A DNA stretch of 64,000 nucleotides from Ricordea florida (Eukaryota; Cnidaria; Anthozoa; Corallimorpharia; Ricordeidae). Below the pieces are notes generated by a model. The model did not search any database. It was not told the origin of the DNA and saw only the letters and a list, made by a program, of their open reading frames with translations. The stretch lies in NCBI GenBank assembly GCA_949710005.1, contig OX453278.1:3700001-3764000 (forward strand), written 5' to 3'. Both the position numbers and the translations under genes were made by a program. This document shows, piece by piece, positions 1-64,000 of this stretch (its first letter is position 1; the number at the start of each line of letters is the position of its first letter).

Positions 1-20
1 CGAGACACCCAGTAGGAGTC

Positions 21-1526
21 TTGGAATCTCACAATTATGAAAGCGAGACTGAAGACCACATCTGTTTTATTATAAGAAATGCAGTACCAAAAGCTGTAAC
101 ATTGTCTGAGGTAGAATCTGCAACAGCAACAGATCCAGTGCTACAAGCGGTTATGTCTGCAATGAAATCTGGTTGCTGGCATAAGGCGCCACCTGGTGTA
201 TCACTATCTGAGCTATCCCGCTATGAGCGAGTCAAGGAGCAGTTAACCTGCACTGACAGCTCTGTTTTGTTAAAATCCGATCGTTTAGTAGTTCCTGCTG
301 CGCAGCAAGAACGAATTGTTGACATCGCCCATGGAGGTCACTTGGGCATAGTTAAAACTAAGGCCCTCCTGCGAGAGAAGGTGTGGTTCCCATGCATGGA
401 CAAGATGGTTGAAACAAAGGTCAAGGCCTGTTTACCGTGCCAAGTTGTAACCCCAGTGTACGCTAGAGAGCCTGTTCAAGTATCAGCTCTTCCTGACAGC
501 CCTTTTGATGAAGTAAACATCGACTTTGCGCATGTTGAGGGTGAAACCCTACCTTTACTGGTTGATGATTATTCAAGGTTCCCGTTCGTAGAACCAGTGT
601 CGTCAACGTCCGCTAGTGCTGTCATACCTAAGTTAGATCAGCTATTTGCTACATTCGGAACTCCCAAGATTGTTAGATCAGACAGTGGTCCACCTTTCAG
701 CGGAGAAGAGTTTGCCAAGTTTGCTCATGCGCTTGGTTTCAAGCATCGCAAGGTAACCCCATTATGGCCTAGGGCCAACGGTGAGGTAGACAGATTCGTG
801 AAAACACTGAAGAAGTGTCTTAAAGCCGCTAAAGTGGAAGGAAGAAACTGGCGGAAGGAACTGCAAGCGATTCTGAGAAACTATCGCACCTCTCCTCATC
901 AAACCACTGGTGTTGCCCCAGCAGTATTGTTACTGAAACGTCCTGTGCGTAACAAGCTACCACAGACCAACTACGTTGACCCTGTGTCGGAGATTGTCCG
1001 CGAACGCGATTTCTCGCAGAAATCCAAGTTCAAGGCTCATGCTGACAGCAAGGTTTATGTGAAACCCAGCACTATATCACCCGGTGAAACCGTACTAGTG
1101 AAGAGACCATTTACTGCATCTAAAGGTGCAACTGTTTACGACCCTACCCCTTTGACTGTAATGGATAAGAAAGGCAGCATGATCACAGCTCAAAACGAGA
1201 ATCGCACGGTTACCAGAAATTCCTCTTTCTTTAAAACTCTGGACCAGTCAGTAATCAACCGTGATGATGATCCGTGCCATGACAGTGGTCTCAGCTCTCC
1301 AGCTGACATCAAACACCAACAAGAGCTGCCTGCTGCACGTACACGTGCTCATGCTTCTGACCCGTCTGCATCAAAACCTGTGAGCTCCCCTGGCGTGCAA
1401 GCTAATCCTACAAGTTCATTTAGCCCTATACCAGAGGGCCAAGCTGGTGCGTCTCACCCAGTTGGTCAACCATCATTGCGTAGATCTTCCAGGAAACGCG
1501 TTCCCCGCCAGATTCTTGATTTGTAG
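21..1526 (+). CDS. Ty3/gypsy integrase (C-terminal part of Pol)
   Basis: Retrotransposon integrase, the C-terminal part of a Pol polyprotein; it inserts element cDNA into the host genome. An HHCC zinc-binding module is visible (His104, His107, Cys137, Cys140), followed by an RNase-H-like core with the catalytic triad Asp168 (in IDFA), Asp221 (in SDSGPPF) and Glu255 (in NGEVDR). The D-to-E spacing of 33 residues fits D,D35E integrases. A basic, Ser/Pro-rich tail ends in a TAG stop. The frame is open for 501 codons without a stop, which suggests a fairly young insertion. Protease, reverse transcriptase and RNase H would lie before base 1, so the first Met is only the first one in the window and not a real start. 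A purine run and an LTR follow downstream, as expected. Confidence 0.93.
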   Translation: MESHNYESETEDHICFIIRNAVPKAVTLSEVESATATDPVLQAVMSAMKSGCWHKAPPGVSLSELSRYERVKEQLTCTDSSVLLKSDRLVVPAAQQERIVDIAHGGHLGIVKTKALLREKVWFPCMDKMVETKVKACLPCQVVTPVYAREPVQVSALPDSPFDEVNIDFAHVEGETLPLLVDDYSRFPFVEPVSSTSASAVIPKLDQLFATFGTPKIVRSDSGPPFSGEEFAKFAHALGFKHRKVTPLWPRANGEVDRFVKTLKKCLKAAKVEGRNWRKELQAILRNYRTSPHQTTGVAPAVLLLKRPVRNKLPQTNYVDPVSEIVRERDFSQKSKFKAHADSKVYVKPSTISPGETVLVKRPFTASKGATVYDPTPLTVMDKKGSMITAQNENRTVTRNSSFFKTLDQSVINRDDDPCHDSGLSSPADIKHQQELPAARTRAHASDPSASKPVSSPGVQANPTSSFSPIPEGQAGASHPVGQPSLRRSSRKRVPRQILDL

Positions 1527-1718
1527 GCCTAGATTCTTAGTGAACTGTGAACTCTGAACTATGACAGTATAGTTTGTTAAGTAAAAATGCTGTCGCCTGT
1601 ACAAAAAACGTCTGTTTCTGTTGGACTTTGATTCTAGTCAGTAGTCATAGTTTCATGGACACTAATTAATTGAAGTTTATTTTATTTCTTTCCATATTAT
1701 TCTAGAGAGTTACCCACT

Positions 1719-1731
1719 AGGGGGAAAGAGA
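1719..1731 (+). promoter_or_regulatory. Polypurine tract
   Basis: Uninterrupted purine run AGGGGGAAAGAGA immediately before the TG that opens the LTR. This is the usual position for the primer of plus-strand synthesis in LTR retrotransposons. Confidence 0.8.
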
Positions 1732-1909
1732 TGTAATGTTCATATAAACCGGAAGTTATTGATACCGGATGTTTACTGGGAACTATGGGATATAGGTAGC
1801 AAAAACGATCATGGCGTCCACCGATGCTGTAACACGTCTTCTTACAACAGTTTATTAAATCGTTGTTAATCGTTTGCATCCTGTTTTAAAATCCATTCAA
1901 AACATCACA
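1732..1909 (+). repeat. 3' LTR of the gypsy element (178 bp)
   Basis: Starts TGTAATGTT and ends AACATCACA, a terminal inverted repeat with one mismatch that gives the canonical TG...CA boundary. It abuts the polypurine tract on the left and the interrupted LINE frame on the right. No second LTR is in the window to compare for dating. Confidence 0.85.
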
Positions 1910-3063
1910 ATATGGATAAGAAATTTTTCTCTTGTGGAGTTTTTCTTGACTTGAAGAATGCCTTTGATACAGTTGACCACTCAATATTACTTTATAAACT
2001 GGACCATTACGGAATTAGAGGTGTAGTTTATTCTTGGTTTACTTCCTATTTATGCGGCCGTTTTCAATCGACACAAATTGAATGTAGAGTTTCAGAGAAA
2101 AGAAGAGTGACTTGTGGTGTCCCACAGGGCTCCGTACTTGGCCCATTGTTGTTTCTGCTGTATGTTAATGTATTTATAACGCCTCTACAAAAATTAAATT
2201 TCATTTGTTTGCCGATGACACCAATCTTTTGTATGGCGACAAAAATCTTAAGTCCTTAGAAACTATAGTGACAGCAGAGTTGTCAAAGGTTTGGGATTGG
2301 TTAAATGCAAATAAACTAACGCTTAATGTTAAAAAATCAAACGTTATTTTTCACCCAAAAGGACGAAGAGTTAATCATCAAGTTAAAATAAAATTAACAG
2401 ACAACAATACTAACCCTTCTACTTATCTTGAACAGAAAGTATATGTAAAATATTTGGGAATTTTGATTGATAGTCACCTCACGTGGAAACCACATATTGA
2501 CTATGTCACTACCAAAATTAGTAGAACCATCGGCGTCATTGTAAGATTAAGGCATTTTGTTCCCAGAGTATTCTCCTTTATAGATCCTTAGTCTTTCCGT
2601 ATTTGTCTTATGGTCTTATAGCGTGGGGTCAAGCTTCTAAATCAATTTTATATACAAGATTTTGATGCTACAGAAACGTGTTATACGCCTTGTTTATTTC
2701 CTCCCGTACAGAGAGCATTCTCTTCCTTTCTTTGTGTCATCTAATATTCTACCAATTGAGCTACTCTACTTTGAAACATTCTCTGTCTTCATGCATGATG
2801 TTTCAAATAATACTGCACCGGAAAACCTCTGCGACGCTTTTACTCGCTCCAGACAAATACACTCGCACAACACCAGATCAGCCGCTGCTGGAAATTTTTA
2901 TGTTAAACCGTCTCGTTTAAATCTCATGCGGAATTCTGTTGCTAGATTTGGAACTGTCCTGTGGAATTCTCTGAGTACTGCTACACGTGAACTTACTCGC
3001 AAGCAGTTTAAGAGAAAAATCCATTGTACAATTATGAATATCATCGCTGCTGAGGATAATTAG
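1910..3063 (+). pseudogene. LINE reverse transcriptase, interrupted (LINE copy 1)
   Basis: Non-LTR retrotransposon reverse transcriptase lacking its 5' half, because the gypsy element cuts in just before palm motif A (FLDLKNAFDTVDHSILL). The RT core motif GVPQGSVLGPLLF is visible. A frameshift near 2190-2205 separates it from the catalytic FADD box (expected YADD/FADD). After it come the thumb (NKLTLNVKKS, YLGILIDSHLTWK) and a second break near 2570-2660, then the C-terminal tail ending in TAG at 3061-3063. The tail (HNTRSA..., WNSL) matches the style of CR1/Jockey-like cnidarian LINEs. The third LINE copy in this window (43475-44566, minus) is clearly related. The copy is not functional. Clade assignment is inference from motif style. 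Confidence 0.88.
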
Positions 3064-3156
3064 CAATTATTCCACGAAATCGAGTCGTATATGAGCTAAT
3101 CGCGTAGCGCCGAGTTGGCTATAGCTCGTATACGACGAGATTGAGTGGAATAATTG
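3064..3156. repeat. Imperfect palindrome, 93 bp
   Basis: CAATTATTCCAC at 3064-3075 is the exact reverse complement of GTGGAATAATTG at 3145-3156. Inner arms around TCGTATATGAGCTA and TAGCTCGTATACGA also pair. It sits directly after the LINE stop codon and directly before a TIR element, so it is either a separate fold-back MITE or the hairpin end of that element. Confidence 0.75.
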
Positions 3157-3160
3157 TTTT

Positions 3161-3735
3161 ATTATATCTCTAAACCCTTACTTATGAGACACTGGAATTA
3201 GTTTGTACGACAAGAATTGACTTTGTTATTGTTTTTGAACAGAACCATGTTGTTGCCGAGCCGACATAGTGTAGAGCCGATGTGTAAAAATGTTTCAAAC
3301 ACGAGTCCGGCTCGTTTTTAAACATCTCTTTAATGTACTTGTCAATTTTTTTTCGAGTTAGCAAATTAGTTTAAGAATTTTGAAGTGGAAAAAGTAGGCA
3401 GAAATAAAATAAAAACTCAGTTTACGGGCTTCACAGATCTTTCAAAATGGCGGCTGTTTGTAAGAGTTTCACTTTCGTTCGTAATAAACAATTTCGCAAT
3501 ATAATTTGCCCACTTACCGTCGAATAATTTCATCCCATACTTATTTGCTTCGGTAGTATTTCTTTGGTGTATGATTTTGAAGCTTGACTTGAATTTCTCC
3601 CAGTCTAATTCAAGAAATCATCCCTCCATGATGGCCGTTTTCCGTGCCAATGGTATATGAGCTGATATACCATGAGTAGGGAACCAATCAGAGCGCGCGT
3701 TTGCTCATATACAAGGGTTGCAGATATAATAATTA
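3161..3735. mobile_element. MITE with about 28-bp imperfect TIRs
   Basis: The left end (from ATTATATCTCTAAACCCTTA, 3161) matches the reverse complement of the right end (ATTATATCTGCAACCCTTGT, ending about 3731) with a few mismatches. The subterminal right part contains CCAATCAGAGCGCGCG. The interior has a YY1-like AAAATGGCGGC (3444) and no coding capacity. It splits the 3' UTR of LINE copy 1. No transposase family can be assigned. Confidence 0.6.
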
Positions 3736-3739
3736 CATA

Positions 3740-4084
3740 GATTCGGCATCTCTTGTTCAAGAAACACGTGGTTTATGACATGTCACGTCCTGTCTTAACT
3801 GCTCCTTATTCCTGAAATAGCTAATTTTGTATGTTTATTTGTTTATTTAATCATGTGTTGTATTAACCTTTTTATTTATAACGTGTTATTGACTCTTTAA
3901 TAAATAAATCGTTGTCACTGCCCGCCGCGATTAGCCTGTGCTATTTGCGGGTAGTGTCCATTCTGTATTTTAAGGTCGCCATTTCAGTTATCTTTCTGTT
4001 TCTTTGTTTAGATTAGGTATTTTTCAATCATTGTAGACCACTTAAATGTGAAATAAAGTTGTTGTTGTTAAAGTTGTTGTTGTA
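3740..4084 (+). other. 3' UTR and microsatellite tail of LINE copy 1
   Basis: Non-coding A/T-rich sequence ending in AATAAAG and a (GTT)n tail (about 4056-4084). A stem-loop at 3920-3953 (CCCGC...GCGGG) resembles the one in the 3' UTR of the related LINE copy 3 (43539-43572 on the other strand). This indicates that this stretch is the continuation of LINE copy 1 after the MITE insertion. Confidence 0.6.
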
Positions 4085-4131
4085 GCTGTATCTTTGCCAA
4101 GCCAAAAAATCCTGTACCTTAGGAATAAAAG

Positions 4132-4372
4132 AGTGAAGCCATTTATTCCATCCCTTGCAACGATTGTAATCAGGAATACATCGGGCAGACAAAACGTCAA
4201 TTTGGTACCCGTTTAAAAGAACATCAAATGCTTCTTTCAAAATACGAGAACTCTGTCTTAGCGGGACGCGCGTGCCTACCCACCATGCCATCAGGTGGGA
4301 TAATTGTCGAATTGTCACTAACGGCCGCTATTATTAAAGACGTTGCTTAGAAGCTCTCGCCCACGTTCCATT
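4132..4372 (+). pseudogene. Penelope-like element, GIY-YIG endonuclease relic
   Basis: Short C-terminal fragment of a Penelope-like retroelement, whose GIY-YIG nuclease nicks target DNA. The forward frame from 4132 reads a CxxC pair (IPCNDCNQ), then EYIGQT, then KRQFGTRLKEHQ. This is the Cys-containing linker and the GIY-YIG core with its catalytic Arg, as in Penelope-like proteins. A frameshift near 4275 moves the downstream part (WDNCRIVTNGRYY, then RRCLEALAH) to another frame, which also has a stop. No reverse transcriptase survives. The fragment is bounded on the right by a SINE. It is too short and broken to stand out as an open frame, and the call rests on the motif order. Confidence 0.72.
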
Positions 4373-4603
4373 GTTTAACGTCCCACGAAGTTATTTTGCG
4401 AAGGGTTGTGAGACGGGACCTATGGGTTATCGTCCTTATCCAAGAAGGCTAGAAAGTCTAACGATTTTATAGATATCATTGCAAAGGCAACGCTTTATCC
4501 TTAGTTTTTAAAGACTCTGATTGATGGTCCTGCCCAGGTTGAAATCCACGACCTCCCGCAAGATAGTCCCTTACTCTACCAACGGAACTAACCGGTCAAT
4601 GAA
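4373..4603 (-). mobile_element. tRNA-derived SINE (minus strand)
   Basis: Read on the minus strand, the head near 4600 has a tRNA-like A box region (GTTGGTAGAGTAAGGGAC) and a B box-like GGATTTCAACC. A tRNA-unrelated body follows with GTCCCGTCTCACAACCC and GGGACGTTAAA. It abuts the Penelope-like relic. Confidence 0.65.
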
Positions 4604-4663
4604 CGTGTTACGTTCCGTTGTACCGTCGTGATAAGCAAGAGCTCCCCCTGTAGAAGGCACAAG

Positions 4664-4840
4664 TGTAATAAATGGACCCAAGCGTAATAAAGGTCCCATC
4701 TGTAATAACTTTTGGACCCAAGCGTAATAAAGGTCCCATCAGTAATAACTTTTGGACCCAAGCGTAATAAAGGTCCCATCTGTAATAACATTTGGGCACA
4801 AGCGTAATAAAGTTCACATCTGTAATGAACTTACATAATG
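4664..4840. repeat. About 40-bp tandem repeat, 4-5 copies
   Basis: Unit built from AAGCGTAATAAAGGTCCCAT and CTGTAATAACTTTTGGACCC. The three central copies are nearly identical and the outer ones diverged. The recurring GTAATAA core resembles the short motif arrays at the ends of the fold-back transposon at 14365-16055. Confidence 0.85.
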
Positions 4841-4860
4841 AGACATGTCCACAATAGTAC

Positions 4861-7800
4861 ATCTATTAAATAGATTTAGGCAAACCTAAAAGCGGAGCTC
4901 CTCACACAGTCCCTCCAAAAATGCTTGAAAACTTGTAGAAAGAACTCAGCTTTATGCTTATGTCCCTCCAAAAACGCTTGAAAACTTGTAGGAAGAACAT
5001 TTTTCCTCCAAAACCGCTATGAATAATCCGTTTCTTCAGCAAAACATTGTAGACTGCTGTAGACTGCTGGCTGTACTGTAGGTTGTGTAGCCGCGGCAAG
5101 CCGCGAAAAGCGCGCGAAAAACAAAGCCTCGTTTCGGTTTAAGACCTTCTAAATATCCCGGATGACTATGGCCGCCATGTTGGGGCAACATCGTCGTCGT
5201 CGCTAGGCAAGAGTCAAAACTCTGTCTCAGAATGCTACAAGAGGCAGTTTGGGTTGGAAACCACTTAGAGTGACTGTATTGGTTTAAGAAGGCCAAAGGG
5301 AAATTTTGTCACCACCAGGCATTATTTGCATTTAATAAATTTTTGCCTTGCCGCTTCTAGCTTCATTACTTAGTTTTTTTCTTGCTTTATTGTGTCGAAT
5401 TTTTATACCAGTAGGAATTGTTGGTTGGCCAGCCACTGAATGCTTGTAATATCCCCAATCACGTGTAGAATTCGTCTTGTTTAACAACATTTTTTTGTGT
5501 GATAACCCCAACGTTTGTTCCGTGGAATTTCAGGCCAGCGTGCATTCTTTTCTTCTTTATTGAAGCTGGATTTGATGTGAGTAATTCTAACCATGTGGTT
5601 CATTTCGATTGTGTAAAACTCATTGCTATAATTATTTTACTCCTGTCATGTTTGTAGATTTTTTTTTTCTTGTGCCCTGTTTCTTGTCTACACACAGGCC
5701 AGGGACTTTCATTTCTTTACGCTTACGTGTCAATTTTTACAGATTTTTTTGCAGCGTTAAGAACATAAATACATGCATGAAAATCATGCGCAATTAAAGA
5801 ATATTTACAATTTCTGTGATTGCTATTCTTCGAACAAGCAATTTACGACCAAATAAGCGCGCCTCACTGACTTTATTTACGAATTATCTATAGCCTCAAC
5901 AATTGAACACTCTCTTCAGATATAATGACTTGCCCAAATCAGCCAGTGTGTACGTGCTTGGAAAACTTTATCGTTCGTTTGAAACAATTCCAATTTTACT
6001 GTGTTTTTTTGTTATCTGTCATAGGCGGCCAGACGCCCTTTTTCCTCTCTACCCATTGAGTTCCTCAAACTCGGCTCGTTCTGTTTTTTTTTTTTTTGTG
6101 CCTTAATAACGCTCTTGTAGTAGGTGGCTCTCAAAATAACATCCTTGTTTAATCAATTCATTTCGCCATTCTTCGCCAGAAGTCAACTAGTCTCTTTTTC
6201 TTTATGGCCCCACAGTTGTTTACTGAAAAGGTTCAAAACCTTGGCTAACTTCCGAACATAAACCTTCCTTCGCCGTGTTCGAATCGCATTTTTAAACGAT
6301 TACTCGCTCGAATCCTGCGTTATTTTGGAGCTTTCTATGCGGAAACGGCAGATAACATTAAAACGGAACTACGAAGACCCGTTTCCTCTAAGTAGTGTTA
6401 CGAAGCCACAAATTAAAGCCATTGTACATGAGTCTTAAAGACGCTATCCACGTCACAACATTTCCTGTAATCTAGCTTTAAACTGAACCGTTGATCCATT
6501 GTTTTAGTTTAATCAAACTGAACACGGAATCAAATTCAGTTAAACTTCCTTCGTTCATCCTAAGGCAAGTTCTTATCGCCAAATGATTTTGCCACGCAAG
6601 CTAAATAAGTGCTGTAAGCAAGTGGCATTTATCCTGATGGCAACTTCCCAGATAGTCGTTGCCAAAAAAAGTGTATTCCTCTCTACTTTTTCCGTTTGAA
6701 ATATAAAAATATACGACGGAATAAATTAAAGCCATCATGTATTTGTGCAGCACTTCCGCGTTGGTTTGTTTTCCTTTCAGTTCACATTTACCTTAAAGTT
6801 AATGAAGCAATGTTAAAAGATATTAGAATTAGCTGGAATTTGAAACAGGACTACGTTACACTGAGCTTTTAAGCCATTGCTTCTGCTGGCCTTTCATCAA
6901 TTAATGCAACGATCAAACAGTTACAATCGCAGAAAAGTTTTACATCGTCACTGTGTTATAATGTTTCCAGAGTTATTTCGTTTCTCTCCGTGGGTTGAAA
7001 TTTCCCTATGGGCTTCTCTCTAAAGAATGATGAAATCCTTCCAGAAAATATAAGAATTGTAAAACTCGAAAGTGAGAGAAGAATTGGTCGGAGTTGTAAT
7101 AATTCCGGAAGGCCATAGAGGTTTGAGTGAGCTTATTCCTACTTATCTGGTATAACATCAGGGTTACAGAAACATACTTGGTGAAATCGTCTTTTACGCC
7201 CCCGTAATGGCGTCGTTTAGTTTCTAAATAAATTTAGGATAGGACAATATTTAGTAAATGGGGGACATGAAAGAAATCGTTTTCCGCGTATTACATGTGA
7301 CTCCAGGTTATCATGGAAACAAACAGTTTTGCATGGTTTCACTAGCATTCTATTTTTGTTACTTTTCCACTAGTGTTGCACCAATCTAATTGCTTTGACT
7401 TTTTAACAGCTCTGAGTGTGTGAGACCAGAGAACTATAAACTTAACCATTACGCTGTGGCTATATGGCCGGTAACCGGTCAACGTGTTAAAAACACTAAA
7501 TGGCCGGCAGTCCGATATTTTTTTGAAAAATTATCAAATCGAAGAATTCCAGCTAATCCAAACCATCGTATGTAGATTAGGAAATGGCAAGCGATCCTGA
7601 AATGATTTATAGATCTTAAGTCGAGCGTTTGGTTTATGCTGGGCTCAGAATACGAAACCCATGTTTTGCCACACTTCGAATTTTTGTCATGTCGGCTGAA
7701 CCAGTAAATGTAGACAATTTATTTTCACGCTAGATGAAATTTCGTTTTTCGCACCTTATGATGGGCTGAATTTTCTCTAGAGGAAAGAAAATGATCACCG

Positions 7801-10340
7801 AAAAAAAACATCCCGACTCAAATAGAAATGGCTGTTTGAGTTTTGCAATAAAATGACGTATCATAGCTTGTCAAGCGTCTTGGCTTTAGTTTTATCCGAA
7901 GTAAAAAACGTCTGCAGAGCTGAACAAACAATGTGCTTATGCAATCGCCAAGGTGTCGACGGATGTTCTGCTAAAATAAAAAGCACTTAAATGGGCCACT
8001 TCCTTTCCATTAGCAAATAGCAAATGTATTTTGTTTTTCAGTCTGCAGTGAACAAGATTGCTTGCATATTATTATAATATTTGGTACATAGTGTAAAATA
8101 GCTGTTTCCTCGATATGAATTAGTCGTTTGTGGTGCATGGTGTGTTATAGTTATTTTCTAAATATGGATTTCAATAGTGGTTTTGTTTGAAAAAGCGCCA
8201 CTTGTTTTGACATAGATGTCAGCTGCCTTTGCTCCTAGACGGTTGTTTTAAAAAGCTGTTGACCAATCAGATGGTTCCTTGTAAGATGGATGATTGACAC
8301 GAGAAATTGATCACATCCTGTGTGCTGCTACTTTAACCTTGTGAAAATAGGACTCTATCCGTTCGCTAAGAAGCTTTCTACGGATTAAATGATGCAGCCT
8401 TGCTGGAGTCTTACCCCCTTTGAGGCATAAAACATTGGAATGAAAGCGCAGCAGGACTCTGCATGTGTCGATAGTTAGAACAGTGCACCTTTTGTCTGTT
8501 TTTCTCCATTAAATCCAAGAACTAGAACGAACAGTTACCAGGTTAGACCTGTTAAACTTTTTGCTTATAACTCGAGGCATTGTGAAATATTAAAATACGT
8601 GTTTGTTCACTGGAAACTGTTGTTTCGGTATAATGTGATTGTGGTTGTGATATTGCAAATATTAAATCGACATCTTGACATTGACAAATTAATTTATTTT
8701 CTCAGTTTTCTAGTTTGACGAAAGTGTTTATTTCCTGTTAAATGCTCTGCTTCTCTTTGGTTTTAGTCATGTTTTCGCTTTATTTTTCGCTTTATTAATT
8801 GCGCGTTGACCGTAGCTTCATAATCAGATTCGTTTCAGGAATCCGTTCTCTAAAACGATGAGCTTTATTGGGTTCTGCGCAATTGTTCTGAAGCTTGCTT
8901 TGCAGGGCAGCTGCGCTCGAACCGATGAGCTGTTTAAAGATTTATGTATGACTCTTTCGGTTCCTCAATGCAAATTGCAAAGAGTCGTACAACTATAAAC
9001 AAGTACTAATAGGAAACGTTTACTGACATTTAAGCCCTTTCGCTTGCGAAATTGCAAAACGTCGGAGACTACTATTGTGAAAATATTATTGAACAACCGC
9101 TCTCGCATTAAAATACCTTTCCCCATCATGGTTTTACTTTGTTTGTAGGAAAAACTAAAAACACGACATTCTGAGGTAAACTTCGACTCATCCCTAAGAA
9201 AATTCTACGTATTCAGTAGCAAAAGAAAATTCTTAAGGTCACAGAACGGAACAGCACAGAACAGTGCGTGCCCATATCAGTTTTAGGTAACAGCACATCT
9301 CCGCTGAAACAGCCATAACGAAATTTAAATGGTTAAAAGAAACGGTACAATATAAAGACATTTTTCCAGATCTCTCCGTACAAAAACCAACACCGCGTAT
9401 AATTATAAATTGCAAAAAGATATCAGAGTTCTATTTTGATAGGTCTGTGGTTTGCACAAATCTATTCACAGATCATGTTTTTTATGAAAACATTTGAACG
9501 CGAGAACCGTGTTTACGATCGATGGTTTTGAAGCTCTAGGCTAAGAGCCAAAAGCAGACCCCGCTTGTTTTCTTCTCCCAGTCTTAAATATGTTTGTATC
9601 TATTTCCTTTAGAATACAGGGAACCTATTTTGATTTCGTTGTGTGATATCGTTAGCATTCTTAGTTAAAGATGAGATGACAAGCCAATTTTCATTGATTC
9701 ACGAAGTGGTGATCCATTTCATTTTCTTGTCGAAAAAAAACTTGCGTTTTAGTTCCTTTATAACTATTTCGTGTAATGGTGCCATTTGCTTTGCCTTAAA
9801 TGTTCTTGGCTTTGAGGAACCTGAATTTGTGTGTGGTTTCCCCCTTTCACGGCAGGTGTTAAGGTCGATTCATTAGTGATTAACAAACTGTCTGCGAAAG
9901 CTAAGTGGATGCGTGGAGGCCGACGCATGTCACTATTACAATTGATTGTAGTCTGGGTGAAATAAAAGCAATTTCACACTGGCATGTTTCACCTTGAGCA
10001 GCTTTACTTGTTGTGAGAATACCAGCTATCAAGAGTTTTCCGGCTTTCGTCTGTTTCTTTCTTTTTTTTTTTTCGTAAAGATGACGTTTTTCCTGTCACT
10101 GCAAAGTCCTCCGACTCTAATCTTTAAATCTACTCGGGTTTCGGTAAGCTAATAGCAGATAGTCAGATTTTGAGCGCTTCCAGGGCTCGAATCTGCGCCG
10201 CGGCTTAAATGCCAGTTTCATCGTTTTAGATGCTAAATTTGGCGCCTCATACATCTACAACGGATGGCACAAGGATTCAACACAAATTGACGTGAAAACC
10301 GAAACTGAGGACTCGACTTTCTTTAATTCTGCTTAGCTTC
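4861..10340. other. Long gene-free stretch
   Basis: A/T-rich sequence in which no protein motif, splice-supported exon or RNA gene was recognised. It contains a 37-bp direct repeat with 54-bp period (4911-5001, core CCCTCCAAAAA...GCTTGAAAACTTGTAG). A CpG-rich patch with a YY1-like ACATGGCGGCC on the minus strand lies near 5170-5185. The open frames here are short and look random. Confidence 0.6.
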
Positions 10341-10373
10341 ATCTTACGTGGGTGTTTCCATTCATAGTCCATT

Positions 10374-10383
10374 TATATAAAAG
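10374..10383 (+). promoter_or_regulatory. TATA-box-like element upstream of the GPCR
   Basis: TATATAAAAG lies 35 bp before the GPCR start codon. If it is used with normal spacing, transcription would begin about 10-15 nt before the ATG, giving a very short leader. A chance match in A/T-rich DNA, or an upstream non-coding exon, cannot be excluded. Confidence 0.4.
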
Positions 10384-10417
10384 GGCCCCTAAGACTAAAA
10401 TCTCGAGGAATTGAACG

Positions 10418-11317
10418 ATGGCATCGAACTCGTCGGCTCTGGCTCCGCCTGGCGACCTCTTTGAAGTAGAAGCAATTATTTTGGCGGTCGTCAATGTCAT
10501 ATTCAGTCTGCTGGGGCTTTTTGGCAACGTCCTTGTGTTTGTAGTGCTTTCTCGCAACCGCGCAGTTCGTGTTGTCTCCAACATGTTCATAGTGAGTTTG
10601 GCCATCGCCGATTTGCTGGCGTGCACTGTAGCTCAGCCGATGTACGCTGGCTTTTTGTTCGGATTACGGCGGATGCCCATCTATTCACAGGTTCGAAAGG
10701 CGTTTTCCTTCGTTTCGCTGTTGGCGTCCATTGGTAGTCTTTCTGCTGTGACGATTGACCGTTACATAGCCATAGCATCACCCATGAGCTACCAGCTCAG
10801 AGTTAAAGTAAAGAACGCTGCTGTCCTGCTCGTCTTCATTTGGCTCTTCTCTTTGGGTCTTGGCATTCCTTGTGGTGTTCTTCAGACCGTTCAGCACATT
10901 TCCGCGTACTACACGTTCGCGCACATTTTGGTCATCCTACCGTTGTACTTTCGAATCTACGTAATCGCCCGGAAACAAGCCCGTGCGATCGTCCGTCTAA
11001 CGAGACACATCAGGAAAGACTTGAGCACCAGGACTGAGAGAGAGAACATCGCTGCTAAGACAGTCGGCAACGTGCTGGCTGTGTTTGTGATCTGCTGGCT
11101 TCCACTCATTGTCCTGCCGATGATTTTTCGCCACAGCATGAACACTCGAACAATCAGACGGGCCCTGAAATGGTCCCAGACACTGGCTCTGTGTTCGTCC
11201 GCTGTTAATCCAGTAATCTACAGCCTCAAGACGCAGATATTCAGGAACGAGTTAGCTAAAATGTACCGAAACGTGGTTTGCCTAAGTTCGAGGGAAGAGA
11301 AACCTGAATGCTCGTAA
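10418..11317 (+). CDS. Class A (rhodopsin-like) G protein-coupled receptor, intronless
   Basis: Seven-transmembrane receptor of the plasma membrane, 299 residues in one exon. Hallmarks in order are an N-glycosylation site NSS at 4-6, TM1 with GN at 36-37, TM2 LAIADLL with Asp65, DRY at 114-116 ending TM3, and Trp142 in TM4. They continue with a basic third intracellular loop (KQARAIVRLTRHIRK), CWLP at 226-229 in TM6, and NPVIY at 264-268 in TM7 followed by a short tail. The first extracellular loop and start of TM3 lack the usual Cys3.25, and the second extracellular loop is very short without Cys. The conserved disulfide is therefore absent, as in melanocortin-type receptors. Ligand unknown: cnidarian genomes carry many such single-exon orphans. 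The ATG is the first in frame and follows a TATA-like box. The frame is intact. Confidence 0.9.
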   Translation: MASNSSALAPPGDLFEVEAIILAVVNVIFSLLGLFGNVLVFVVLSRNRAVRVVSNMFIVSLAIADLLACTVAQPMYAGFLFGLRRMPIYSQVRKAFSFVSLLASIGSLSAVTIDRYIAIASPMSYQLRVKVKNAAVLLVFIWLFSLGLGIPCGVLQTVQHISAYYTFAHILVILPLYFRIYVIARKQARAIVRLTRHIRKDLSTRTERENIAAKTVGNVLAVFVICWLPLIVLPMIFRHSMNTRTIRRALKWSQTLALCSSAVNPVIYSLKTQIFRNELAKMYRNVVCLSSREEKPECS

Positions 11318-11540
11318 TATGTCCTCGCCATTGCTGTTTTGCAACGCCCGCGTCTTCCACGCGAGCTAGGTGAGCTATGTATAAACAGAAGTTCCCTTTA
11401 CCAGGAAACTGAAAAAGTTACGACTTTTAAAAATGTACCGAAACGTGGTTTGTCTAAGTTCGAGGAAGGAGAAACCTGAAGCTATTTGATCTCGTAATAT
11501 GTCGTCACCAGTGGTCGGCAGCGTCTTCCACGCGAGCAAT
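11258..11540 (+). repeat. Partial tandem duplication of the GPCR 3' end
   Basis: The last coding codons and the 3' flank (from AAAATGTACCGAAACGTGGT at 11258 to the GTCTTCCACGCGAGC block near 11352) recur from about 11430 to 11536 with small differences, at an offset of roughly 172 bp. The second copy carries no intact receptor. Confidence 0.8.
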
Positions 11541-11741
11541 TCAATTCAATTCAGCAGTGGCCAACTCGAAAGCTTACAGCTCCTTTGGCCACTGCACACG
11601 ATACATCAGCAAAGTAATTCATCTCTTTTTTTTTTCCTTCTTCTATTTTTCCTTTTGGTTCATTTCAATACCTATACTGTAATTATATTTTTCTCTTGTA
11701 ATCGTCATGTAAAATAAAGATTGAATTGAATTGAATTGAAT
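11539..11741 (+). repeat. Short element with ATTCA/TGAAT inverted ends and AATAAA
   Basis: ATTCAATTCAATTCA at 11539-11553 is mirrored by (TTGAA)n at 11721-11741. A poly-T/C tract and AATAAA (11713-11718) lie between. A retroposed fragment with a TTGAA-repeat tail is one reading. The AATAAA could also serve as the GPCR polyadenylation signal. Confidence 0.45.
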
Positions 11742-12556
11742 CGTGAAATACGTCGACTGAATTCCTTAGTCTTTGTATAAATATCAAGGTAATAAATCTA
11801 AACTAGGGCGCTAGATGTAACCTACGGTTTATAAGGCAATCTGTGTACTAGTGATAACAGATTTTACTCTTGTCTTTCATTTGACTGGATATTTTACCTT
11901 TAATTAAACGTTATTTGAGCTAGACTTACATTGTCTGATACAAAAATATTTAGACGCGGTTTGTTATCCCTTTAATTCTCTCCGTGTTGTGACCGTGTAC
12001 ATTAAAAGAATCATTACAGAGCACCACGAGTGCCCGCTTGGCAAAATAAAGGCGTCCGCTTTGATATGATAACGCCTTTGAACCACACAGTTTGGATTTG
12101 ATATTCTGTCCCGCCTCTGAAACTGAGTATTTTCCACGGAATGTAAACAGCAAAATATTTCTAGTCTGTTCTGAGAGCAGAATGAACTCGGAAGACACTT
12201 CTCATCTCTCTCCTCCGCAGAGGTTCCCGGCGTTCGTTGTAAAAATCCGCTGGGTAAGGTGAGTGCAGGCGCAAAAGAACGAGATCCACTGAGTGGGGAA
12301 CCTCTGCCAGAAGCTTGTCGTTTTCTGGTACATTGATAAATTTCTCAGCCCTCGCGGACTTTGCGAGCTTGAAACTTGGCAAAAATCAGCGCTAGGTATG
12401 CTACTACAATTAGCAATCGTTATTTTCCAGACAACGTTACATATTTTCGAAAAAAAAAAAACAGCAATAATGTTGGTCTCCGAAGCCCCCCCCCCCGGAA
12501 CCTGGCTGAAACTATGGGGAGTAGTGACAAGCACGTTGGTTTTTGGAGGTCAAATG

Positions 12557-12568
12557 TCAAAATGGCGG
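12557..12568 (+). promoter_or_regulatory. TISU/YY1-like start context
   Basis: TCAAAATGGCGG surrounds the proposed start codon of the transposase-like gene. It resembles the TISU/YY1 consensus SAASATGGCGGC, which directs initiation on very short leaders. The match is imperfect. Confidence 0.4.
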
Positions 12569-12619
12569 AAGCAAGAGAGGAAGCGCTTGACATTTCCTTC
12601 GAACAGATGTCTCTTGAAG
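12562..12619 (+). pseudogene. Transposase-like gene, exon 1
   Basis: First coding exon (MAEAREEALDISFEQMSLE), ending in phase 1 at a GAAG|GTAAAT donor. The next exon begins at 13006 after TTGGTTTTTTAG and restores the frame with EPQKRQLTPSKG, so the 386-bp intron is well supported. The start was chosen as the first ATG in an open frame with a good context. This exon is intact, while downstream exons carry breaks. Confidence 0.65.
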
Positions 12620-13005
12620 GTAAATATTCCTCTTCTATGTCGTCTTTTTGTCTTTTATCCCTACTAGCTGCATTTCGTTTATTTCGGCCTTTAGTTCACT
12701 AACTTTACAAAGCCATAGCTTCGTTACAAACAAATCTGTCTCTCGGAAGTAACCCATGATTAAGCATATAAAAAGTTACACACCAACGATTTAAACTTTG
12801 AAAACTGTTCCGTCTACTAGTTTTTCAAAAATCGGTATCGCAGTCCGTTTCAATCTTATTTAATTTTTTTCTACATCCGGCCGTACCGCCTTTTGTATAT
12901 ATATGCTGCATTATTGAAATGCCCTGTTTTAAGTGCTTTTGGTGGCCATTTTGCCATGTGTAAATCCTTTAAACGAAAACCTCACAACCTCCTTTGGTTT
13001 TTTAG

Positions 13006-14364
13006 ATGAACCACAGAAAAGACAGTTAACACCATCGAAGGGTGAGCCCACCAGTAAACGTTCTCGACAGAATTTAAGTGGACGATTTTACAAGGAAAGG
13101 AAAGAAACGTTTTCTTCTGTTCTCCAAGAAAGGTTTGTGGAAAGTCCAGGGAAACAAGCCACACAAGAATCCATTCTCAGTGCTTTACAGTTAAACAAAG
13201 AAGAGAAAGGGCTGGCCACACGTGCTGTAACAAAAACATTCCCCTCTTCCAAATTAAATAAAAGAAAAGGGGTTTATACTAACATCAGAAAAGCAGTTTC
13301 TTTTAACTGTGAAGATGATAAATCAGGAACAGTTACTGTGGATAGTGAAATAGCTAATGTACAAGCCCTTATTGCTGAGTCAAGAAAAAGAGGAAATGAT
13401 CTTCTTTAGGATATAATTGCCAAGGTAACTGCTGGAGAGACTTATGCCTTGCAAGCACTTTTGTTGGCTTACAAAACGGAAACTGAATTGTTAACTGCAA
13501 AATCAGAATTACTTGACAAGATCTATGAGCGTGAAATTCAATTTTTAATGAGAACTGATCAGTCATCCACACTTTCTCAGTCAGAGAAAACAAAACTTAC
13601 AGAGGAGGTAGACTTGTTATCAAAAACATTAAGTTTTGGATTGAGAAGTGTTGAGGAAGTCTTTATCAATGAGGAGATTTTTACAGATCTTGTAAACAAT
13701 TTTGCAGAGAAGTTTCCCTTTCTCTTTGACATTGTTAAGACTCTCTTTCCAAGTGACGACAGGAGAAAGGAGCAGTTCACTCTCTAAGCCTATTAATGAG
13801 CCTGAGAAACAATTAGTGCCAAAATGATGTAACATTAGTTTTTACAATTCTTCTGGTTGCTTATGGAGCTGGTACACGAATGGTCAATATGCTGAATAAA
13901 GTTGGATTAACTCTTCACTGGGACTCTCTTATGTCATTCCTGGACAGGGACAACAGGAAAATGTTTGACAAACTGCACTCCAATATACCGGCAGAGAAAC
14001 CCTTGTTTTTGCTATTGGACAATGTGAACATTCACAGGGGATATCAAAGACACCATAGGTTGTTTAAGGTGCCCAAGGTGAACATGTGGAACTTCACTGT
14101 TAGAGGATTACTAAACCCAGACATTACTGGCATTGAAGATTTGTTGAGTACACCTGACACTTCACTGCAGAGCCAGGACAATGTGGTAGGGTGGAATGCT
14201 AACTATATACAATTGGAAAACTGTAATGAACATTTTTTAATTTGGCAGAAGTTCAGTAAAAGTCACATTCTCCAGTTGCTTTATGATGGATTGAACAAGA
14301 TTCCACCACATGAAAAACCCATTTGTGAATTGAATGAAAAACAATGTAACTAGTGGTTGTCAAA
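13006..14364 (+). pseudogene. Transposase-like gene, N-terminal and first catalytic part
   Basis: Exon 2 of the decayed gene. It begins with a charged Lys/Arg-rich region and a helical stretch (LTAKSELLDKIYEREIQFLM), and then reaches a conserved-looking block with VGLTLHWDS and LLLDNVNIHRG. The Asp of LLLDN is a candidate first catalytic residue. I relate the pattern (this block, then GDQGT, then PGDLH further on) to DUF6589-type transposase-like proteins from memory. Breaks seen are an in-frame TAG at 13407-13409, with the same frame continuing on both sides; a frameshift near 13790-13830; and a TAG at 14351-14353 just before the fold-back element that interrupts the exon. The family assignment needs a profile search. 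Confidence 0.55.
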
Positions 14365-16055
14365 TGTATCACCGCTAAATGTAATAACAACGCTAAATGT
14401 AATACCAACCGCAAATGTAATAAAAAATAACTCTAAATGTAATACTAACCGCAAATGTAATAAGAATCAACCCTAAATGTAATAACTTACTCAACCGTAA
14501 ATGTAATACAATTTAACACTAAATGTAATAAGTCGATCAACCGTAAATGTAATACAAATTAACCTCAAATGTAATAACACGTTATGCTCAAGCTTACTGT
14601 ATACTGTTAAGTATACTGTAAATATATGATCATATTACTGTAAATATATGATCATATATGACTGAGTATCATTGCTATCAAGTTTGTCTATTAAAGTTGT
14701 CTTTATATCATCTATACCATCTGTATATTTTTATCTGTTCTATCATAATACCCTCTTACCAAAATCTTTTGAACACACCCACAGCCCACTTTCAAAAAGA
14801 GTGTTCAACCCCGAAACGATCCCATAACTGAGCGCACGCCTTCTCTCGCCCAGGCTTCCACTATTTTCGAAAGTGGGCTAGGTAATTGTGCGATCCGCTG
14901 AAAAGAATTTCGAAAATGATGTTTGCAAATGCTCGACATCAGAAGGGCTATTTTCTTGGGAAATCTTCAGACGTTCCCAGATAAGCTTAGTGCCGTAGCA
15001 TGGGTAAAATAAGTGGGGGGGAGGGGGGTGGCACGCGAGCGCCGGAGCGCCGGAGCCCCCCCCCCCCCCCCTAGAAAATTTTGAAATCTAGCGTTCTCCA
15101 AGAGCTATTTGTGATTTACGCATATCACGAATTATTTACTTCCTGCACTGTCTCAGTAAACCAATGCACATTAAAGAGAGTATAACGCTTGCAACGACAA
15201 TTACAAAACAGAAAACCGACTGTCTCTGTATCTTGAAACGGCCCGGCCCCGCCCGGCCCCGTCCGGCCCCGTCCGGCCCCGCTCGGCCCCTCCCCTTGCT
15301 ACGGAAATGAAGCTTAGATCGGAACTAGGCAGAACCTTGACAATGTTTACAAAAAATCACCAAGACTTCAAGTAATGCCCGGTAACCGTAGGGGAGGTTT
15401 TAATACTGTTATTACATTTGAGGTTAACTTGTATTACATTTACGGTTGATCGACTTATTACATTTAGTGTTTGTTTCGTTGATTAGTATTAAGTTCGTTT
15501 ATTGACATTTGATTATTTAATTAGTCGCGTGATTGACAGCCGATGGCGTAATCGCTAAGAACCACGAAATCAGAGACAAAGGTCATAAAGCGTGTTATAC
15601 GTTACGTTGAACATCGCTAACCTGTAGTGTTTTACTGCTCGATCTGCTGACCCGTTTTGCTGACCTGTTACCGAAATAAGTTTGACTGGATATCGCTACA
15701 GAAGTAAGTGACCTTTTGTTTATGTAATCCGTTGAATTTAGAGTTATATTTTCCATGCAATTTCATGAATCGCTCGCTATTAGGTTTTTAAGAATTATGT
15801 ATCTTATGTATCTTCCTTATAGATCGAATAAAACAATATAAAGATTATACGATTCCGTATCCAGTCATTCGTCCGAGAACCATATTTTCCCCTGGACCAG
15901 TGTTAAATTGTATTACATTTACGGTTGGGTAAGTTATTACATTTAGGGTTGATTTTTGTTACATTTGCGGTTAGTATTACATTTAGAGTTATTTTTTGTT
16001 ACATTTACGGTTGGTATTACATTTAGCGTTGTTTCTTACATTTAGCGGTGATACA
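14365..16055. mobile_element. Fold-back DNA transposon with TAAATGTAATA arrays
   Basis: Non-autonomous element inserted in the transposase-like gene. Both ends carry the 20-bp perfect inverted repeat TGTATCACCGCTAAATGTAA and are flanked by GTCAAA (14359-14364 and 16056-16061), a 6-bp target-site duplication. About 200 bp at each end consist of a short motif array, (C)TAAATGTAATA with spacers, in opposite orientations (14371-14580; 15407-15471 plus 15905-16050). The interior has a G-run/C-run stretch (15015-15074) and a GGCCC(C)G array (15239-15296) but no coding frame. The right array is split by a solo LTR. A 6-bp duplication is reported for Dada- and IS3EU-type elements; the family remains open. 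Confidence 0.85.
15472..15899. repeat. Solo LTR, 428 bp
   Basis: Begins TGTTTCGTTG, ends CTGGACCA and is flanked by the 5-bp direct repeat GTGTT (15467-15471 and 15900-15904). Removing it and one GTGTT restores the motif array so that it mirrors the left arm of the host element. It contains GAATAAAAC, a possible polyadenylation signal. It is the product of LTR-LTR recombination of an unidentified LTR retrotransposon. Confidence 0.82.
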
Positions 16056-17809
16056 GTCAAATGCTGATGGTTGTACCCAACAGAATGTGAAACTGAGCAT
16101 TCCCAGTATTGAAAGCATTTTTGACACAAGTATTTCCACAGTGAAGACTGATGTTCACATATTACCTCTGTCATTCGAAAATAATGCAACCCTTACTGGA
16201 GCAAGTGTGATTCTAGATCAGTTTGCTGAGGAATTTGGCCTTTGCAATAAAGTGGACAAACTGGAAACATTGCCATTTGACAAAACGGACAGGAATTTCA
16301 GCCTTAAAAAAGCCAGGGAACATGTTGAGTTTTTAATCATGTTGTATGAACACAGAGATGAAATGGCTGACTTATTAAAAACCTTGGAGGCAACAGAAAA
16401 AGAATTTGACAGTTCTCAAGAGTTAACCACAGATGATGATGGTGATGATGAGCTTGCAGGTGATTCTGATGATGAAAATAGAACAACTATTCAGCAAGCT
16501 AAGAGTCGCTTTGCAAAGTGTGAGCAAGTTTTCACTGAGCTGTATAATAACATTGCAGATAAGGTGTGGGAATCTAAACAAAGTGATTCAGTGGAACATG
16601 TTATTCAAGACTTGAGCAACATTAACCTGCAGGATGTTAGAGACCATCTTGGCCGTACCTTGTTACATATGGCTGTGGAACAAGGAAACTATGACCTTGC
16701 TTGTTGTCTTACATGCATGCTGGCTGCAACCCAAATGCAAAAGAAATGTGTGGTGCAACACCTCTTGTAATAGCAGTGATAAAGAAAAACAAACAGGTCT
16801 GTGAACTTCTGGTTAATCACAGAGCTTGTGTGAGAGGGCCTTTGTTCACAAATATTCCATGCCCACTTAAAATTGCAGAGCAAATGCAACTAGCTGAAAT
16901 ATATGAAGTACTGAACCCACTTTAACGTCAGATATTGAGGATGATGACATATCAAGTTATGATGACTCCTTTAAGAGAACAGATATTTTGATCAGGGATG
17001 GATCTGATGAACCAGTATCACAGGTGGATCGTAACTCGGAAGGATTTGTTACAGGCTTAGTAGGAGATCAAGGCACCTGCAAAACTATCAGGGGAGTGAT
17101 GGGGAGAGCTTCAGCTTATGAGTGGGTAGGGATAATACCAGGTGATCTGCATACAAAAGGATACCTTTGTGAAGCCTGTTTTAAAGAACAAGGACCTGGT
17201 GGATTCCACTACATTGCAAACAAGGTAATGAAGAGACCAAAGCTCATTTCTGATGTTTTCAAGAAGAAAAAGTTTGAGACAGGAAATCAAGATCGAATCA
17301 AAGAAGCAGTGCAAGACTGTGCTAGGTCATATGGAATAGCTGCTGTAATTGAATTTGCTAAAAGTGACTGTTATCCAGGTCCAAGAGATTGGTCAGCTAG
17401 CCTCAGAAAGTCAGGGAACCACAATAATGTGCTATATGATGCATTCATTAAATAGATAGAGCAATCAAGTGAAAGGAATGTTGCTTTCAGGTACTATTCA
17501 AGAATGTTCCTGTACTATAAGCCTCTCCTTGAACTGTTTGACATCTCCACATATCACATGTTTTAGGCCAAGCAAGAGAGGTTTGCTATATTCTGCAGTT
17601 GCCCACTTATGCTCATTTGAATTTCAAGAACTATTTCACAGAAACATTTGCTCACGTTGTCAATTTTCTTGGAAATTGGCCTTTGGCATTCTGCAAGTTG
17701 CTTCAAAAGAATTGTGCAGTTAATCTTTCTGGAAAGAAAGAGGGAGCCATTGAATGGGATGCATTTGTGGAAGCTGAAATAGTTCAGCCACTCAAGATGT
17801 ATGTGTCAG
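16056..17809 (+). pseudogene. Transposase-like gene, middle part with ankyrin repeats
   Basis: Continuation after the fold-back insertion. An acidic region (TTDDDGDDELAGDSDDE) precedes about two ankyrin repeats (DHLGRTLLHMAVEQGNYDLA, then HAGCNPNAKEMCGATPLVIA), broken by a frameshift near 16710. After another shift near 16922 comes the block with [17 protein letters not shown] and [19 protein letters not shown]; the Asp residues of GDQGT and PGDLH are candidate catalytic residues. Further damage is an in-frame TAG at 17453-17455 and a frameshift near 17565. The exon ends in phase 1 at TCAG|GTAAGA (17809). Ankyrin repeats normally mediate protein contacts; their place between the proposed catalytic blocks is unusual. 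Confidence 0.6.
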
Positions 17810-18703
17810 GTAAGAGCAGTTCAGTTGTAATGATATGACAGGTGGTCCTGACCAACCAGCACAATAATATAATAATATAACAATAATATAATATAATATA
17901 TAACCAGCCCTAATCATATGGGACAATTGTCTGACGAAATTAATTCAAATTTGACACTCAGTTGAAGACACTTGATACTAAATGACTGGTCCTGAGGGAA
18001 AACAGTTAATTTTGTTCAAGGAAAACAAAGTTAACTAATTGATTTCCTAAGGGAGTAAGTGATTAGTTATAATTCATGATGGTACATAAGGATGGCCCTC
18101 AACATTTGCAGGCAAAGGTGTACTGTTACGCTCTGACGTCATGGATTTTGTAATGTTGCCCAGACTACAATGTATAGCAGGAAACAGTTTTATTGATACA
18201 TGTCATGCGACCTTAAGAGCATGTGTTGTTGGGGGAAATTTTCAGCTATGTAACAATTTTTGTCATGTTAACTTTTGTATTAAATTTCATATATTAGCTC
18301 ACAGGTCTAAAGATAAGCTGTGAATGAATTAAATAATCATATATATTTGCCAGTTTATAACAACTGGTTCATGCTTTAGTGTGCACTTATATGGAGGTAT
18401 TTGATTGCAAGCCTCTGCGAGCTATGTTATAAATAACTATCGTTATCATCATCAATCAAATACCTTACAAAAATGAATTCATTTGATTAAACTTTATTTT
18501 TGTGTAAAGATGGCCAAGCAAGGCACTCTCTTTTAATGTTGTGGACACCTATTGAACATGAAATATCAAAAAAAAAAAATTCTATCACTTAAAATGACTA
18601 GTCTTTAAGAAGTTGTCAGAACATTGTCATAGTATAGAGATTATTATAAATATGTAAAAAACCCTCACTTAATATGTAATATGTGTGTAATTTTCCGTTC
18701 TAG
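17810..18703 (+). other. Intron of the transposase-like gene
   Basis: GTAAGA donor at 17810 and TTCCGTTCTAG acceptor at 18701-18703 join phase 1 to phase 1 and continue the protein as YVSG|HTLVKM. The intron contains an (AATAT)n-type simple repeat at about 17863-17902. No gene was seen inside. Confidence 0.6.
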
Positions 18704-19392
18704 GACATACCTTGGTGAAGATGTGTGAAAGGATAATGTCTAGTATTGATCTGTTTAAAGCTGTCAGGAAAGCATATTCCTTCAAAGAAGGTTTTGATGA
18801 GCACACCACCCAAAGACATAATCTGTTCCAAACTCTTTCCTAGACCAGCTTAAAGGCATGTGGTTTTGCTTAAAAAATGGATTCTTCAATGGAGTTCAAT
18901 CAGATGACCCCCCTGATGTGTATGCTCTTGAAGGCAGTGGCAAACCAACAACTTAAAGTTCAAAAATGTCATTTGGATGTCAATGAGAAGGGCACCAAAA
19001 AGGTTGCAGAGAAATTCAAGGATAAGCTGTATGAATCCTTTCCTGACCTACACTTTGACCTTTTGACAAATTAAGTTTGAAAATTACAGTGTGAAGTTTT
19101 ACAATTATGAAAGTATTTATCCACTGCTTAAAAGGCTAACAAAGTGTAACATGAAGTACTCAATTGCCAAGTGTCTTTTACAGACAGAAAATGTGCAGTT
19201 CGAGAAAATATTCATGTACCCACTGAAGGTCATTACAAATTTGAGGGGATAAAAAACCTTCTGCAGGAGGGTATGGATATCTTCTGGAACAACACAATAA
19301 ATAGAGCCAATTGCAAGTCAGGAAGTCACACAATTAAGAATAATTATTTCTTAATTAAAGTTTTCCTCAAATTTTTTGAAGGTCAATTCTAG
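18704..19392 (+). pseudogene. Transposase-like gene, C-terminal part
   Basis: Reads HTLVKMCERIMSSIDLFKAV and on to FDEHTTQRHNLF. Stops and frame changes near 18841 and 18870 follow, then the segments MTPLMCMLLKAVANQQLKVQ and RENIHVPTEGHYKFEGI up to a TAG at 19390. The segments look coding, with conserved-style Cys and His residues, but are joined by several breaks. No domain was recognised. It converges on the helicase gene, whose stop is 490 bp away. Confidence 0.45.
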
Positions 19393-19879
19393 AAGCTATT
19401 CCTAGGTGCTCCTAGGTGTCAGATTGTTGGGACGGTGCAAATAATGAAGAATTGTGTACCAGTAGCCATTATAACCTTGGACCAAAGAAAACTTAGTTAT
19501 TAAAAGCTGACAACAGCAAACCCAGTCAATCACTCAGGATGTACTTTTTTGGTCTTTCGGGTATTTACATGAAATTATTGTCAGCTGTATGCATGACCCC
19601 AGGGGGATCATTAAAACAGTCATGGATACAAGTTCAGGATTTTTTGTGCTGCATTAACCCTTTAAGGCCCAAGTGTGATCAACTTCAAATTTCTCCTTGC
19701 AATATCAATATTAATTAAGTCAATCACCAAAGAGAAATTTTACCTTCAAGCTGAAACAAAAAATTCTCGTAACTGCAGAAACAGCAAATTGAAAGTGCAG
19801 AGATCAAGGAGAATTTGTATGTTGATTATGGGGTTTAAAGAGTTAAGCTTTTATGAGGCTAATTAGGTTTTAGTTCAGG

Positions 19880-21523
19880 TCAACATGTGTGATCCTGATA
19901 GTATGCCATTACATCACCAACAGTTAAGAGAATGTTGGAAGATGCTCCATCAATTTTCTCTTTGAGGAAACCTTTAAGAATAAGGCAGTATATGAATTTT
20001 ACCAACAGCTTTCTTCCTGGTAAAAATTCCTTAGCCTTGCAATAACTGGTAAGTTTTTACAAACCATTAGTTAAGATCTCAGCTGATGCAGATCCCATTA
20101 AAACTCGAGAAAGCAAAGTAACAGTCACTTTTCCATGGCCAAGTAGTGGCTGCATTTCTATCAGACAGTGGATGACAATTTTGGCAAGTTCTGTCTTGTC
20201 GCTTTGTATTTCCTCTGCTACAGGTCCTCTTGTGCACACATCACATGCCTCCTCACAAGGGATTGAATCATCTTCCCCAAAATATGATAGTAGACCCACT
20301 TGCCTACACACATTAGAGTTATAAAAGAAATAGCTGGATTGATTGAGTTTATTGTACCTTTCATTTCTGTTACCTTCATCTTGAATTTTGCTGATGTTAT
20401 GCAGATGAAAAGACCGGTTTTCAAATTTGAACAAAGCAATGCATGTTGCAGGATTTCTGTCTCTCCTAGCCCTGCCAATTTCCTGGTTATAGTCTTCAAG
20501 GCATTCTGGGAATATTAGGTGAATGACAAATCGTACATCTTCGTTATTGATTCCCATTCCAAAGCACTTTGTTGCACACATAACTTTGGCATTGCCATTG
20601 CTCCACAGTTCTTCATGTTTCTTTCTGTCAGTATCACTTAGGGTGCCATGGACATATGTGACACTTATGTTGTGTTTCTTTAGCTCTTGAGCCATGTCCA
20701 CTGCATCCTGACGCCTTGCACAGTAAACAATTCCACAACTATTCTGAAATTTCTCCTGTAGTATTGTGGCCACTTGTTTCTTTGCATTGTCTTTCTTTTC
20801 TTGCACTTCAATAAACAGGTTCTCTCTCATAAAAGATGTCTTGATTACAGTACACTGCTGGAGTTTTAAGCTGTTAATAACTACCTGCAAAGTATGGGGT
20901 GTTGCTGTTCCAGTAAAAGCTGCCATTGCAGTTCCAAACTTTTTTAGTTCTCCTAGTCTTGTGAAATCTGGTCTGAAGCCAACTCCCCAGGAATCGATTC
21001 AATGAGCTTCATCAATGGCAATGAAGGCCAGCCTGCTATTGCCTCTCCAGTTAGATAAGACATTTTGAAGTCTTCCATTAAAAATACATTCTGGACTAGT
21101 AAAAAGCATAACATATTGGGACCTAAACCGAGTAAGACTGTGAAATACAAAATCCATCTCTGTGTCTGTGAGTGAAGAGTTAAAGTAAAAGGCAGACACA
21201 CCTTTTTCCCTCAGAGCAGCAACCTGCTCTTCCATTAAAAATTTTAGAGGTTTAATAATGACAGTTAGACCTTGCTTAATTATGGAAGCAATAGTAAAAA
21301 TTAAGCTTTTGCCTCCCCCAGTAGGCATCAATATTACACAATCTTTGCCCTCGACTATGGCTTGGATGGCCTGTTGTTGTCCCTCACGGAAGGAATCATA
21401 TCCGAAAACTGTCTTCATGACATGGAGAGGTTCATCTTCTTTAGACACAGCATCTGGAACCCCTTGCATAATTCCAGCATGAACTGGCTGGGTTTCAGGT
21501 GCAGGAGTAGGTAGTGGACTTGC
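19880..21523 (-). pseudogene. RecQ-type SF2 DNA helicase, broken
   Basis: ATP-dependent 3'-5' DNA helicase of the RecQ family, reading leftwards. An acceptor (GTAGTTTCAG) precedes the first exon seen. Motifs in order: FREGQQQAIQAI (motif 0), MPTGGGKSL (Walker A), IDEAH (Walker B), AAFTGTATP (motif III), GIVYCARRQDAV (IV), KCFGMGINNEDVRFVIH (V), QEIGRARRD (VI, where GRAGRD is usual), four zinc-binding Cys, then a winged-helix RQC-like part to the TGA at 19880-19882. Two in-frame stops break it: a TGA right after DEAH (20999-21001), where RecQ proteins have Cys, and a TAA at 20057-20059. It is therefore inactive as read. Its location opposite a transposase-like gene suggests an element-borne helicase rather than a host RecQ. 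Confidence 0.82.
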
Positions 21524-22189
21524 CTGAAACTACAATTTAAATAGCAGACAAAAGATTATGTTTGCCACATGAAGCAGTTCTTTTGAAGATGGTGAAGGCA
21601 TTTTTAGGGGGGGGGGGCATGGCAGTGGCTGATTTCAACAAGAAAATTGGCCAAAAAGAATAGAATATATCTGGGCAAACAGAGGTTAATTTTAATTAAT
21701 TTGCTGGTCAATGTTCTCCTGTTATCAGTGAATTGTAACACATAGGTAATGAGAATTAAAGAGATGATCGCCAATGATGAATATTTACTTATGTCTTGAT
21801 GTGTATACAAGTTCTCCCAACTAGTACTCATGAAAATGTTTGAGACCAGTAAGGATAATTTGTGAAATGGTGTTTTTTAATTTCTTTAAAAGTACGTCTT
21901 AATTTTAAATACTAGTGTTAGGATAGAATTTTACAGCACTCACCCATGGGAGTCAGAAAATAATCTTGTCTTTATGGGTAAAAATTGTATGTTTTAGGTG
22001 CAGTTCTGAAAGTCTCAAAATTCTACTCTGCATGTGTATGCTAATTTAGTTAATAGTTAAAATGAAAGAATAAAAATTTAAAACATCCAACAACAAACAG
22101 AATGCATTGGTTTATTCTATGGTATGTCTTTCATATTTTCATCCACAATTAAATTTGGAGTGGGACAGACAATTACCCCATTTATCTTT

Positions 22190-22440
22190 CTAGCTACCTT
22201 TTTATGAAACGACTGGCTTCTGCATAGATTTTTTCCTTATTTCGCCACAAGGCAAATGTTGACTCCAACCACTTGTTCTTCACGGCAACTGTTACAGGTT
22301 TATTTCCAGCCTCCAGCCAGTTCAATACTCCTTTATGCCAAAGGTATTAAGGCCAAACAGCTTTGCTGCCTCTTTCTCGTGTGTTGCCACTTAAAGGCAA
22401 AACATTCATCATTGAATTCAATGGTGAATGATTCATAATG
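22190..22440 (-). pseudogene. Possible HTH DNA-binding remnant upstream of the helicase
   Basis: The minus strand reads FTIEFNDECFAFK, then after a frameshift THEKEAAKLFGLNTFGIK, then after another GVLNWLEAGNKPVTVAVKNK and on to EASRFIKR and a stop. The spacing of aromatic, AAK-FG and Trp positions recalls brinker/pogo-like helix-turn-helix domains. It could be a 5' exon of the helicase or a third gene of the element. Confidence 0.3.
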
Positions 22441-23075
22441 AGCTGAATTCTGGATTGTTATAGAAGACAGGTGATCAGCGAGTTTAATAATGCAACGTTA
22501 AAGATGAAAATTATTGAAGTTGAAGTTATAAAATGTGACTGTTAAGTATTTTTGGTGTTTGTGCAATAAAATAATAAATGGAATAGTTTATAAGTTTTCA
22601 AGGGGATTTCGAGAAAATAAAGACTATTTACAAGACTGAATCTGACACATCAACGAATCAACCATTCCTGAGCTTTATTTAAAACAAGAAAACAGGAAAT
22701 TTAATACATATATCTTACATGTGGTATTTTTGTGCTGCTTTTAAGAGAATATTTTGGTACGGATTGTTGTTTATACACGAAAAGCCTTTCAACTGAAGCT
22801 TAAATTTATCGAATTTGATTTTTCTGCTGAACAGAAAGCTCCTTTTTACAGCAATATTTTTCTTACAGGAAATATATCAGCGATTTGATCGAGTACATTT
22901 CAAAATACACATGAAAAACATTTATTTGGTCGAGGAAAAATATAACCTAATAAGCTTAGTTTAGCAGCACTGCAAGGAAATTTCGTACTCGACAATCAAT
23001 GAATTTAACAACACTTCAAAGAAAACTCACTTGTTCTCTTCTCTTTTGAGACAGACTCAATAAGTTGTTCAGAGT
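22441..23075. other. Gene-free A/T-rich stretch
   Basis: No coding or structured feature recognised. The right end of the putative large transposon probably lies in this interval or just to its left. Confidence 0.5.
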
Positions 23076-23605
23076 GAACAGTGCTGTACCGTGGTAATGT
23101 TTTTCACTATACAGTGTGGTTCTAACGTTTTCATCTGTGGATCAAACCATACGGTGTGACCATTCTTTGGAAAGCTACTGAACAGTGCTGTACCGTGGTA
23201 ATGTTTGTTTCACTCTACAGTGTGGTTCTAACGTTTTCATCTGTGGATCAAACCATGCAGTGTGACCATTTTTTGTAAAGCTACTGAACAGTACTGTACC
23301 GTGGTACTGTTTGTTTTACTATACAGTGTGGCTCTAACGTTTTCATCTCTGGATCAAAACATGAAGAGTGCATGCCATTCTTTAGAAAGGTACTGAACAG
23401 TACTGTACTGTGGTACTGTTTGTTTTACTATACAGTGTGGTTCTAACTTTTTCATCTGTGGATCAAACCATGCAGTGTGGCTATTCTTTGTAAAGTTACT
23501 GAACAGTACTGTACTGTAATACCGTTTGTTTTACTATACAGTGTGGTTGTAACATTTTCGTCTGTGGATCAAACCATGCAGTGTGATCATTCAGTGTGAT
23601 AACGT
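23076..23605. repeat. 106-bp satellite array A (5 copies)
   Basis: Units begin GAACAGTRCTGTAC at 23076, 23180, 23286, 23395 and 23501 (period 104-109). Each contains CTATACAGTGTGGTTCTAAC and GTGGATCAAACCATGCAGTG. The same unit forms array B inside the Cys-loop receptor gene at 60886-61350. Confidence 0.92.
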
Positions 23606-24330
23606 TTGTTCTGCTATGTTTCCGTGACAGCAGTGAAACCAAAGAGCTAATATAATCCACTCTTAGAAAGACACCAGTCAGAGGTTCCTTTGCATAGTTC
23701 TCTGTAGTGTTTCATGATAAGTGGGGACTTGTAATTTCTTCTTAAATTTCAACTTGATACCCTATAGAGGGAATTTGTTGATGGAACTACCTATAACGGA
23801 AATCATTTGATAAGTGCCCCTATCAAGTACAGAGGGCCTTCTTCGCTTACAAACATTATGGCTAGGGCATCTAAAAGATAATGATGCTGCGGCACATTCT
23901 GTTGATACTGACATAGTTTAGGCAGTGATCCATCTCCCTGCGTGTCCCAAGACTTGTTAAAGCACCTTTAATTCTCAAAACCGTCACAAATTTTCGCGTT
24001 ACGAAAAGTGGTTTAAGATACCCCTACTACTCCCCACCGAAAAAAAAAATTTGAATTCCACAAGTACGAAGGAAAATTAAAACCACATTAGGTCCAGGTT
24101 TGTTTAGTTTTATTTTCAGTCATTGACGCTAATCGGTCTAAAGGTATTAGTTTTCGAGGTTCTTAGTTTTCTTAATTTCCCAAATCATGGGCAAAATGTT
24201 TCCTCTAGAACGCACAAAATTCCTTTCTGTTTATTACTACAGTTAACTATTATGGTGTAATGAAGTCATTGAGGTTTACATCGTCGTCTGCAGGAAAAGA
24301 AAAGTAACGATTATGTAACCTAAAATCTGT
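23606..24330. other. Gene-free stretch
   Basis: No gene or recognisable element seen between the satellite and the duplicated block at 24397. Confidence 0.5.
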
Positions 24331-24396
24331 CCTGGTGTTTATCAACTTCATGCATGGTGACGCATCGATGGCGAGGTGTGACTATGTTTCAGTGGA

Positions 24397-24810
24397 TATA
24401 AAACGATACATATCAACCTCCCCTTTACCAGATTGGGAAAATCGAAAGATGTGGAATTTGTTGGAGCAAAAAGCTGACTTATGTTTGGACATAAAACGAT
24501 ACACATCAATCTCCCCTTTACCGATTCCCGAAAATCGAAAGATGCGAAAATTGTAGAGGGTCTCCCAGGGGTTTTGGGGAACAAGGGAACATTGGCAAAA
24601 TATCGAAGGAAACAAGGGAACATTAGCCAATTTTTGGGAACAGGGGAACAAAATTCGAAACATTACAGTACGAAAACATTCTGAAAATGTGTGGGAACAC
24701 ATTCTGAAAATGTGTGGGAACATGGGAACATAGGGCAATTTTGGAAGGGAACAAGGACCCCCCCCCCCCCCCCTCCTGGGAGACCCTCATTATAGGAGCA
24801 AAAAGCTGAC
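24397..24810. repeat. 93-bp direct duplication, second copy split by a MITE
   Basis: The segment with AAAACGATACATATCAACCT...GGAGCAAAAAGCTGACTTAT at 24397-24485 recurs at 24490-24555 and resumes after the MITE at about 24795-24810. The undisturbed first copy shows what the target looked like before insertion. Confidence 0.78.
24556..24788. mobile_element. MITE with GAGGGTCTCCCAGG TIRs (233 bp)
   Basis: Terminal inverted repeat GAGGGTCTCCCAGG at the left and CCTGGGAGACCCTC at the right. The flanks ATTGTA and ATTATA look like a 6-bp target-site duplication with one change. The interior has repeated GGGAACA/GGGAACAAGG motifs, a 25-bp direct repeat (CATTCTGAAAATGTGTGGGA) and a poly-C tract. Non-coding. 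Confidence 0.75.
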
Positions 24811-25479
24811 TTATAAATTCTGAACTGGTACGCATTAAATGTCTCTAGAGTGTTGACAGACTGTACGTGTCGAGGATGCGTCCATCGCGATGTGTGAAAA
24901 TGCTGAAGCTTTAGCTTAAATTCAATTTTGGATAAATGATCGCAGCAGATGAGAATTAGCTTGTTCTACGGTTCAGTCTGGTTTGTTTTAATTATTCTAC
25001 AAGCTTTAGTACCGACAATTTCTCTGCATTTAAGAATTCGACCAAGAAGGCGAGACTGCTACGAAATGACACACTAAGTTTTAAATTAAGATGTCACAAT
25101 TCATCGTCCAGATTTACAAACTTTCACTGAAATCCACGCGAAAAAGGACGCCGGTGCGACGGTATGACATCCTCATGCTTTTCTGACACAATGCATTCTG
25201 GTAAAAAGTGCCGCTAAGAGCTCTGGTAAAAACTGTGGTTAAATGCAAGACATTCTGGTAAAAGTGTGGTTAAATGAAATTAATGCACTCAAGATGGTAA
25301 AAAGTGATGAGTTCGAGAATTCGTCGTACCAGTACCTTATATATCTCTCTTAAATCCTGATTATGTTGCTGCTCGCTGGCTGCGCCCGCTCCGCAGCAGT
25401 TAACGTGATGAACGTTTCTGTCGTAGAGATCCACAGTATTAAACCAAGACTGATATACTGATCTAGTAAGTAAGAGAAG

Positions 25480-28074
25480 AAAGGATTTGGAAAGCGAATC
25501 TCTCGAAATGGTGTGTGTGGAAATCTGTCCAGATAAAGCAAGGAACAGTATTTTTGGAGTGGTGTACAAGCCGCCAATTATGAATCCGGAAAACTTTTTA
25601 TCAAGTTTTAAGCAAGACGTTCTTGAAAGGCTGACCGATGAAGCGAATAAGGATATTATTATGATGGGCGATTTTAACGCTGATGTTATTGCATCAAAAC
25701 CCTGTAAATATACATGCAACCAGACTTCACGGCTTGAGTCAACTTGTCAAACAGCCCACTCGCGTAACAGAGCACACAAAGACAGCAATTGACCTAGTAT
25801 TTGTAAATAATTTGCATCGCATTGTTTCACATGGAGTACAAGATTTCGCAGCCAGTGATCATTCTGTTGTCTTCGCTGTTAAAAAAGCTGGAGTTTGCAA
25901 GGCCCATGCGGAAATTCGCGAAGTGAGGTCATTTAAGCGCTACAACAAAGAAAAGTTTCGCAGTGAGGTGGCTGGTATTCCCTGGAGCGTTGTTGAGTCA
26001 TTCGATGATCTGAATGATGCCGTTTCTGCTTGGAACACTCTTTTTGTCAATGTCGCCAATCGTCATGCACCTATCAAAAAGCTGAGAACGAAGCGTGCAA
26101 TAAAGCCGTGGATCACAAAGGAACTGAAAGATGTAATGGCTGAGAGAGACTATGCGTATAAAGTCGCCAAAAGATCGGGAGGTAAACAAGAAATGTGGGA
26201 CAATTATCGCAAGTTAAAGAACTTAACTAACAGGAAAATCAAGGCGACTGAGGCTTTGTATTACAAGAAACTAATTGAATCCGCCCAAGGCCCTAAAGAG
26301 ATGTGGCGCACGTTGAATTCAGCTTTGGGAAATGAGAAAATGGATAATTTGACATTTCAATTGCAGGAAGGTGAACGTATTATATCAGAACCTAAAGCTG
26401 TTGCCTCTAAATTCAACAAGTTCTTTGCAACCATTGGATGTCGCATTGCCAAAAAATTGTTCTTCATATCAAAGGATGCCCGGAAGAAATACGAATCTGC
26501 TGTCCAAACTGATGATGATAATATATGCGAACTTCAATGCGTCAGTTCTAAAGTTGTCTCTAAGATTTAGCACTCATTGAAGGTCAACAAGGCAGCTGGA
26601 CTAGACAAAATACCGGCAAGGTTAGTGAGAGATGCCGAAGCGGAGCTTGTTCCCTCAATAACATATCTCATTAATAAATCGATCACAGACGCAACTGTCC
26701 CTGCCTTGTGGAAGGTTGCACGTGTAACCCCTCTGTATAAAGCTGAGGACAAACTTTTGGTTGAAAACTATAGACCTATTTCTGTGCTGCCGGTTCTAAG
26801 TAAGTTTTGGAGAGAGTGATACACACGCAAATGAGTGCTTATCTAGATCACTTGAGCTGGTTATACAAACATCAGTACGGATTTAGACGTGGGCGTAGTA
26901 CGGCACAAGCGGTTGGTCAACTAAACAACTCTGTGCTTGATGCCATTGATGGAGGAAAAGTCGCTGGTATGCTATTTCTCGATATATCCAAGGCATTCGA
27001 CTCTATAAATCACAAGATACTCCTGGGAAAGCTTGAACACATCGGGCTAGCAGCAAGGAGTCTGAGATGGTTTAAATCGTATCTTGCAGACAGACGGCAA
27101 TGCGTGTATATAAACGGGGAGGTATCAGAGACTCGCCCTATTGACTTGGGTGTTCCACAAGGAAGTATCCTAGGCCCGCTTCTATTTAATGTTTACATTA
27201 ACAGCTTGTCAGCTGCTGTAACGAAGAGTGAACTCATATTGTATGCGGATGATGCTGTTTTGGTAGTTGCTGCGTCGACACCCCAAGAGCTTAATGATGC
27301 CCTTCGACATGACTTCACCCTTATCTCCGACTGGTATACCGACAACAAATTAACGCTTAATGTAAAGAAGACCAAATTGATACTTTCAGGTAGCAAGACA
27401 ATGTTGTCTCCGTTTAATGACTTTCAGTTTTCTGCTGATGAAGGGCAAATAAATCGTGTTTCATCTCAGTTTTAAGTATCTAGGTGTATTACTGGATGAG
27501 AAATGGAAATGGAAGATGCACGTCAATAGCCTCTTACAAAAATTAGGACATCGCCTTTCAGTCTTCAATCGAATCTATCATATGCTGGATCAGAAAAGTC
27601 TCACAGCATATTTTAGGCCTTGTCCTACCACACCTAGATTACGCAGATATTGTCTGGGGTGACCAGCCTGGTCTTACAACACAGATGAAACAATTACAAT
27701 CTTTTCAAAATCGCTCTGCGAAGAAGATCGTGAAGTCGAAAGTGTCATCAGCAGAGGCCCTGACGTCGTTGCGGTGGGTGTCTTTACATGCGAGGCGGTT
27801 CGGACATCGGTGTTGTGTTGCACAAGATGCAATGAAAGGTAGCATCCTCGAGAATTTCGGTGTATTCAGATCCACCATGAACCAACAACACGGTTATAAT
27901 ACCCGAAATGGCTACATGCCCAAAGTCAGTAGGCCAAGAGCGGAATGGGGAAAAAGCAAAACGTATTATAAAGCCATTAACGACTGGGCCACGCTACCAA
28001 GTGCTTTAAAGAAACTGATGCCGAAAACTATTTTTAAATACAAACTGAAACAGTTCTTATTAAACCATTTTTAA
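25480..28074 (+). pseudogene. LINE copy 2: endonuclease end and reverse transcriptase, broken
   Basis: 5'-truncated non-LTR retrotransposon. It opens within the apurinic endonuclease (FGVVYKPP, GDFNAD) and continues after a frameshift near 25700 with its last block (FVNNLHRIV, AASDHSVV). A linker rich in Lys/Arg follows, then a stop at 26568. RT fingers come next (KAAGLDKIPARLV, YRPISVLPVLSKF), a frameshift near 26812, palm A (FLDISKAFDSINHKIL), GVPQGSILGPLLF, catalytic YADD (LILYADDAVLVV), a shift near 27470, the thumb (YLGVLLDEKWKWK), and a shift near 27620. It ends with WGDQPG, HGYNTRNGYMPK and a TAA near 28072. It is a different family from LINE copies 1 and 3. Its clade is probably CR1/Jockey-like by motif style. 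Inactive. Confidence 0.92.
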
Positions 28075-28287
28075 CCTTAGTTAGTAGTATGTTAATCTCT
28101 TGTTCTAGTTTTTAGTCTTAGTTAGCTATAGTTTTAGATATTTTTAGTTTTTATTACCACATAGGTTTTGTCCTTTTTATTGTACTCTTAGATTTTAATG
28201 TATTTTAAAGGTTTGACATTTATTTTCTCAGAGGACCCTCCTGAAAACCACCTCTAGGTGATTGGAGGCCTCCTCTTAAAATATTAT

Positions 28288-28333
<46 letters not shown>

Positions 28334-28334
28334 C
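28075..28334 (+). other. LINE copy 2 3' UTR with (ATT)n tail
   Basis: T-rich UTR with a small hairpin (CACCTCTAGGTG, 28249-28260), ending in about 15 ATT units at 28288-28334. Simple-repeat tails of this kind are usual for CR1/L2-type LINEs. Confidence 0.7.
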
Positions 28335-29345
28335 GCAAGTCACACGCCCAACATCGTTACGTGCAACTACGCACATATCTGCGTGTGATCGGCCTTTCTT
28401 TATTAGAAACGCCAATTATCTCTGCAACTTATCGCATTAAAGCGTATTTTGTACTTCCTCAAAACTTATTTCTTTGATTCTGAACATGTATTTCACGATG
28501 GACTGGAATTCCTTTTATGTTGTTTGTGCAAACATATCAAGAGGAGGTTGGACACGGCGCGCAAACTATTATGATCATATCATCAAATCTGTTGATGTCC
28601 AATCGACGTCGAGGACACATCTTAAGTTGCTTGAAACTCATAATTTACGATCCAAAGAAAATAGAAGCTACTAAACCAGCTACTGTTAAAAGTCAAAGTC
28701 ATTAAAACCTTAGAAATAGTCACATAGCTTTAATAGTAAAGTATATTTTTATACATTGGACTCCTCGGAATAATTTCCGAGTCAAACTCAGACTTGACAG
28801 TTTCAGGCCGCCTTGTTAATTATAATTTCTAGTGCTACACCAATTATGAATATTTAAAGAGCTGAATTGAATTGTAGACATACTTGAAAGCCTCTTACAA
28901 ATCCTACAAGGAATGAGCAGTCTCTTGGTGAAAAGTACCAGGGTAGCTTTCACTGTATAGTAGTTGATAATCAGTGTACTTTCGGCCGTAGGAACTTCCC
29001 GTGATTCGCCATTACACCATGCCACGTGCTCTTTGTTTGTTGCACGCATGTGAATGACGTCAGTCGTCACGCATGCGTGTTAAGGACCTAACTACGATTT
29101 CTGGGACTGAACCCAAAAAAAAGTGAAGCCGGAATTTCAACTCGGGCTTTAGTGGGCTATAGTGGCTCGTTCCACTAGCGGGCAAGATCAGGTGAATCCT
29201 GAGTTCTAATTTGCTACCCGAGCGGGCAAGATGCAACGTGCCCGCTCGGGATTTCCCGATTTCTCCCGCGAAACAAGACAAAGGAAAATGGCCATATAAT
29301 AAATCCTTTGTTGACCGAGCTTGTTCAGTCAAGAGGGGGGTTGCC
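28335..29345. other. Gene-free stretch with a GC-rich inverted motif
   Basis: No gene recognised. At about 29216-29248 CCCGAGCGGGCA and TGCCCGCTCGGG form a short perfect hairpin, within a probable repetitive fragment (29090-29300). Confidence 0.5.
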
Positions 29346-30000
29346 CAATACTCCGACAAATTTATGCAATGCATTGTATTTAACAAATAAAGAAGCCTAA
29401 GCCGTGTATTACACCGTGATAAAACACGACGGGCATTTGAGAACACGAGTGAAATGTGGAAAACACGAGCCGCAGGCGAGTGTTTTCCACATTTCTCGAG
29501 TGTTCTCAAATGCCCGGAGTGTTTTAATCACAGTGTAATACACGGCTTAGGCTTCTTTATTCGCTTTATGATATAGATTTTACACGCCGCGAGTAGAAAC
29601 AACAAAGCACACAGATCGACAAACCGACGCCATTGAACTGAACTTCTCGACTGTTTTCGCTTCTTCTTCTTTATTTGTTTTATTATTCTCAGCTTCAAAA
29701 CTTTCTGCTGCTTCGCAGTGAACTCCATCATGAATTTCTTCAAAGAAAATGTTTTTCGCCGTCTCTTACAGAATTGATGATTAGAGGTAATGGGGCGAAA
29801 AACAATAAAATACGCTTTTTCTATGTTTTATACTCTGATAAAAGATAGGTTTTTGACCAATCAGAGCGCGCGTAAGAACGTAGATATATTATAATGTATT
29901 ATATGGCCATAACCATAGTTCAACAATGCATTCTAGAACGACACAATACAACACAATGCATTTTAATACAATGCTGTGCATAAATTTGTCAGAGTATTGA
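29346..30000. mobile_element. Element with about 30-bp inverted ends enclosing a fold-back
   Basis: CAATACTCCGACAAATTTAT at 29346 is mirrored by ATAAATTTGTCAGAGTATTG ending at 29999. The interior contains the fold-back at 29385-29561, an (A/T)CACAATACAA-rich stretch and ACCAATCAGAGCGCGCG at 29857. No coding frame. Confidence 0.6.
29385..29561. repeat. 177-bp near-perfect fold-back
   Basis: The left arm AATAAAGAAGCCTAAGCCGT... (29385-29466) pairs with the right arm ...ACGGCTTAGGCTTCTTTATT (29480-29561) around a 13-14-nt G/C-rich loop. Only a few mismatches occur over about 82 bp of arm. Confidence 0.9.
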
Positions 30001-30118
30001 ACAAGTATGGTCAAGAGGGCCAGATATTGGTGTTGTTGGTCTTGAGAACTTGGCCAATATGTGGCCATTTTGATCTCACGCTTGCTCAACAACACATGCG
30101 TATAATAATAACTTATTA

Positions 30119-30312
30119 ATATAAATACTCAGGTGATTATACAAAATCGCGCCCTCTGATTGGTTCGCTATCTCAGATTATCAGCCGATAATCACCTCTA
30201 CGAACAAAATGGCTGCCAGTCGTTCGTGCGCTTTTGATGAAATAAAAATTTTTCATGTTGTACAATGTTTTTTCTTTTCTTTTTTTGAAATAATCACCTG
30301 TGTATTTATACT
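30119..30312. mobile_element. MITE of about 194 bp with CCAAT and ATGGCTGCC motifs
   Basis: ATAAATACTCAGGTGATTAT at the left pairs with the reverse complement of AATAATCACCTGTGTATTTA at the right. The interior has CTGATTGGTTCG (inverted CCAAT) about 50 bp before AAAATGGCTGCC. Non-coding beyond a short run of codons. Confidence 0.65.
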
Positions 30313-30318
30313 AAAACA

Positions 30319-30388
30319 ATTATTCGCCGAAGGCGAAGTGATTATCGGTGAATATTCACCGATAATCACTTCGCCTTCGCCGAATAAT
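30319..30388. repeat. 70-bp palindrome
   Basis: Centred at 30353/30354 on AATATT. ATTATTCGCCGAAGGCGAAG at the left mirrors the right arm with a single mismatched pair. It contains CCGATAATCACTTCGCC. It touches the MITE at 30119-30312 and may belong to the same family. Confidence 0.9.
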
Positions 30389-30859
30389 TTTTAAATAATG
30401 TAGTTACAGAGAACACCAACTTTTGGGGCGCCTTCTGCAGTTTTGTTTTGCTCTGCCTAATTTGTAGTCCACTTACCTACTATACAAGTAATACCAATGT
30501 GCACTTAAAATTCTGACACTCCGGTTTATTTAACAGATAATATTCGAAGCAAACGAATCGTTAACTACTTCCTCTATCGTTATGTTCTGTAAAAAAGATG
30601 CTCTAGTGTTATCTTATCTATGTTATGCATTTCAGTTGTGAATGTGTTCTAACTGGACTCGCTGAGGCCGTATTCGAGAACGTTGGGGCTCAAAAAGAGG
30701 TAACCAAGTCATCTCATGTCAAACGTTACATTAAGACAAACCAACAAAACTTTACACCGGTGGCTATTAACGATCTCTCTTCCATCTTGCTTCTAGGTTT
30801 TACAATGCATGCTGCACCAAGGAAAATTTCACAGGGCCGTTGATTACACAAAGAGCAAC

Positions 30860-32760
30860 TCAACGTTAACACCGCAAGGTATACAGGGGACTTAAAGAAG
30901 TCATACGGTATAACAAAGTGCCCTGTTGTATTAAACCTAACACAATACACTGGACCAAAAGCCACATTTTAATCACATTTAAGTTGCATTAAACAACCCT
31001 AGAACTTGGGTCTACATTTAAGTCTAGTTTAATTGTTTAAAACATCACTTAAATCAATGCTATTGTCATAGTGGGGTTTAAGTGCCCCTGAAACATACAT
31101 TATACACCTGAAGCCATTTAAGTTCCTGAAATGGAGATTAAACATTCTCTAAATTAATGGTTGTGTTTTGGTTCCCATAAATGACTATTTATTGATGTAT
31201 AACAGGAATAGTAAGAATTAAAATTGTCCAGTGTGTAACTTCACTATGCACTTCATTGCTTAAGTATTTTCAAATTGTCTCTTCTCCATAACAGAATCAT
31301 AACACCAAAACATGAAAGAAATATAAAGGTGTCTTGACATTTTGAACTCAGTTCAATAAAAAAGGAATATCAGTTAAGAAAAAATATCATCTGCAACCTA
31401 CAGGGAAAGAAAAATGACCATATTTCACTAATCACACTAAGACAAGTGAATAGAGAAACTTTAATTTTATCCGTATATGTAGTCTCCAAGTCCATACAAT
31501 CTAATATAGTCATGTACCTTTATTAGCTTATGCATCAAAATTTTGATACTGGTGCTACTCAAAATATATCTTGTTCATCACATTCATCGAAAATCCACAA
31601 TCGCCGACGGCGACGCTTTAGCGAATGAGAAGAACATTTCGTTTTTGTGTGACGAAGATACGAAGATGAATGTGCAAAAGACTTTCCGCAAGTTTCCACT
31701 TATCACAGAAGAAAGGGCTTGGAGTGTTTTTGACGAAACTTGTTTCAGGATAATCTTTGGCCATTTTGTTGATTATCAAAGCAAAAACCGCTATCGGCAA
31801 TGGCTGATTTGCGGCAAGAGCAATGAATGGCCCTATTGTTATCCCAAGTGCAATTTGCATTTGGTGTTTCGGCTTCATTTGGTTTTCGATAGTAAGCCAA
31901 TCAGAAGGCGAGAGTGTCGATCGCGGGATGTATGTTTCATGTAGTTAGTGTCATTTGGAAGTTCGCATTCTAGCTTCGTTTCTTGCCGTGTGCTCGATCG
32001 TTTTTTACATTTGGTTACAGTTCACTGTTTTCGGTAATGATGACTTTACCGGACTTTACTAGGTGCTCAACAGGAACGACAGCTTCTTATTATTGAAAGG
32101 ATGAGCGGAAGAATGGATGCGATTCGTGACAGTCAAAAGAGACTCGAGGATGCCAATGCAAGCCTGCGACAGGGGAATGAAAGATTAAGAAACGAATTGC
32201 AAAAGAAGGAGAAGCAGGGCAACCTACGTGGTTTGAGAAATTCATGGCGGAGTTTTACTATTGAAATAATCAAACAAGTTTACTGCAAGCTTGGGTGGGT
32301 TTGCTACAAAGCAACAAACAATGCAACAACAAATGAAATATACACTGTACATGTAATGACCAAATAAAAAAACACCAGTGTCTATGAAGGAATAAATTTG
32401 GTGGGTGAATTAAAAGATGCTTATGAAATGAATATGGCCGAAAGGATAAAGGTGAAGATTTTAAAATTACAATATAATTATGATCATTTAATTACCCTTA
32501 AACATGACTTTTACACACATTTAGAATGTGTTTAAGGTTCTAATTAAACATAATGTAAAAGTCAGAAGATATTTTGGTTGTATTTAATGGTCACTTAAAC
32601 ATACATTAAGCTTTAGCCTTAAGGGTGTTTAAGGCAGGTTTAAGTTGAAATTAAACATATTTTTAAGTTCTTAAACCTCTAATTAAATTTAGTAAACATA
32701 ACTTTAAGCCAAGATTAATTTCAGTTTAAGACTACTTAAATGTTCTTTTTCTCCTTGTGA
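30860..32760. mobile_element. Possible element with TTTAAG/CTTAAA subterminal arrays
   Basis: Both 30880-31160 and 32480-32750 are dense in TTTAAG, CTTAAA and ATTAAAC words spaced 15-40 bp apart, while the 1.3 kb between them is not. Arrays of one short motif at both ends of a unit are typical of transposase-binding subterminal repeats. Clear terminal inverted repeats and a target-site duplication were not established. Confidence 0.4.
32064..32216 (+). CDS. Possible exon encoding a coiled coil
   Basis: After a TTTACTAG acceptor, the frame reads QQERQLLIIERMSGRMDAIR and on to DANASLRQGNERLRNELQ. It is strongly helical, with heptad-like Leu/Ile spacing and no homologue that I recognise. No convincing donor was found at its 3' end. 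It lies between the two TTTAAG-rich arrays, so it could be cargo of that element or a host exon. Low certainty. Confidence 0.3.
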
Positions 32761-33004
32761 TAGGACTTCTGCTAGCTGTATAACCACCGGAATTTTGCCG
32801 AAGCGACGCGGAAAAGGTCGCTGTCATCGGCTAAATTGTCGGTACTACACATTAGTTGCACGGGGGTAGTGGGTAGATGGGAGGAGGGGGTTGGAGGGGG
32901 GGGGAAGTGTGAATTTGAAGATCGGATAAGTGCAACCAAAGTGAGAGGTAATCTCTAGAGAAACGGACAAAAGACAGTAACAGCTTTGAAAACGAACGCT
33001 ACAG

Positions 33005-33852
33005 ACCTTGGCTGGAAAGAGAGCGGACCTTTTTATAGAGGGACTATGTGGCAATGGCTCCTCAGCTTTGGCTCTCCACTGTCGTCACTACTTCTCCTCC
33101 GTCCTTAAAGGTGAGGCAGGTAAAGGCGTATACAAGCCTCAAGGGCCACTCGGCCGGAGGATATACCGGTCTCAGTATCAGCACCTGGGAGTATTGTTAC
33201 TCCACTCCTTCAGTGACCCCCTGGATGGAATGCCAGTACAACGCAGGACTACCCCCAGCATGATATCACCGATACCAAAATCATGGGCACCGGCCGGTAC
33301 CCATTGATACACCTGGGTGCTGAGTGTGGAGTCAAGATTCTTGTCCTAGGAAACAAGACAGTGCCATCACCAGGACTCGCACTCCGAACCTCCTACTTGG
33401 AATTTAGAAATCGAAAACTTGTCTCCACCCATCCGTCCCAAAGCTCCCTAAAAATCGTAATGCTGTCATGTTATTCCAAAATGTTTTAATTTCAGACCTT
33501 CTGGATGCTTTCTACAACTGCCCATCTTCTGACAGAACGATGACTTTCTTAACTACTGAGTGCCTAACAGACGATCTGTTTTCCGTTGAGCAGGTAACTA
33601 GACTTTCTCACAATATAAAAATAGCCTTAAATATAAGGACCTTCAGAATGTACCGTAACAGGAACCTATAACCAGGAGTGTTCTTCTACCCTACTAGGCC
33701 TTTACCCCAGCACAGACAGTTATTTAAGTCATACGGGATCATGTTTATTTGTCTTGTCCCAGGCTGAAGAACTTCTTTCATGTGCAGTTGTCACTTACGC
33801 CTGCCATCGAGCGGAACAAGAGCTATCCATGGATTCTCTTCGGGACGATTAG
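33005..33852 (+). CDS. Unrecognised gene, three terminal exons
   Basis: Three exons in consistent phase. Exon 33005-33110 (LAGKRADLFIEGLCGNGSSA and on) has the donor AAAG|GTGAGG. Exon 33496-33593 follows TTTTAATTTCAG and encodes DLLDAFYNCPSSDRTMTFLT..., with donor GCAG|GTAACT. Exon 33763-33852 follows TTGTCCCAG and encodes AEELLSCAVVTYACHRAEQE and ends SLRDD-TAG. The joins are 1+2 nt and 0+0 nt, and all internal sequence is open, which supports a real gene. The upstream exon border is weak (poor pyrimidine tract at CTACAG) and no start codon was found; earlier exons may lie beyond the repeats to the left. The first intron holds a SINE copy. Protein family unknown. Confidence 0.6.
33160..33430 (-). 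mobile_element. tRNA-derived SINE fragment (family shared with 59.3 and 62.2 kb)
   Basis: Shares ACCTGGGAGTATTGTTACTCCA, CCTGGATGGAATGCCAGT-like and ACAGTGCCATCACCAGGACTCG blocks with the copies at 59290-59560 and 62200-62535. The tRNA-like B box is at its right end in reverse orientation but mutated. It lies in an intron of the three-exon gene. Confidence 0.7.
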
Positions 33853-34154
33853 ACTGATCAAGCCGTCAGTCCTGAGGACGATACAGCTCCCAATTTTAAT
33901 GTTAACTGCATAGTCAATTTTAGCCTTTTGCCAGATGTAACGCAGATCACAAGACGTACACAAATGAATACACATAGAAATTAATGATAGTAAGTTGACA
34001 AGCGAGATAGATACTCTTAGTTAATTGTAAGGAATGTTTGAAGGCTGCAAGTGCTTACTGTAAATTGGCGGTATTCTGTTGTAGATTAAATCCTGTGAAC
34101 GCTTTGGTTCGCTTTCATGTTTATACCATACCGTTGCCATGTATACCACTTAAT
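33853..34154. other. 3' flank of the three-exon gene
   Basis: No further coding sequence. A possible ATTAAA signal lies at 34085-34090. Confidence 0.4.
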
Positions 34155-34343
34155 GGTGCGTTCCTTTGATATGATTCGGATCTTGATCAGTGATCCGAGC
34201 GAGATCACTCATATCATGGTGCATCAAAGAAACCGTCGGACAAATCTTTGTCCAATGTGGATTCGACAGTTTCTTTGATGTACCACGGTCCGTGTGATCT
34301 CGGATCATAAATCCAGAATCTGATCATACCAACGGAACGCACC
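34155..34343. mobile_element. MITE with GGTGCGTTCC TIRs (189 bp)
   Basis: GGTGCGTTCCTTTGATATGA at the left pairs with the reverse complement of the right end (TACCAACGGAACGCACC). A second inner pair lies around TCAAAGAAAC and GTTTCTTTGA, and GATCCGAG/CTCGGATC also pair. The whole unit folds back. The flanks CTTAAT and CTAAAT are a weak target-site duplication candidate. Confidence 0.75.
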
Positions 34344-34953
34344 CTAAATCGTTTAAAATAACAAAAAAAATTACATGGTCGCTGGGAGATACGAAATTTC
34401 TCTCATCATGTTCAAAAATATTTCACTCCTTCACTGCACGCACTGGTGACTGAATAATTTTCCAACTCACGAAGAAAAATTTCTTATCCCGTTTCGTATA
34501 CATTATCTGGGCCTTCATTGTTACTTGCATGGCCCAGTCTATGAGACCTGAAAGCTGCTATGAAATACCATAAATTATGTAACTTAGTGACGTCAGGCAA
34601 ATTTACTTCAAGACTTACATGACATATGTGTTTCCCACCTGGGATTGCTCTGACCATAAAGGCGTAAAGGCGCACAATTTTTGGGACTAACATCATTCAG
34701 GTATGTATCCAGGACGTTTCCATTATTATTTCCCACAGATTGTTATTAGATAAGAAATTATTTTTATTATGTCTGAGCTGTCATTTTGTGAGAGAAGTTA
34801 CGCTTATATGTAATGAAGGTACGCGGATTGCGGCTGACATATTTATGGAACGAAGTGACTAAACATCTGGCAGCCCGACTTGGTCTTCAAATGACTAAAC
34901 GTTTGGCAGTCCAAGATTTTCTTGTGTTTCTCTGCGAAATCGAACCGCGGAAT

Positions 34954-35088
34954 GATTTCCGCACAGGTCCCTACTTCATTATGCATGCTGTAGCCGTACA
35001 GTTTCGTTCTCAGAAATGTTTGCACGCGCACTTTCCAAGACAATTCAACTACAGCATGCATAATGAAGTAGGGACCTGTGAGGAAATC
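34954..35088. repeat. Inverted repeat with 40-bp arms
   Basis: GATTTCCGCACAGGTCCCTA (34954) continues into TTCATTATGCATGCTGTAG. This is mirrored by CTACAGCATGCATAATGAAG and on to GAGGAAATC (35088). The arms differ at about two positions. A spacer of about 55 bp separates them. Confidence 0.85.
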
Positions 35089-35960
35089 TTGCCCGAACCA
35101 CTCTCAATTTTAAAATGTTCTTTCTTTATTTAGAATCCTCAAGCGTTTCCAGACAGCCCCCGCCAAAAATGAGCCTTTTCCGCCAACCCTGTAAACATAG
35201 TACGAGACGATCTGTCACGTTTGTGACGATCTAAGTGTTCACTTCGTTTATGAAATGGTGCTGTTATTTTAAGCATAAGGGCATAAACCAAGATAAACCT
35301 ATTTGAGTAAACTTAAAAGCAGCTGTTATTTTTTGATATTAGTTGGCCGAAGTGCAATGAACCCTACCCGTATTATAAATACTGTGTGTGCTTTCGCTTT
35401 GAATTTGTAACGATTTATAAGTTGTAAACCGGCAACTATTATGGTTATTCTTGTTGTCATTATGGGATTTAAAATCTTTAGCGAAATGACCTGCGCGAGA
35501 GTTTTTTTGAATTCGCTCCCAAAAAAGTTTATATCGAGTGCTGAAAGGTTTCTGGTTCGTCGCAAACGCGAAAAGATCGGTCTTAGTGTAACGCGTTGTC
35601 TTGAAGCAAGCCCATTATTCGATGTGTTCAAATGTTGTCATCGATCGTTCTTTGTTGACCCTGAAGACCAGGCGTTCTAACCCTGGCACTGAAATTTTAC
35701 AGTTGTCCTTATTTCAATTTGTGAAACCTAAAATATAAATAAGTACAACATTTAGAAATTTCCTTCTTATCTGACCAACTTTCGTTGTGAACACAATCAA
35801 AGGTTGCTGCGTCTCTGAAATGAAATTTAATAAAATCCATTGCGTTACACAGTTAAGTGTGTGAGTTGTGAGAACGAAAATCCCTTGGGCGAAAGGAATT
35901 GGTCTTAAGGAGCTACGGGAGACGACTACTTAAATTATGCATTCTTCATGAACAATAACG
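35089..35960. other. Gene-free stretch
   Basis: One open frame (35441-35680) has no recognised motif or splice support. Nothing else seen. Confidence 0.4.
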
Positions 35961-35984
35961 CAATGATATCTCAGTTTCCCGACA

Positions 35985-36094
35985 ACGACGGACACGACCT
36001 TTCGATGATTATTTCCAAGCTGTAGCAGTGTTTTGTACTCACTGTGGGCATAGAACAGAGGAAAGTCACAAGTTCTGCTGTAATTGTGGAAAAG
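35985..36094 (+). CDS. Zinc-ribbon exon (plus-strand copy)
   Basis: The open frame encodes FDDYFQAVAVFCTHCGHRTE and continues through FCCNCGK, a CxxC...CxxC zinc-ribbon-like motif, ending in phase 1 at GAAAAG|GTATGT (36094). The frame is open only from about 35960, so an acceptor or start must lie near there but was not identified. The phase matches the acceptor of the TENA-like gene at 38017, which would place the zinc ribbon at that protein's N terminus. A second, degraded copy lies inverted at 36985-37100. Function unknown: zinc ribbons of this type often bind nucleic acid or partners. Confidence 0.5.
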
Positions 36095-36103
36095 GTATGT
36101 TTT

Positions 36104-36110
36104 AGAAACA

Positions 36111-36153
<43 letters not shown>
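36104..36153 (+). repeat. (ATT)n microsatellite
   Basis: About 14 ATT units just after the zinc-ribbon donor. The inverted copy at 37 kb lacks them, so the array expanded after the duplication. Confidence 0.9.
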
Positions 36154-36199
36154 TGAAAACGAGACACGTCAATGGAATTCTCTTGGTTTTACCCGACAC

Positions 36200-36935
36200 C
36201 TGATCGGCCGATTCAAGATTGTTTACCTCGTGTGCACCGTCACTTGGTTCGAAATCTCCTGTGAAATCAAAATTTAGGCAAATGATCTCAATATTCTATT
36301 CAGTTCTATTCTTTTGAGTTCATAATGCTACGTGTAGAACTGAAGTCTCGAGAGTATTATATAACTTGGGTGGTTAAGATCCTAACTGCCTACTGGTGTA
36401 GACCTCCAGTAGTTTTTTTACACACTAGATGTACCCCACACAAGTCTTAATAAAAAAAATACATAAATAAATAAATAAATAGCTTGCCTACCCACTCTCA
36501 ATCTTCAGGGCCTCTGGGTTGATAAGGTGGGCAACTGTAGGGGTAGATCATGTTTCCAGAAATGGTGGGTGTATTTCTGCTCTGATTAACCAAATTATTC
36601 GGTAAAATTGCCAAACCCTGGTCATGGGAAAAGTAAAATTGGCCATTATAGCCATCCTTTATTAATTAATTTGTCATTAAGGTTGAGGGGAGGTGCATCA
36701 ACACCCAAAATACCTTCCTGGGTGAGGGTACTCTCATCATATTAAAGGATGGATGAGTTCCACAAAGGTTGTGTGTCAGATTCAAGTATATACAGTGTAA
36801 TCTCGTAAGGTATGTAATGCTTCTTTAATTCTGTTTTAATTGAGAACATGTTTTTATTAGCAGGTGCTGACCCATGTCGAAGTGCACCCCCAGGATTGGA
36901 CCCGAGATTGAGGCCTGCTTTAGGCAGAGCTTTGC
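36200..36935. other. Spacer between the inverted zinc-ribbon copies
   Basis: No gene recognised. (AAAT)n at 36462-36480; otherwise unremarkable. Confidence 0.5.
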
Positions 36936-36939
36936 AAAC

Positions 36940-37110
36940 TAAGGGATTTCCCTTGACGTGTCTCGTTTTCGTTTATAAACCATACCTTTTCCACAATTAC
37001 AGCAGAACTTGTGACTTTCCTCTGTTCTATGCCCTCGGTGAGTACAAACCACTGCTGCAACTTGGAAATGATCATCGAAAGCTCGTGTCCGTGTCGTCAG
37101 TGACGTATGC
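36940..37110 (-). pseudogene. Inverted copy of the zinc-ribbon exon, one Cys lost
   Basis: On the minus strand the frame encodes RAFDDHFQVAAVVCTHRGHR and continues through FCCNCGK. It is highly similar to the plus copy over the exon and about 60 bp of its downstream intron. The second zinc ligand Cys is Arg, so the motif is impaired. The frame runs upstream into the Lys/Arg-coding minisatellite. Confidence 0.65.
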
Positions 37111-37145
37111 TCTTTGACCGCTGACCACCAACCGCTCACCGATCG

Positions 37146-37470
37146 GAATTTTTCTTTTCGCCGTGAGCTTTTTTCTTTTCGCCGTGAGCTTTTTTCTTTT
37201 CGCCGTGAGCTTTTTTCTTTTCGCCGTGAGCTTTTTCTTTTCGACGTGAGCTTTTTCTTTTCGCCGTGACCTTTTTCTTTTCGCCGTGAGCTTTTTTCTT
37301 TTCGCTGTGAGCTTTTTCTTTTCGCCGTGAGCTTTTTCTTGTCGACGTGAGCTTTTTCTTTTCGACGTGAGGTTTTTCTTGTCGACGTGAGGTTTTTCTT
37401 TTCGCCGTGAGGTTTTTCTTTTCGCCGTGAGCTTTTTCTTTTTGCCGTGAGCTTTTTCTTTTTGCCGTGA
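37146..37470. repeat. 20/21-bp minisatellite, about 16 copies
   Basis: Unit GAGCTTTTTCTTTTCGCCGT, with a mixture of 20- and 21-bp versions and variants (GACGT, GTCGACGT). On the minus strand it gives an uninterrupted Lys/Arg-rich frame (KEKSSRRKEKSSRRKEK-like) joined to the zinc-ribbon copy. Confidence 0.93.
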
Positions 37471-37659
37471 CAGTTGGGGGCCACCGTACTATTCACCAAC
37501 ATCGAAGAGACTAATTGTTTTAGTAAATATCAATGAAACAGCCTCAGTTACATCTCTCACAAACAGCAGTAAAGCGAGAACTGACGCCGGCCATTTTATT
37601 CGTCGAACAAAACTCACTTGTACTGAGGATTCCCCAAAATCCCCAGAACTATTCAGCTC

Positions 37660-37880
37660 GTAGGATCGAGATTGTGAGCCAATCAGATTGCTCAAAATGC
37701 CAAGGTTGTTGAGTTGGTATGAATATCCCGAGGTAGTGAGCCAATCAGATCACTCAAAATGCCAAGATTGCTGCGTTGGTATACACTAATAATGTTGAAT
37801 ATCCCGAGATGGCGAGCCAATCAGATTGTTTTTAAAATGCCAAGGTTGCTTAGTTGTTATATACTAATGATCGGTAGTGA
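37660..37880. repeat. Three imperfect repeats with CCAAT motifs
   Basis: GAGCCAATCAGA occurs at 37676, 37738 and 37814, each in a 62-76-bp unit with TCAAAATGCCAAG and GTTGGTAT. They lie 200-340 bp before the TENA-like coding exon, so they are in an intron or promoter region. Confidence 0.75.
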
Positions 37881-38016
37881 AAGCAAGACTGTCTAGGCCA
37901 TGAGTCTGACTAATTTCACTCAGTGCCCGATGCAACTCAAACTACTACTTCTTGGATTTAATTCATATATTTAAAAAAAAAAAAATTAACAGCTGATTTC
38001 ATTTGTTTTTTGACAG

Positions 38017-38789
38017 GAAAAGAAAGCATCTGTTTATACCCGAACTGGCTCATCTTGGTTTCTAAGTTTCGTCATCTAATTCTTGTAAATACGTGGATGA
38101 TGCAGTCTGCTAAAGAGATGCTTGCCTTACTGAGGAAGGAACCTTTTTCTAAGGAGACCGACTACAAGCTTGCTAATCATCCCATGCTGACGGAGGCCAG
38201 GGAAGGCCGACTGTCTCTTAAGGCGGTCCAAACAATCCTTTGTGAACAGTACCATATCGTGGGCGCCGACACGCAAACTATGGAGCATCTGGTGAGTCGA
38301 TTCGCCGACAACGAGGCCATTAGAGAGTTCTTTCAATTTTTCCTCGAAGGAGAAAAGTTGGGTTACGAAAAACTAGTTGCCATGGCGAAGGTGTTGTTCA
38401 AGCTCTCCGAGTCCGATATGGAAAATTATGAGCCCCAAGCTGCCGCACAAGCCTACCCCTCGTATCTTTGTCGTTTGGCCCATTACGGTGAGGCACCACA
38501 GATAGCGCTTGCTTTCGCGGTGAATTTTCCCGCTTTTGGTCAGATGTGCGCAGGCCTGGCTGACGCTCTGAAGGAGAGCTATAATATTAAAGAAGAGGAT
38601 GTCCAGTTTCTGAGGTTCTTTGCGGCCGGAAGTCTAGACGACCGTGCTGAGAAGGTATTGGAAGGTTACTATAGTAACGAGAAAGGAAGGTTGCGTGAAG
38701 TTAACTATAGCGATATCAGGAGGGCAGTTAGGCTTCTTCAAGGCTATGAAGTCATGTTCTGGGACAGTGTTTACTCCAGTGCTTTGTAA
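38017..38789 (+). CDS. TENA/THI-4 (heme oxygenase-like fold) protein
   Basis: Helical protein of the TenA/PqqC-like, heme oxygenase-fold superfamily; relatives act in thiamin salvage or as di-iron oxygenases. The exon follows a good acceptor (TTTTTTGACAG|GAAAAG, 38016). The likely start is ATG at 38097 (MMQSAKEMLALL), giving 230 residues, the usual TenA length; an upstream zinc-ribbon exon in matching phase is the alternative. Visible blocks are NHPMLTEAREGRLSLKAVQT, CEQYHIVGADTQTMEHL with Glu and His in ligand-like positions, YPSYLCRLAHYGEA, and FFAAGSLDDRAEKVLEGYY, where many relatives have HxxxDxxH. The last block keeps only the Asp, so a metal-independent or altered activity is possible. 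Intact frame. Bacterial-type relatives make an old horizontal transfer conceivable. Confidence 0.78.
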
Positions 38790-38883
38790 ATTCCGCAATT
38801 GCTCAGCAGAGCTAAATTACTGTCACTTCACAAGTTGCCTTTGTATCTCCAGGAGCACACCATTATACCATTTCAGTATATAA

Positions 38884-38889
38884 AATAAA
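38884..38889 (+). terminator. Polyadenylation signal AATAAA
   Basis: AATAAA 95 bp after the TENA-like stop codon, in ATAAAATAAATC context. Confidence 0.55.
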
Positions 38890-39262
38890 TCAAGTATTTG
38901 CGCTGTGGCTGGAAACCTAGTTTTATTCCTTTTTACAAGGTTCTATTTTCAGAGCTCACTACCTGGAGTGAACAACTGTACGTCAGTAACGGAGCACTTT
39001 TGCCGTCATATTTTCAAGTTGTCTAGATTCGAGGTTTCCGCCAAGTGTCTGGATCTGAATGCGGTGCATTTAAATTCTTGCTTTTTTGACGTGGACCTAT
39101 TTGTGGCAGAAGGGGATGTGGCACACCGATTGGCCACAAGTAACCAATTTCGCGCGAAAAACATCCTTTCAATAACTAGGTCTTTTTTTTTGGCAGGTAT
39201 CTCTCGCAGTTGCTGAAAATTATGTAAATACCGCGTGGACCAAATCTTCAAGTACACACTTA

Positions 39263-39542
39263 GGGACGGACCATTAGAAAAGTGATGGTGGGGGGGGGAG
39301 GAATTTTCAGCTTGAACGAATTTTTTTTTTCGCTCACTGCTTGTGCAGGAATTTTTTTTTGAGGTGAACCCCTCTGCACGAATTTTTTTTACTACGTGTG
39401 AAAAAGTCACAATTGGACCTTCCTTCTGCATGAATTTTTTTTTTTACCTTCTTTGCATGAATTTTTTTTCTTGGCATTTTCCCTTGCATGAATTTTTTTT
39501 TGTTTCCCCCCCCCCCCCATCACTTTTCTAATGGTCCGTCCC
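39263..39542. mobile_element. PIF/Harbinger-like MITE, copy 1
   Basis: Ends in GGGACGGACCATTAGAAAAG and its reverse complement, followed by poly-G/poly-C. The flanks are TTA and TTG, a near 3-bp duplication. The interior repeats TGCA(T/C)GAATTTTTTT several times. Same family and orientation as 56416-56719. Confidence 0.9.
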
Positions 39543-40540
39543 TTGAGTACTAATGTACTGTATACGTTGGACACAAACCTAAAATACGCCCCAAAACGGC
39601 TGAGTCCTGATTTTTATCATTAATTTTTTTTTAATTTTCCTTCTTTCCCTTGCGTCGGCATTTTTCGCGAAAATAAATTTAGACAAATATACGTAACGTA
39701 TCAGCGCATTTAAAGTTTATCATCTGCTATGGTTTTGCTGCCGATTGGCAATTTATTATTTATAACTGGTCACAAAGTTGATTTTGAAAACTGTAGGTCC
39801 CCATTTGTGCAAAATCTTTTGTAAAATATGGTAAACAAACACGCCGTTCTGCACGAACTCTGTCTAGCTTTCGGTCAAATACTCGTTCACTGAAACGGCA
39901 GGCCATGCACTTAAATTAATGTGACACAAAAACGACAAAACGGAACTACTTTACTTTCCAGCCGGCGTTTGTTTTGGAGTTGATACAGTTTTTATTAAGT
40001 CAACATATTTCGACAATGTCTTATTTCTGAGGTCTTTTTGAAATGCAGTTTTTATAACAGATTTTTACACCCAAGAGCGCTTTTCAAGTGTGCTTCTTCC
40101 CCTTCCGCGAAACTGTCGCAATCATGTTCAAGGACGTCTCACAAATGGAGATTCCTCTGACTACAATGTCTGTGTATCGCGAGTCTTCAGCGAAAAGATA
40201 TCTGTAACCGATGCATTTCTTCTCGGCTGCGTCACTTGTACATTGATTCGATATTCGGCTTTAATTATATTCTTGTTCTTGGCCGATGTTTTAACAATCT
40301 CGTCATCTTTCGTACTATATATATGTGACTCTGCAAGGTCATTTAGTCTTGTTACAATATAAGGTTTATTCTTTTCAACACTGATTGCGAAGCGCCGAAA
40401 GTCCGATCATGACGAGCGCTTCTACGCGGTCTAACTTCGATCTCGAACTCGCGCGTTTTTGAAAAACTTTCTCCCTTGAGTCTGATACACTGTGCGTGCC
40501 ATAGTTTTTTGGGTAGTACCTCTTGTACGCCCTACGATAT
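39543..40540. other. Gene-free stretch
   Basis: No gene or element recognised. Confidence 0.5.
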
Positions 40541-40549
40541 TTTATAATA

Positions 40550-41210
40550 ATCTTCGTTGTGTGCGTCGGGGTTTCAACGGTAAATCCCTGCCGTATGTGC
40601 CAGAGTTTCTACGGTAAAAGCGCACTTCTATACCGGGCTTTCTACGGTAAATTCCTGTTGTGTGTGCCGTGGTTTCCAGGATAATCCCCGTTATTTGCTC
40701 CCGATTTCTAGGTTTAATCCCGGTCGTATATGTCCGGGTTTCTACAATAAGTCCGTACTGTATATACCCGGGTAGCAAATGTCATTGTGCCGGGATTCAT
40801 AAGGTCACCCGATTGTATGCGTCAAGTTTTCTAAGTCCCGGTCGTATGTACCGGGGTTTCTACGGTAAATCGCTGTCATGTGTGCCGGGATAGGGTAGTT
40901 CCTGTTGTAAGCGTCCTGGGGCTGGTTGTTCGAAGCAGGGTTAAGGTAACCCAGGGTTAGTGCGAAATTTAAATGCAGATTTGAGACCTAAAAAGCACAT
41001 TTAGTATAATTCTTTTTGAATACAATTTGATGATTGTATGCTCTGGAAAAATAGAGAAAGGTTATCGGAGAAAATGCTTTTTAACAAGAGGAAAAGAAAC
41101 CCGGGTTAAAATTTAACCCTGGTTTAGCGCTAATCGGCCTTCGAACAACCGGCCCCTGGTTTTAACGGTAAAACCCACTGCACGTGTCCGGGTTTTTTTC
41201 TTAATTGCTT
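40550..41210. repeat. Degenerate about 40-bp tandem array interrupted by a MITE
   Basis: Around nine diverged units with GGGTTTCTACGGTAAATCC and GTCGTATGTGCC cores run from 40550 to 40918. They continue for one more unit after the MITE (GTTTTAACGGTAAAACCCAC, 41158-41200). Confidence 0.75.
40919..41155. mobile_element. MITE with GGGCYGGTTGTTCGAA TIRs (237 bp)
   Basis: A 16-bp terminal inverted repeat with one mismatch is flanked by CTG (40916-40918 and 41156-41158), a 3-bp duplication. A second inner inverted pair lies around AGGGTTAA/TTAACCCT. Inserted into the tandem array. Confidence 0.82.
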
Positions 41211-42240
41211 TTCTCCGTATAAACGCGGTTTTAACCCGTTATTTTATGCGTATATGCTGCTCGTGGTATGTAATGAACCAGTAGTTCAATACACGTGTTG
41301 CAGCGTTAGGAGGTGGAACTTTCCACGCGCAGTCCTTTTGCTGGCTTTTGTATTTGGACTCATCAAACCGTTCTCGAATCGTGTTTGCAACAGGGATGTT
41401 TTCCTTTTTTCACTTTTACGGTGTTACGTAACATTCTTAGATGGTTCTGGTTATATGTAATTACTTTCAATATTTTCATATATCGTATCTTTTTCACGTC
41501 TTCGTTGTCTCGCCCAGTAACTTCGTAACGTTCTCAGATCTGCTAGGCTCTTGACATCTTCTAATTCAATATTCTCTCACCGATCCTGCGAATAGAAATC
41601 ACAACATTGCGAATCTTGGTTCAACCCGTTCATTTTTTTTTTCAATAAACACCTCATTTGTAGTTTAAATATGAAATACATTACGTAGCGTAAAAGTGAA
41701 AAAAGAAGAGGAGAGATACAGAAAATCTGTGGTGGTGTCATTACATATCTTCATTAACTTAACCGACTTTGGCGCCATTTACTTGATTTCGAATCAGCCC
41801 GTTTTCTACTTAATTTTGCTTTCGAGGAACGTCGTAAAATTACTCGTTATTTTAAGTGCGTTATACCTTACATTTTCTCTTCAATTTTTTCAGAAGTAAG
41901 CTTTTGCATTTTCAGCTCAGTTAAGTCTTATCATGACGTGGATTTTATGAAAGCTATGTTTATTTATTCCCGCACCTGTCTCGGCGCATGCTTGCAACCT
42001 GTCGGTCGGTGGTCTTTCAAACCCTAATGTTTATTAACAGTGTATACAAGTGTACACGAGAACCGAGGAAAACTTCATTGAATTTATTGTGCTGCTCTTA
42101 GAGATAGCGAGCTTTTGCCGTGTATAAGGAAGCTCTGGACGTGATTATCTCGGTGACAAACGTCAGTTCGCATCTTTTTGCCCGCGGGTCTTGGAGCGAC
42201 TCTCAGAGGTCAGGAATCAGTCATTCGCGAGTAAAGTCGC
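41211..42240. other. Gene-free stretch
   Basis: No gene recognised. Short open frames without motifs. Confidence 0.45.
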
Positions 42241-42690
42241 GATGACCGCACTTCGTGGAAACAAAAGAAGATATCGCTTGGTTGGGAGATCGCCGCCTTC
42301 CGACACCGGCCATTGTCGACTGTTTTCCTCGAATTTCACGACCAACGATTTGGTTTAACTTCGTGTCTCTGGAACGTAACTGTCAATTCTTCAGTACTTC
42401 GGTCACCTGTCGCAAACGTGATACTTCACGCTCAGATTTCCCATCTCCGGTCTCCACATTCAGTCGTTTGTGGAAGTTGAAGTTGAAGTTGAAGTAAGGT
42501 ACGTTTAACACATCACCAAATACCTGAGCACCTGTTATTTACCACACCGGTTAGTTTTCATTCCGTAACCTTCAATGCTGATTTTGACGCTAGATTTTGA
42601 TTTTTAATACGGTGGTTTGTTTTCACGTTCTCAGAAGAGACTGCCTTATAACTCATCACAGCATGTGGGCACGAAGGAGTCAAATGGAAG
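42240..42690 (+). other. Possible 5' exons of the Cys-loop receptor gene
   Basis: A relatively G/C-rich block (42100-42496) ends in GAAGTAAG|GTACGT. It is followed by a 56-nt open segment at 42635-42690 bounded by CACGTTCTCAG and GGAAG|GTATGC. That segment reads KRLPYNSSQHVGTKESNG and leaves 2 nt, the phase needed by the receptor exon at 57703. No start codon or signal peptide was found, and the implied intron is 15 kb. Confidence 0.25.
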
Positions 42691-43474
42691 GTATGCAAAT
42701 AAACATAACACGTTCAAACTCTCTGAATATATCACTAACCTGAAAGACATAACGCGTAATTTTTTTAGTAATAATGTCTCACACAATCTCTCAATGTTCT
42801 TCTTCCTTCCTGAGGTAGATTGGCGGTCTCTGTCGAGTTTGTTTACGCAAAGAAGTCTTAATTCACGGCATTAGGTCAAATTAATGCTAACAAGATCTAA
42901 AGCTGTTTTGGACTCTGCGCTTTTCATGGTTTCATTTATTTCCTTCACCGAATAGTTCGTTTTGTTGGACTCGTCGCTCCTTGTTCTATGCGTTATTTTT
43001 TGAGCTGAAACCATGCTTTCTGTTTATCTGCTACATTGATTTTCTCTCATGTAATTGTGTTGTGCAAGTTTGAGATCAAATACAGCAAATCACTAACGTG
43101 GATTTATATTGTCTCTATCACGAGGATTTAAGTTCCTTGAGTACCGCCGCTGATAAAATGATTAGTCATTACGTTACTTACATAGGTGTGAAAGGACAAT
43201 CCTTAAATCAAGAAGCTGCGAAAACAAGGTTGATTTGAGAGAGTGTAAATGCATGACTTCAGTGGCCTAAATTATTTGAAAAATGTTTTGTAGAATATTT
43301 TGAAATCTGAGATCTTTTATTTTCCGCCGAGATTTCTCTCTCTTCTAAAATGAGCTTAAATCGCTTTCAGACAAAACTGTAATTCGTGTTACTAGCATAA
43401 AAATATAAGTTCAACTTATATTTCTCTTACAAATGTTGATCTCGTCTGGTTATCTGAACAAATCCTTTATTGAT
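42691..43474. other. Gene-free stretch
   Basis: No gene or element recognised. Confidence 0.45.
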
Positions 43475-44566
43475 CTAAATTGATCTAAATTGATCTAAAC
43501 ATTAGATCTAAACAAGAATTTAACATTAGAGAGCTTTTGCCCGCGATTAGCGAGGGCTATTCGAGGCGGGCAAAAGAGCAAAAAACAATTTAAAAGTCAA
43601 TTAATACTGTCTACAGAACAAACCTAGAAGCAATCTAGTTTGTCGTGTGGTTTATAGGCAGAATGATACGGGGAGGCAGACTATAGTCAATATTGGGAGT
43701 AACATACAATGTTATGATTTTGAGAATTGTACTCGTATATCAGAAATTCTGATGTAATCGTCTTCATTCTTAAGGATTTCAAAAAGTTTATTCTTTAGTT
43801 TGCTTTTAAACTGACTTTTATTTAAGACTTTGATGGTGAGTGGAATGCTATTCCAAATCAGGGCACCTGAGATAGAAAAGGCTTTTTTCATATTTTCAGT
43901 TCTAGCTTTCTCAACATAATAATTCTCGTTAGAAACAGATCTAGTCCGGTAACTATGAACAAAAGACAATTTCTTGAACATATTCTTAATTTTACTAGGA
44001 GCAAGATTATTATGAATGTCGTACATTAAAAGACTCATTTGCTCAAACAGCAAGAATGATATCGGCAACTGTTTTGTTTCTAAGAATAATGGGACTGCAT
44101 GAGCTCTTGGATTACTGAAGAACATTAGCCTAAGGGCTCTCTTTTGGAGAATGAGTAGCTTATGAAGGTGTGTTTCAGCAGCTTGACCCCAAGCGCAGAT
44201 GCCATAGTTCAGATAAGGTAAAATTAATGAACGATATAACGTGAGAAGTACATGACGTGGAACGAAATGTCTGAGCTTGGCAATAATCCCAATTGTTTTA
44301 CTAACTTTTTGACAAATGTAATCTATGTGATATTTCCATGAGAGGTTCGCATCAATGAGTATACCAAGATATTTAATATAATTTTTCATTTCTAACGGTT
44401 GGCTGGTGTTTGAGATGTTATCAGTTATTCTAATATTGGGATTAAAGGAGAGAGTCTTTTGGCGTGGACGAAAGATGATATAGTTAGATTTTTCGGCATT
44501 CAAGGTTAGTTTATTAACAGCTAACCACGTACACACTTTGGAAAGCTCTTCATTAAATTCAGTTTC
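43475..44566 (-). pseudogene. LINE copy 3, 5'-truncated reverse transcriptase end and 3' UTR
   Basis: On the minus strand the frame enters at ETEFNEELSKVCTWLAVNKL, after the catalytic YADD, and runs open to the TGA/TAG end at 43712. It shows YLGILIDANLSWKYHIDY, LPYLNYGICAWGQAAE and a C-terminal SYRTRSVSNENYYVEKA with WNSIPLTIK. It is the same family as LINE copy 1. The 3' UTR (to about 43475) has a TGCCCGC...GCGGGCA stem-loop and a tail of TTAGATCAAT repeats. 5' truncation of this type results from incomplete reverse transcription. No internal stop in the remaining 274 codons suggests a younger copy. Confidence 0.88.
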
Positions 44567-47500
44567 AAGTCAAGGTTATTGGAATACTCGAAATATAACT
44601 TACAGCAAACCGGACAAATTTGGCTCACAAATGACACAATTTCAATATCGCCCGTAACTGAATCTGGGCCAAATAGCTGGTCATAATGGACTTTAACTTA
44701 TAGTGGAAATACAGCATTCATATTGCTTTAGTGCTGACAAAATCAAGGATAAATTTTCAGCGGCCTTTGCAGATGAAAAAAAAATTGGCAGGTTTGAGAA
44801 TTTTAAAGGATAGCACTGGTTAGATATTTTTTGTTTTACGTTATGTTATTTTTGGAGGTTGCCATGTTTTGAGGTTTGCCTAATTTCTAGTAATAGCGGC
44901 GAGTATTTGAAAGCTGAGTTGTTTTGCTTTGATCTACCCATGGTAGCAAGTCAATTAAAGAACGAGTAGTCATAATAGAAAAGTTGGATTGATAAGCTCT
45001 TAAAGCAGTTGGCTACTTCTAAACGACTCAAAAGTTGTAGACATGATTCCATAGTTACCACAGCAATTGAACAACGTTTTCTGAAAGCTTACTAGACATT
45101 TTGTACCCGATAAAACAGTTTTGCTAAGGCAAAGCTTGCCAAAACTCGTCGATTGAAACTGCTCGTGCAAAGATTTCAAGTCCACCATCTTTCCCCAGAT
45201 TCTTCACAGAAAAAGAAAGAAAAACGAAAACCACAAAAACGTGCGATTTCTTGTTAATCTCTAAACCGGCATGGAATAACTCTTAGATTAAACAGAATAA
45301 ATATAGAATAGATAAGGTTTAAGTGAATAGGCTAAAACCGTAATATTCCCCCGAAGCAATTAAGCCACAAACTATATGTAATAAACTATTGTTCAGTAAA
45401 ACAAACCGTCTCCAACGTCCATGCTAATGTTTTGTTAGATTTTCGTGACCGACGTCTAAGCTAACTGTCTTGAAAACTGATTGCTCACCCGCTGCTTACG
45501 AGTCTCTAATGGAATATACAATCTAAGAAACATCAAGGTTTATGATATCAGAGTTGGCATCTATAGTGATCAAAGGTGGAAACTTAACGCTCTATAATTT
45601 GAGGTTAAATCCGATAGCACATATATATAGACAGACACTCGGCACCACTGCTGGAGGGCAAATGTAATCAGCCACTTGTACGTAAAAACTATATCGTTTA
45701 AAATCTTTTGTTTTTGTCTTCTTTTGTTATTATTCAAATTCAAATTAGTTGCGTTTAGTTGCGTTCACTTATAGCAAGAGATATTTTTCCGTAGATTTAT
45801 GTCATACTAACCTTGATCTTTTCTAATTTCAACTTTTTGTGGGTTGTAGAACCGATGAGATTCCTGATTTATCATCTCATGAAACTACTTACATAAGATA
45901 GGTTATTTGTAGCAAAAACCGTACTTTTTAATGCAGCAGTAACGTTTATTCCATTGAAAACTGAAAAACATTTCGTCTGTTTGTTGGCGTGTAACAAAAA
46001 TTTTCCATCTTCGTCAGAAAACCTTTATATTAACGTGATTTAATATCGGCTGTATTAAGACAAATCTTACTATAGTCATCAAGATCTACAGAATACATCA
46101 GTCATCTGTCTGTGGTCGCCTTTTTTTACCCTTTTTCAGTCCTAGTTCGTAAAGTTAATCATTGAAAGGAGAGCTATTGGGAAATCAGTTTATATTTTTC
46201 ACTTTATTTATTCTCCATTCTAAATGTTTTTAAGTGCAATATTGAAGAACAGTTCTCTATAACTTTTTCTTTCTAAGTTTTGAAGAAGTGTGATGCATCC
46301 AACTGTTTTGTTTACCCCACGCTGTTGCCCTAGTATTTGATTGTATAGCCCTAGATATGAAATGTTAGCATGACTAAGACAATAACTCTATTAAGAACCT
46401 TTTGTCCATTCCTCTATTTATATGTACCCATATTCTAGAAGTTTTGTGTTCAGTGCAGTTTAGTAGAAGCAACATCGCAAAAACTGCGAAAGATATTCGC
46501 ACCGAAACTTAATTTTTCGATAAAACTAAGTTGTAGACCACATACTTCGCAGTCTCCGCAAACATGCTGTGACTCCATTAGCTGAGTCGTTTCTCAACCC
46601 ATATTATCTCAATATGTTGGGTAGTTACCGAAGTTATCAACCTTATATGCAAATTTAGAAAGATTAACTGAGCAGGATACGGACATCATTGATCTGTAGG
46701 GTAGTAGAAAAATAGCACTGATCTCGCAGCGCAAATTGCACAGAATTATGTCCAATTCCGTAGGTTATCGTCCTTCGCTTATGTTCTACACTTTGAGAAT
46801 TAAGATTGTTCCATTTGGCAAAGTCCCCGTGCCCTGCAATTGCGTTTTCCACTGTTTTAATTAAAAATAAGAGAAATCAGGGTTCATTCGTCGTTCAGAG
46901 ATTAACTACCAAAAGCACTTTAGTTTCGAATTTTTGTAATTATTTTGATTGCGTCCAACTTGGCCTAGAATAACATCATCCGTGCAGCTGTAATTAAAAC
47001 TTGATTACAGCTACAAATAGCACGCTTTAGCCGACGAGTGTCGCTTCAATTCAGTCAATAGTACCTTCCCATAAATAGATTAAAATTGCAAATTAAAAAC
47101 AAAGACCGCAGCGGGTGTAGTTGAGAGTTTGTATCAGCACAGCAGAAGATTGAATGGTTTTTGTCTTAGGCCTGTCGTACTTGTGGTACGAATTGAATGC
47201 GACAACCGTTTAGTGATCCGGTTGAATCATTCTTAGGCACTGCAGTAGATGACGGAGATGAAAGACAAAAGAGGTTGTTGCTTTGGCGACTTGTTATAAA
47301 TCTCTACCACGTGCTGTTCCCAATTTAGCTGGTCACGGAAGTGCCCCTGATTTTTGTGGAAGGGTATCCCGCCTCCGCGACGTAAGTGACCTTGCTGTGA
47401 TTACTAATGTAGTTGCTATTGGCAACGTTAAGGGGCTCTCTAACGGAGATCTCTATGACTTTGTTCCTAACTGTTCAAACATTTTATGGAATATGTTGTT

Positions 47501-48699
47501 AGTTATCGTGGATGACGTGGTTGGTCTATAAACATATTTTCATTTGTCTCACGAAGTAGTCTTTTGGTTTAGGATCAAGACGTTTCGTGCTGTTCTTCTT
47601 CTGGCGACGAGGGTCGGCTGTTTACGGTGCACTGTTATGTATGTGTTCAAAAATGATGTTGTATGTTCAAAAATTATGACCATGCACTGAGCGCTGTTCT
47701 TTTTCTTTTTTTTTTCAAATTTTACGTAAGCGATTTTGTTTTGCATTGATTTTTTTCTAAGAACTAGTGCATTAGTACTGCCTGCCCTCCTGATCTGACG
47801 TTGAATTGCGCGGGATCATTCGGAACAATACCCGGTCTGATACCGGGCAAAGTATCGGCCCTCGCGGGACCAGAAATCTAGGAATCTGTTTGGCTGATTT
47901 TAGTTATGATAAGAGTAGAAATATAACTTCCAAGAGACATGGCGAGACCAGAACTGAGTTATTCTCATCCATGAATATTAATGAAAATAACAAAGGAAAC
48001 GTTGGGAATTTCGCTATAAGAAGTAAGAAAATATGCACTTGATACGAGTTCAGTCATCCATTTTAGAAGTTTCGTGTTCTACAAAAATCAGGAGGAATAT
48101 ACAACATTTTTGTTGTTATTTATCTTGTAAAATTCGTATTTAACTGACTGAGCTATATGTCTGGTTTACAGTGCGACAACTCCAACCAAGGCAACCCAAA
48201 TAAATATTCATACCAATTTTGGAATGTCTGTTTTTTTTACGCTGAGCAACATATTTATGGCAAGTTTCTGCCGACTAAGATGATTCTTTTTCAATCTTGA
48301 TATGTTTATAGAAAAAAATTATATGTATTTTAAGCGAAATACAAAACATTTGTAGAGATTCTATTGTTTAGATACTCGATTGTGATTGGGTAATTTGTAG
48401 CAAATTTTGTTTGCGTGGCCTTGTTGGAGTAGTCGCACTTGAAGTAGCGTTATCCATTGTCAACAGAGAATGCGAAAGAGTAAAGTTGTCCATAAAATAT
48501 GCTCTTAACAAGTTTAATTTTCGATTTGTTTTTTCCAAGTGTCTTTAAGACTCGTGTATTAATCAAGGGCGATTAACGTTACATTGCATAAGACTAAGTT
48601 GGCGTCTTTTAAACCAAACAGACATTTTTTCTAAAACTGTCGTCCCCCCTGGGGAGAAATAATTGAAATCCAGCTCAATATTTATTCAAGGCAGTGGTT
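44567..48699. other. Gene-free stretch, possibly intronic
   Basis: No recognised gene. A 53-nt segment at 47329-47381 is bounded by CAATTTAG and GAC|GTAAGT and is open, but has no known motif. Part of the interval that would be intron 1-2 of the receptor gene if its 5' exons lie at 42 kb. Confidence 0.4.
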
Positions 48700-48819
48700 G
48701 TTATCTACCTGGCCACGACAGGTAGATAACTTCAGGTAACAGGTAGATAACTTCAGGTAACAGGTAGATAACTTCAGGTAACAGGTAGATTACTTCAGGT
48801 AACAGGTAGATAATTTCAA
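48700..48819. repeat. 21-bp tandem repeat with adjoining hairpin
   Basis: CAGGTAGATAACTTCAGGTAA is repeated four times from 48719, with a partial fifth. The first unit pairs with GTTATCTACCTG (48700-48711) to form a 12-bp stem. Confidence 0.92.
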
Positions 48820-49044
48820 ACAGAAAGACAATAGCAAACCTATCGCCGTCTGTAAGCCCAGCCTTCTTGCTCCAAATCAATAATGTTTATTGTTCTTTAC
48901 ACCAAGAAAAAATCCTTCACAAATTCTCCAGGCTCAAAATATACCGTCCTCAATACTCCACAATCCTTTTACTGTACTTAGACATTCAATTCGTAACAGG
49001 GTGCAGAATGTTTGTCCCATTTGCCTACTTCAACGACTTTGCTC

Positions 49045-49190
49045 CCAAGAGTATCCTATTGCGCAGTGGTAGAGCGTCCGAGGAAGAAATCGGAAAGTCA
49101 TGAGTTGGACTCCGGAGAATGTGACAACTCGGGTTTGGTTTTTCTGAGATTTTCTGTGACAGTACTGAAAAATACATCTTTCACAAATTT
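49045..49190 (+). mobile_element. tRNA-derived SINE (plus strand)
   Basis: The head has ATTGCGCAGTGGTAGAGCGT (A box-like) and GTCATGAGTTGGACTCCGG (B box-like) at tRNA spacing. A body follows with TTTTTCTGAGATTTTCTGTG and AAAATACATCTTTCACA. Confidence 0.7.
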
Positions 49191-52100
49191 GAACTTGGTT
49201 GGTATCGACGTCGTATCCCGCAAAGAATTGTCAAAATTCACTGGGAGTAAAACCTTACTTTCAAGAGCCACACTAGGTTTTGACTTGTTCTTCGAAGAAA
49301 GTTAATTGTCACATTTTTAAGTGCTCAGCGTTAAGCTCATTTTAAACCTATTGGATTTAGTTTTATTGTTATTTTAATTTAAAGTTATGACTTACTGTAT
49401 TGACTCAAACTTCGCAATGTTATTTATAAAACGATGTTGACTTTATTGAAATACAATTAAATCGTTTGTTGACAGTGTAGTAAATTTACCGCATTTATGC
49501 GAAAGACATCTATTGGAGAATGTAAATTTGCTTAATTTTCTTCGTTTCTAAAATTAAAATAACCCAACACTAATCAAGAACACTTACTCGTTCTTGATTC
49601 TTTTTCCATTTTGGAACAGAGTTTTACATGTTTGCAATTTATTATATTTTTGGGGGAATAGCTGTTTACACAGTAACCTTCACCGGTATGCGATGTAATG
49701 CTGTTAAGTCCTTCAAAAGGCCGACCTAAATTCTGTTGTGTTTGAGGTGGTTGAACTTGAGCTAACAAAAATACCGAATTGTACAGGGTGGCACAATTCT
49801 GTAGCACTCAAGGTGAAATCGCTTTACACTGGAAGCTGTTAGTGTATCGCCCACGTTAGGTATCTGCCGAAATTATCACAAATGCCAAGGTAGGTTTTCA
49901 TACAATGCTGTTATCATTTATTCATTTACCGGCGGAATGGAGCTCTCTTTTGAAGGGAAATTCATTACGGTTCACACGGCCTACTTTGGAAAAAACGTGG
50001 ATAAAGTTCAGGGACAGGAAATCGTTGGATTCGACAAGCTTGAAAAATGAAAATCTTTCTCAGATTGTATTATATGTGTACAAGGACACAAATTGTCGAA
50101 ATACGGTTTGATTTGAATGGTGCCTAGTAAATCCTTTCTCATGTATTGTTTCTTTTTTTGGTGATTGAAAGAGTGGAGATTTTTTTTTATGTTAGTTTCA
50201 AACATTTGCGTCAAAATAGTAATTGTGGTGAATAACTGTCTACTAGTCTAATAGTTACTACCTCAAACACGGCGCGTGCGAAAGATAATTGAAAAGTCTT
50301 TATATGTATTTCCATTTTATATCCGGGTTGTAATAAAAGCGATCCGCCATAAAGTTCACTCTTCTGTTCTTATGTTTTATTTAGTACTTTTTAACGAAGG
50401 AAACATAACCTTTCTCTCTAGGAAGTGTTTTTAATTTACTTTGATGATTCATTGCTAGCGAGGGTTACTGACACTATGAATGGTGTTGTTTAATTTTTGT
50501 CATTAAATGAGAAACATTAAACGGCCAGCAATTTGAATTTGAAACATGACCTGCTCTGTCTCCCAGTTTTTAACCAAAAGAGAAGATTTAAAGCAACTTA
50601 AACAAGAAAACTACCTCATTCGTTTTCTCGCTCCCCAGCGAGCAACCTACATAAATAATTTTCGACATTTTTCCCACCTCCCCTTGATAAAGTGCTGGAG
50701 TGTCTATTAATTACATACTACAAGTTATCTTTGCATGTTTTCATTCGCTAGGGTCCCAATCCGATGTTTGCTGTCTTCTAATCTTGCATTTAACCAAATT
50801 GGAACTGAATTTACATAACCTATGGACAGACTCCAACGAAATTTGTTCCGTAAATAGAGCGTGACTTGAGGGCCAGCTGGTAGAAAATTAGTTTGAACTG
50901 TCTTACAACCGTTGTTTTCCCTTCATCTTCATGTGTAAAGGGGAGTGAGACATAGGGGACAAAGTAAGTGGCCAATGTGTTTACTGTCAGCAAAAGATTT
51001 CGGAGTTTCTCTCCGTTACTTTGTTGACCTTGTACCCGGGAGAGCTTAGAAATTGAAAATTAAATTCAGACGTTCCGAATTAAGCATGTCGAAAAAAAAA
51101 ACCGTTTGCTGCGGGAAAGTATGTTGATAATGTGAAAAATACTTACTTCAAAATTCGGTCAGTAGTGTTCAGGTCATTAAACCTCGCCTCAGTCCGCGTT
51201 CCAAGGTAAAGCATATCACCTTTCCTTTGGTACTCTAAGATGTTTTCCGTTGAACCAAATCCTCAAGAATCACCATTGGACAAGGACTCTCATTCTATTT
51301 ATTTTGCTTCTTTGAATTGCGGTTTGTGGCCTTCAAAATTCAGTGGACAAAAGCATCTTAGGCAAACGTGGCCGTTACATCACATAAGAGGCTTTTCTTG
51401 AACGAAGAATACTTCAATACTCGAAGGTAGACTAGGGCCAGGACACTTAAGACAAAAGTAAGCCCGGCTAGGGAAGGGACGAAAATATTCGCCACGCTAC
51501 GATGATTTTTTTTTTCTATTTTGTTGTTGTTGTTGGTTTTTTTTTTGGCAGCACTAGCAAGAGAAATGGGTCAACTGCTTCTGGTCAAGCGTTTATGTAA
51601 ATCAGGAGAAGCGGAAGTAAAACAAGAAATTCAAACAGTAATAAATATATGCTCTATAAAGGTCCTTTTAAAACTTAAAGACTTGAAAACGTTTTGTACG
51701 ATTCACCAAAAGCTTTTTATTCTTAATTATACTGAAACTTTATTAAACTCTAAAAGTATGGCACTTTACCTTAAAAGGACGGGATATTTAACAGCAACCA
51801 TTACAATACAAAGCATGTGAAAATGTGTGAAAAAAAAGATTCGCCAGATGTCTCTGCCAAATACACTTTCTTCTCTGTGTTGACGTTTTTGTGCTGACGT
51901 GAAAATTTGTCATGGCTGCCTGCTATTTCCTTCAAAAACCTGATTTTCCTGAAAATCAGCGAGATTACGGTATGTTCTATATAAACATGTCATTTTATCT
52001 TGACTGTTTAATTTCAACATTGTCAGTGAACATCGAAATTTTTTTGACAGAAATATGATAATAACGTGTGGTTTCATTCATTTCTCGTTCGTCGCTTAAG

Positions 52101-55100
52101 ACACTTTTCTACTACATTTATAGCGTAGGGTAAGGCCCAAATTTCATTCTAGATTCCTACGGAAGGTTTTCCATGTAGCAGAGGGTGGCTTTAGGCAAAA
52201 TCTTTCATATTCGTCTCAAAATAAAGACGAACTTGAAAATAAAAGGAAAAATATTTGCAATATGTCAACATGTAGCGATAAATGTGTGAATGCTGTGCTT
52301 CAAGTTTTTCCATGGTTTAAATTTTATTTTCCTTTGTTTTTTTGCTATGATAATGTGGGATAATGAGTTTGAAACAAAGGAAAATAAAATTTAAGCCAAG
52401 GATAAAATTAAACCCCAGCGTGAACGCTTGGCCAAGTCATTCTTCCGCCAGATAATTCCAATCCAGGTATCGCAAAAACGCATGCGACTTAAGGCATAAA
52501 ATGTGTTTTTGAGATTTTATTTCAATGGAGTTGTAAAGTTGAAGGCTTTTGTGCGGGTTTAACGCGTTTTCACAACATTTTCAATAAAACAGAATATCGC
52601 TGTATAGTCTTCTCTCATCTATAACCAAAACTGTTTGCATCATACAAAGGTTGTCTCTTGTCGTCAAAAGGTGAGCGAAATTGGACCAGAAACGTTTTCA
52701 TGCGTTTTTCGTGTCCACGCCCAATCCGCTTGGCAAGAATTTATCTTATTTAACTCTGTTTTGTACTGAATGACTTCTTCGTAATATGTCCGATCAATAA
52801 GAGCGGAAGTTCGTGCATATAAGAAAACTTCAGGCTCTGCGCTTTGTATGCGCCATTAGTTTTATAAAAAAAGAGCTGTTTTTCGAGAGAAAAGTTATTC
52901 TATCTCGCTAGCAAACCATTGATACATTTATCTTTAATGATATTACCTTTTCAATTTTTTTTTGTATTTTTTAAGTTATTGTTATCTTGAACTGTTTAAG
53001 TAAACTTTTAAACCATGACGTATTAGTTATTCATTTTTCATCAACAATTTCGCAACTGTGAGATTTTTCACCAACTATGTAGCTGCGTGTTGTAATTCAA
53101 CAATATTCCATTGCTTTTCGAAGAATGGTATATTTAGGTTGCCGAAATTTTTTTGCCATTTGAGGCTTAACTCTATCTTTGAAAAGAAAAATACCATAGT
53201 GCAATGAATTCTTGGCCATTGCTCGTAGCCAGTTATCGTAAAGAATATAAAAAAGATGTAAGAGGATGTATAATTCTTAGTTTATTTTTCTGGTTTAACC
53301 CGATCTGTTTTTCGTCACTGAATTTTCGATGACCGGTGTCCACCTATATCAGATAGAGATATCCGAACCTTACTTTTTTGGTTTGAATTTCTATGCGAAC
53401 ACGGACGCCATTAATTCATATCATTGTATATAAATATATGAATATATGGATCATATTTTTTGTGTAATATTGTGCTACTAATAACAATTTTAAGCTATAA
53501 GCTAACACAGGAATTTGTTTTACGACAAGACGATCAATCTAGCATTAGTACAGATTGAAAAAATTTTATGAAAAGATAAGATAGAAAAAGATTACAAGGA
53601 GACGGTAATTTCTTAAATTGCTAAGTTCATTTAGTGTCTTAATGTTGTTGTCTGCTGTGCCAATTGTTAAAGATAGATTTCAAATTTGTTTTAGCATTTA
53701 GCATTTTCAAATACTATTCCATCGATTTAAAGTTGGATTGAATTTCAATGTATTTTGCTTAATATATCATTTTCTGAAAGTCAAATTAATATTTTCATCG
53801 TTAAACTGTTTTCGCATTTTCTGATTGTTTTACATATTGAAAGTAATTTAAATCTCCCTTCTTCAGAGTACAGTCACTTTCATGGTGTTGTATTTATATC
53901 TGCGTTTCGCTTAAAAAACTTAAGTCAATAATGGAGCAATAGTGAACATTTAAATGCTTCGTCTCAAATGGCTCCGAAGCCGCTACATAAATTTCAGAAC
54001 AAGTTGCCAAATGTTGCAATATTACCAAAACGCTGAAAACATACAGTGTTCGTAACGTGTCAGCTTTATATGCAATTGATATAATAGTGCATTAAACTTT
54101 TATATGCAATTGATATAATAGTGCATTAAACTTTGCCCCTAATTGCTAAATGCTGTCTTGGAGGAGTAAAGTAGGGCTATTCACTGAGACTTTCATCTCT
54201 TTTTCTCGCTGCGGGAGACACTCAATTTTATCGCCAACTACTAAATATTCCATTAGTTTAAAGAAAATTTAGTTTTCATGTTGATTGCTAAATATAGCTT
54301 AAAATTAAATGTGTTTTCACTGTTAGCTTTTTACCGCTACTTTTTAATATTGGCATTAATATTACTGTTTCAAGGTACTGAGATTTCCAATGAAATGCTA
54401 GTTCTTATTTATTGTATAATAGTAGTAAGAGAATAAAACCTCTGTTGACTTCGATCTTACAACGTCACGGTTTTATTTTGCTATTCGGCTTGCCTCTTTC
54501 GAAAATATATTTCGCTGTTACCAAGGCATTAACACTTTATTTTTTTCTTTTTCAAGGTAGGTTATATGTTCAACTCTTCATTTATCAAACGTTTTTTCAA
54601 ACTGTTTTCGGAAAACCTCATTAACGGAACGTATGGGTTTAAAATGTTCTCTTCTAATAACAAGTTTTCGAAAAGGGTTAACTTCCCCTGTAAAAAACAA
54701 CTTATATTTGCAATTGCGAAGGTTTAGATTGGATTGTCCTGGAATATGTCTCTGATACTCTATCCTTGCGTGAATAGACTCAGTGACTTTTTCTTGTTCA
54801 GTGTCATTGATGTTGCTGGTTTTATAATCTTGAATTTGGGTTTTTCGTGGCGGGAATCTTTTAAATGAACGTAAGGATTCCTTTTAATAAAGATTTTAAT
54901 CTAGCTTTCTTACAAAACCAGGTATATTTGCAGCTGATTCTTCGTAAAATCTTAAAGCTGCCAATTTTAGTCGCTTAAAACTCTGCATTACATAGTTTGC
55001 TGCATTCGTGTGTGTACGCAATAACTGATGATTTTTGGTTTTATAGTTGATTTGATGTTATGACTGGTTTGTATTGAAACCATTGGATTAACGGAGTCAA

Positions 55101-56412
55101 CAAATCTACGAGTAGTATACATTATTTCATAACCAGTCTTGCAAAGGCTATCTTGAAAATTTTTCGCCAAGGTTTTTGCATCACTTTGTACTTGAATTAG
55201 TAGGAAAATTAATTAAGACCAGCATGCATGGAGACGCCATGTTGCTATCCTTCGTAGGGACATCAATATAACTGGCAAAAACTACTTGAGAAAACATCTG
55301 GTGTTGATTTCTAGGCGACAGACATTTGTCATTTCTTCAGCATAGTAAATATTTTCAAAAGACCTTTTTATAGATAGACTGTGTAGGTAGACGCAAGCAA
55401 AACTTGTTACCGCCTGGCAGCTTGCAAGACTATCATTTTGAGAGTACGTAAAATTACAATTTAGACATTCAAATGCACTTTGTTTGCAAGTAAAAAAGCT
55501 ATAAACCTATAGCAGAGGAATATATCTGATGCTTTTGAAAAGAGGGTAAAGATTGTCACTTCTTTTGTTTGCCACCTGAGGGTCATTCCACTATGAAATG
55601 TAAAAAAATTGAAATAAGATGTAAGTGCTCTCTCTTAGAAAATGGTTTTGTCGGATGCGAACCAGCAATTCGGCACATTAAAGATGTGGAGCGTTTTTAT
55701 AAAAAAAAAAATTGTTAAAGAAAAACTTCACCAACTTAAAAGCAAAGTAACTTCAGTTTTTGTTCTTTGTGGTAATGTTTCTTTCAGCATGTCAAGGTAA
55801 CAAAACAGCTTCTTTCTTTAATGGATGTTAGTCCCTCCAACTGTAACTGTAAACGATGCTTGAAGCTCTCAAGTCTTAAAGGTCCTGAGCCAAAACCTTC
55901 CAGCTTTCAACGATTAAGGAATTATTTTAAAGTAACAAATATATCCTGAATTGAAAATTTTCAATTCAAGGAAATAACAATTTTTACGCTGGCAATAAAT
56001 CCAAAATTTTACGTTGTATTAAAAAAACAACCAGCATTTCAATGACAAAATTCTTGCCTCTGTCTTTAAGACCACGCCATGTTATGGTTATTGCATTTGT
56101 GTTGAACATAATCCAGTATTTTAGAGGACAGAACTCTCGTTTCTGTCTTTGATTTTTTTTCTCTTAAACCATTTGAGAGGACCCTATGTTTTGGTTTTTG
56201 CGTTTCCAAAAAAATAATGATAGGCCCGCATCGCGTACATGTGTGGCTTACTAGACCACGCTACAGGATCTCGACTCTCGTGGACAAATAAATATGTAAA
56301 TCCGATCGTGCCATAATGTAGCTTCACACCTCGTGTAAGCCACACAAGAACTTATTATTTAAAATCTACAGTTGCTTCGGTTCACTGATTCCGGTCTATC
56401 ACAGCTTTTCAT
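49191..56412. other. Gene-free A/T-rich stretch
   Basis: No exon with splice support and no motif-bearing frame was recognised. Small structures seen are an inverted repeat at 52316-52400 (TTTAAATTTTATTTTCCTTTG and its complement) and a 34-bp tandem duplication at 54067-54132 (TATATGCAATTGATATAATA). The interval is consistent with a long intron or intergenic DNA. Confidence 0.5.
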
Positions 56413-56415
56413 TTA

Positions 56416-56719
56416 GGGACGGACCATTAGAAAAGTGATTGGGGGGGGGGGGGGGGGGTGGGGAATTTTCAGCTTGCACGAATTTTCTTTTTCGCTCACT
56501 GCTTGTGGAGGAATTTTTTTTTCAGGTGAACCCCTCTGCACGAATTTTTTTTCACTACGTGTGGAAAAAGTCACAATTGGACCTTCCTTCTGCATGATTT
56601 TTTTTTACCTTCTTCTTTGCATGAATTTTTTCTTGGCATTTTCCCTTGCATGAATTCTTTTTGTTTTTTTGCCCACCCCCCCCCCCCACCCCCTCATCAC
56701 TTTTCTAATGGTCCGTCCC
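56416..56719. mobile_element. PIF/Harbinger-like MITE, copy 2
   Basis: Same ends as copy 1, flanked by a perfect TTA duplication (56413-56415 and 56720-56722). It has long poly-G and poly-C tracts inside the TIRs and TGCAYGAATTTTTTT repeats in between. Confidence 0.92.
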
Positions 56720-57029
56720 TTATTTAGTTGTGAATCTCCTGACCCAGTGTCCTTTTGCATTCTTACTCACCCTGCTATCACTTTGATCTTAGCGCACTAA
56801 AGTTGGCCTCCCTCTGTGCAAAACTTGCAAGAATGCCAAACAAGCATGACGTAGTACAAGGCTTTATCGTTATGGTAGTTCTTGCGGGTTTAAGTGACAG
56901 GATTTATGGTTACTTATCCAGGTAAGCGCTAGTTATACTGTCTCTTATTATATGGCAGGTTTGCGGGAGCGGGCAAAATACGGCCAATCCTAAGTTGATT
57001 GGCTACCTGACCGGCCAAGATTGGAATGT

Positions 57030-57540
57030 GTTTGGATACCTGAGAAAATTCCACTCCTTTTGCACCTCTTAATTCTCCTACTTAAGAACATTTTTAGAGA
57101 AGCTTTATCTAACAATCGATACTTGTGTTTCATCGCATATCAGATGCATCGAATTTCGCCAAAAATACTCCGCGGCGCTTCTTATTTTCAGCTCCCTTCT
57201 CGGTGTTTGATATGTGATGAAACACTGCATCTCGTGTTTGATACATTACTTGAGATGCCGAGGTCGGGGGTAATAATTCCGCTGAAGCACGTTCTTTTTG
57301 TAACGCTAAATCGCAATTGCTAAATATCAAACGCGAGATACAGTGTTTCATCACATATCAAACACCGAGAAGAGAGCTGAAAATACAACGCGCAGTGAAG
57401 TATTCTTTGCGAAAGTCGAGGTGTTTGATATGTGATGGGACACGTGTATCGAGTGTTTGATATGGCTTCTCAAATGAAATTATCTAGAAGGAGAAATTAG
57501 CAACACAAAAACCAGCCGTGTTTCATCAGATATCCAAACA
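57030..57540. mobile_element. Complex fold-back element
   Basis: An inner inverted repeat of about 63 bp (57183-57245 against 57325-57388) contains CGGTGTTTGATATGTGATGA, and the same GTGTTTGATATGTGATG word recurs at 57421. An outer pair (TGTGTTTGGATACCTGA near 57029 and TCAGATATCCAAACACG near 57527) suggests element ends. It lies just before the first well-supported receptor exon. Confidence 0.65.
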
Positions 57541-57702
57541 CGTCACGGTGCCTGATTTTCTTTGTCTTTCCCTTCTACATTATTAGTGCGTTTGAGAATT
57601 ACGTTTCCAAACGCAGTGCTATTGTATGATTTATGTCTGGTATACTCAACTGTATTGCTAATAATTTTCGCCTCACCACTGTGTTGTTTATTTTCTTTTT
57701 AG

Positions 57703-60700
57703 TCGAAACATGTCTCTGCGGGCATATACAAACTCCACTCTGCTGTTACATACACTGTTGCAGGATTACGACAGAAGAATAAGGCCAGGAGTTAAAGGTA
57801 TATGAGATAGGTTTGCTTTATGGGCTTGTTGTGACAGCGTATATTGTGGAAATTTACTGAGATGAGTTTAAAGGCTTGCAGAAATACAAATCTGCAGTGT
57901 TTAGGATTCAATTGAAATGTTACATAGGGTGTATAGCGCTGTAACCATTCCCATATCCACCTACCTGTTTGAGTCTGATATAAGACCAGTAGAGACTGGA
58001 TATCTTGTTTTCTGGGAAGCAGAATAATAGGTTGCATTTTAAAAGAAATTACATCACCAATGGTTTTTTTTTATCTCGGGTGAGATCGATTTTTCACGAC
58101 ATACTGGCTGGAAAATTTGCAAATTAGTTACGAAATAGTTGCCTCCGCCTTGAGCGTCCCAAATTGTAATGACTCTCCTCTGTAGGTTCTCCAGCCGAAG
58201 TTCGAGTTGACATGTATGTTGCAAATATCTGGGCCATGGAGGAAGTGAAGATGGTAAGGCAATTGCAATGTGTTTACATGGCTTTCAGAGATTGTCAGTA
58301 AAACTGACAGAGTTTTCAGATTTTAATTTTATTCAAGTTGATGTCAACAAAGCAAGTATCTCTGGCCGATCACAACAGATGGATGCAGTCAAACGAACCA
58401 ATCAAGAGCAATGACACGAGGCGCTGGAAAAAGCGCACGAGTTAGTGACGATTGGTTTAGTTAACTCTGATTGGTTTGCGAACGTGGCCCTTTAATGTTT
58501 TAGCCAATCACCCACAATCAATGGCGCAAGTATCGAGAATAGAATTAAAAACCTATCCAGGGCAATAACATTGTGTCTCATCGGTAGAAAATAAAACCTT
58601 GAGCTCTGTGCCACTGCTTTAGATTGGGACAGGCGTTTAGCATGCAAAGCGATCTCACCTCGTTGCTAAGTAGTGGCCAAATAAACGATTTTCTTGATGT
58701 GCACTAATATTCTGTGTGTATAGGAGTGTTATTGTAAACTCGCATCTTGATTTGAGAATGAATAATAAGTTATATTTCGTGACGTTTCGTTACGTTAAGT
58801 GATGCTATCCTATCATCTTTTCCCTTTACAGGATTTTACCATTGACATCTACCTCCGTCAGTACTGGAGAGACGAGCGCTTGGCGTACGCTCACTTAACA
58901 ACTGATCCGCTTCTAACGCTAAGCAGCGACATTAACAAACAAATCTGGATCCCGAGTACTTATTTCCTAAGGACTAAAAGGGCGTATTTTCATGATGTCA
59001 CTACTGAAAATTACCTTCTCCAGATACGGCCAAATGGAAGCATCTTTTATAGTATACGGTGCGTCAACATTTCTCTTCTTTATCTGTTGTTTATGATTCA
59101 CCTTTTCTGTGGTTTTTTTTTCTTGTCACGTTGTTTTTCAATCTAACATTGATGGTTTTAAATTAACATTTAACCATCTTTTTACAGGCTCACCATAACT
59201 ACCTCATGTAAGCTAGATTTGCGTCGCTTTCCTCACGATACTCAGATGTGTACGTTGGCACTGGAAAGTTGTAAGTAATTTCTACAGCCTCTAACATCAT
59301 ACTATGTGATGCACGGGTGACTCTGTGATTGACCAGCATCCCATCCAGGGTGGAGTAACAATACTCCCAGGTGCTTCATGTTACTGAACCCAGGATAAGC
59401 TGGGCCTCCTGTGGCACCAGTGGGTCTCCTGTGGCACCTGCGATGTGGTGCACGGGTGACTCTGTGATTCACTAGCATCCATCAAGGGGGAGTTCGGGAT
59501 GGTTGAAGGGGGAGTAACAATACTCCCAGTGATTTATTCTTCTGTAACTGGGATAAGCCGCCGTCTCGTGGGCCTCGTGTCTCGTGTGCTCCTTTACCAA
59601 ACATCGTACGGCTATGTGTTCACGCAAACAAAGTTATTTACTTCACAAAATTAGCCAAGCAAGATGAAATTCATCTTTACAGCGTCTCAGTATTGAATTG
59701 GGAAACTCTTACACTGCAAATGGGCGTGAAAATTCCCAACGTTAATCAACAAGAATGTCAATCAAACAGGTTTCCTTTGTTGTATCAAGAAATGTCCCAC
59801 AAATTTAGTTTTTCTGATTTTGCAGATGGTTACCAGACAACGGATGTTTGGTATGCGTGGAATCCCAGAGACGACAACACATCCGCTATTTATGTCAACA
59901 AGGAAGTCGAGCTTCCTCAGTTTGAACTTGTTGGTGTTGAAAAGGCGTCATTAATTAATAAGTATAACATAGGTAAGAAGAATACTGGCGCAGGTTTCCC
60001 AGCCAAACAATGATGAATTTTTATTTTCATCGTTCGAATAGGTTACGGGCTTCCATTTTTTGCATATTTTCAAGTTAATTCGCTTATTACCAGGCAAAAG
60101 TGATAACGATAACGATAGCGGTAACAATAACGGTAACGGTAACAATAACGATAACGGTAACGGTAACAATAACGGTAACGGTAACAATAACGATAACCTT
60201 AACGGTAACGCTAACGCTGACGGTAAAGATAAGCATAACGATAAGGATAATGATAAACCCAAAATTTAAACAGTTGTAATGATATCAATTTTTTTTTCAA
60301 CTTTCCAAAACAGCAATCATACTGGGTTTAAAACACATAATACACGCTGCATCAAATATAAATGGAATAAGTGAGTGAGCAAAAATAGAAGTAGGCTGAG
60401 AAAAGTTTTGAAAGATTTGGAGAAACCGTTTTAATTATGTCCTTGTTGTCCAATTTAGGTAACCACTCCTCCTTGATAGCCAATTTCAGAATGAAGCGTC
60501 GGATTGGCTACTTTTTGATTGACACGTACGTCCCTTCCACCATCATTGTCATCATTAGTTGGATTTCGTTCTGGATCAATCCTGACACTGCGCCTGCGCG
60601 AGTGGCTCTAGGAATTACCACAGTGCTTACCATGACCACACTCATTTCTAGTGCGCGCGCATCGCTACCGAAAGTGAGCTACGTAAAAGCAATAGACTGG

Positions 60701-61701
60701 TACCTACTACTGTGCCTCATCTTTGTGTTTGGTTCTATATTGGAGTACACGTTTGTCGCTTACATGATCACCATACGGACAAGAAACAAACGAAAGACGC
60801 TATTAGATGGGGAGTGGAGTACTTCCTCCAAGGTGAGCTCGTCCTGTTAATATCATCTATAAACTGTACCAGGGGCTCCTGACTTTACTGTGGTACTGTT
60901 TGTTTTACTATACAGTGTGGTTCTAACTTTTTCATTTGTGGATCAAACCATGCAGTGTGACCATTCTTTGTAAAGCTACTGAACAGTACTGTACTGTGGT
61001 ACTGTTTGTTTTACTATACAGTGTGGTTCTAACTTTTTCATTTGTGGATCAAACCATGCAGTGTGATCATTCTTTGTAAAGCTACTGAACAGTACTGTAC
61101 TGTGGTACTGTTTGTTTTACTATACAGTGTGGTTCTAACTTTTTCATTTGTGGATCAAACCATGCAGTGTGACCATTCTTTGGAAAGCTACTGAACAGTA
61201 CTGTACTGTGGTACTGTTTGTTTTACCATACAGTGTGGTTCTAACTTTTTCATCTGTGGATCAAACCATGCAGTGTGACAATTCTTTGGAAAGCTACTGA
61301 ACAGTACTGTACTATGATACTGTTTGTTTCCCATTCAATGTGGTTCTAACTTTATCTTCTGTGATTATGACTCCATGTGTGATCTATTCTCTGGTCTCTC
61401 CCATCTAACTAAATCATACCTGACCATATTTTCGGTTGCTATGCAGGAGGATAAGACGGAGCTGCTCTCCGTATTTGAACCAAAGTGTTCTCCGAGAAGA
61501 GGAAACGTCCTGAAGCGGGTGTTTGGCCCCCCTGAGACCGAGGCGTTGTCTCCAGAGGATTCAATCACGCCCAAACAAGCCAATCAAGTGTGGCACTTGA
61601 TAAGCGACCCCCTGTCAATCGACAGGTGCTCCCGAGTTGGCTTTCCATTGGCGTTTTTTGCATTTAACTGTATCTATTGGCTCGTGTTTGGGAAAGTGTG
61701 A
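57703..61701 (+). CDS. Cys-loop ligand-gated anion channel (glycine/GABA-A receptor class)
   Basis: Pentameric ligand-gated chloride channel subunit of the plasma membrane. Exons: 57703-57797, 58186-58253, 58832-59058, 59188-59270, 59826-59972, 60459-60832 and 61447-61701 (TGA). All have GT/AG borders and matching phases. The ATG at 57710 gives 413 residues, but a signal-peptide exon upstream is expected because the mature N terminus starts here ([20 protein letters not shown]). Visible are [18 protein letters not shown] and the Cys-loop, C135 to C149 (13 residues between). M1 spans about 222-244. M2 reads [16 protein letters not shown] with the Pro-Ala-Arg anion-selectivity signature. KVSYVKAID follows as in glycine receptors, then M3, and M4 ends in [10 protein letters not shown]. 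The ligand cannot be read off. Introns carry a SINE, a hexanucleotide array and the 106-bp satellite. Frame intact. Confidence 0.94.
59290..59560 (+). mobile_element. SINE-family copy in the receptor intron (dimeric)
   Basis: Contains the GCACGGGTGACTCTGTGATT and ATCCAGGGTGGAGTAACAAT blocks twice, in opposite orientation to the copy at 62200-62535. The tRNA-like head is missing, so it is a fragment. Confidence 0.7.
60098..60260. repeat. (AACGGT/AACGAT)n hexanucleotide array
   Basis: About 26 units of AACGGT, AACAAT and AACGAT variants in the intron between receptor exons 5 and 6. Confidence 0.93.
60886..61350. repeat. 106-bp satellite array B (4-5 copies)
   Basis: Units begin GAACAGTACTGTAC at 60981, 61087, 61193 and 61299, with an exact 106-bp period plus a partial first unit. 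They are nearly identical to each other and the same family as array A at 23076-23605. The array lies in the last intron of the receptor gene. Confidence 0.94.
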
Positions 61702-62091
61702 ACTCCTCGATTTGCCAATGTGCCTGGTATGACAACACAGGGAAACTCAGGCAATAGTCCTGTTAAACGATGTGATTCAATGATCACACAACAGAAGGAA
61801 CATCAGCGAACGTTTCAAGCTGCTTGCGAACGTTCAACGAGCTTTGTACTTTACATGAATACTTCCTGTTTCAAACCACTGTTTTGCTGGACAATCAGTG
61901 CATTATACGCAAAGTAAAAGTATATAACATACTGATCCTGAAGATCGAGAGTGGTATTTGTTTTATAATACTAAGAATGAGATGGAAAGATATAAATATA
62001 TTACAGGGAACTTGACTTCATTACGTTCTAGGATCTCACAAAGTGAATTTACAATAATTGGTAACTGCTTAAGGCCGAGTACGATTTGAAG

Positions 62092-62097
62092 AATAAA
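62092..62097 (+). terminator. Polyadenylation signal AATAAA
   Basis: AATAAA 390 bp after the receptor stop codon; a plausible 3' end for the transcript. Confidence 0.5.
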
Positions 62098-62199
62098 ACT
62101 CTATGATCCAGTGTCAAATTCTCCCTTCGATTCACAAACAAATATAGGGTAAATTGGAAGGGGAATTGACCGGTCGATCACTGGGGGCTTTATTCCACA

Positions 62200-62535
62200 C
62201 ACGGCCGGCGCTTATCCCGGTTTCAGTAGCATGAAGCACTGGAAGTATTGTTACTCCCCCCTGGATGGGATGCTAGTCAATCACAGAGTCACCCGTGCAC
62301 CACATGGCAGGTGTCACAGGAGACCTGCTGGTGCCACAGGAGGCCCAGCTTAACCCGGTTTCAGTAGCATGAAGCATCTGGGGGTATCGTTACTCCACCC
62401 TGGATGGGAGGCTAGTTACCCCAAGCATTATATCGCCGGCACCATTAATTTTATACACCTTGTGTTAGGAAACAACATAGTGCCATCACCAGGGCTCGAA
62501 CTCTGGACCTTGTACTCTGAAGTCCGAAACGCTAA
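62200..62535 (-). mobile_element. tRNA-derived SINE, dimeric body
   Basis: On the minus strand the B box GTTCGAGCC (62493-62501) is intact, followed by a body in which the TGAAGCAYCTGG...GTTACTCC...CTGGATGGG segment occurs twice. The tRNA-like head is cut by the Harbinger-like MITE at 62536. Confidence 0.75.
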
Positions 62536-62844
62536 GGGACGGACCATTAGAAAAGTGATGGGGGGGGGGGGGGGGGGTGGGGGTAGGGAAAAAAAAAACA
62601 AAAAAAAATTCATGCAAGGCAAAATGCCAAAAAAAAAAACTCATGCAAAGAAGAAGGTAAAAAAAAAATTCATGCAGAAGGAAGGTCCAATTGTGACTTT
62701 TTCACACGTAGTAAAAAATATTCGTGCAGAGAGGTTCACCTGAAAAAAAAAATTCCTGCAAAAGCAGTGAGCGAAAAAAAAAATTCGTGCCAGCTGAAAA
62801 TTCCCCACCCCCCCCCCCCCATCACTTTTCTAATGGTCCGTCCC
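62536..62844. mobile_element. PIF/Harbinger-like MITE, copy 3 (inverted)
   Basis: Same TIRs as the copies at 39263 and 56416, flanked by a perfect TAA duplication (62533-62535 and 62845-62847). The interior is in reverse orientation. Inserted into the head of the SINE, so it is younger than that SINE. Confidence 0.93.
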
Positions 62845-62847
62845 TAA

Positions 62848-64000
62848 CCACAACAGTACCGTGTCTTCCAAGTGTACGATGTTTTAAACCATGCTCTTAT
62901 TACGTGGCTTAAACGACCTTAATACCAGCACAGCTGAACATCATTTATTACGCATTTCTCCACAGATTGTTCTGGAAGGTCGTGTTTAATTGGAATCGAC
63001 ATTTTTTGTTGGTTGAATTGGTTGGGATGTTTCGTTTATTTACCGCAATTTTTGAAGAGTTCTGTACGGTCGCCTTTCCTCTGTCTTTGGGTGACGTCAC
63101 TTGTGCAATAATGATTGGTTTCTGTTACGATTGACATCATATTTCCAAATTTGTTCTGTATTTAGTGACTATGAAGACAATTGAAAACCAGGAATTATTA
63201 CTTGGCTATCCCCATGGGGGTCGAGTTTTAAATTGCGTCGGATTTGTTTTTTTGAAAAGGTGTGCGCAAGGGGTAAACTTAGTCTCTGTTTAAAAGGTGC
63301 CTAACAAAGTAATTCGGGGAGGGGACGGCAGACCACCCCCCACCCCCTTAGTATGGTCCGTCCTTGATTGCATTTGATGCAAAATGTGTTTTTGTTTAGT
63401 AATAAGCAGTTAAATACTTGCGTTACGATGATGGTCGATTACTAGGAAACGTTCAACGGTCTAAACCTAGCTAAGTATCATGTTTACAAGTGTAGTTATT
63501 GTTTTCAAAGTCTACAACAATCGCAACGCTTGTAGAAGTTTATATTGCGTTGGCCCCAAGTGAAACATGCTGTGTTGTGAACTTGATATAAATGCCACTG
63601 TTCATACGAGTAGACTCAAATACCATCAAGTTTATTGACTTTCACGGGAAATAACAATTACATCGATATATTGCGAGAGTCGCACTTAACTACTCTTTTG
63701 AAATCACAGAAAGTTTTATGTATCTGAAATGCGCTTGTTTAGTACGTGGTCTGATCAAACAATGAACTGAATAAGCATTTTATGACGCTATTAAGGGACT
63801 TAATGACCGCCTTAAAAGAATTTTCTCATACAATACATCATGACAGCAGTTTATTGAGACGTCAATGAGCTGCGAAGATTAACGAGACAACTATTTTCGT
63901 ACGCGTTCGGAAGGTCTATGTAAATTTATGCTCATCTGTATAATTGACTCATATACAGAAAATATGCTCTTATCAATTGTATATTGACATTAGACTTTAA
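62848..64000. other. Gene-free right end of the window
   Basis: No gene recognised. GGGGACGG near 63321 and ATGGTCCGTCC near 63353 look like a short, decayed relic of the Harbinger-like MITE. Confidence 0.45.

Follow-up and report, generated by a model that had tools for sequence, protein, structure and literature searches.

In the window analysed here, 64,000 nucleotides of the Ricordea florida genome, a plus-strand transposase-like gene faces a minus-strand RecQ-type helicase gene, which raises the question of whether the two form a single transposon and, if so, of which kind. Our analysis leads us to regard positions 12206-23075 as very probably a decayed copy of one large AcademH-type DNA transposon, one of a lineage in which an ankyrin module is built into the transposase between the DN and GDQ motifs.

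Gene layout and decay of the element

Across 12206-23075, a plus-strand DUF6589-type transposase gene is directed toward a minus-strand RecQ helicase gene. A sequence-only reading had placed the element at 12562..22440; this proved too small, and both positions were rejected as ends in favor of a left end at 12206 and a break at 23075. The features are as follows.

12197..12205, no strand: flank ACTTCTCAT, the place expected for the left 9-bp target duplication, since other copies have duplications of this length
12206..12223, plus: left terminal inverted repeat CTCTCTCCTCCGCAGAGG, the left element end, where the homology of the derivatives begins
12217..12308, no strand: inner inverted repeat GCAGAGGTTCCC / GGGGAACCTCTGCC, adjoining the terminus, read from the sequence
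12562..12619, plus: probable transposase exon 1 (MAEAREEALDISFEQMSLE), read from the sequence, with GT at 12620
13006..14364, plus: transposase exon 2, first part, with LLLDNVN; relative at C13:16198375 (E 2.2e-32)
14365..16055, no strand: nested element of 1.69 kb, bounded by terminal repeats of its own and with GTCAAA on either side; related stretches at other places
16056..16767, plus: transposase exon 2, second part, including the start of the ankyrin repeats; relatives at five other loci
16642..16922, plus: ankyrin module, with a frame change near 16715-16725; corresponding segment in C12, C1 and C13
16907..17452, plus: transposase catalytic part with GDQGT and PGDLH; weak match to DUF6589 103-193 and a C12 relative
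17542..17835, plus: C-terminal DUF6589 part of the transposase, NYFTE at 17629; match to DUF6589 300-367
18703..19070, plus: probable last transposase exon, containing stops; likeness to an exon of the C1 copy, by eye only
19880..20056, minus: probable end of the RQC region, past the TAA at 20057; likeness to the C13 helicase C-terminus, by eye only
20060..21529, minus: core of the RecQ helicase, including the zinc-binding domain and interrupted by one TGA (20999-21001)
22190..22440, minus: probable middle exon of the helicase, spread over two frames and recognised by eye from its C13 and C1 counterparts
23020..23075, minus: what is left of helicase exon 1, which is still complete in derivatives L071 and L072
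23075..23592, no strand: tandem repeat of about 105 bp that cuts off the element; homology with L071 and L072 ends at 23075

The three motif blocks claimed for the transposase are present on the plus strand (LLLDNVN, 14009-14029; GDQGT, 17063-17077; PGDLH, 17138-17152). Frame pieces of the gene match three segments of the Pfam DUF6589 profile in order, one of them over the cut-off (profile positions 300-367, E 9.1e-7) and two below it (59-99, E 0.02; 103-193, E 0.21); the Pfam scan found no DUF6589 in 12933-13406, 13410-13784 or 13817-14350. The catalytic part is 47% identical to its C12 relative (E 2e-32), and a counterpart of exon 1 (MAEAGEDL..) was recognised by eye in the C13 copy, close to its left end. 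A tblastn search with window pieces against loci L001-L030 returned nothing at E<=1, and a scan of viral contigs with alignment A1 found no relative.

On the opposite strand, a PDB search matched the helicase to human BLM at E 2e-71, which marks it as RecQ-like, and DEAD, Helicase_C and RecQ_Zn are all over their Pfam cut-offs. RQC gives only a weak match in the window copy (E 0.0076) but an unambiguous one in the relative on C13 (E 1.2e-7); the domain, which the sequence-only reading would have counted as notable if conserved elsewhere, is present in other copies. Neither helicase exon 1 (three copies) nor the middle exon (two copies, C13 and C1) gave a Pfam match over the cut-off.

That both genes are decayed was correctly perceived from the outset. 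The transposase has a TAG at 13407-13409 and frame breaks near 13785-13843, 16715-16725 and 16922, and is split by the nested element, which has copies elsewhere and was set aside as not belonging to the transposon; the helicase is interrupted by the TGA at 20999-21001 and a TAA at 20057-20059. The tandem repeat beginning at 23075 recurs at 60883-61363 of the window and was likewise set aside. It truncates the element on the right and the right terminus is gone from this copy, so that its own target duplication is not visible: flank ACTTCTCAT is single in the window, with no second copy seen on the right.

Termini, other copies and pairing of the two genes

Genome-wide, the terminal repeat CTCTCTCCTCCRCAGAGG was counted 38 times as opposed to 0 times for its reversed control, and the CTCTCTCCTCCGCAGAGG site is the sole match in the 64-kb window at <=3 mismatches, where 0 are expected. 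Thirteen inverted pairs of the 18-bp terminal inverted repeat were found in the genome; of the window element's own two repeats, only the left is present in the window. All 13 are flanked by target duplications (9 bp exact in nine, 10 bp exact in three, 10 bp with one mismatch in one), whereas the best of 156 cross-pairs used as a control shares 6 of 9 positions; the shared termini and target-site duplications that the sequence-only reading had proposed to look for thus exist.

Several copies tie these ends to the window element. L072, on C14, is a complete deletion derivative with both termini and a 9-bp duplication, in which window positions 12203-12563 are joined to 22664-23075 (95.6% and 88.4% identity). 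L071, a derivative on C5 whose right side stops ~93 bp short of the end, joins 12206-13548 to 21550-23075 (95.2% and 96.9% identity). The 10,263-bp C13 copy contains parts of both genes between both termini and a 9-bp duplication, ATAAGATCG; its transposase is missing the C-terminal half, and exon 1 contains a stop. Searches with transposase and helicase pieces found neither gene inside the 10,926-bp inverted pair of C15. The window element is one unit, with its termini and target duplications present in other copies.

The two genes also co-occur elsewhere, as the single-element reading had anticipated. A RecQ match lies within 15 kb at 31 of the 101 DUF6589 places scored, and the two genes converge in all 31. 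Relatives of the transposase piece 13817-14350 are found at seven loci including the window; at five of these they are faced by a helicase from the same clade as that of the window, and at two there is no helicase match. Conversely, three of the eight members of that clade have no transposase piece seen nearby. The 70 of 101 DUF6589 places at which no RecQ match was found within 15 kb would suit a chance association, in which a DUF6589 transposon merely lies beside a host or other RecQ gene. We consider this scarcely credible, and rejected it, given that there are 31 pairs, all convergent, where random placement gives a mean of 0.56 and a maximum of 4, that the two outer ends occur together with a single target duplication in the C14 derivative, and that both genes lie inside one target duplication in the C13 copy.

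A host RecQ orthologue was rejected on phylogenetic grounds. In two trees in which BLM, WRN and one bacterial RecQ were the only cellular references, the window helicase and those of other copies form one clade (support 99/99 and 100/100) separate from all three, and the firm grouping with host RecQ that would have spoken against a transposon gene was not seen. The cellular proteins share the helicase core and zinc-binding domain with the window helicase, and RQC with that of the C13 copy, but the window helicase shares 34-35% identity with BLM and Deinococcus RecQ and 36-41% with the other members of its clade.

Probable affiliation with AcademH and the ankyrin module

DUF6589 is a domain that we take to be the Academ transposase. 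According to PMC10045372, AcademH encodes a helicase and generates target duplications of 9 or 10 bp; this lineage of the Academ superfamily is credited to Kojima 2020 (Mob DNA), as cited in PMC10045372 and PMC10799480, and DEAD and Helicase_C domains have been attributed to it in fungi. PMC6416283 likewise describes DEAD/DEAH domains encoded by fungal Academ copies. The window lineage resembles AcademH so described in combining a transposase with a helicase inside the element, in its terminal inverted repeats and in the 9- or 10-bp duplications of the other copies, and since the published AcademH duplications have these same lengths, the AcademH lineage is indicated. The suggestion that the element is a relic of AcademH or a sister group was largely right: duplications, facing helicase and gene co-occurrence make an assignment to AcademH probable.

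AcademX, also of the Academ superfamily, has according to PMC10045372 a nuclease in place of the helicase and duplications of 3 or 4 bp. It was set aside: the present duplications are of 9 or 10 bp, the element has a helicase, and none of the seven XPG_I places in the genome lies within 15 kb of a DUF6589 place (compared by eye). The lack of a nearby XPG-type nuclease also agrees with AcademH.

KolobokH, too, is a DNA transposon with a RecQ helicase, and in one rhodophyte Kolobok RecQ lies on the complementary strand (PMC9587614). The same architecture built around a different transposase, whether KolobokH-like or from another helicase-bearing superfamily, is nonetheless very unlikely here, the 9- and 10-bp duplications fitting AcademH. 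Kolobok target duplications are TTAA, which occurs in none of the 13 duplications, and KolobokH would differ from the window lineage in both transposase superfamily and target duplication. Literature searches on Academ with DUF6589, on DUF6589 alone, on Academ with XPG nuclease and on Academ with transposase, helicase and coral found nothing, and one on PF20231 nothing related.

What may set the window lineage apart from AcademH is the ankyrin module inside the catalytic region of the transposase, and perhaps also the RecQ-type helicase with RQC. In the window itself, Ank_4 is below the cut-off (16056..16767, E 0.002); in the C12 relative (L038), a single frame contains both DUF6589 (E 7.5e-14) and Ank_2 (E 3.4e-9). 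The window module is 51-56% identical to the C12, C1 and C13 segments, and identity among the four loci is 46-56%. It is absent from all six other DUF6589 frames that span its site. The module is a conserved feature of this transposase lineage, as had been wondered from the window alone. The portions of the literature found on Academ and ankyrin, including PMC6416283, make no mention of ankyrin in Academ elements.

Origin of the helicases and proposed mechanism

Helicases that accompany other DUF6589 elements fall into a second clade, apart from that of the window helicase, which hints at two captures. It is possible, at somewhat less than even chances, that DUF6589 (Academ-type) transposons acquired RecQ at least twice and always facing: once a BLM/RecQ-like protein with RQC, in the lineage whose transposase gained ankyrin repeats within the catalytic region, and another time a RecQ-like protein that is more divergent. 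Alternatively, and with a probability close to one half, the clades share one origin, the split in the tree being a long-branch artefact and the ankyrin lineage an old branch of one AcademH stock. The long branches, the presence of only three cellular RecQs in the trees, a tree row consisting of a C-terminal half only and the naming of the grouping after the first tree had been seen are all compatible with such an artefact, but an AU test rejects a single clade of DUF6589-element helicases (p 0.004) and the domain make-up differs, RecQ_Zn and RQC being clear in the C13 helicase while the two second-clade helicases scanned have no RQC and at most a weak RecQ_Zn. We note that a single origin concerns the helicases' ancestry and is compatible with the window element being one AcademH-type transposon.

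By its motifs, the DUF6589 protein may act as a DDD/E-type enzyme, with the D of DN, the D of GDQ and the E of NYxTE as putative catalytic residues; it would bind the terminal repeats, then cut and join DNA. The RecQ protein could unwind DNA at the ends or in a strand-transfer intermediate, or aid gap repair, and the ankyrin module might bind a protein partner, perhaps the helicase, a second transposase molecule or some factor of the host.

The genome further contains other DUF6589 families with near-identical copies, and DUF6589 elements may therefore have moved recently.

The element represents a clear case, termini and target duplications included, of a RecQ helicase being retained by a DNA transposon. 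It also has a common protein-binding fold, the ankyrin module, conserved in the transposase between two motifs that are likely to be catalytic. If the two clades do go back to separate captures, such transposases would repeatedly need a RecQ-type helicase, and whether this kind of transposition requires a helicase would become a testable question.

A transposase gene facing a RecQ helicase gene

The genome searched comprises 538 Mb in 48 contigs (C-numbers; L-numbers denote stretches fetched from it), the window being C7:3700001-3764000. As the sequence-only reading had proposed, a plus-strand gene faces a minus-strand helicase of the RecQ family, and both are decayed, stops and frame shifts interrupting them alike in the window copy. 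The features are as follows.

12562 to ~19070, plus strand: pieces of the transposase gene, with the look of a spliced gene and the motifs LLLDNVN, GDQGT and PGDLH
21529-20060, minus strand: RecQ helicase core with zinc-binding domain, from domain and sequence matches
14365-16055, inside the transposase gene: nested element of 1.69 kb that has terminal repeats of its own, made of AAATGTAAT-type units, and GTCAAA flanks
23075-23592 and 60883-61363: two arrays of one tandem repeat with a unit of ~105 bp

Three transposase pieces match Pfam DUF6589 in profile order, the cut-off being passed by the last piece only, and the RQC part of the helicase seems, by eye against the C13 copy, to extend below a stop at 20057. 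Homology of the transposon to its relatives stops at the first tandem repeat (from 23075). Some 430 bp of the nested element (about 15471-15899) match 22 further genome places in a DNA search. Immediately left of the transposon lies an open 300-aa rhodopsin-type GPCR frame (10415-11317).

Termini, target duplications and deletion derivatives

Searching the genome at the DNA level with window 11500-23000 recovered two internal-deletion derivatives. That on C14 (L072) fuses window 12203-12563 to 22664-23075 (95.6% and 88.4% identity) and is complete, with 1,180 bp, a terminal repeat at each end and a 9-bp duplication. That on C5 (L071) fuses 12206-13548 to 21550-23075 (95.2% and 96.9% identity); its left terminus is present, and its homology to the C14 copy stops ~93 bp before the right terminus. 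Both continue past 23075, where the tandem repeat cuts the window copy, and both retain helicase exon 1. The simplest reading is that the two genes lie between the ends of a single mobile unit.

The terminal pattern CTCTCTCCTCCRCAGAGG, with at most one mismatch, has 38 matches in the genome (reversed control, 0), which form 13 inverted pairs of less than 12 kb, spanning 91 to 10,926 bp, the remaining 12 places being single. The shared termini with target duplications that had been sought in other copies were found: in the flanks of these pairs (12 fetched pairs and the C14 pair), a duplication is present in 13 of 13, exact at 9 bp in nine and at 10 bp in three, and of 10 bp with one mismatch in the last (L076); among 156 control cross-pairs over 9 bases, sharing never exceeded 6. 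Between the termini of the C13 pair lie 10,263 bp in which a transposase frame (730 aa) and a helicase frame (554 aa) face each other; the C-terminal half of the transposase is absent from this copy, and there is a stop in exon 1. We note that a 10,926-bp pair on C15 (C15:9197568-9208493) has the same termini and a 9-bp duplication, and that five protein or family searches matched neither gene inside it; it is perhaps a non-autonomous copy with other DNA inside.

Recurrence of the pair and relationships of the helicases

Pfam DUF6589 has at least 103 places in the genome outside the window copy (101 once merged), and the window helicase at least 88 matches (85 once merged), both lists being lower bounds from scoring of the best candidates. 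Co-occurrence of the two genes at other loci, the check proposed from sequence, is borne out: a RecQ match lies within 15 kb of 31 of the 101 listed DUF6589 places (none at the other 70), always in convergent orientation (31/31), compared with 500 random placements that averaged 0.56 pairs and never exceeded 4. Within the lineage of the window copy itself, with transposase piece 13817-14350 as query, 10 places at seven loci were found, counting the window, five of which have a facing helicase of the window clade (window, C13, C1, C12:20.6 Mb and C14, the last with ~17 kb between piece and helicase); C15:11.27 Mb and C3:8.03 Mb have the piece without such a helicase. Three of the eight helicases of the clade (C12:11.04 Mb, C3:37.5 Mb, C8:18.4 Mb) are without a match to this piece. 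In other DUF6589 families (L001-L026), copies are ~99% identical with open frames of ~610 aa, suggestive of recent movement. In L027-L029 the DUF6589 domain is, by eye, interrupted by a C2H2-like segment (CRFPGC..H..H).

The window helicase does not group with the three cellular RecQ proteins used as references. In a first tree of 18 helicases, from which most weaker matches to it were left off, it groups with those of C13 and C12:11.04 Mb (support 98/98) within a clade (99/99) also holding C14, C3, C1, C12:20.6 Mb and C8:18.4 Mb, separate from BLM, WRN and Deinococcus RecQ. A second clade (100/100) unites three helicases that accompany other DUF6589 copies. In a second tree of 15 rows (the first minus five, plus two, one of these lacking its N-terminal half, where the stretch reads N), that clade has five members (98/96), WRN adjoins it (100/98), and both sets as one clade are rejected (AU p 0.004, both test forms). 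Two separate helicase sets may thus exist in DUF6589 elements, a lead and not a result because the grouping was defined after the first tree was inspected, the trees hold three cellular references and the rows were changed. The RQC domain, anticipated as an addition if conserved, is clear in the C13 helicase (E 1.2e-7). Of the other set, two helicases were scanned (L044, L045): neither gave a reported RQC match, and L045 alone had a RecQ_Zn match, a weak one (E 0.002).

Long open frames of up to 1,979 aa occur on C8, C5 and C1 (L039, L040, L042), with identical starting residues in the fetched stretch; in L039, the one scanned, a protein-kinase match and a RecQ-like helicase with weak RQC are joined. 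At C8:18.37 Mb (L037, 871-2586), the C-terminus of a RecQ-like helicase frame matches the nuclease family Viral_alk_exo (E 2.4e-7).

The ankyrin module, known relatives and a proposed mechanism

The ankyrin module likewise recurs in other copies. In the C12 copy, a single open frame of 701 aa takes in the ILPLS block, the ankyrin repeats, both the GDQGT and PGDLH motifs and the C-terminal part; the later part of this frame (L038) matches Ank_2 (E 3.4e-9) and DUF6589 (E 7.5e-14). The segment is also found in C1 and partly in C13, and its retention at 46-56% identity in all six comparisons among the window, C12, C1 and C13 suggests that selection keeps it. It sits between positions 99 and 103 of the DUF6589 profile, a site at which none of six other-family frames spanning it (L002 and L006, closely related, and L009, L015, L017, L020) has an ankyrin match; L027, L028 and L029 begin past it and are uninformative on the module.

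DUF6589 is presumably the Academ transposase. The nuclease family to be expected in AcademX, XPG_I, has seven places in the genome, none within 15 kb of a listed DUF6589 place. The present element matches AcademH, the helicase-bearing Academ lineage as known from second-hand descriptions, in architecture and target duplications. Duplications are reported to be of 9 or 10 bp for AcademH and 3 or 4 bp for AcademX (PMC10045372), DEAD and Helicase_C domains in fungi are attributed to AcademH, KolobokH or Helitron (PMC10799480), fungal Academ copies carry DEAD/DEAH domains (PMC6416283), and helicase-bearing KolobokH appears as the nearest other kind of element (PMC9587614). Within the portions of the literature searched, no Academ transposase is described with an ankyrin module; the original AcademH description may report one.

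In the unit observed here, with its ends, target duplications and gene pair, the helicase is the sole gene found besides that of the DUF6589 protein, which would therefore be the transposase. Its likely catalytic residues, judged from motifs, are two D residues, one in DN and one in GDQ, and the E of NYxTE, all of them seen in those copies that could be read at these parts, and it would cut the target with a stagger of 9-10 bp. The RecQ protein would likely open DNA at the ends or resolve the strand-transfer product, and the ankyrin module probably binds a protein partner.
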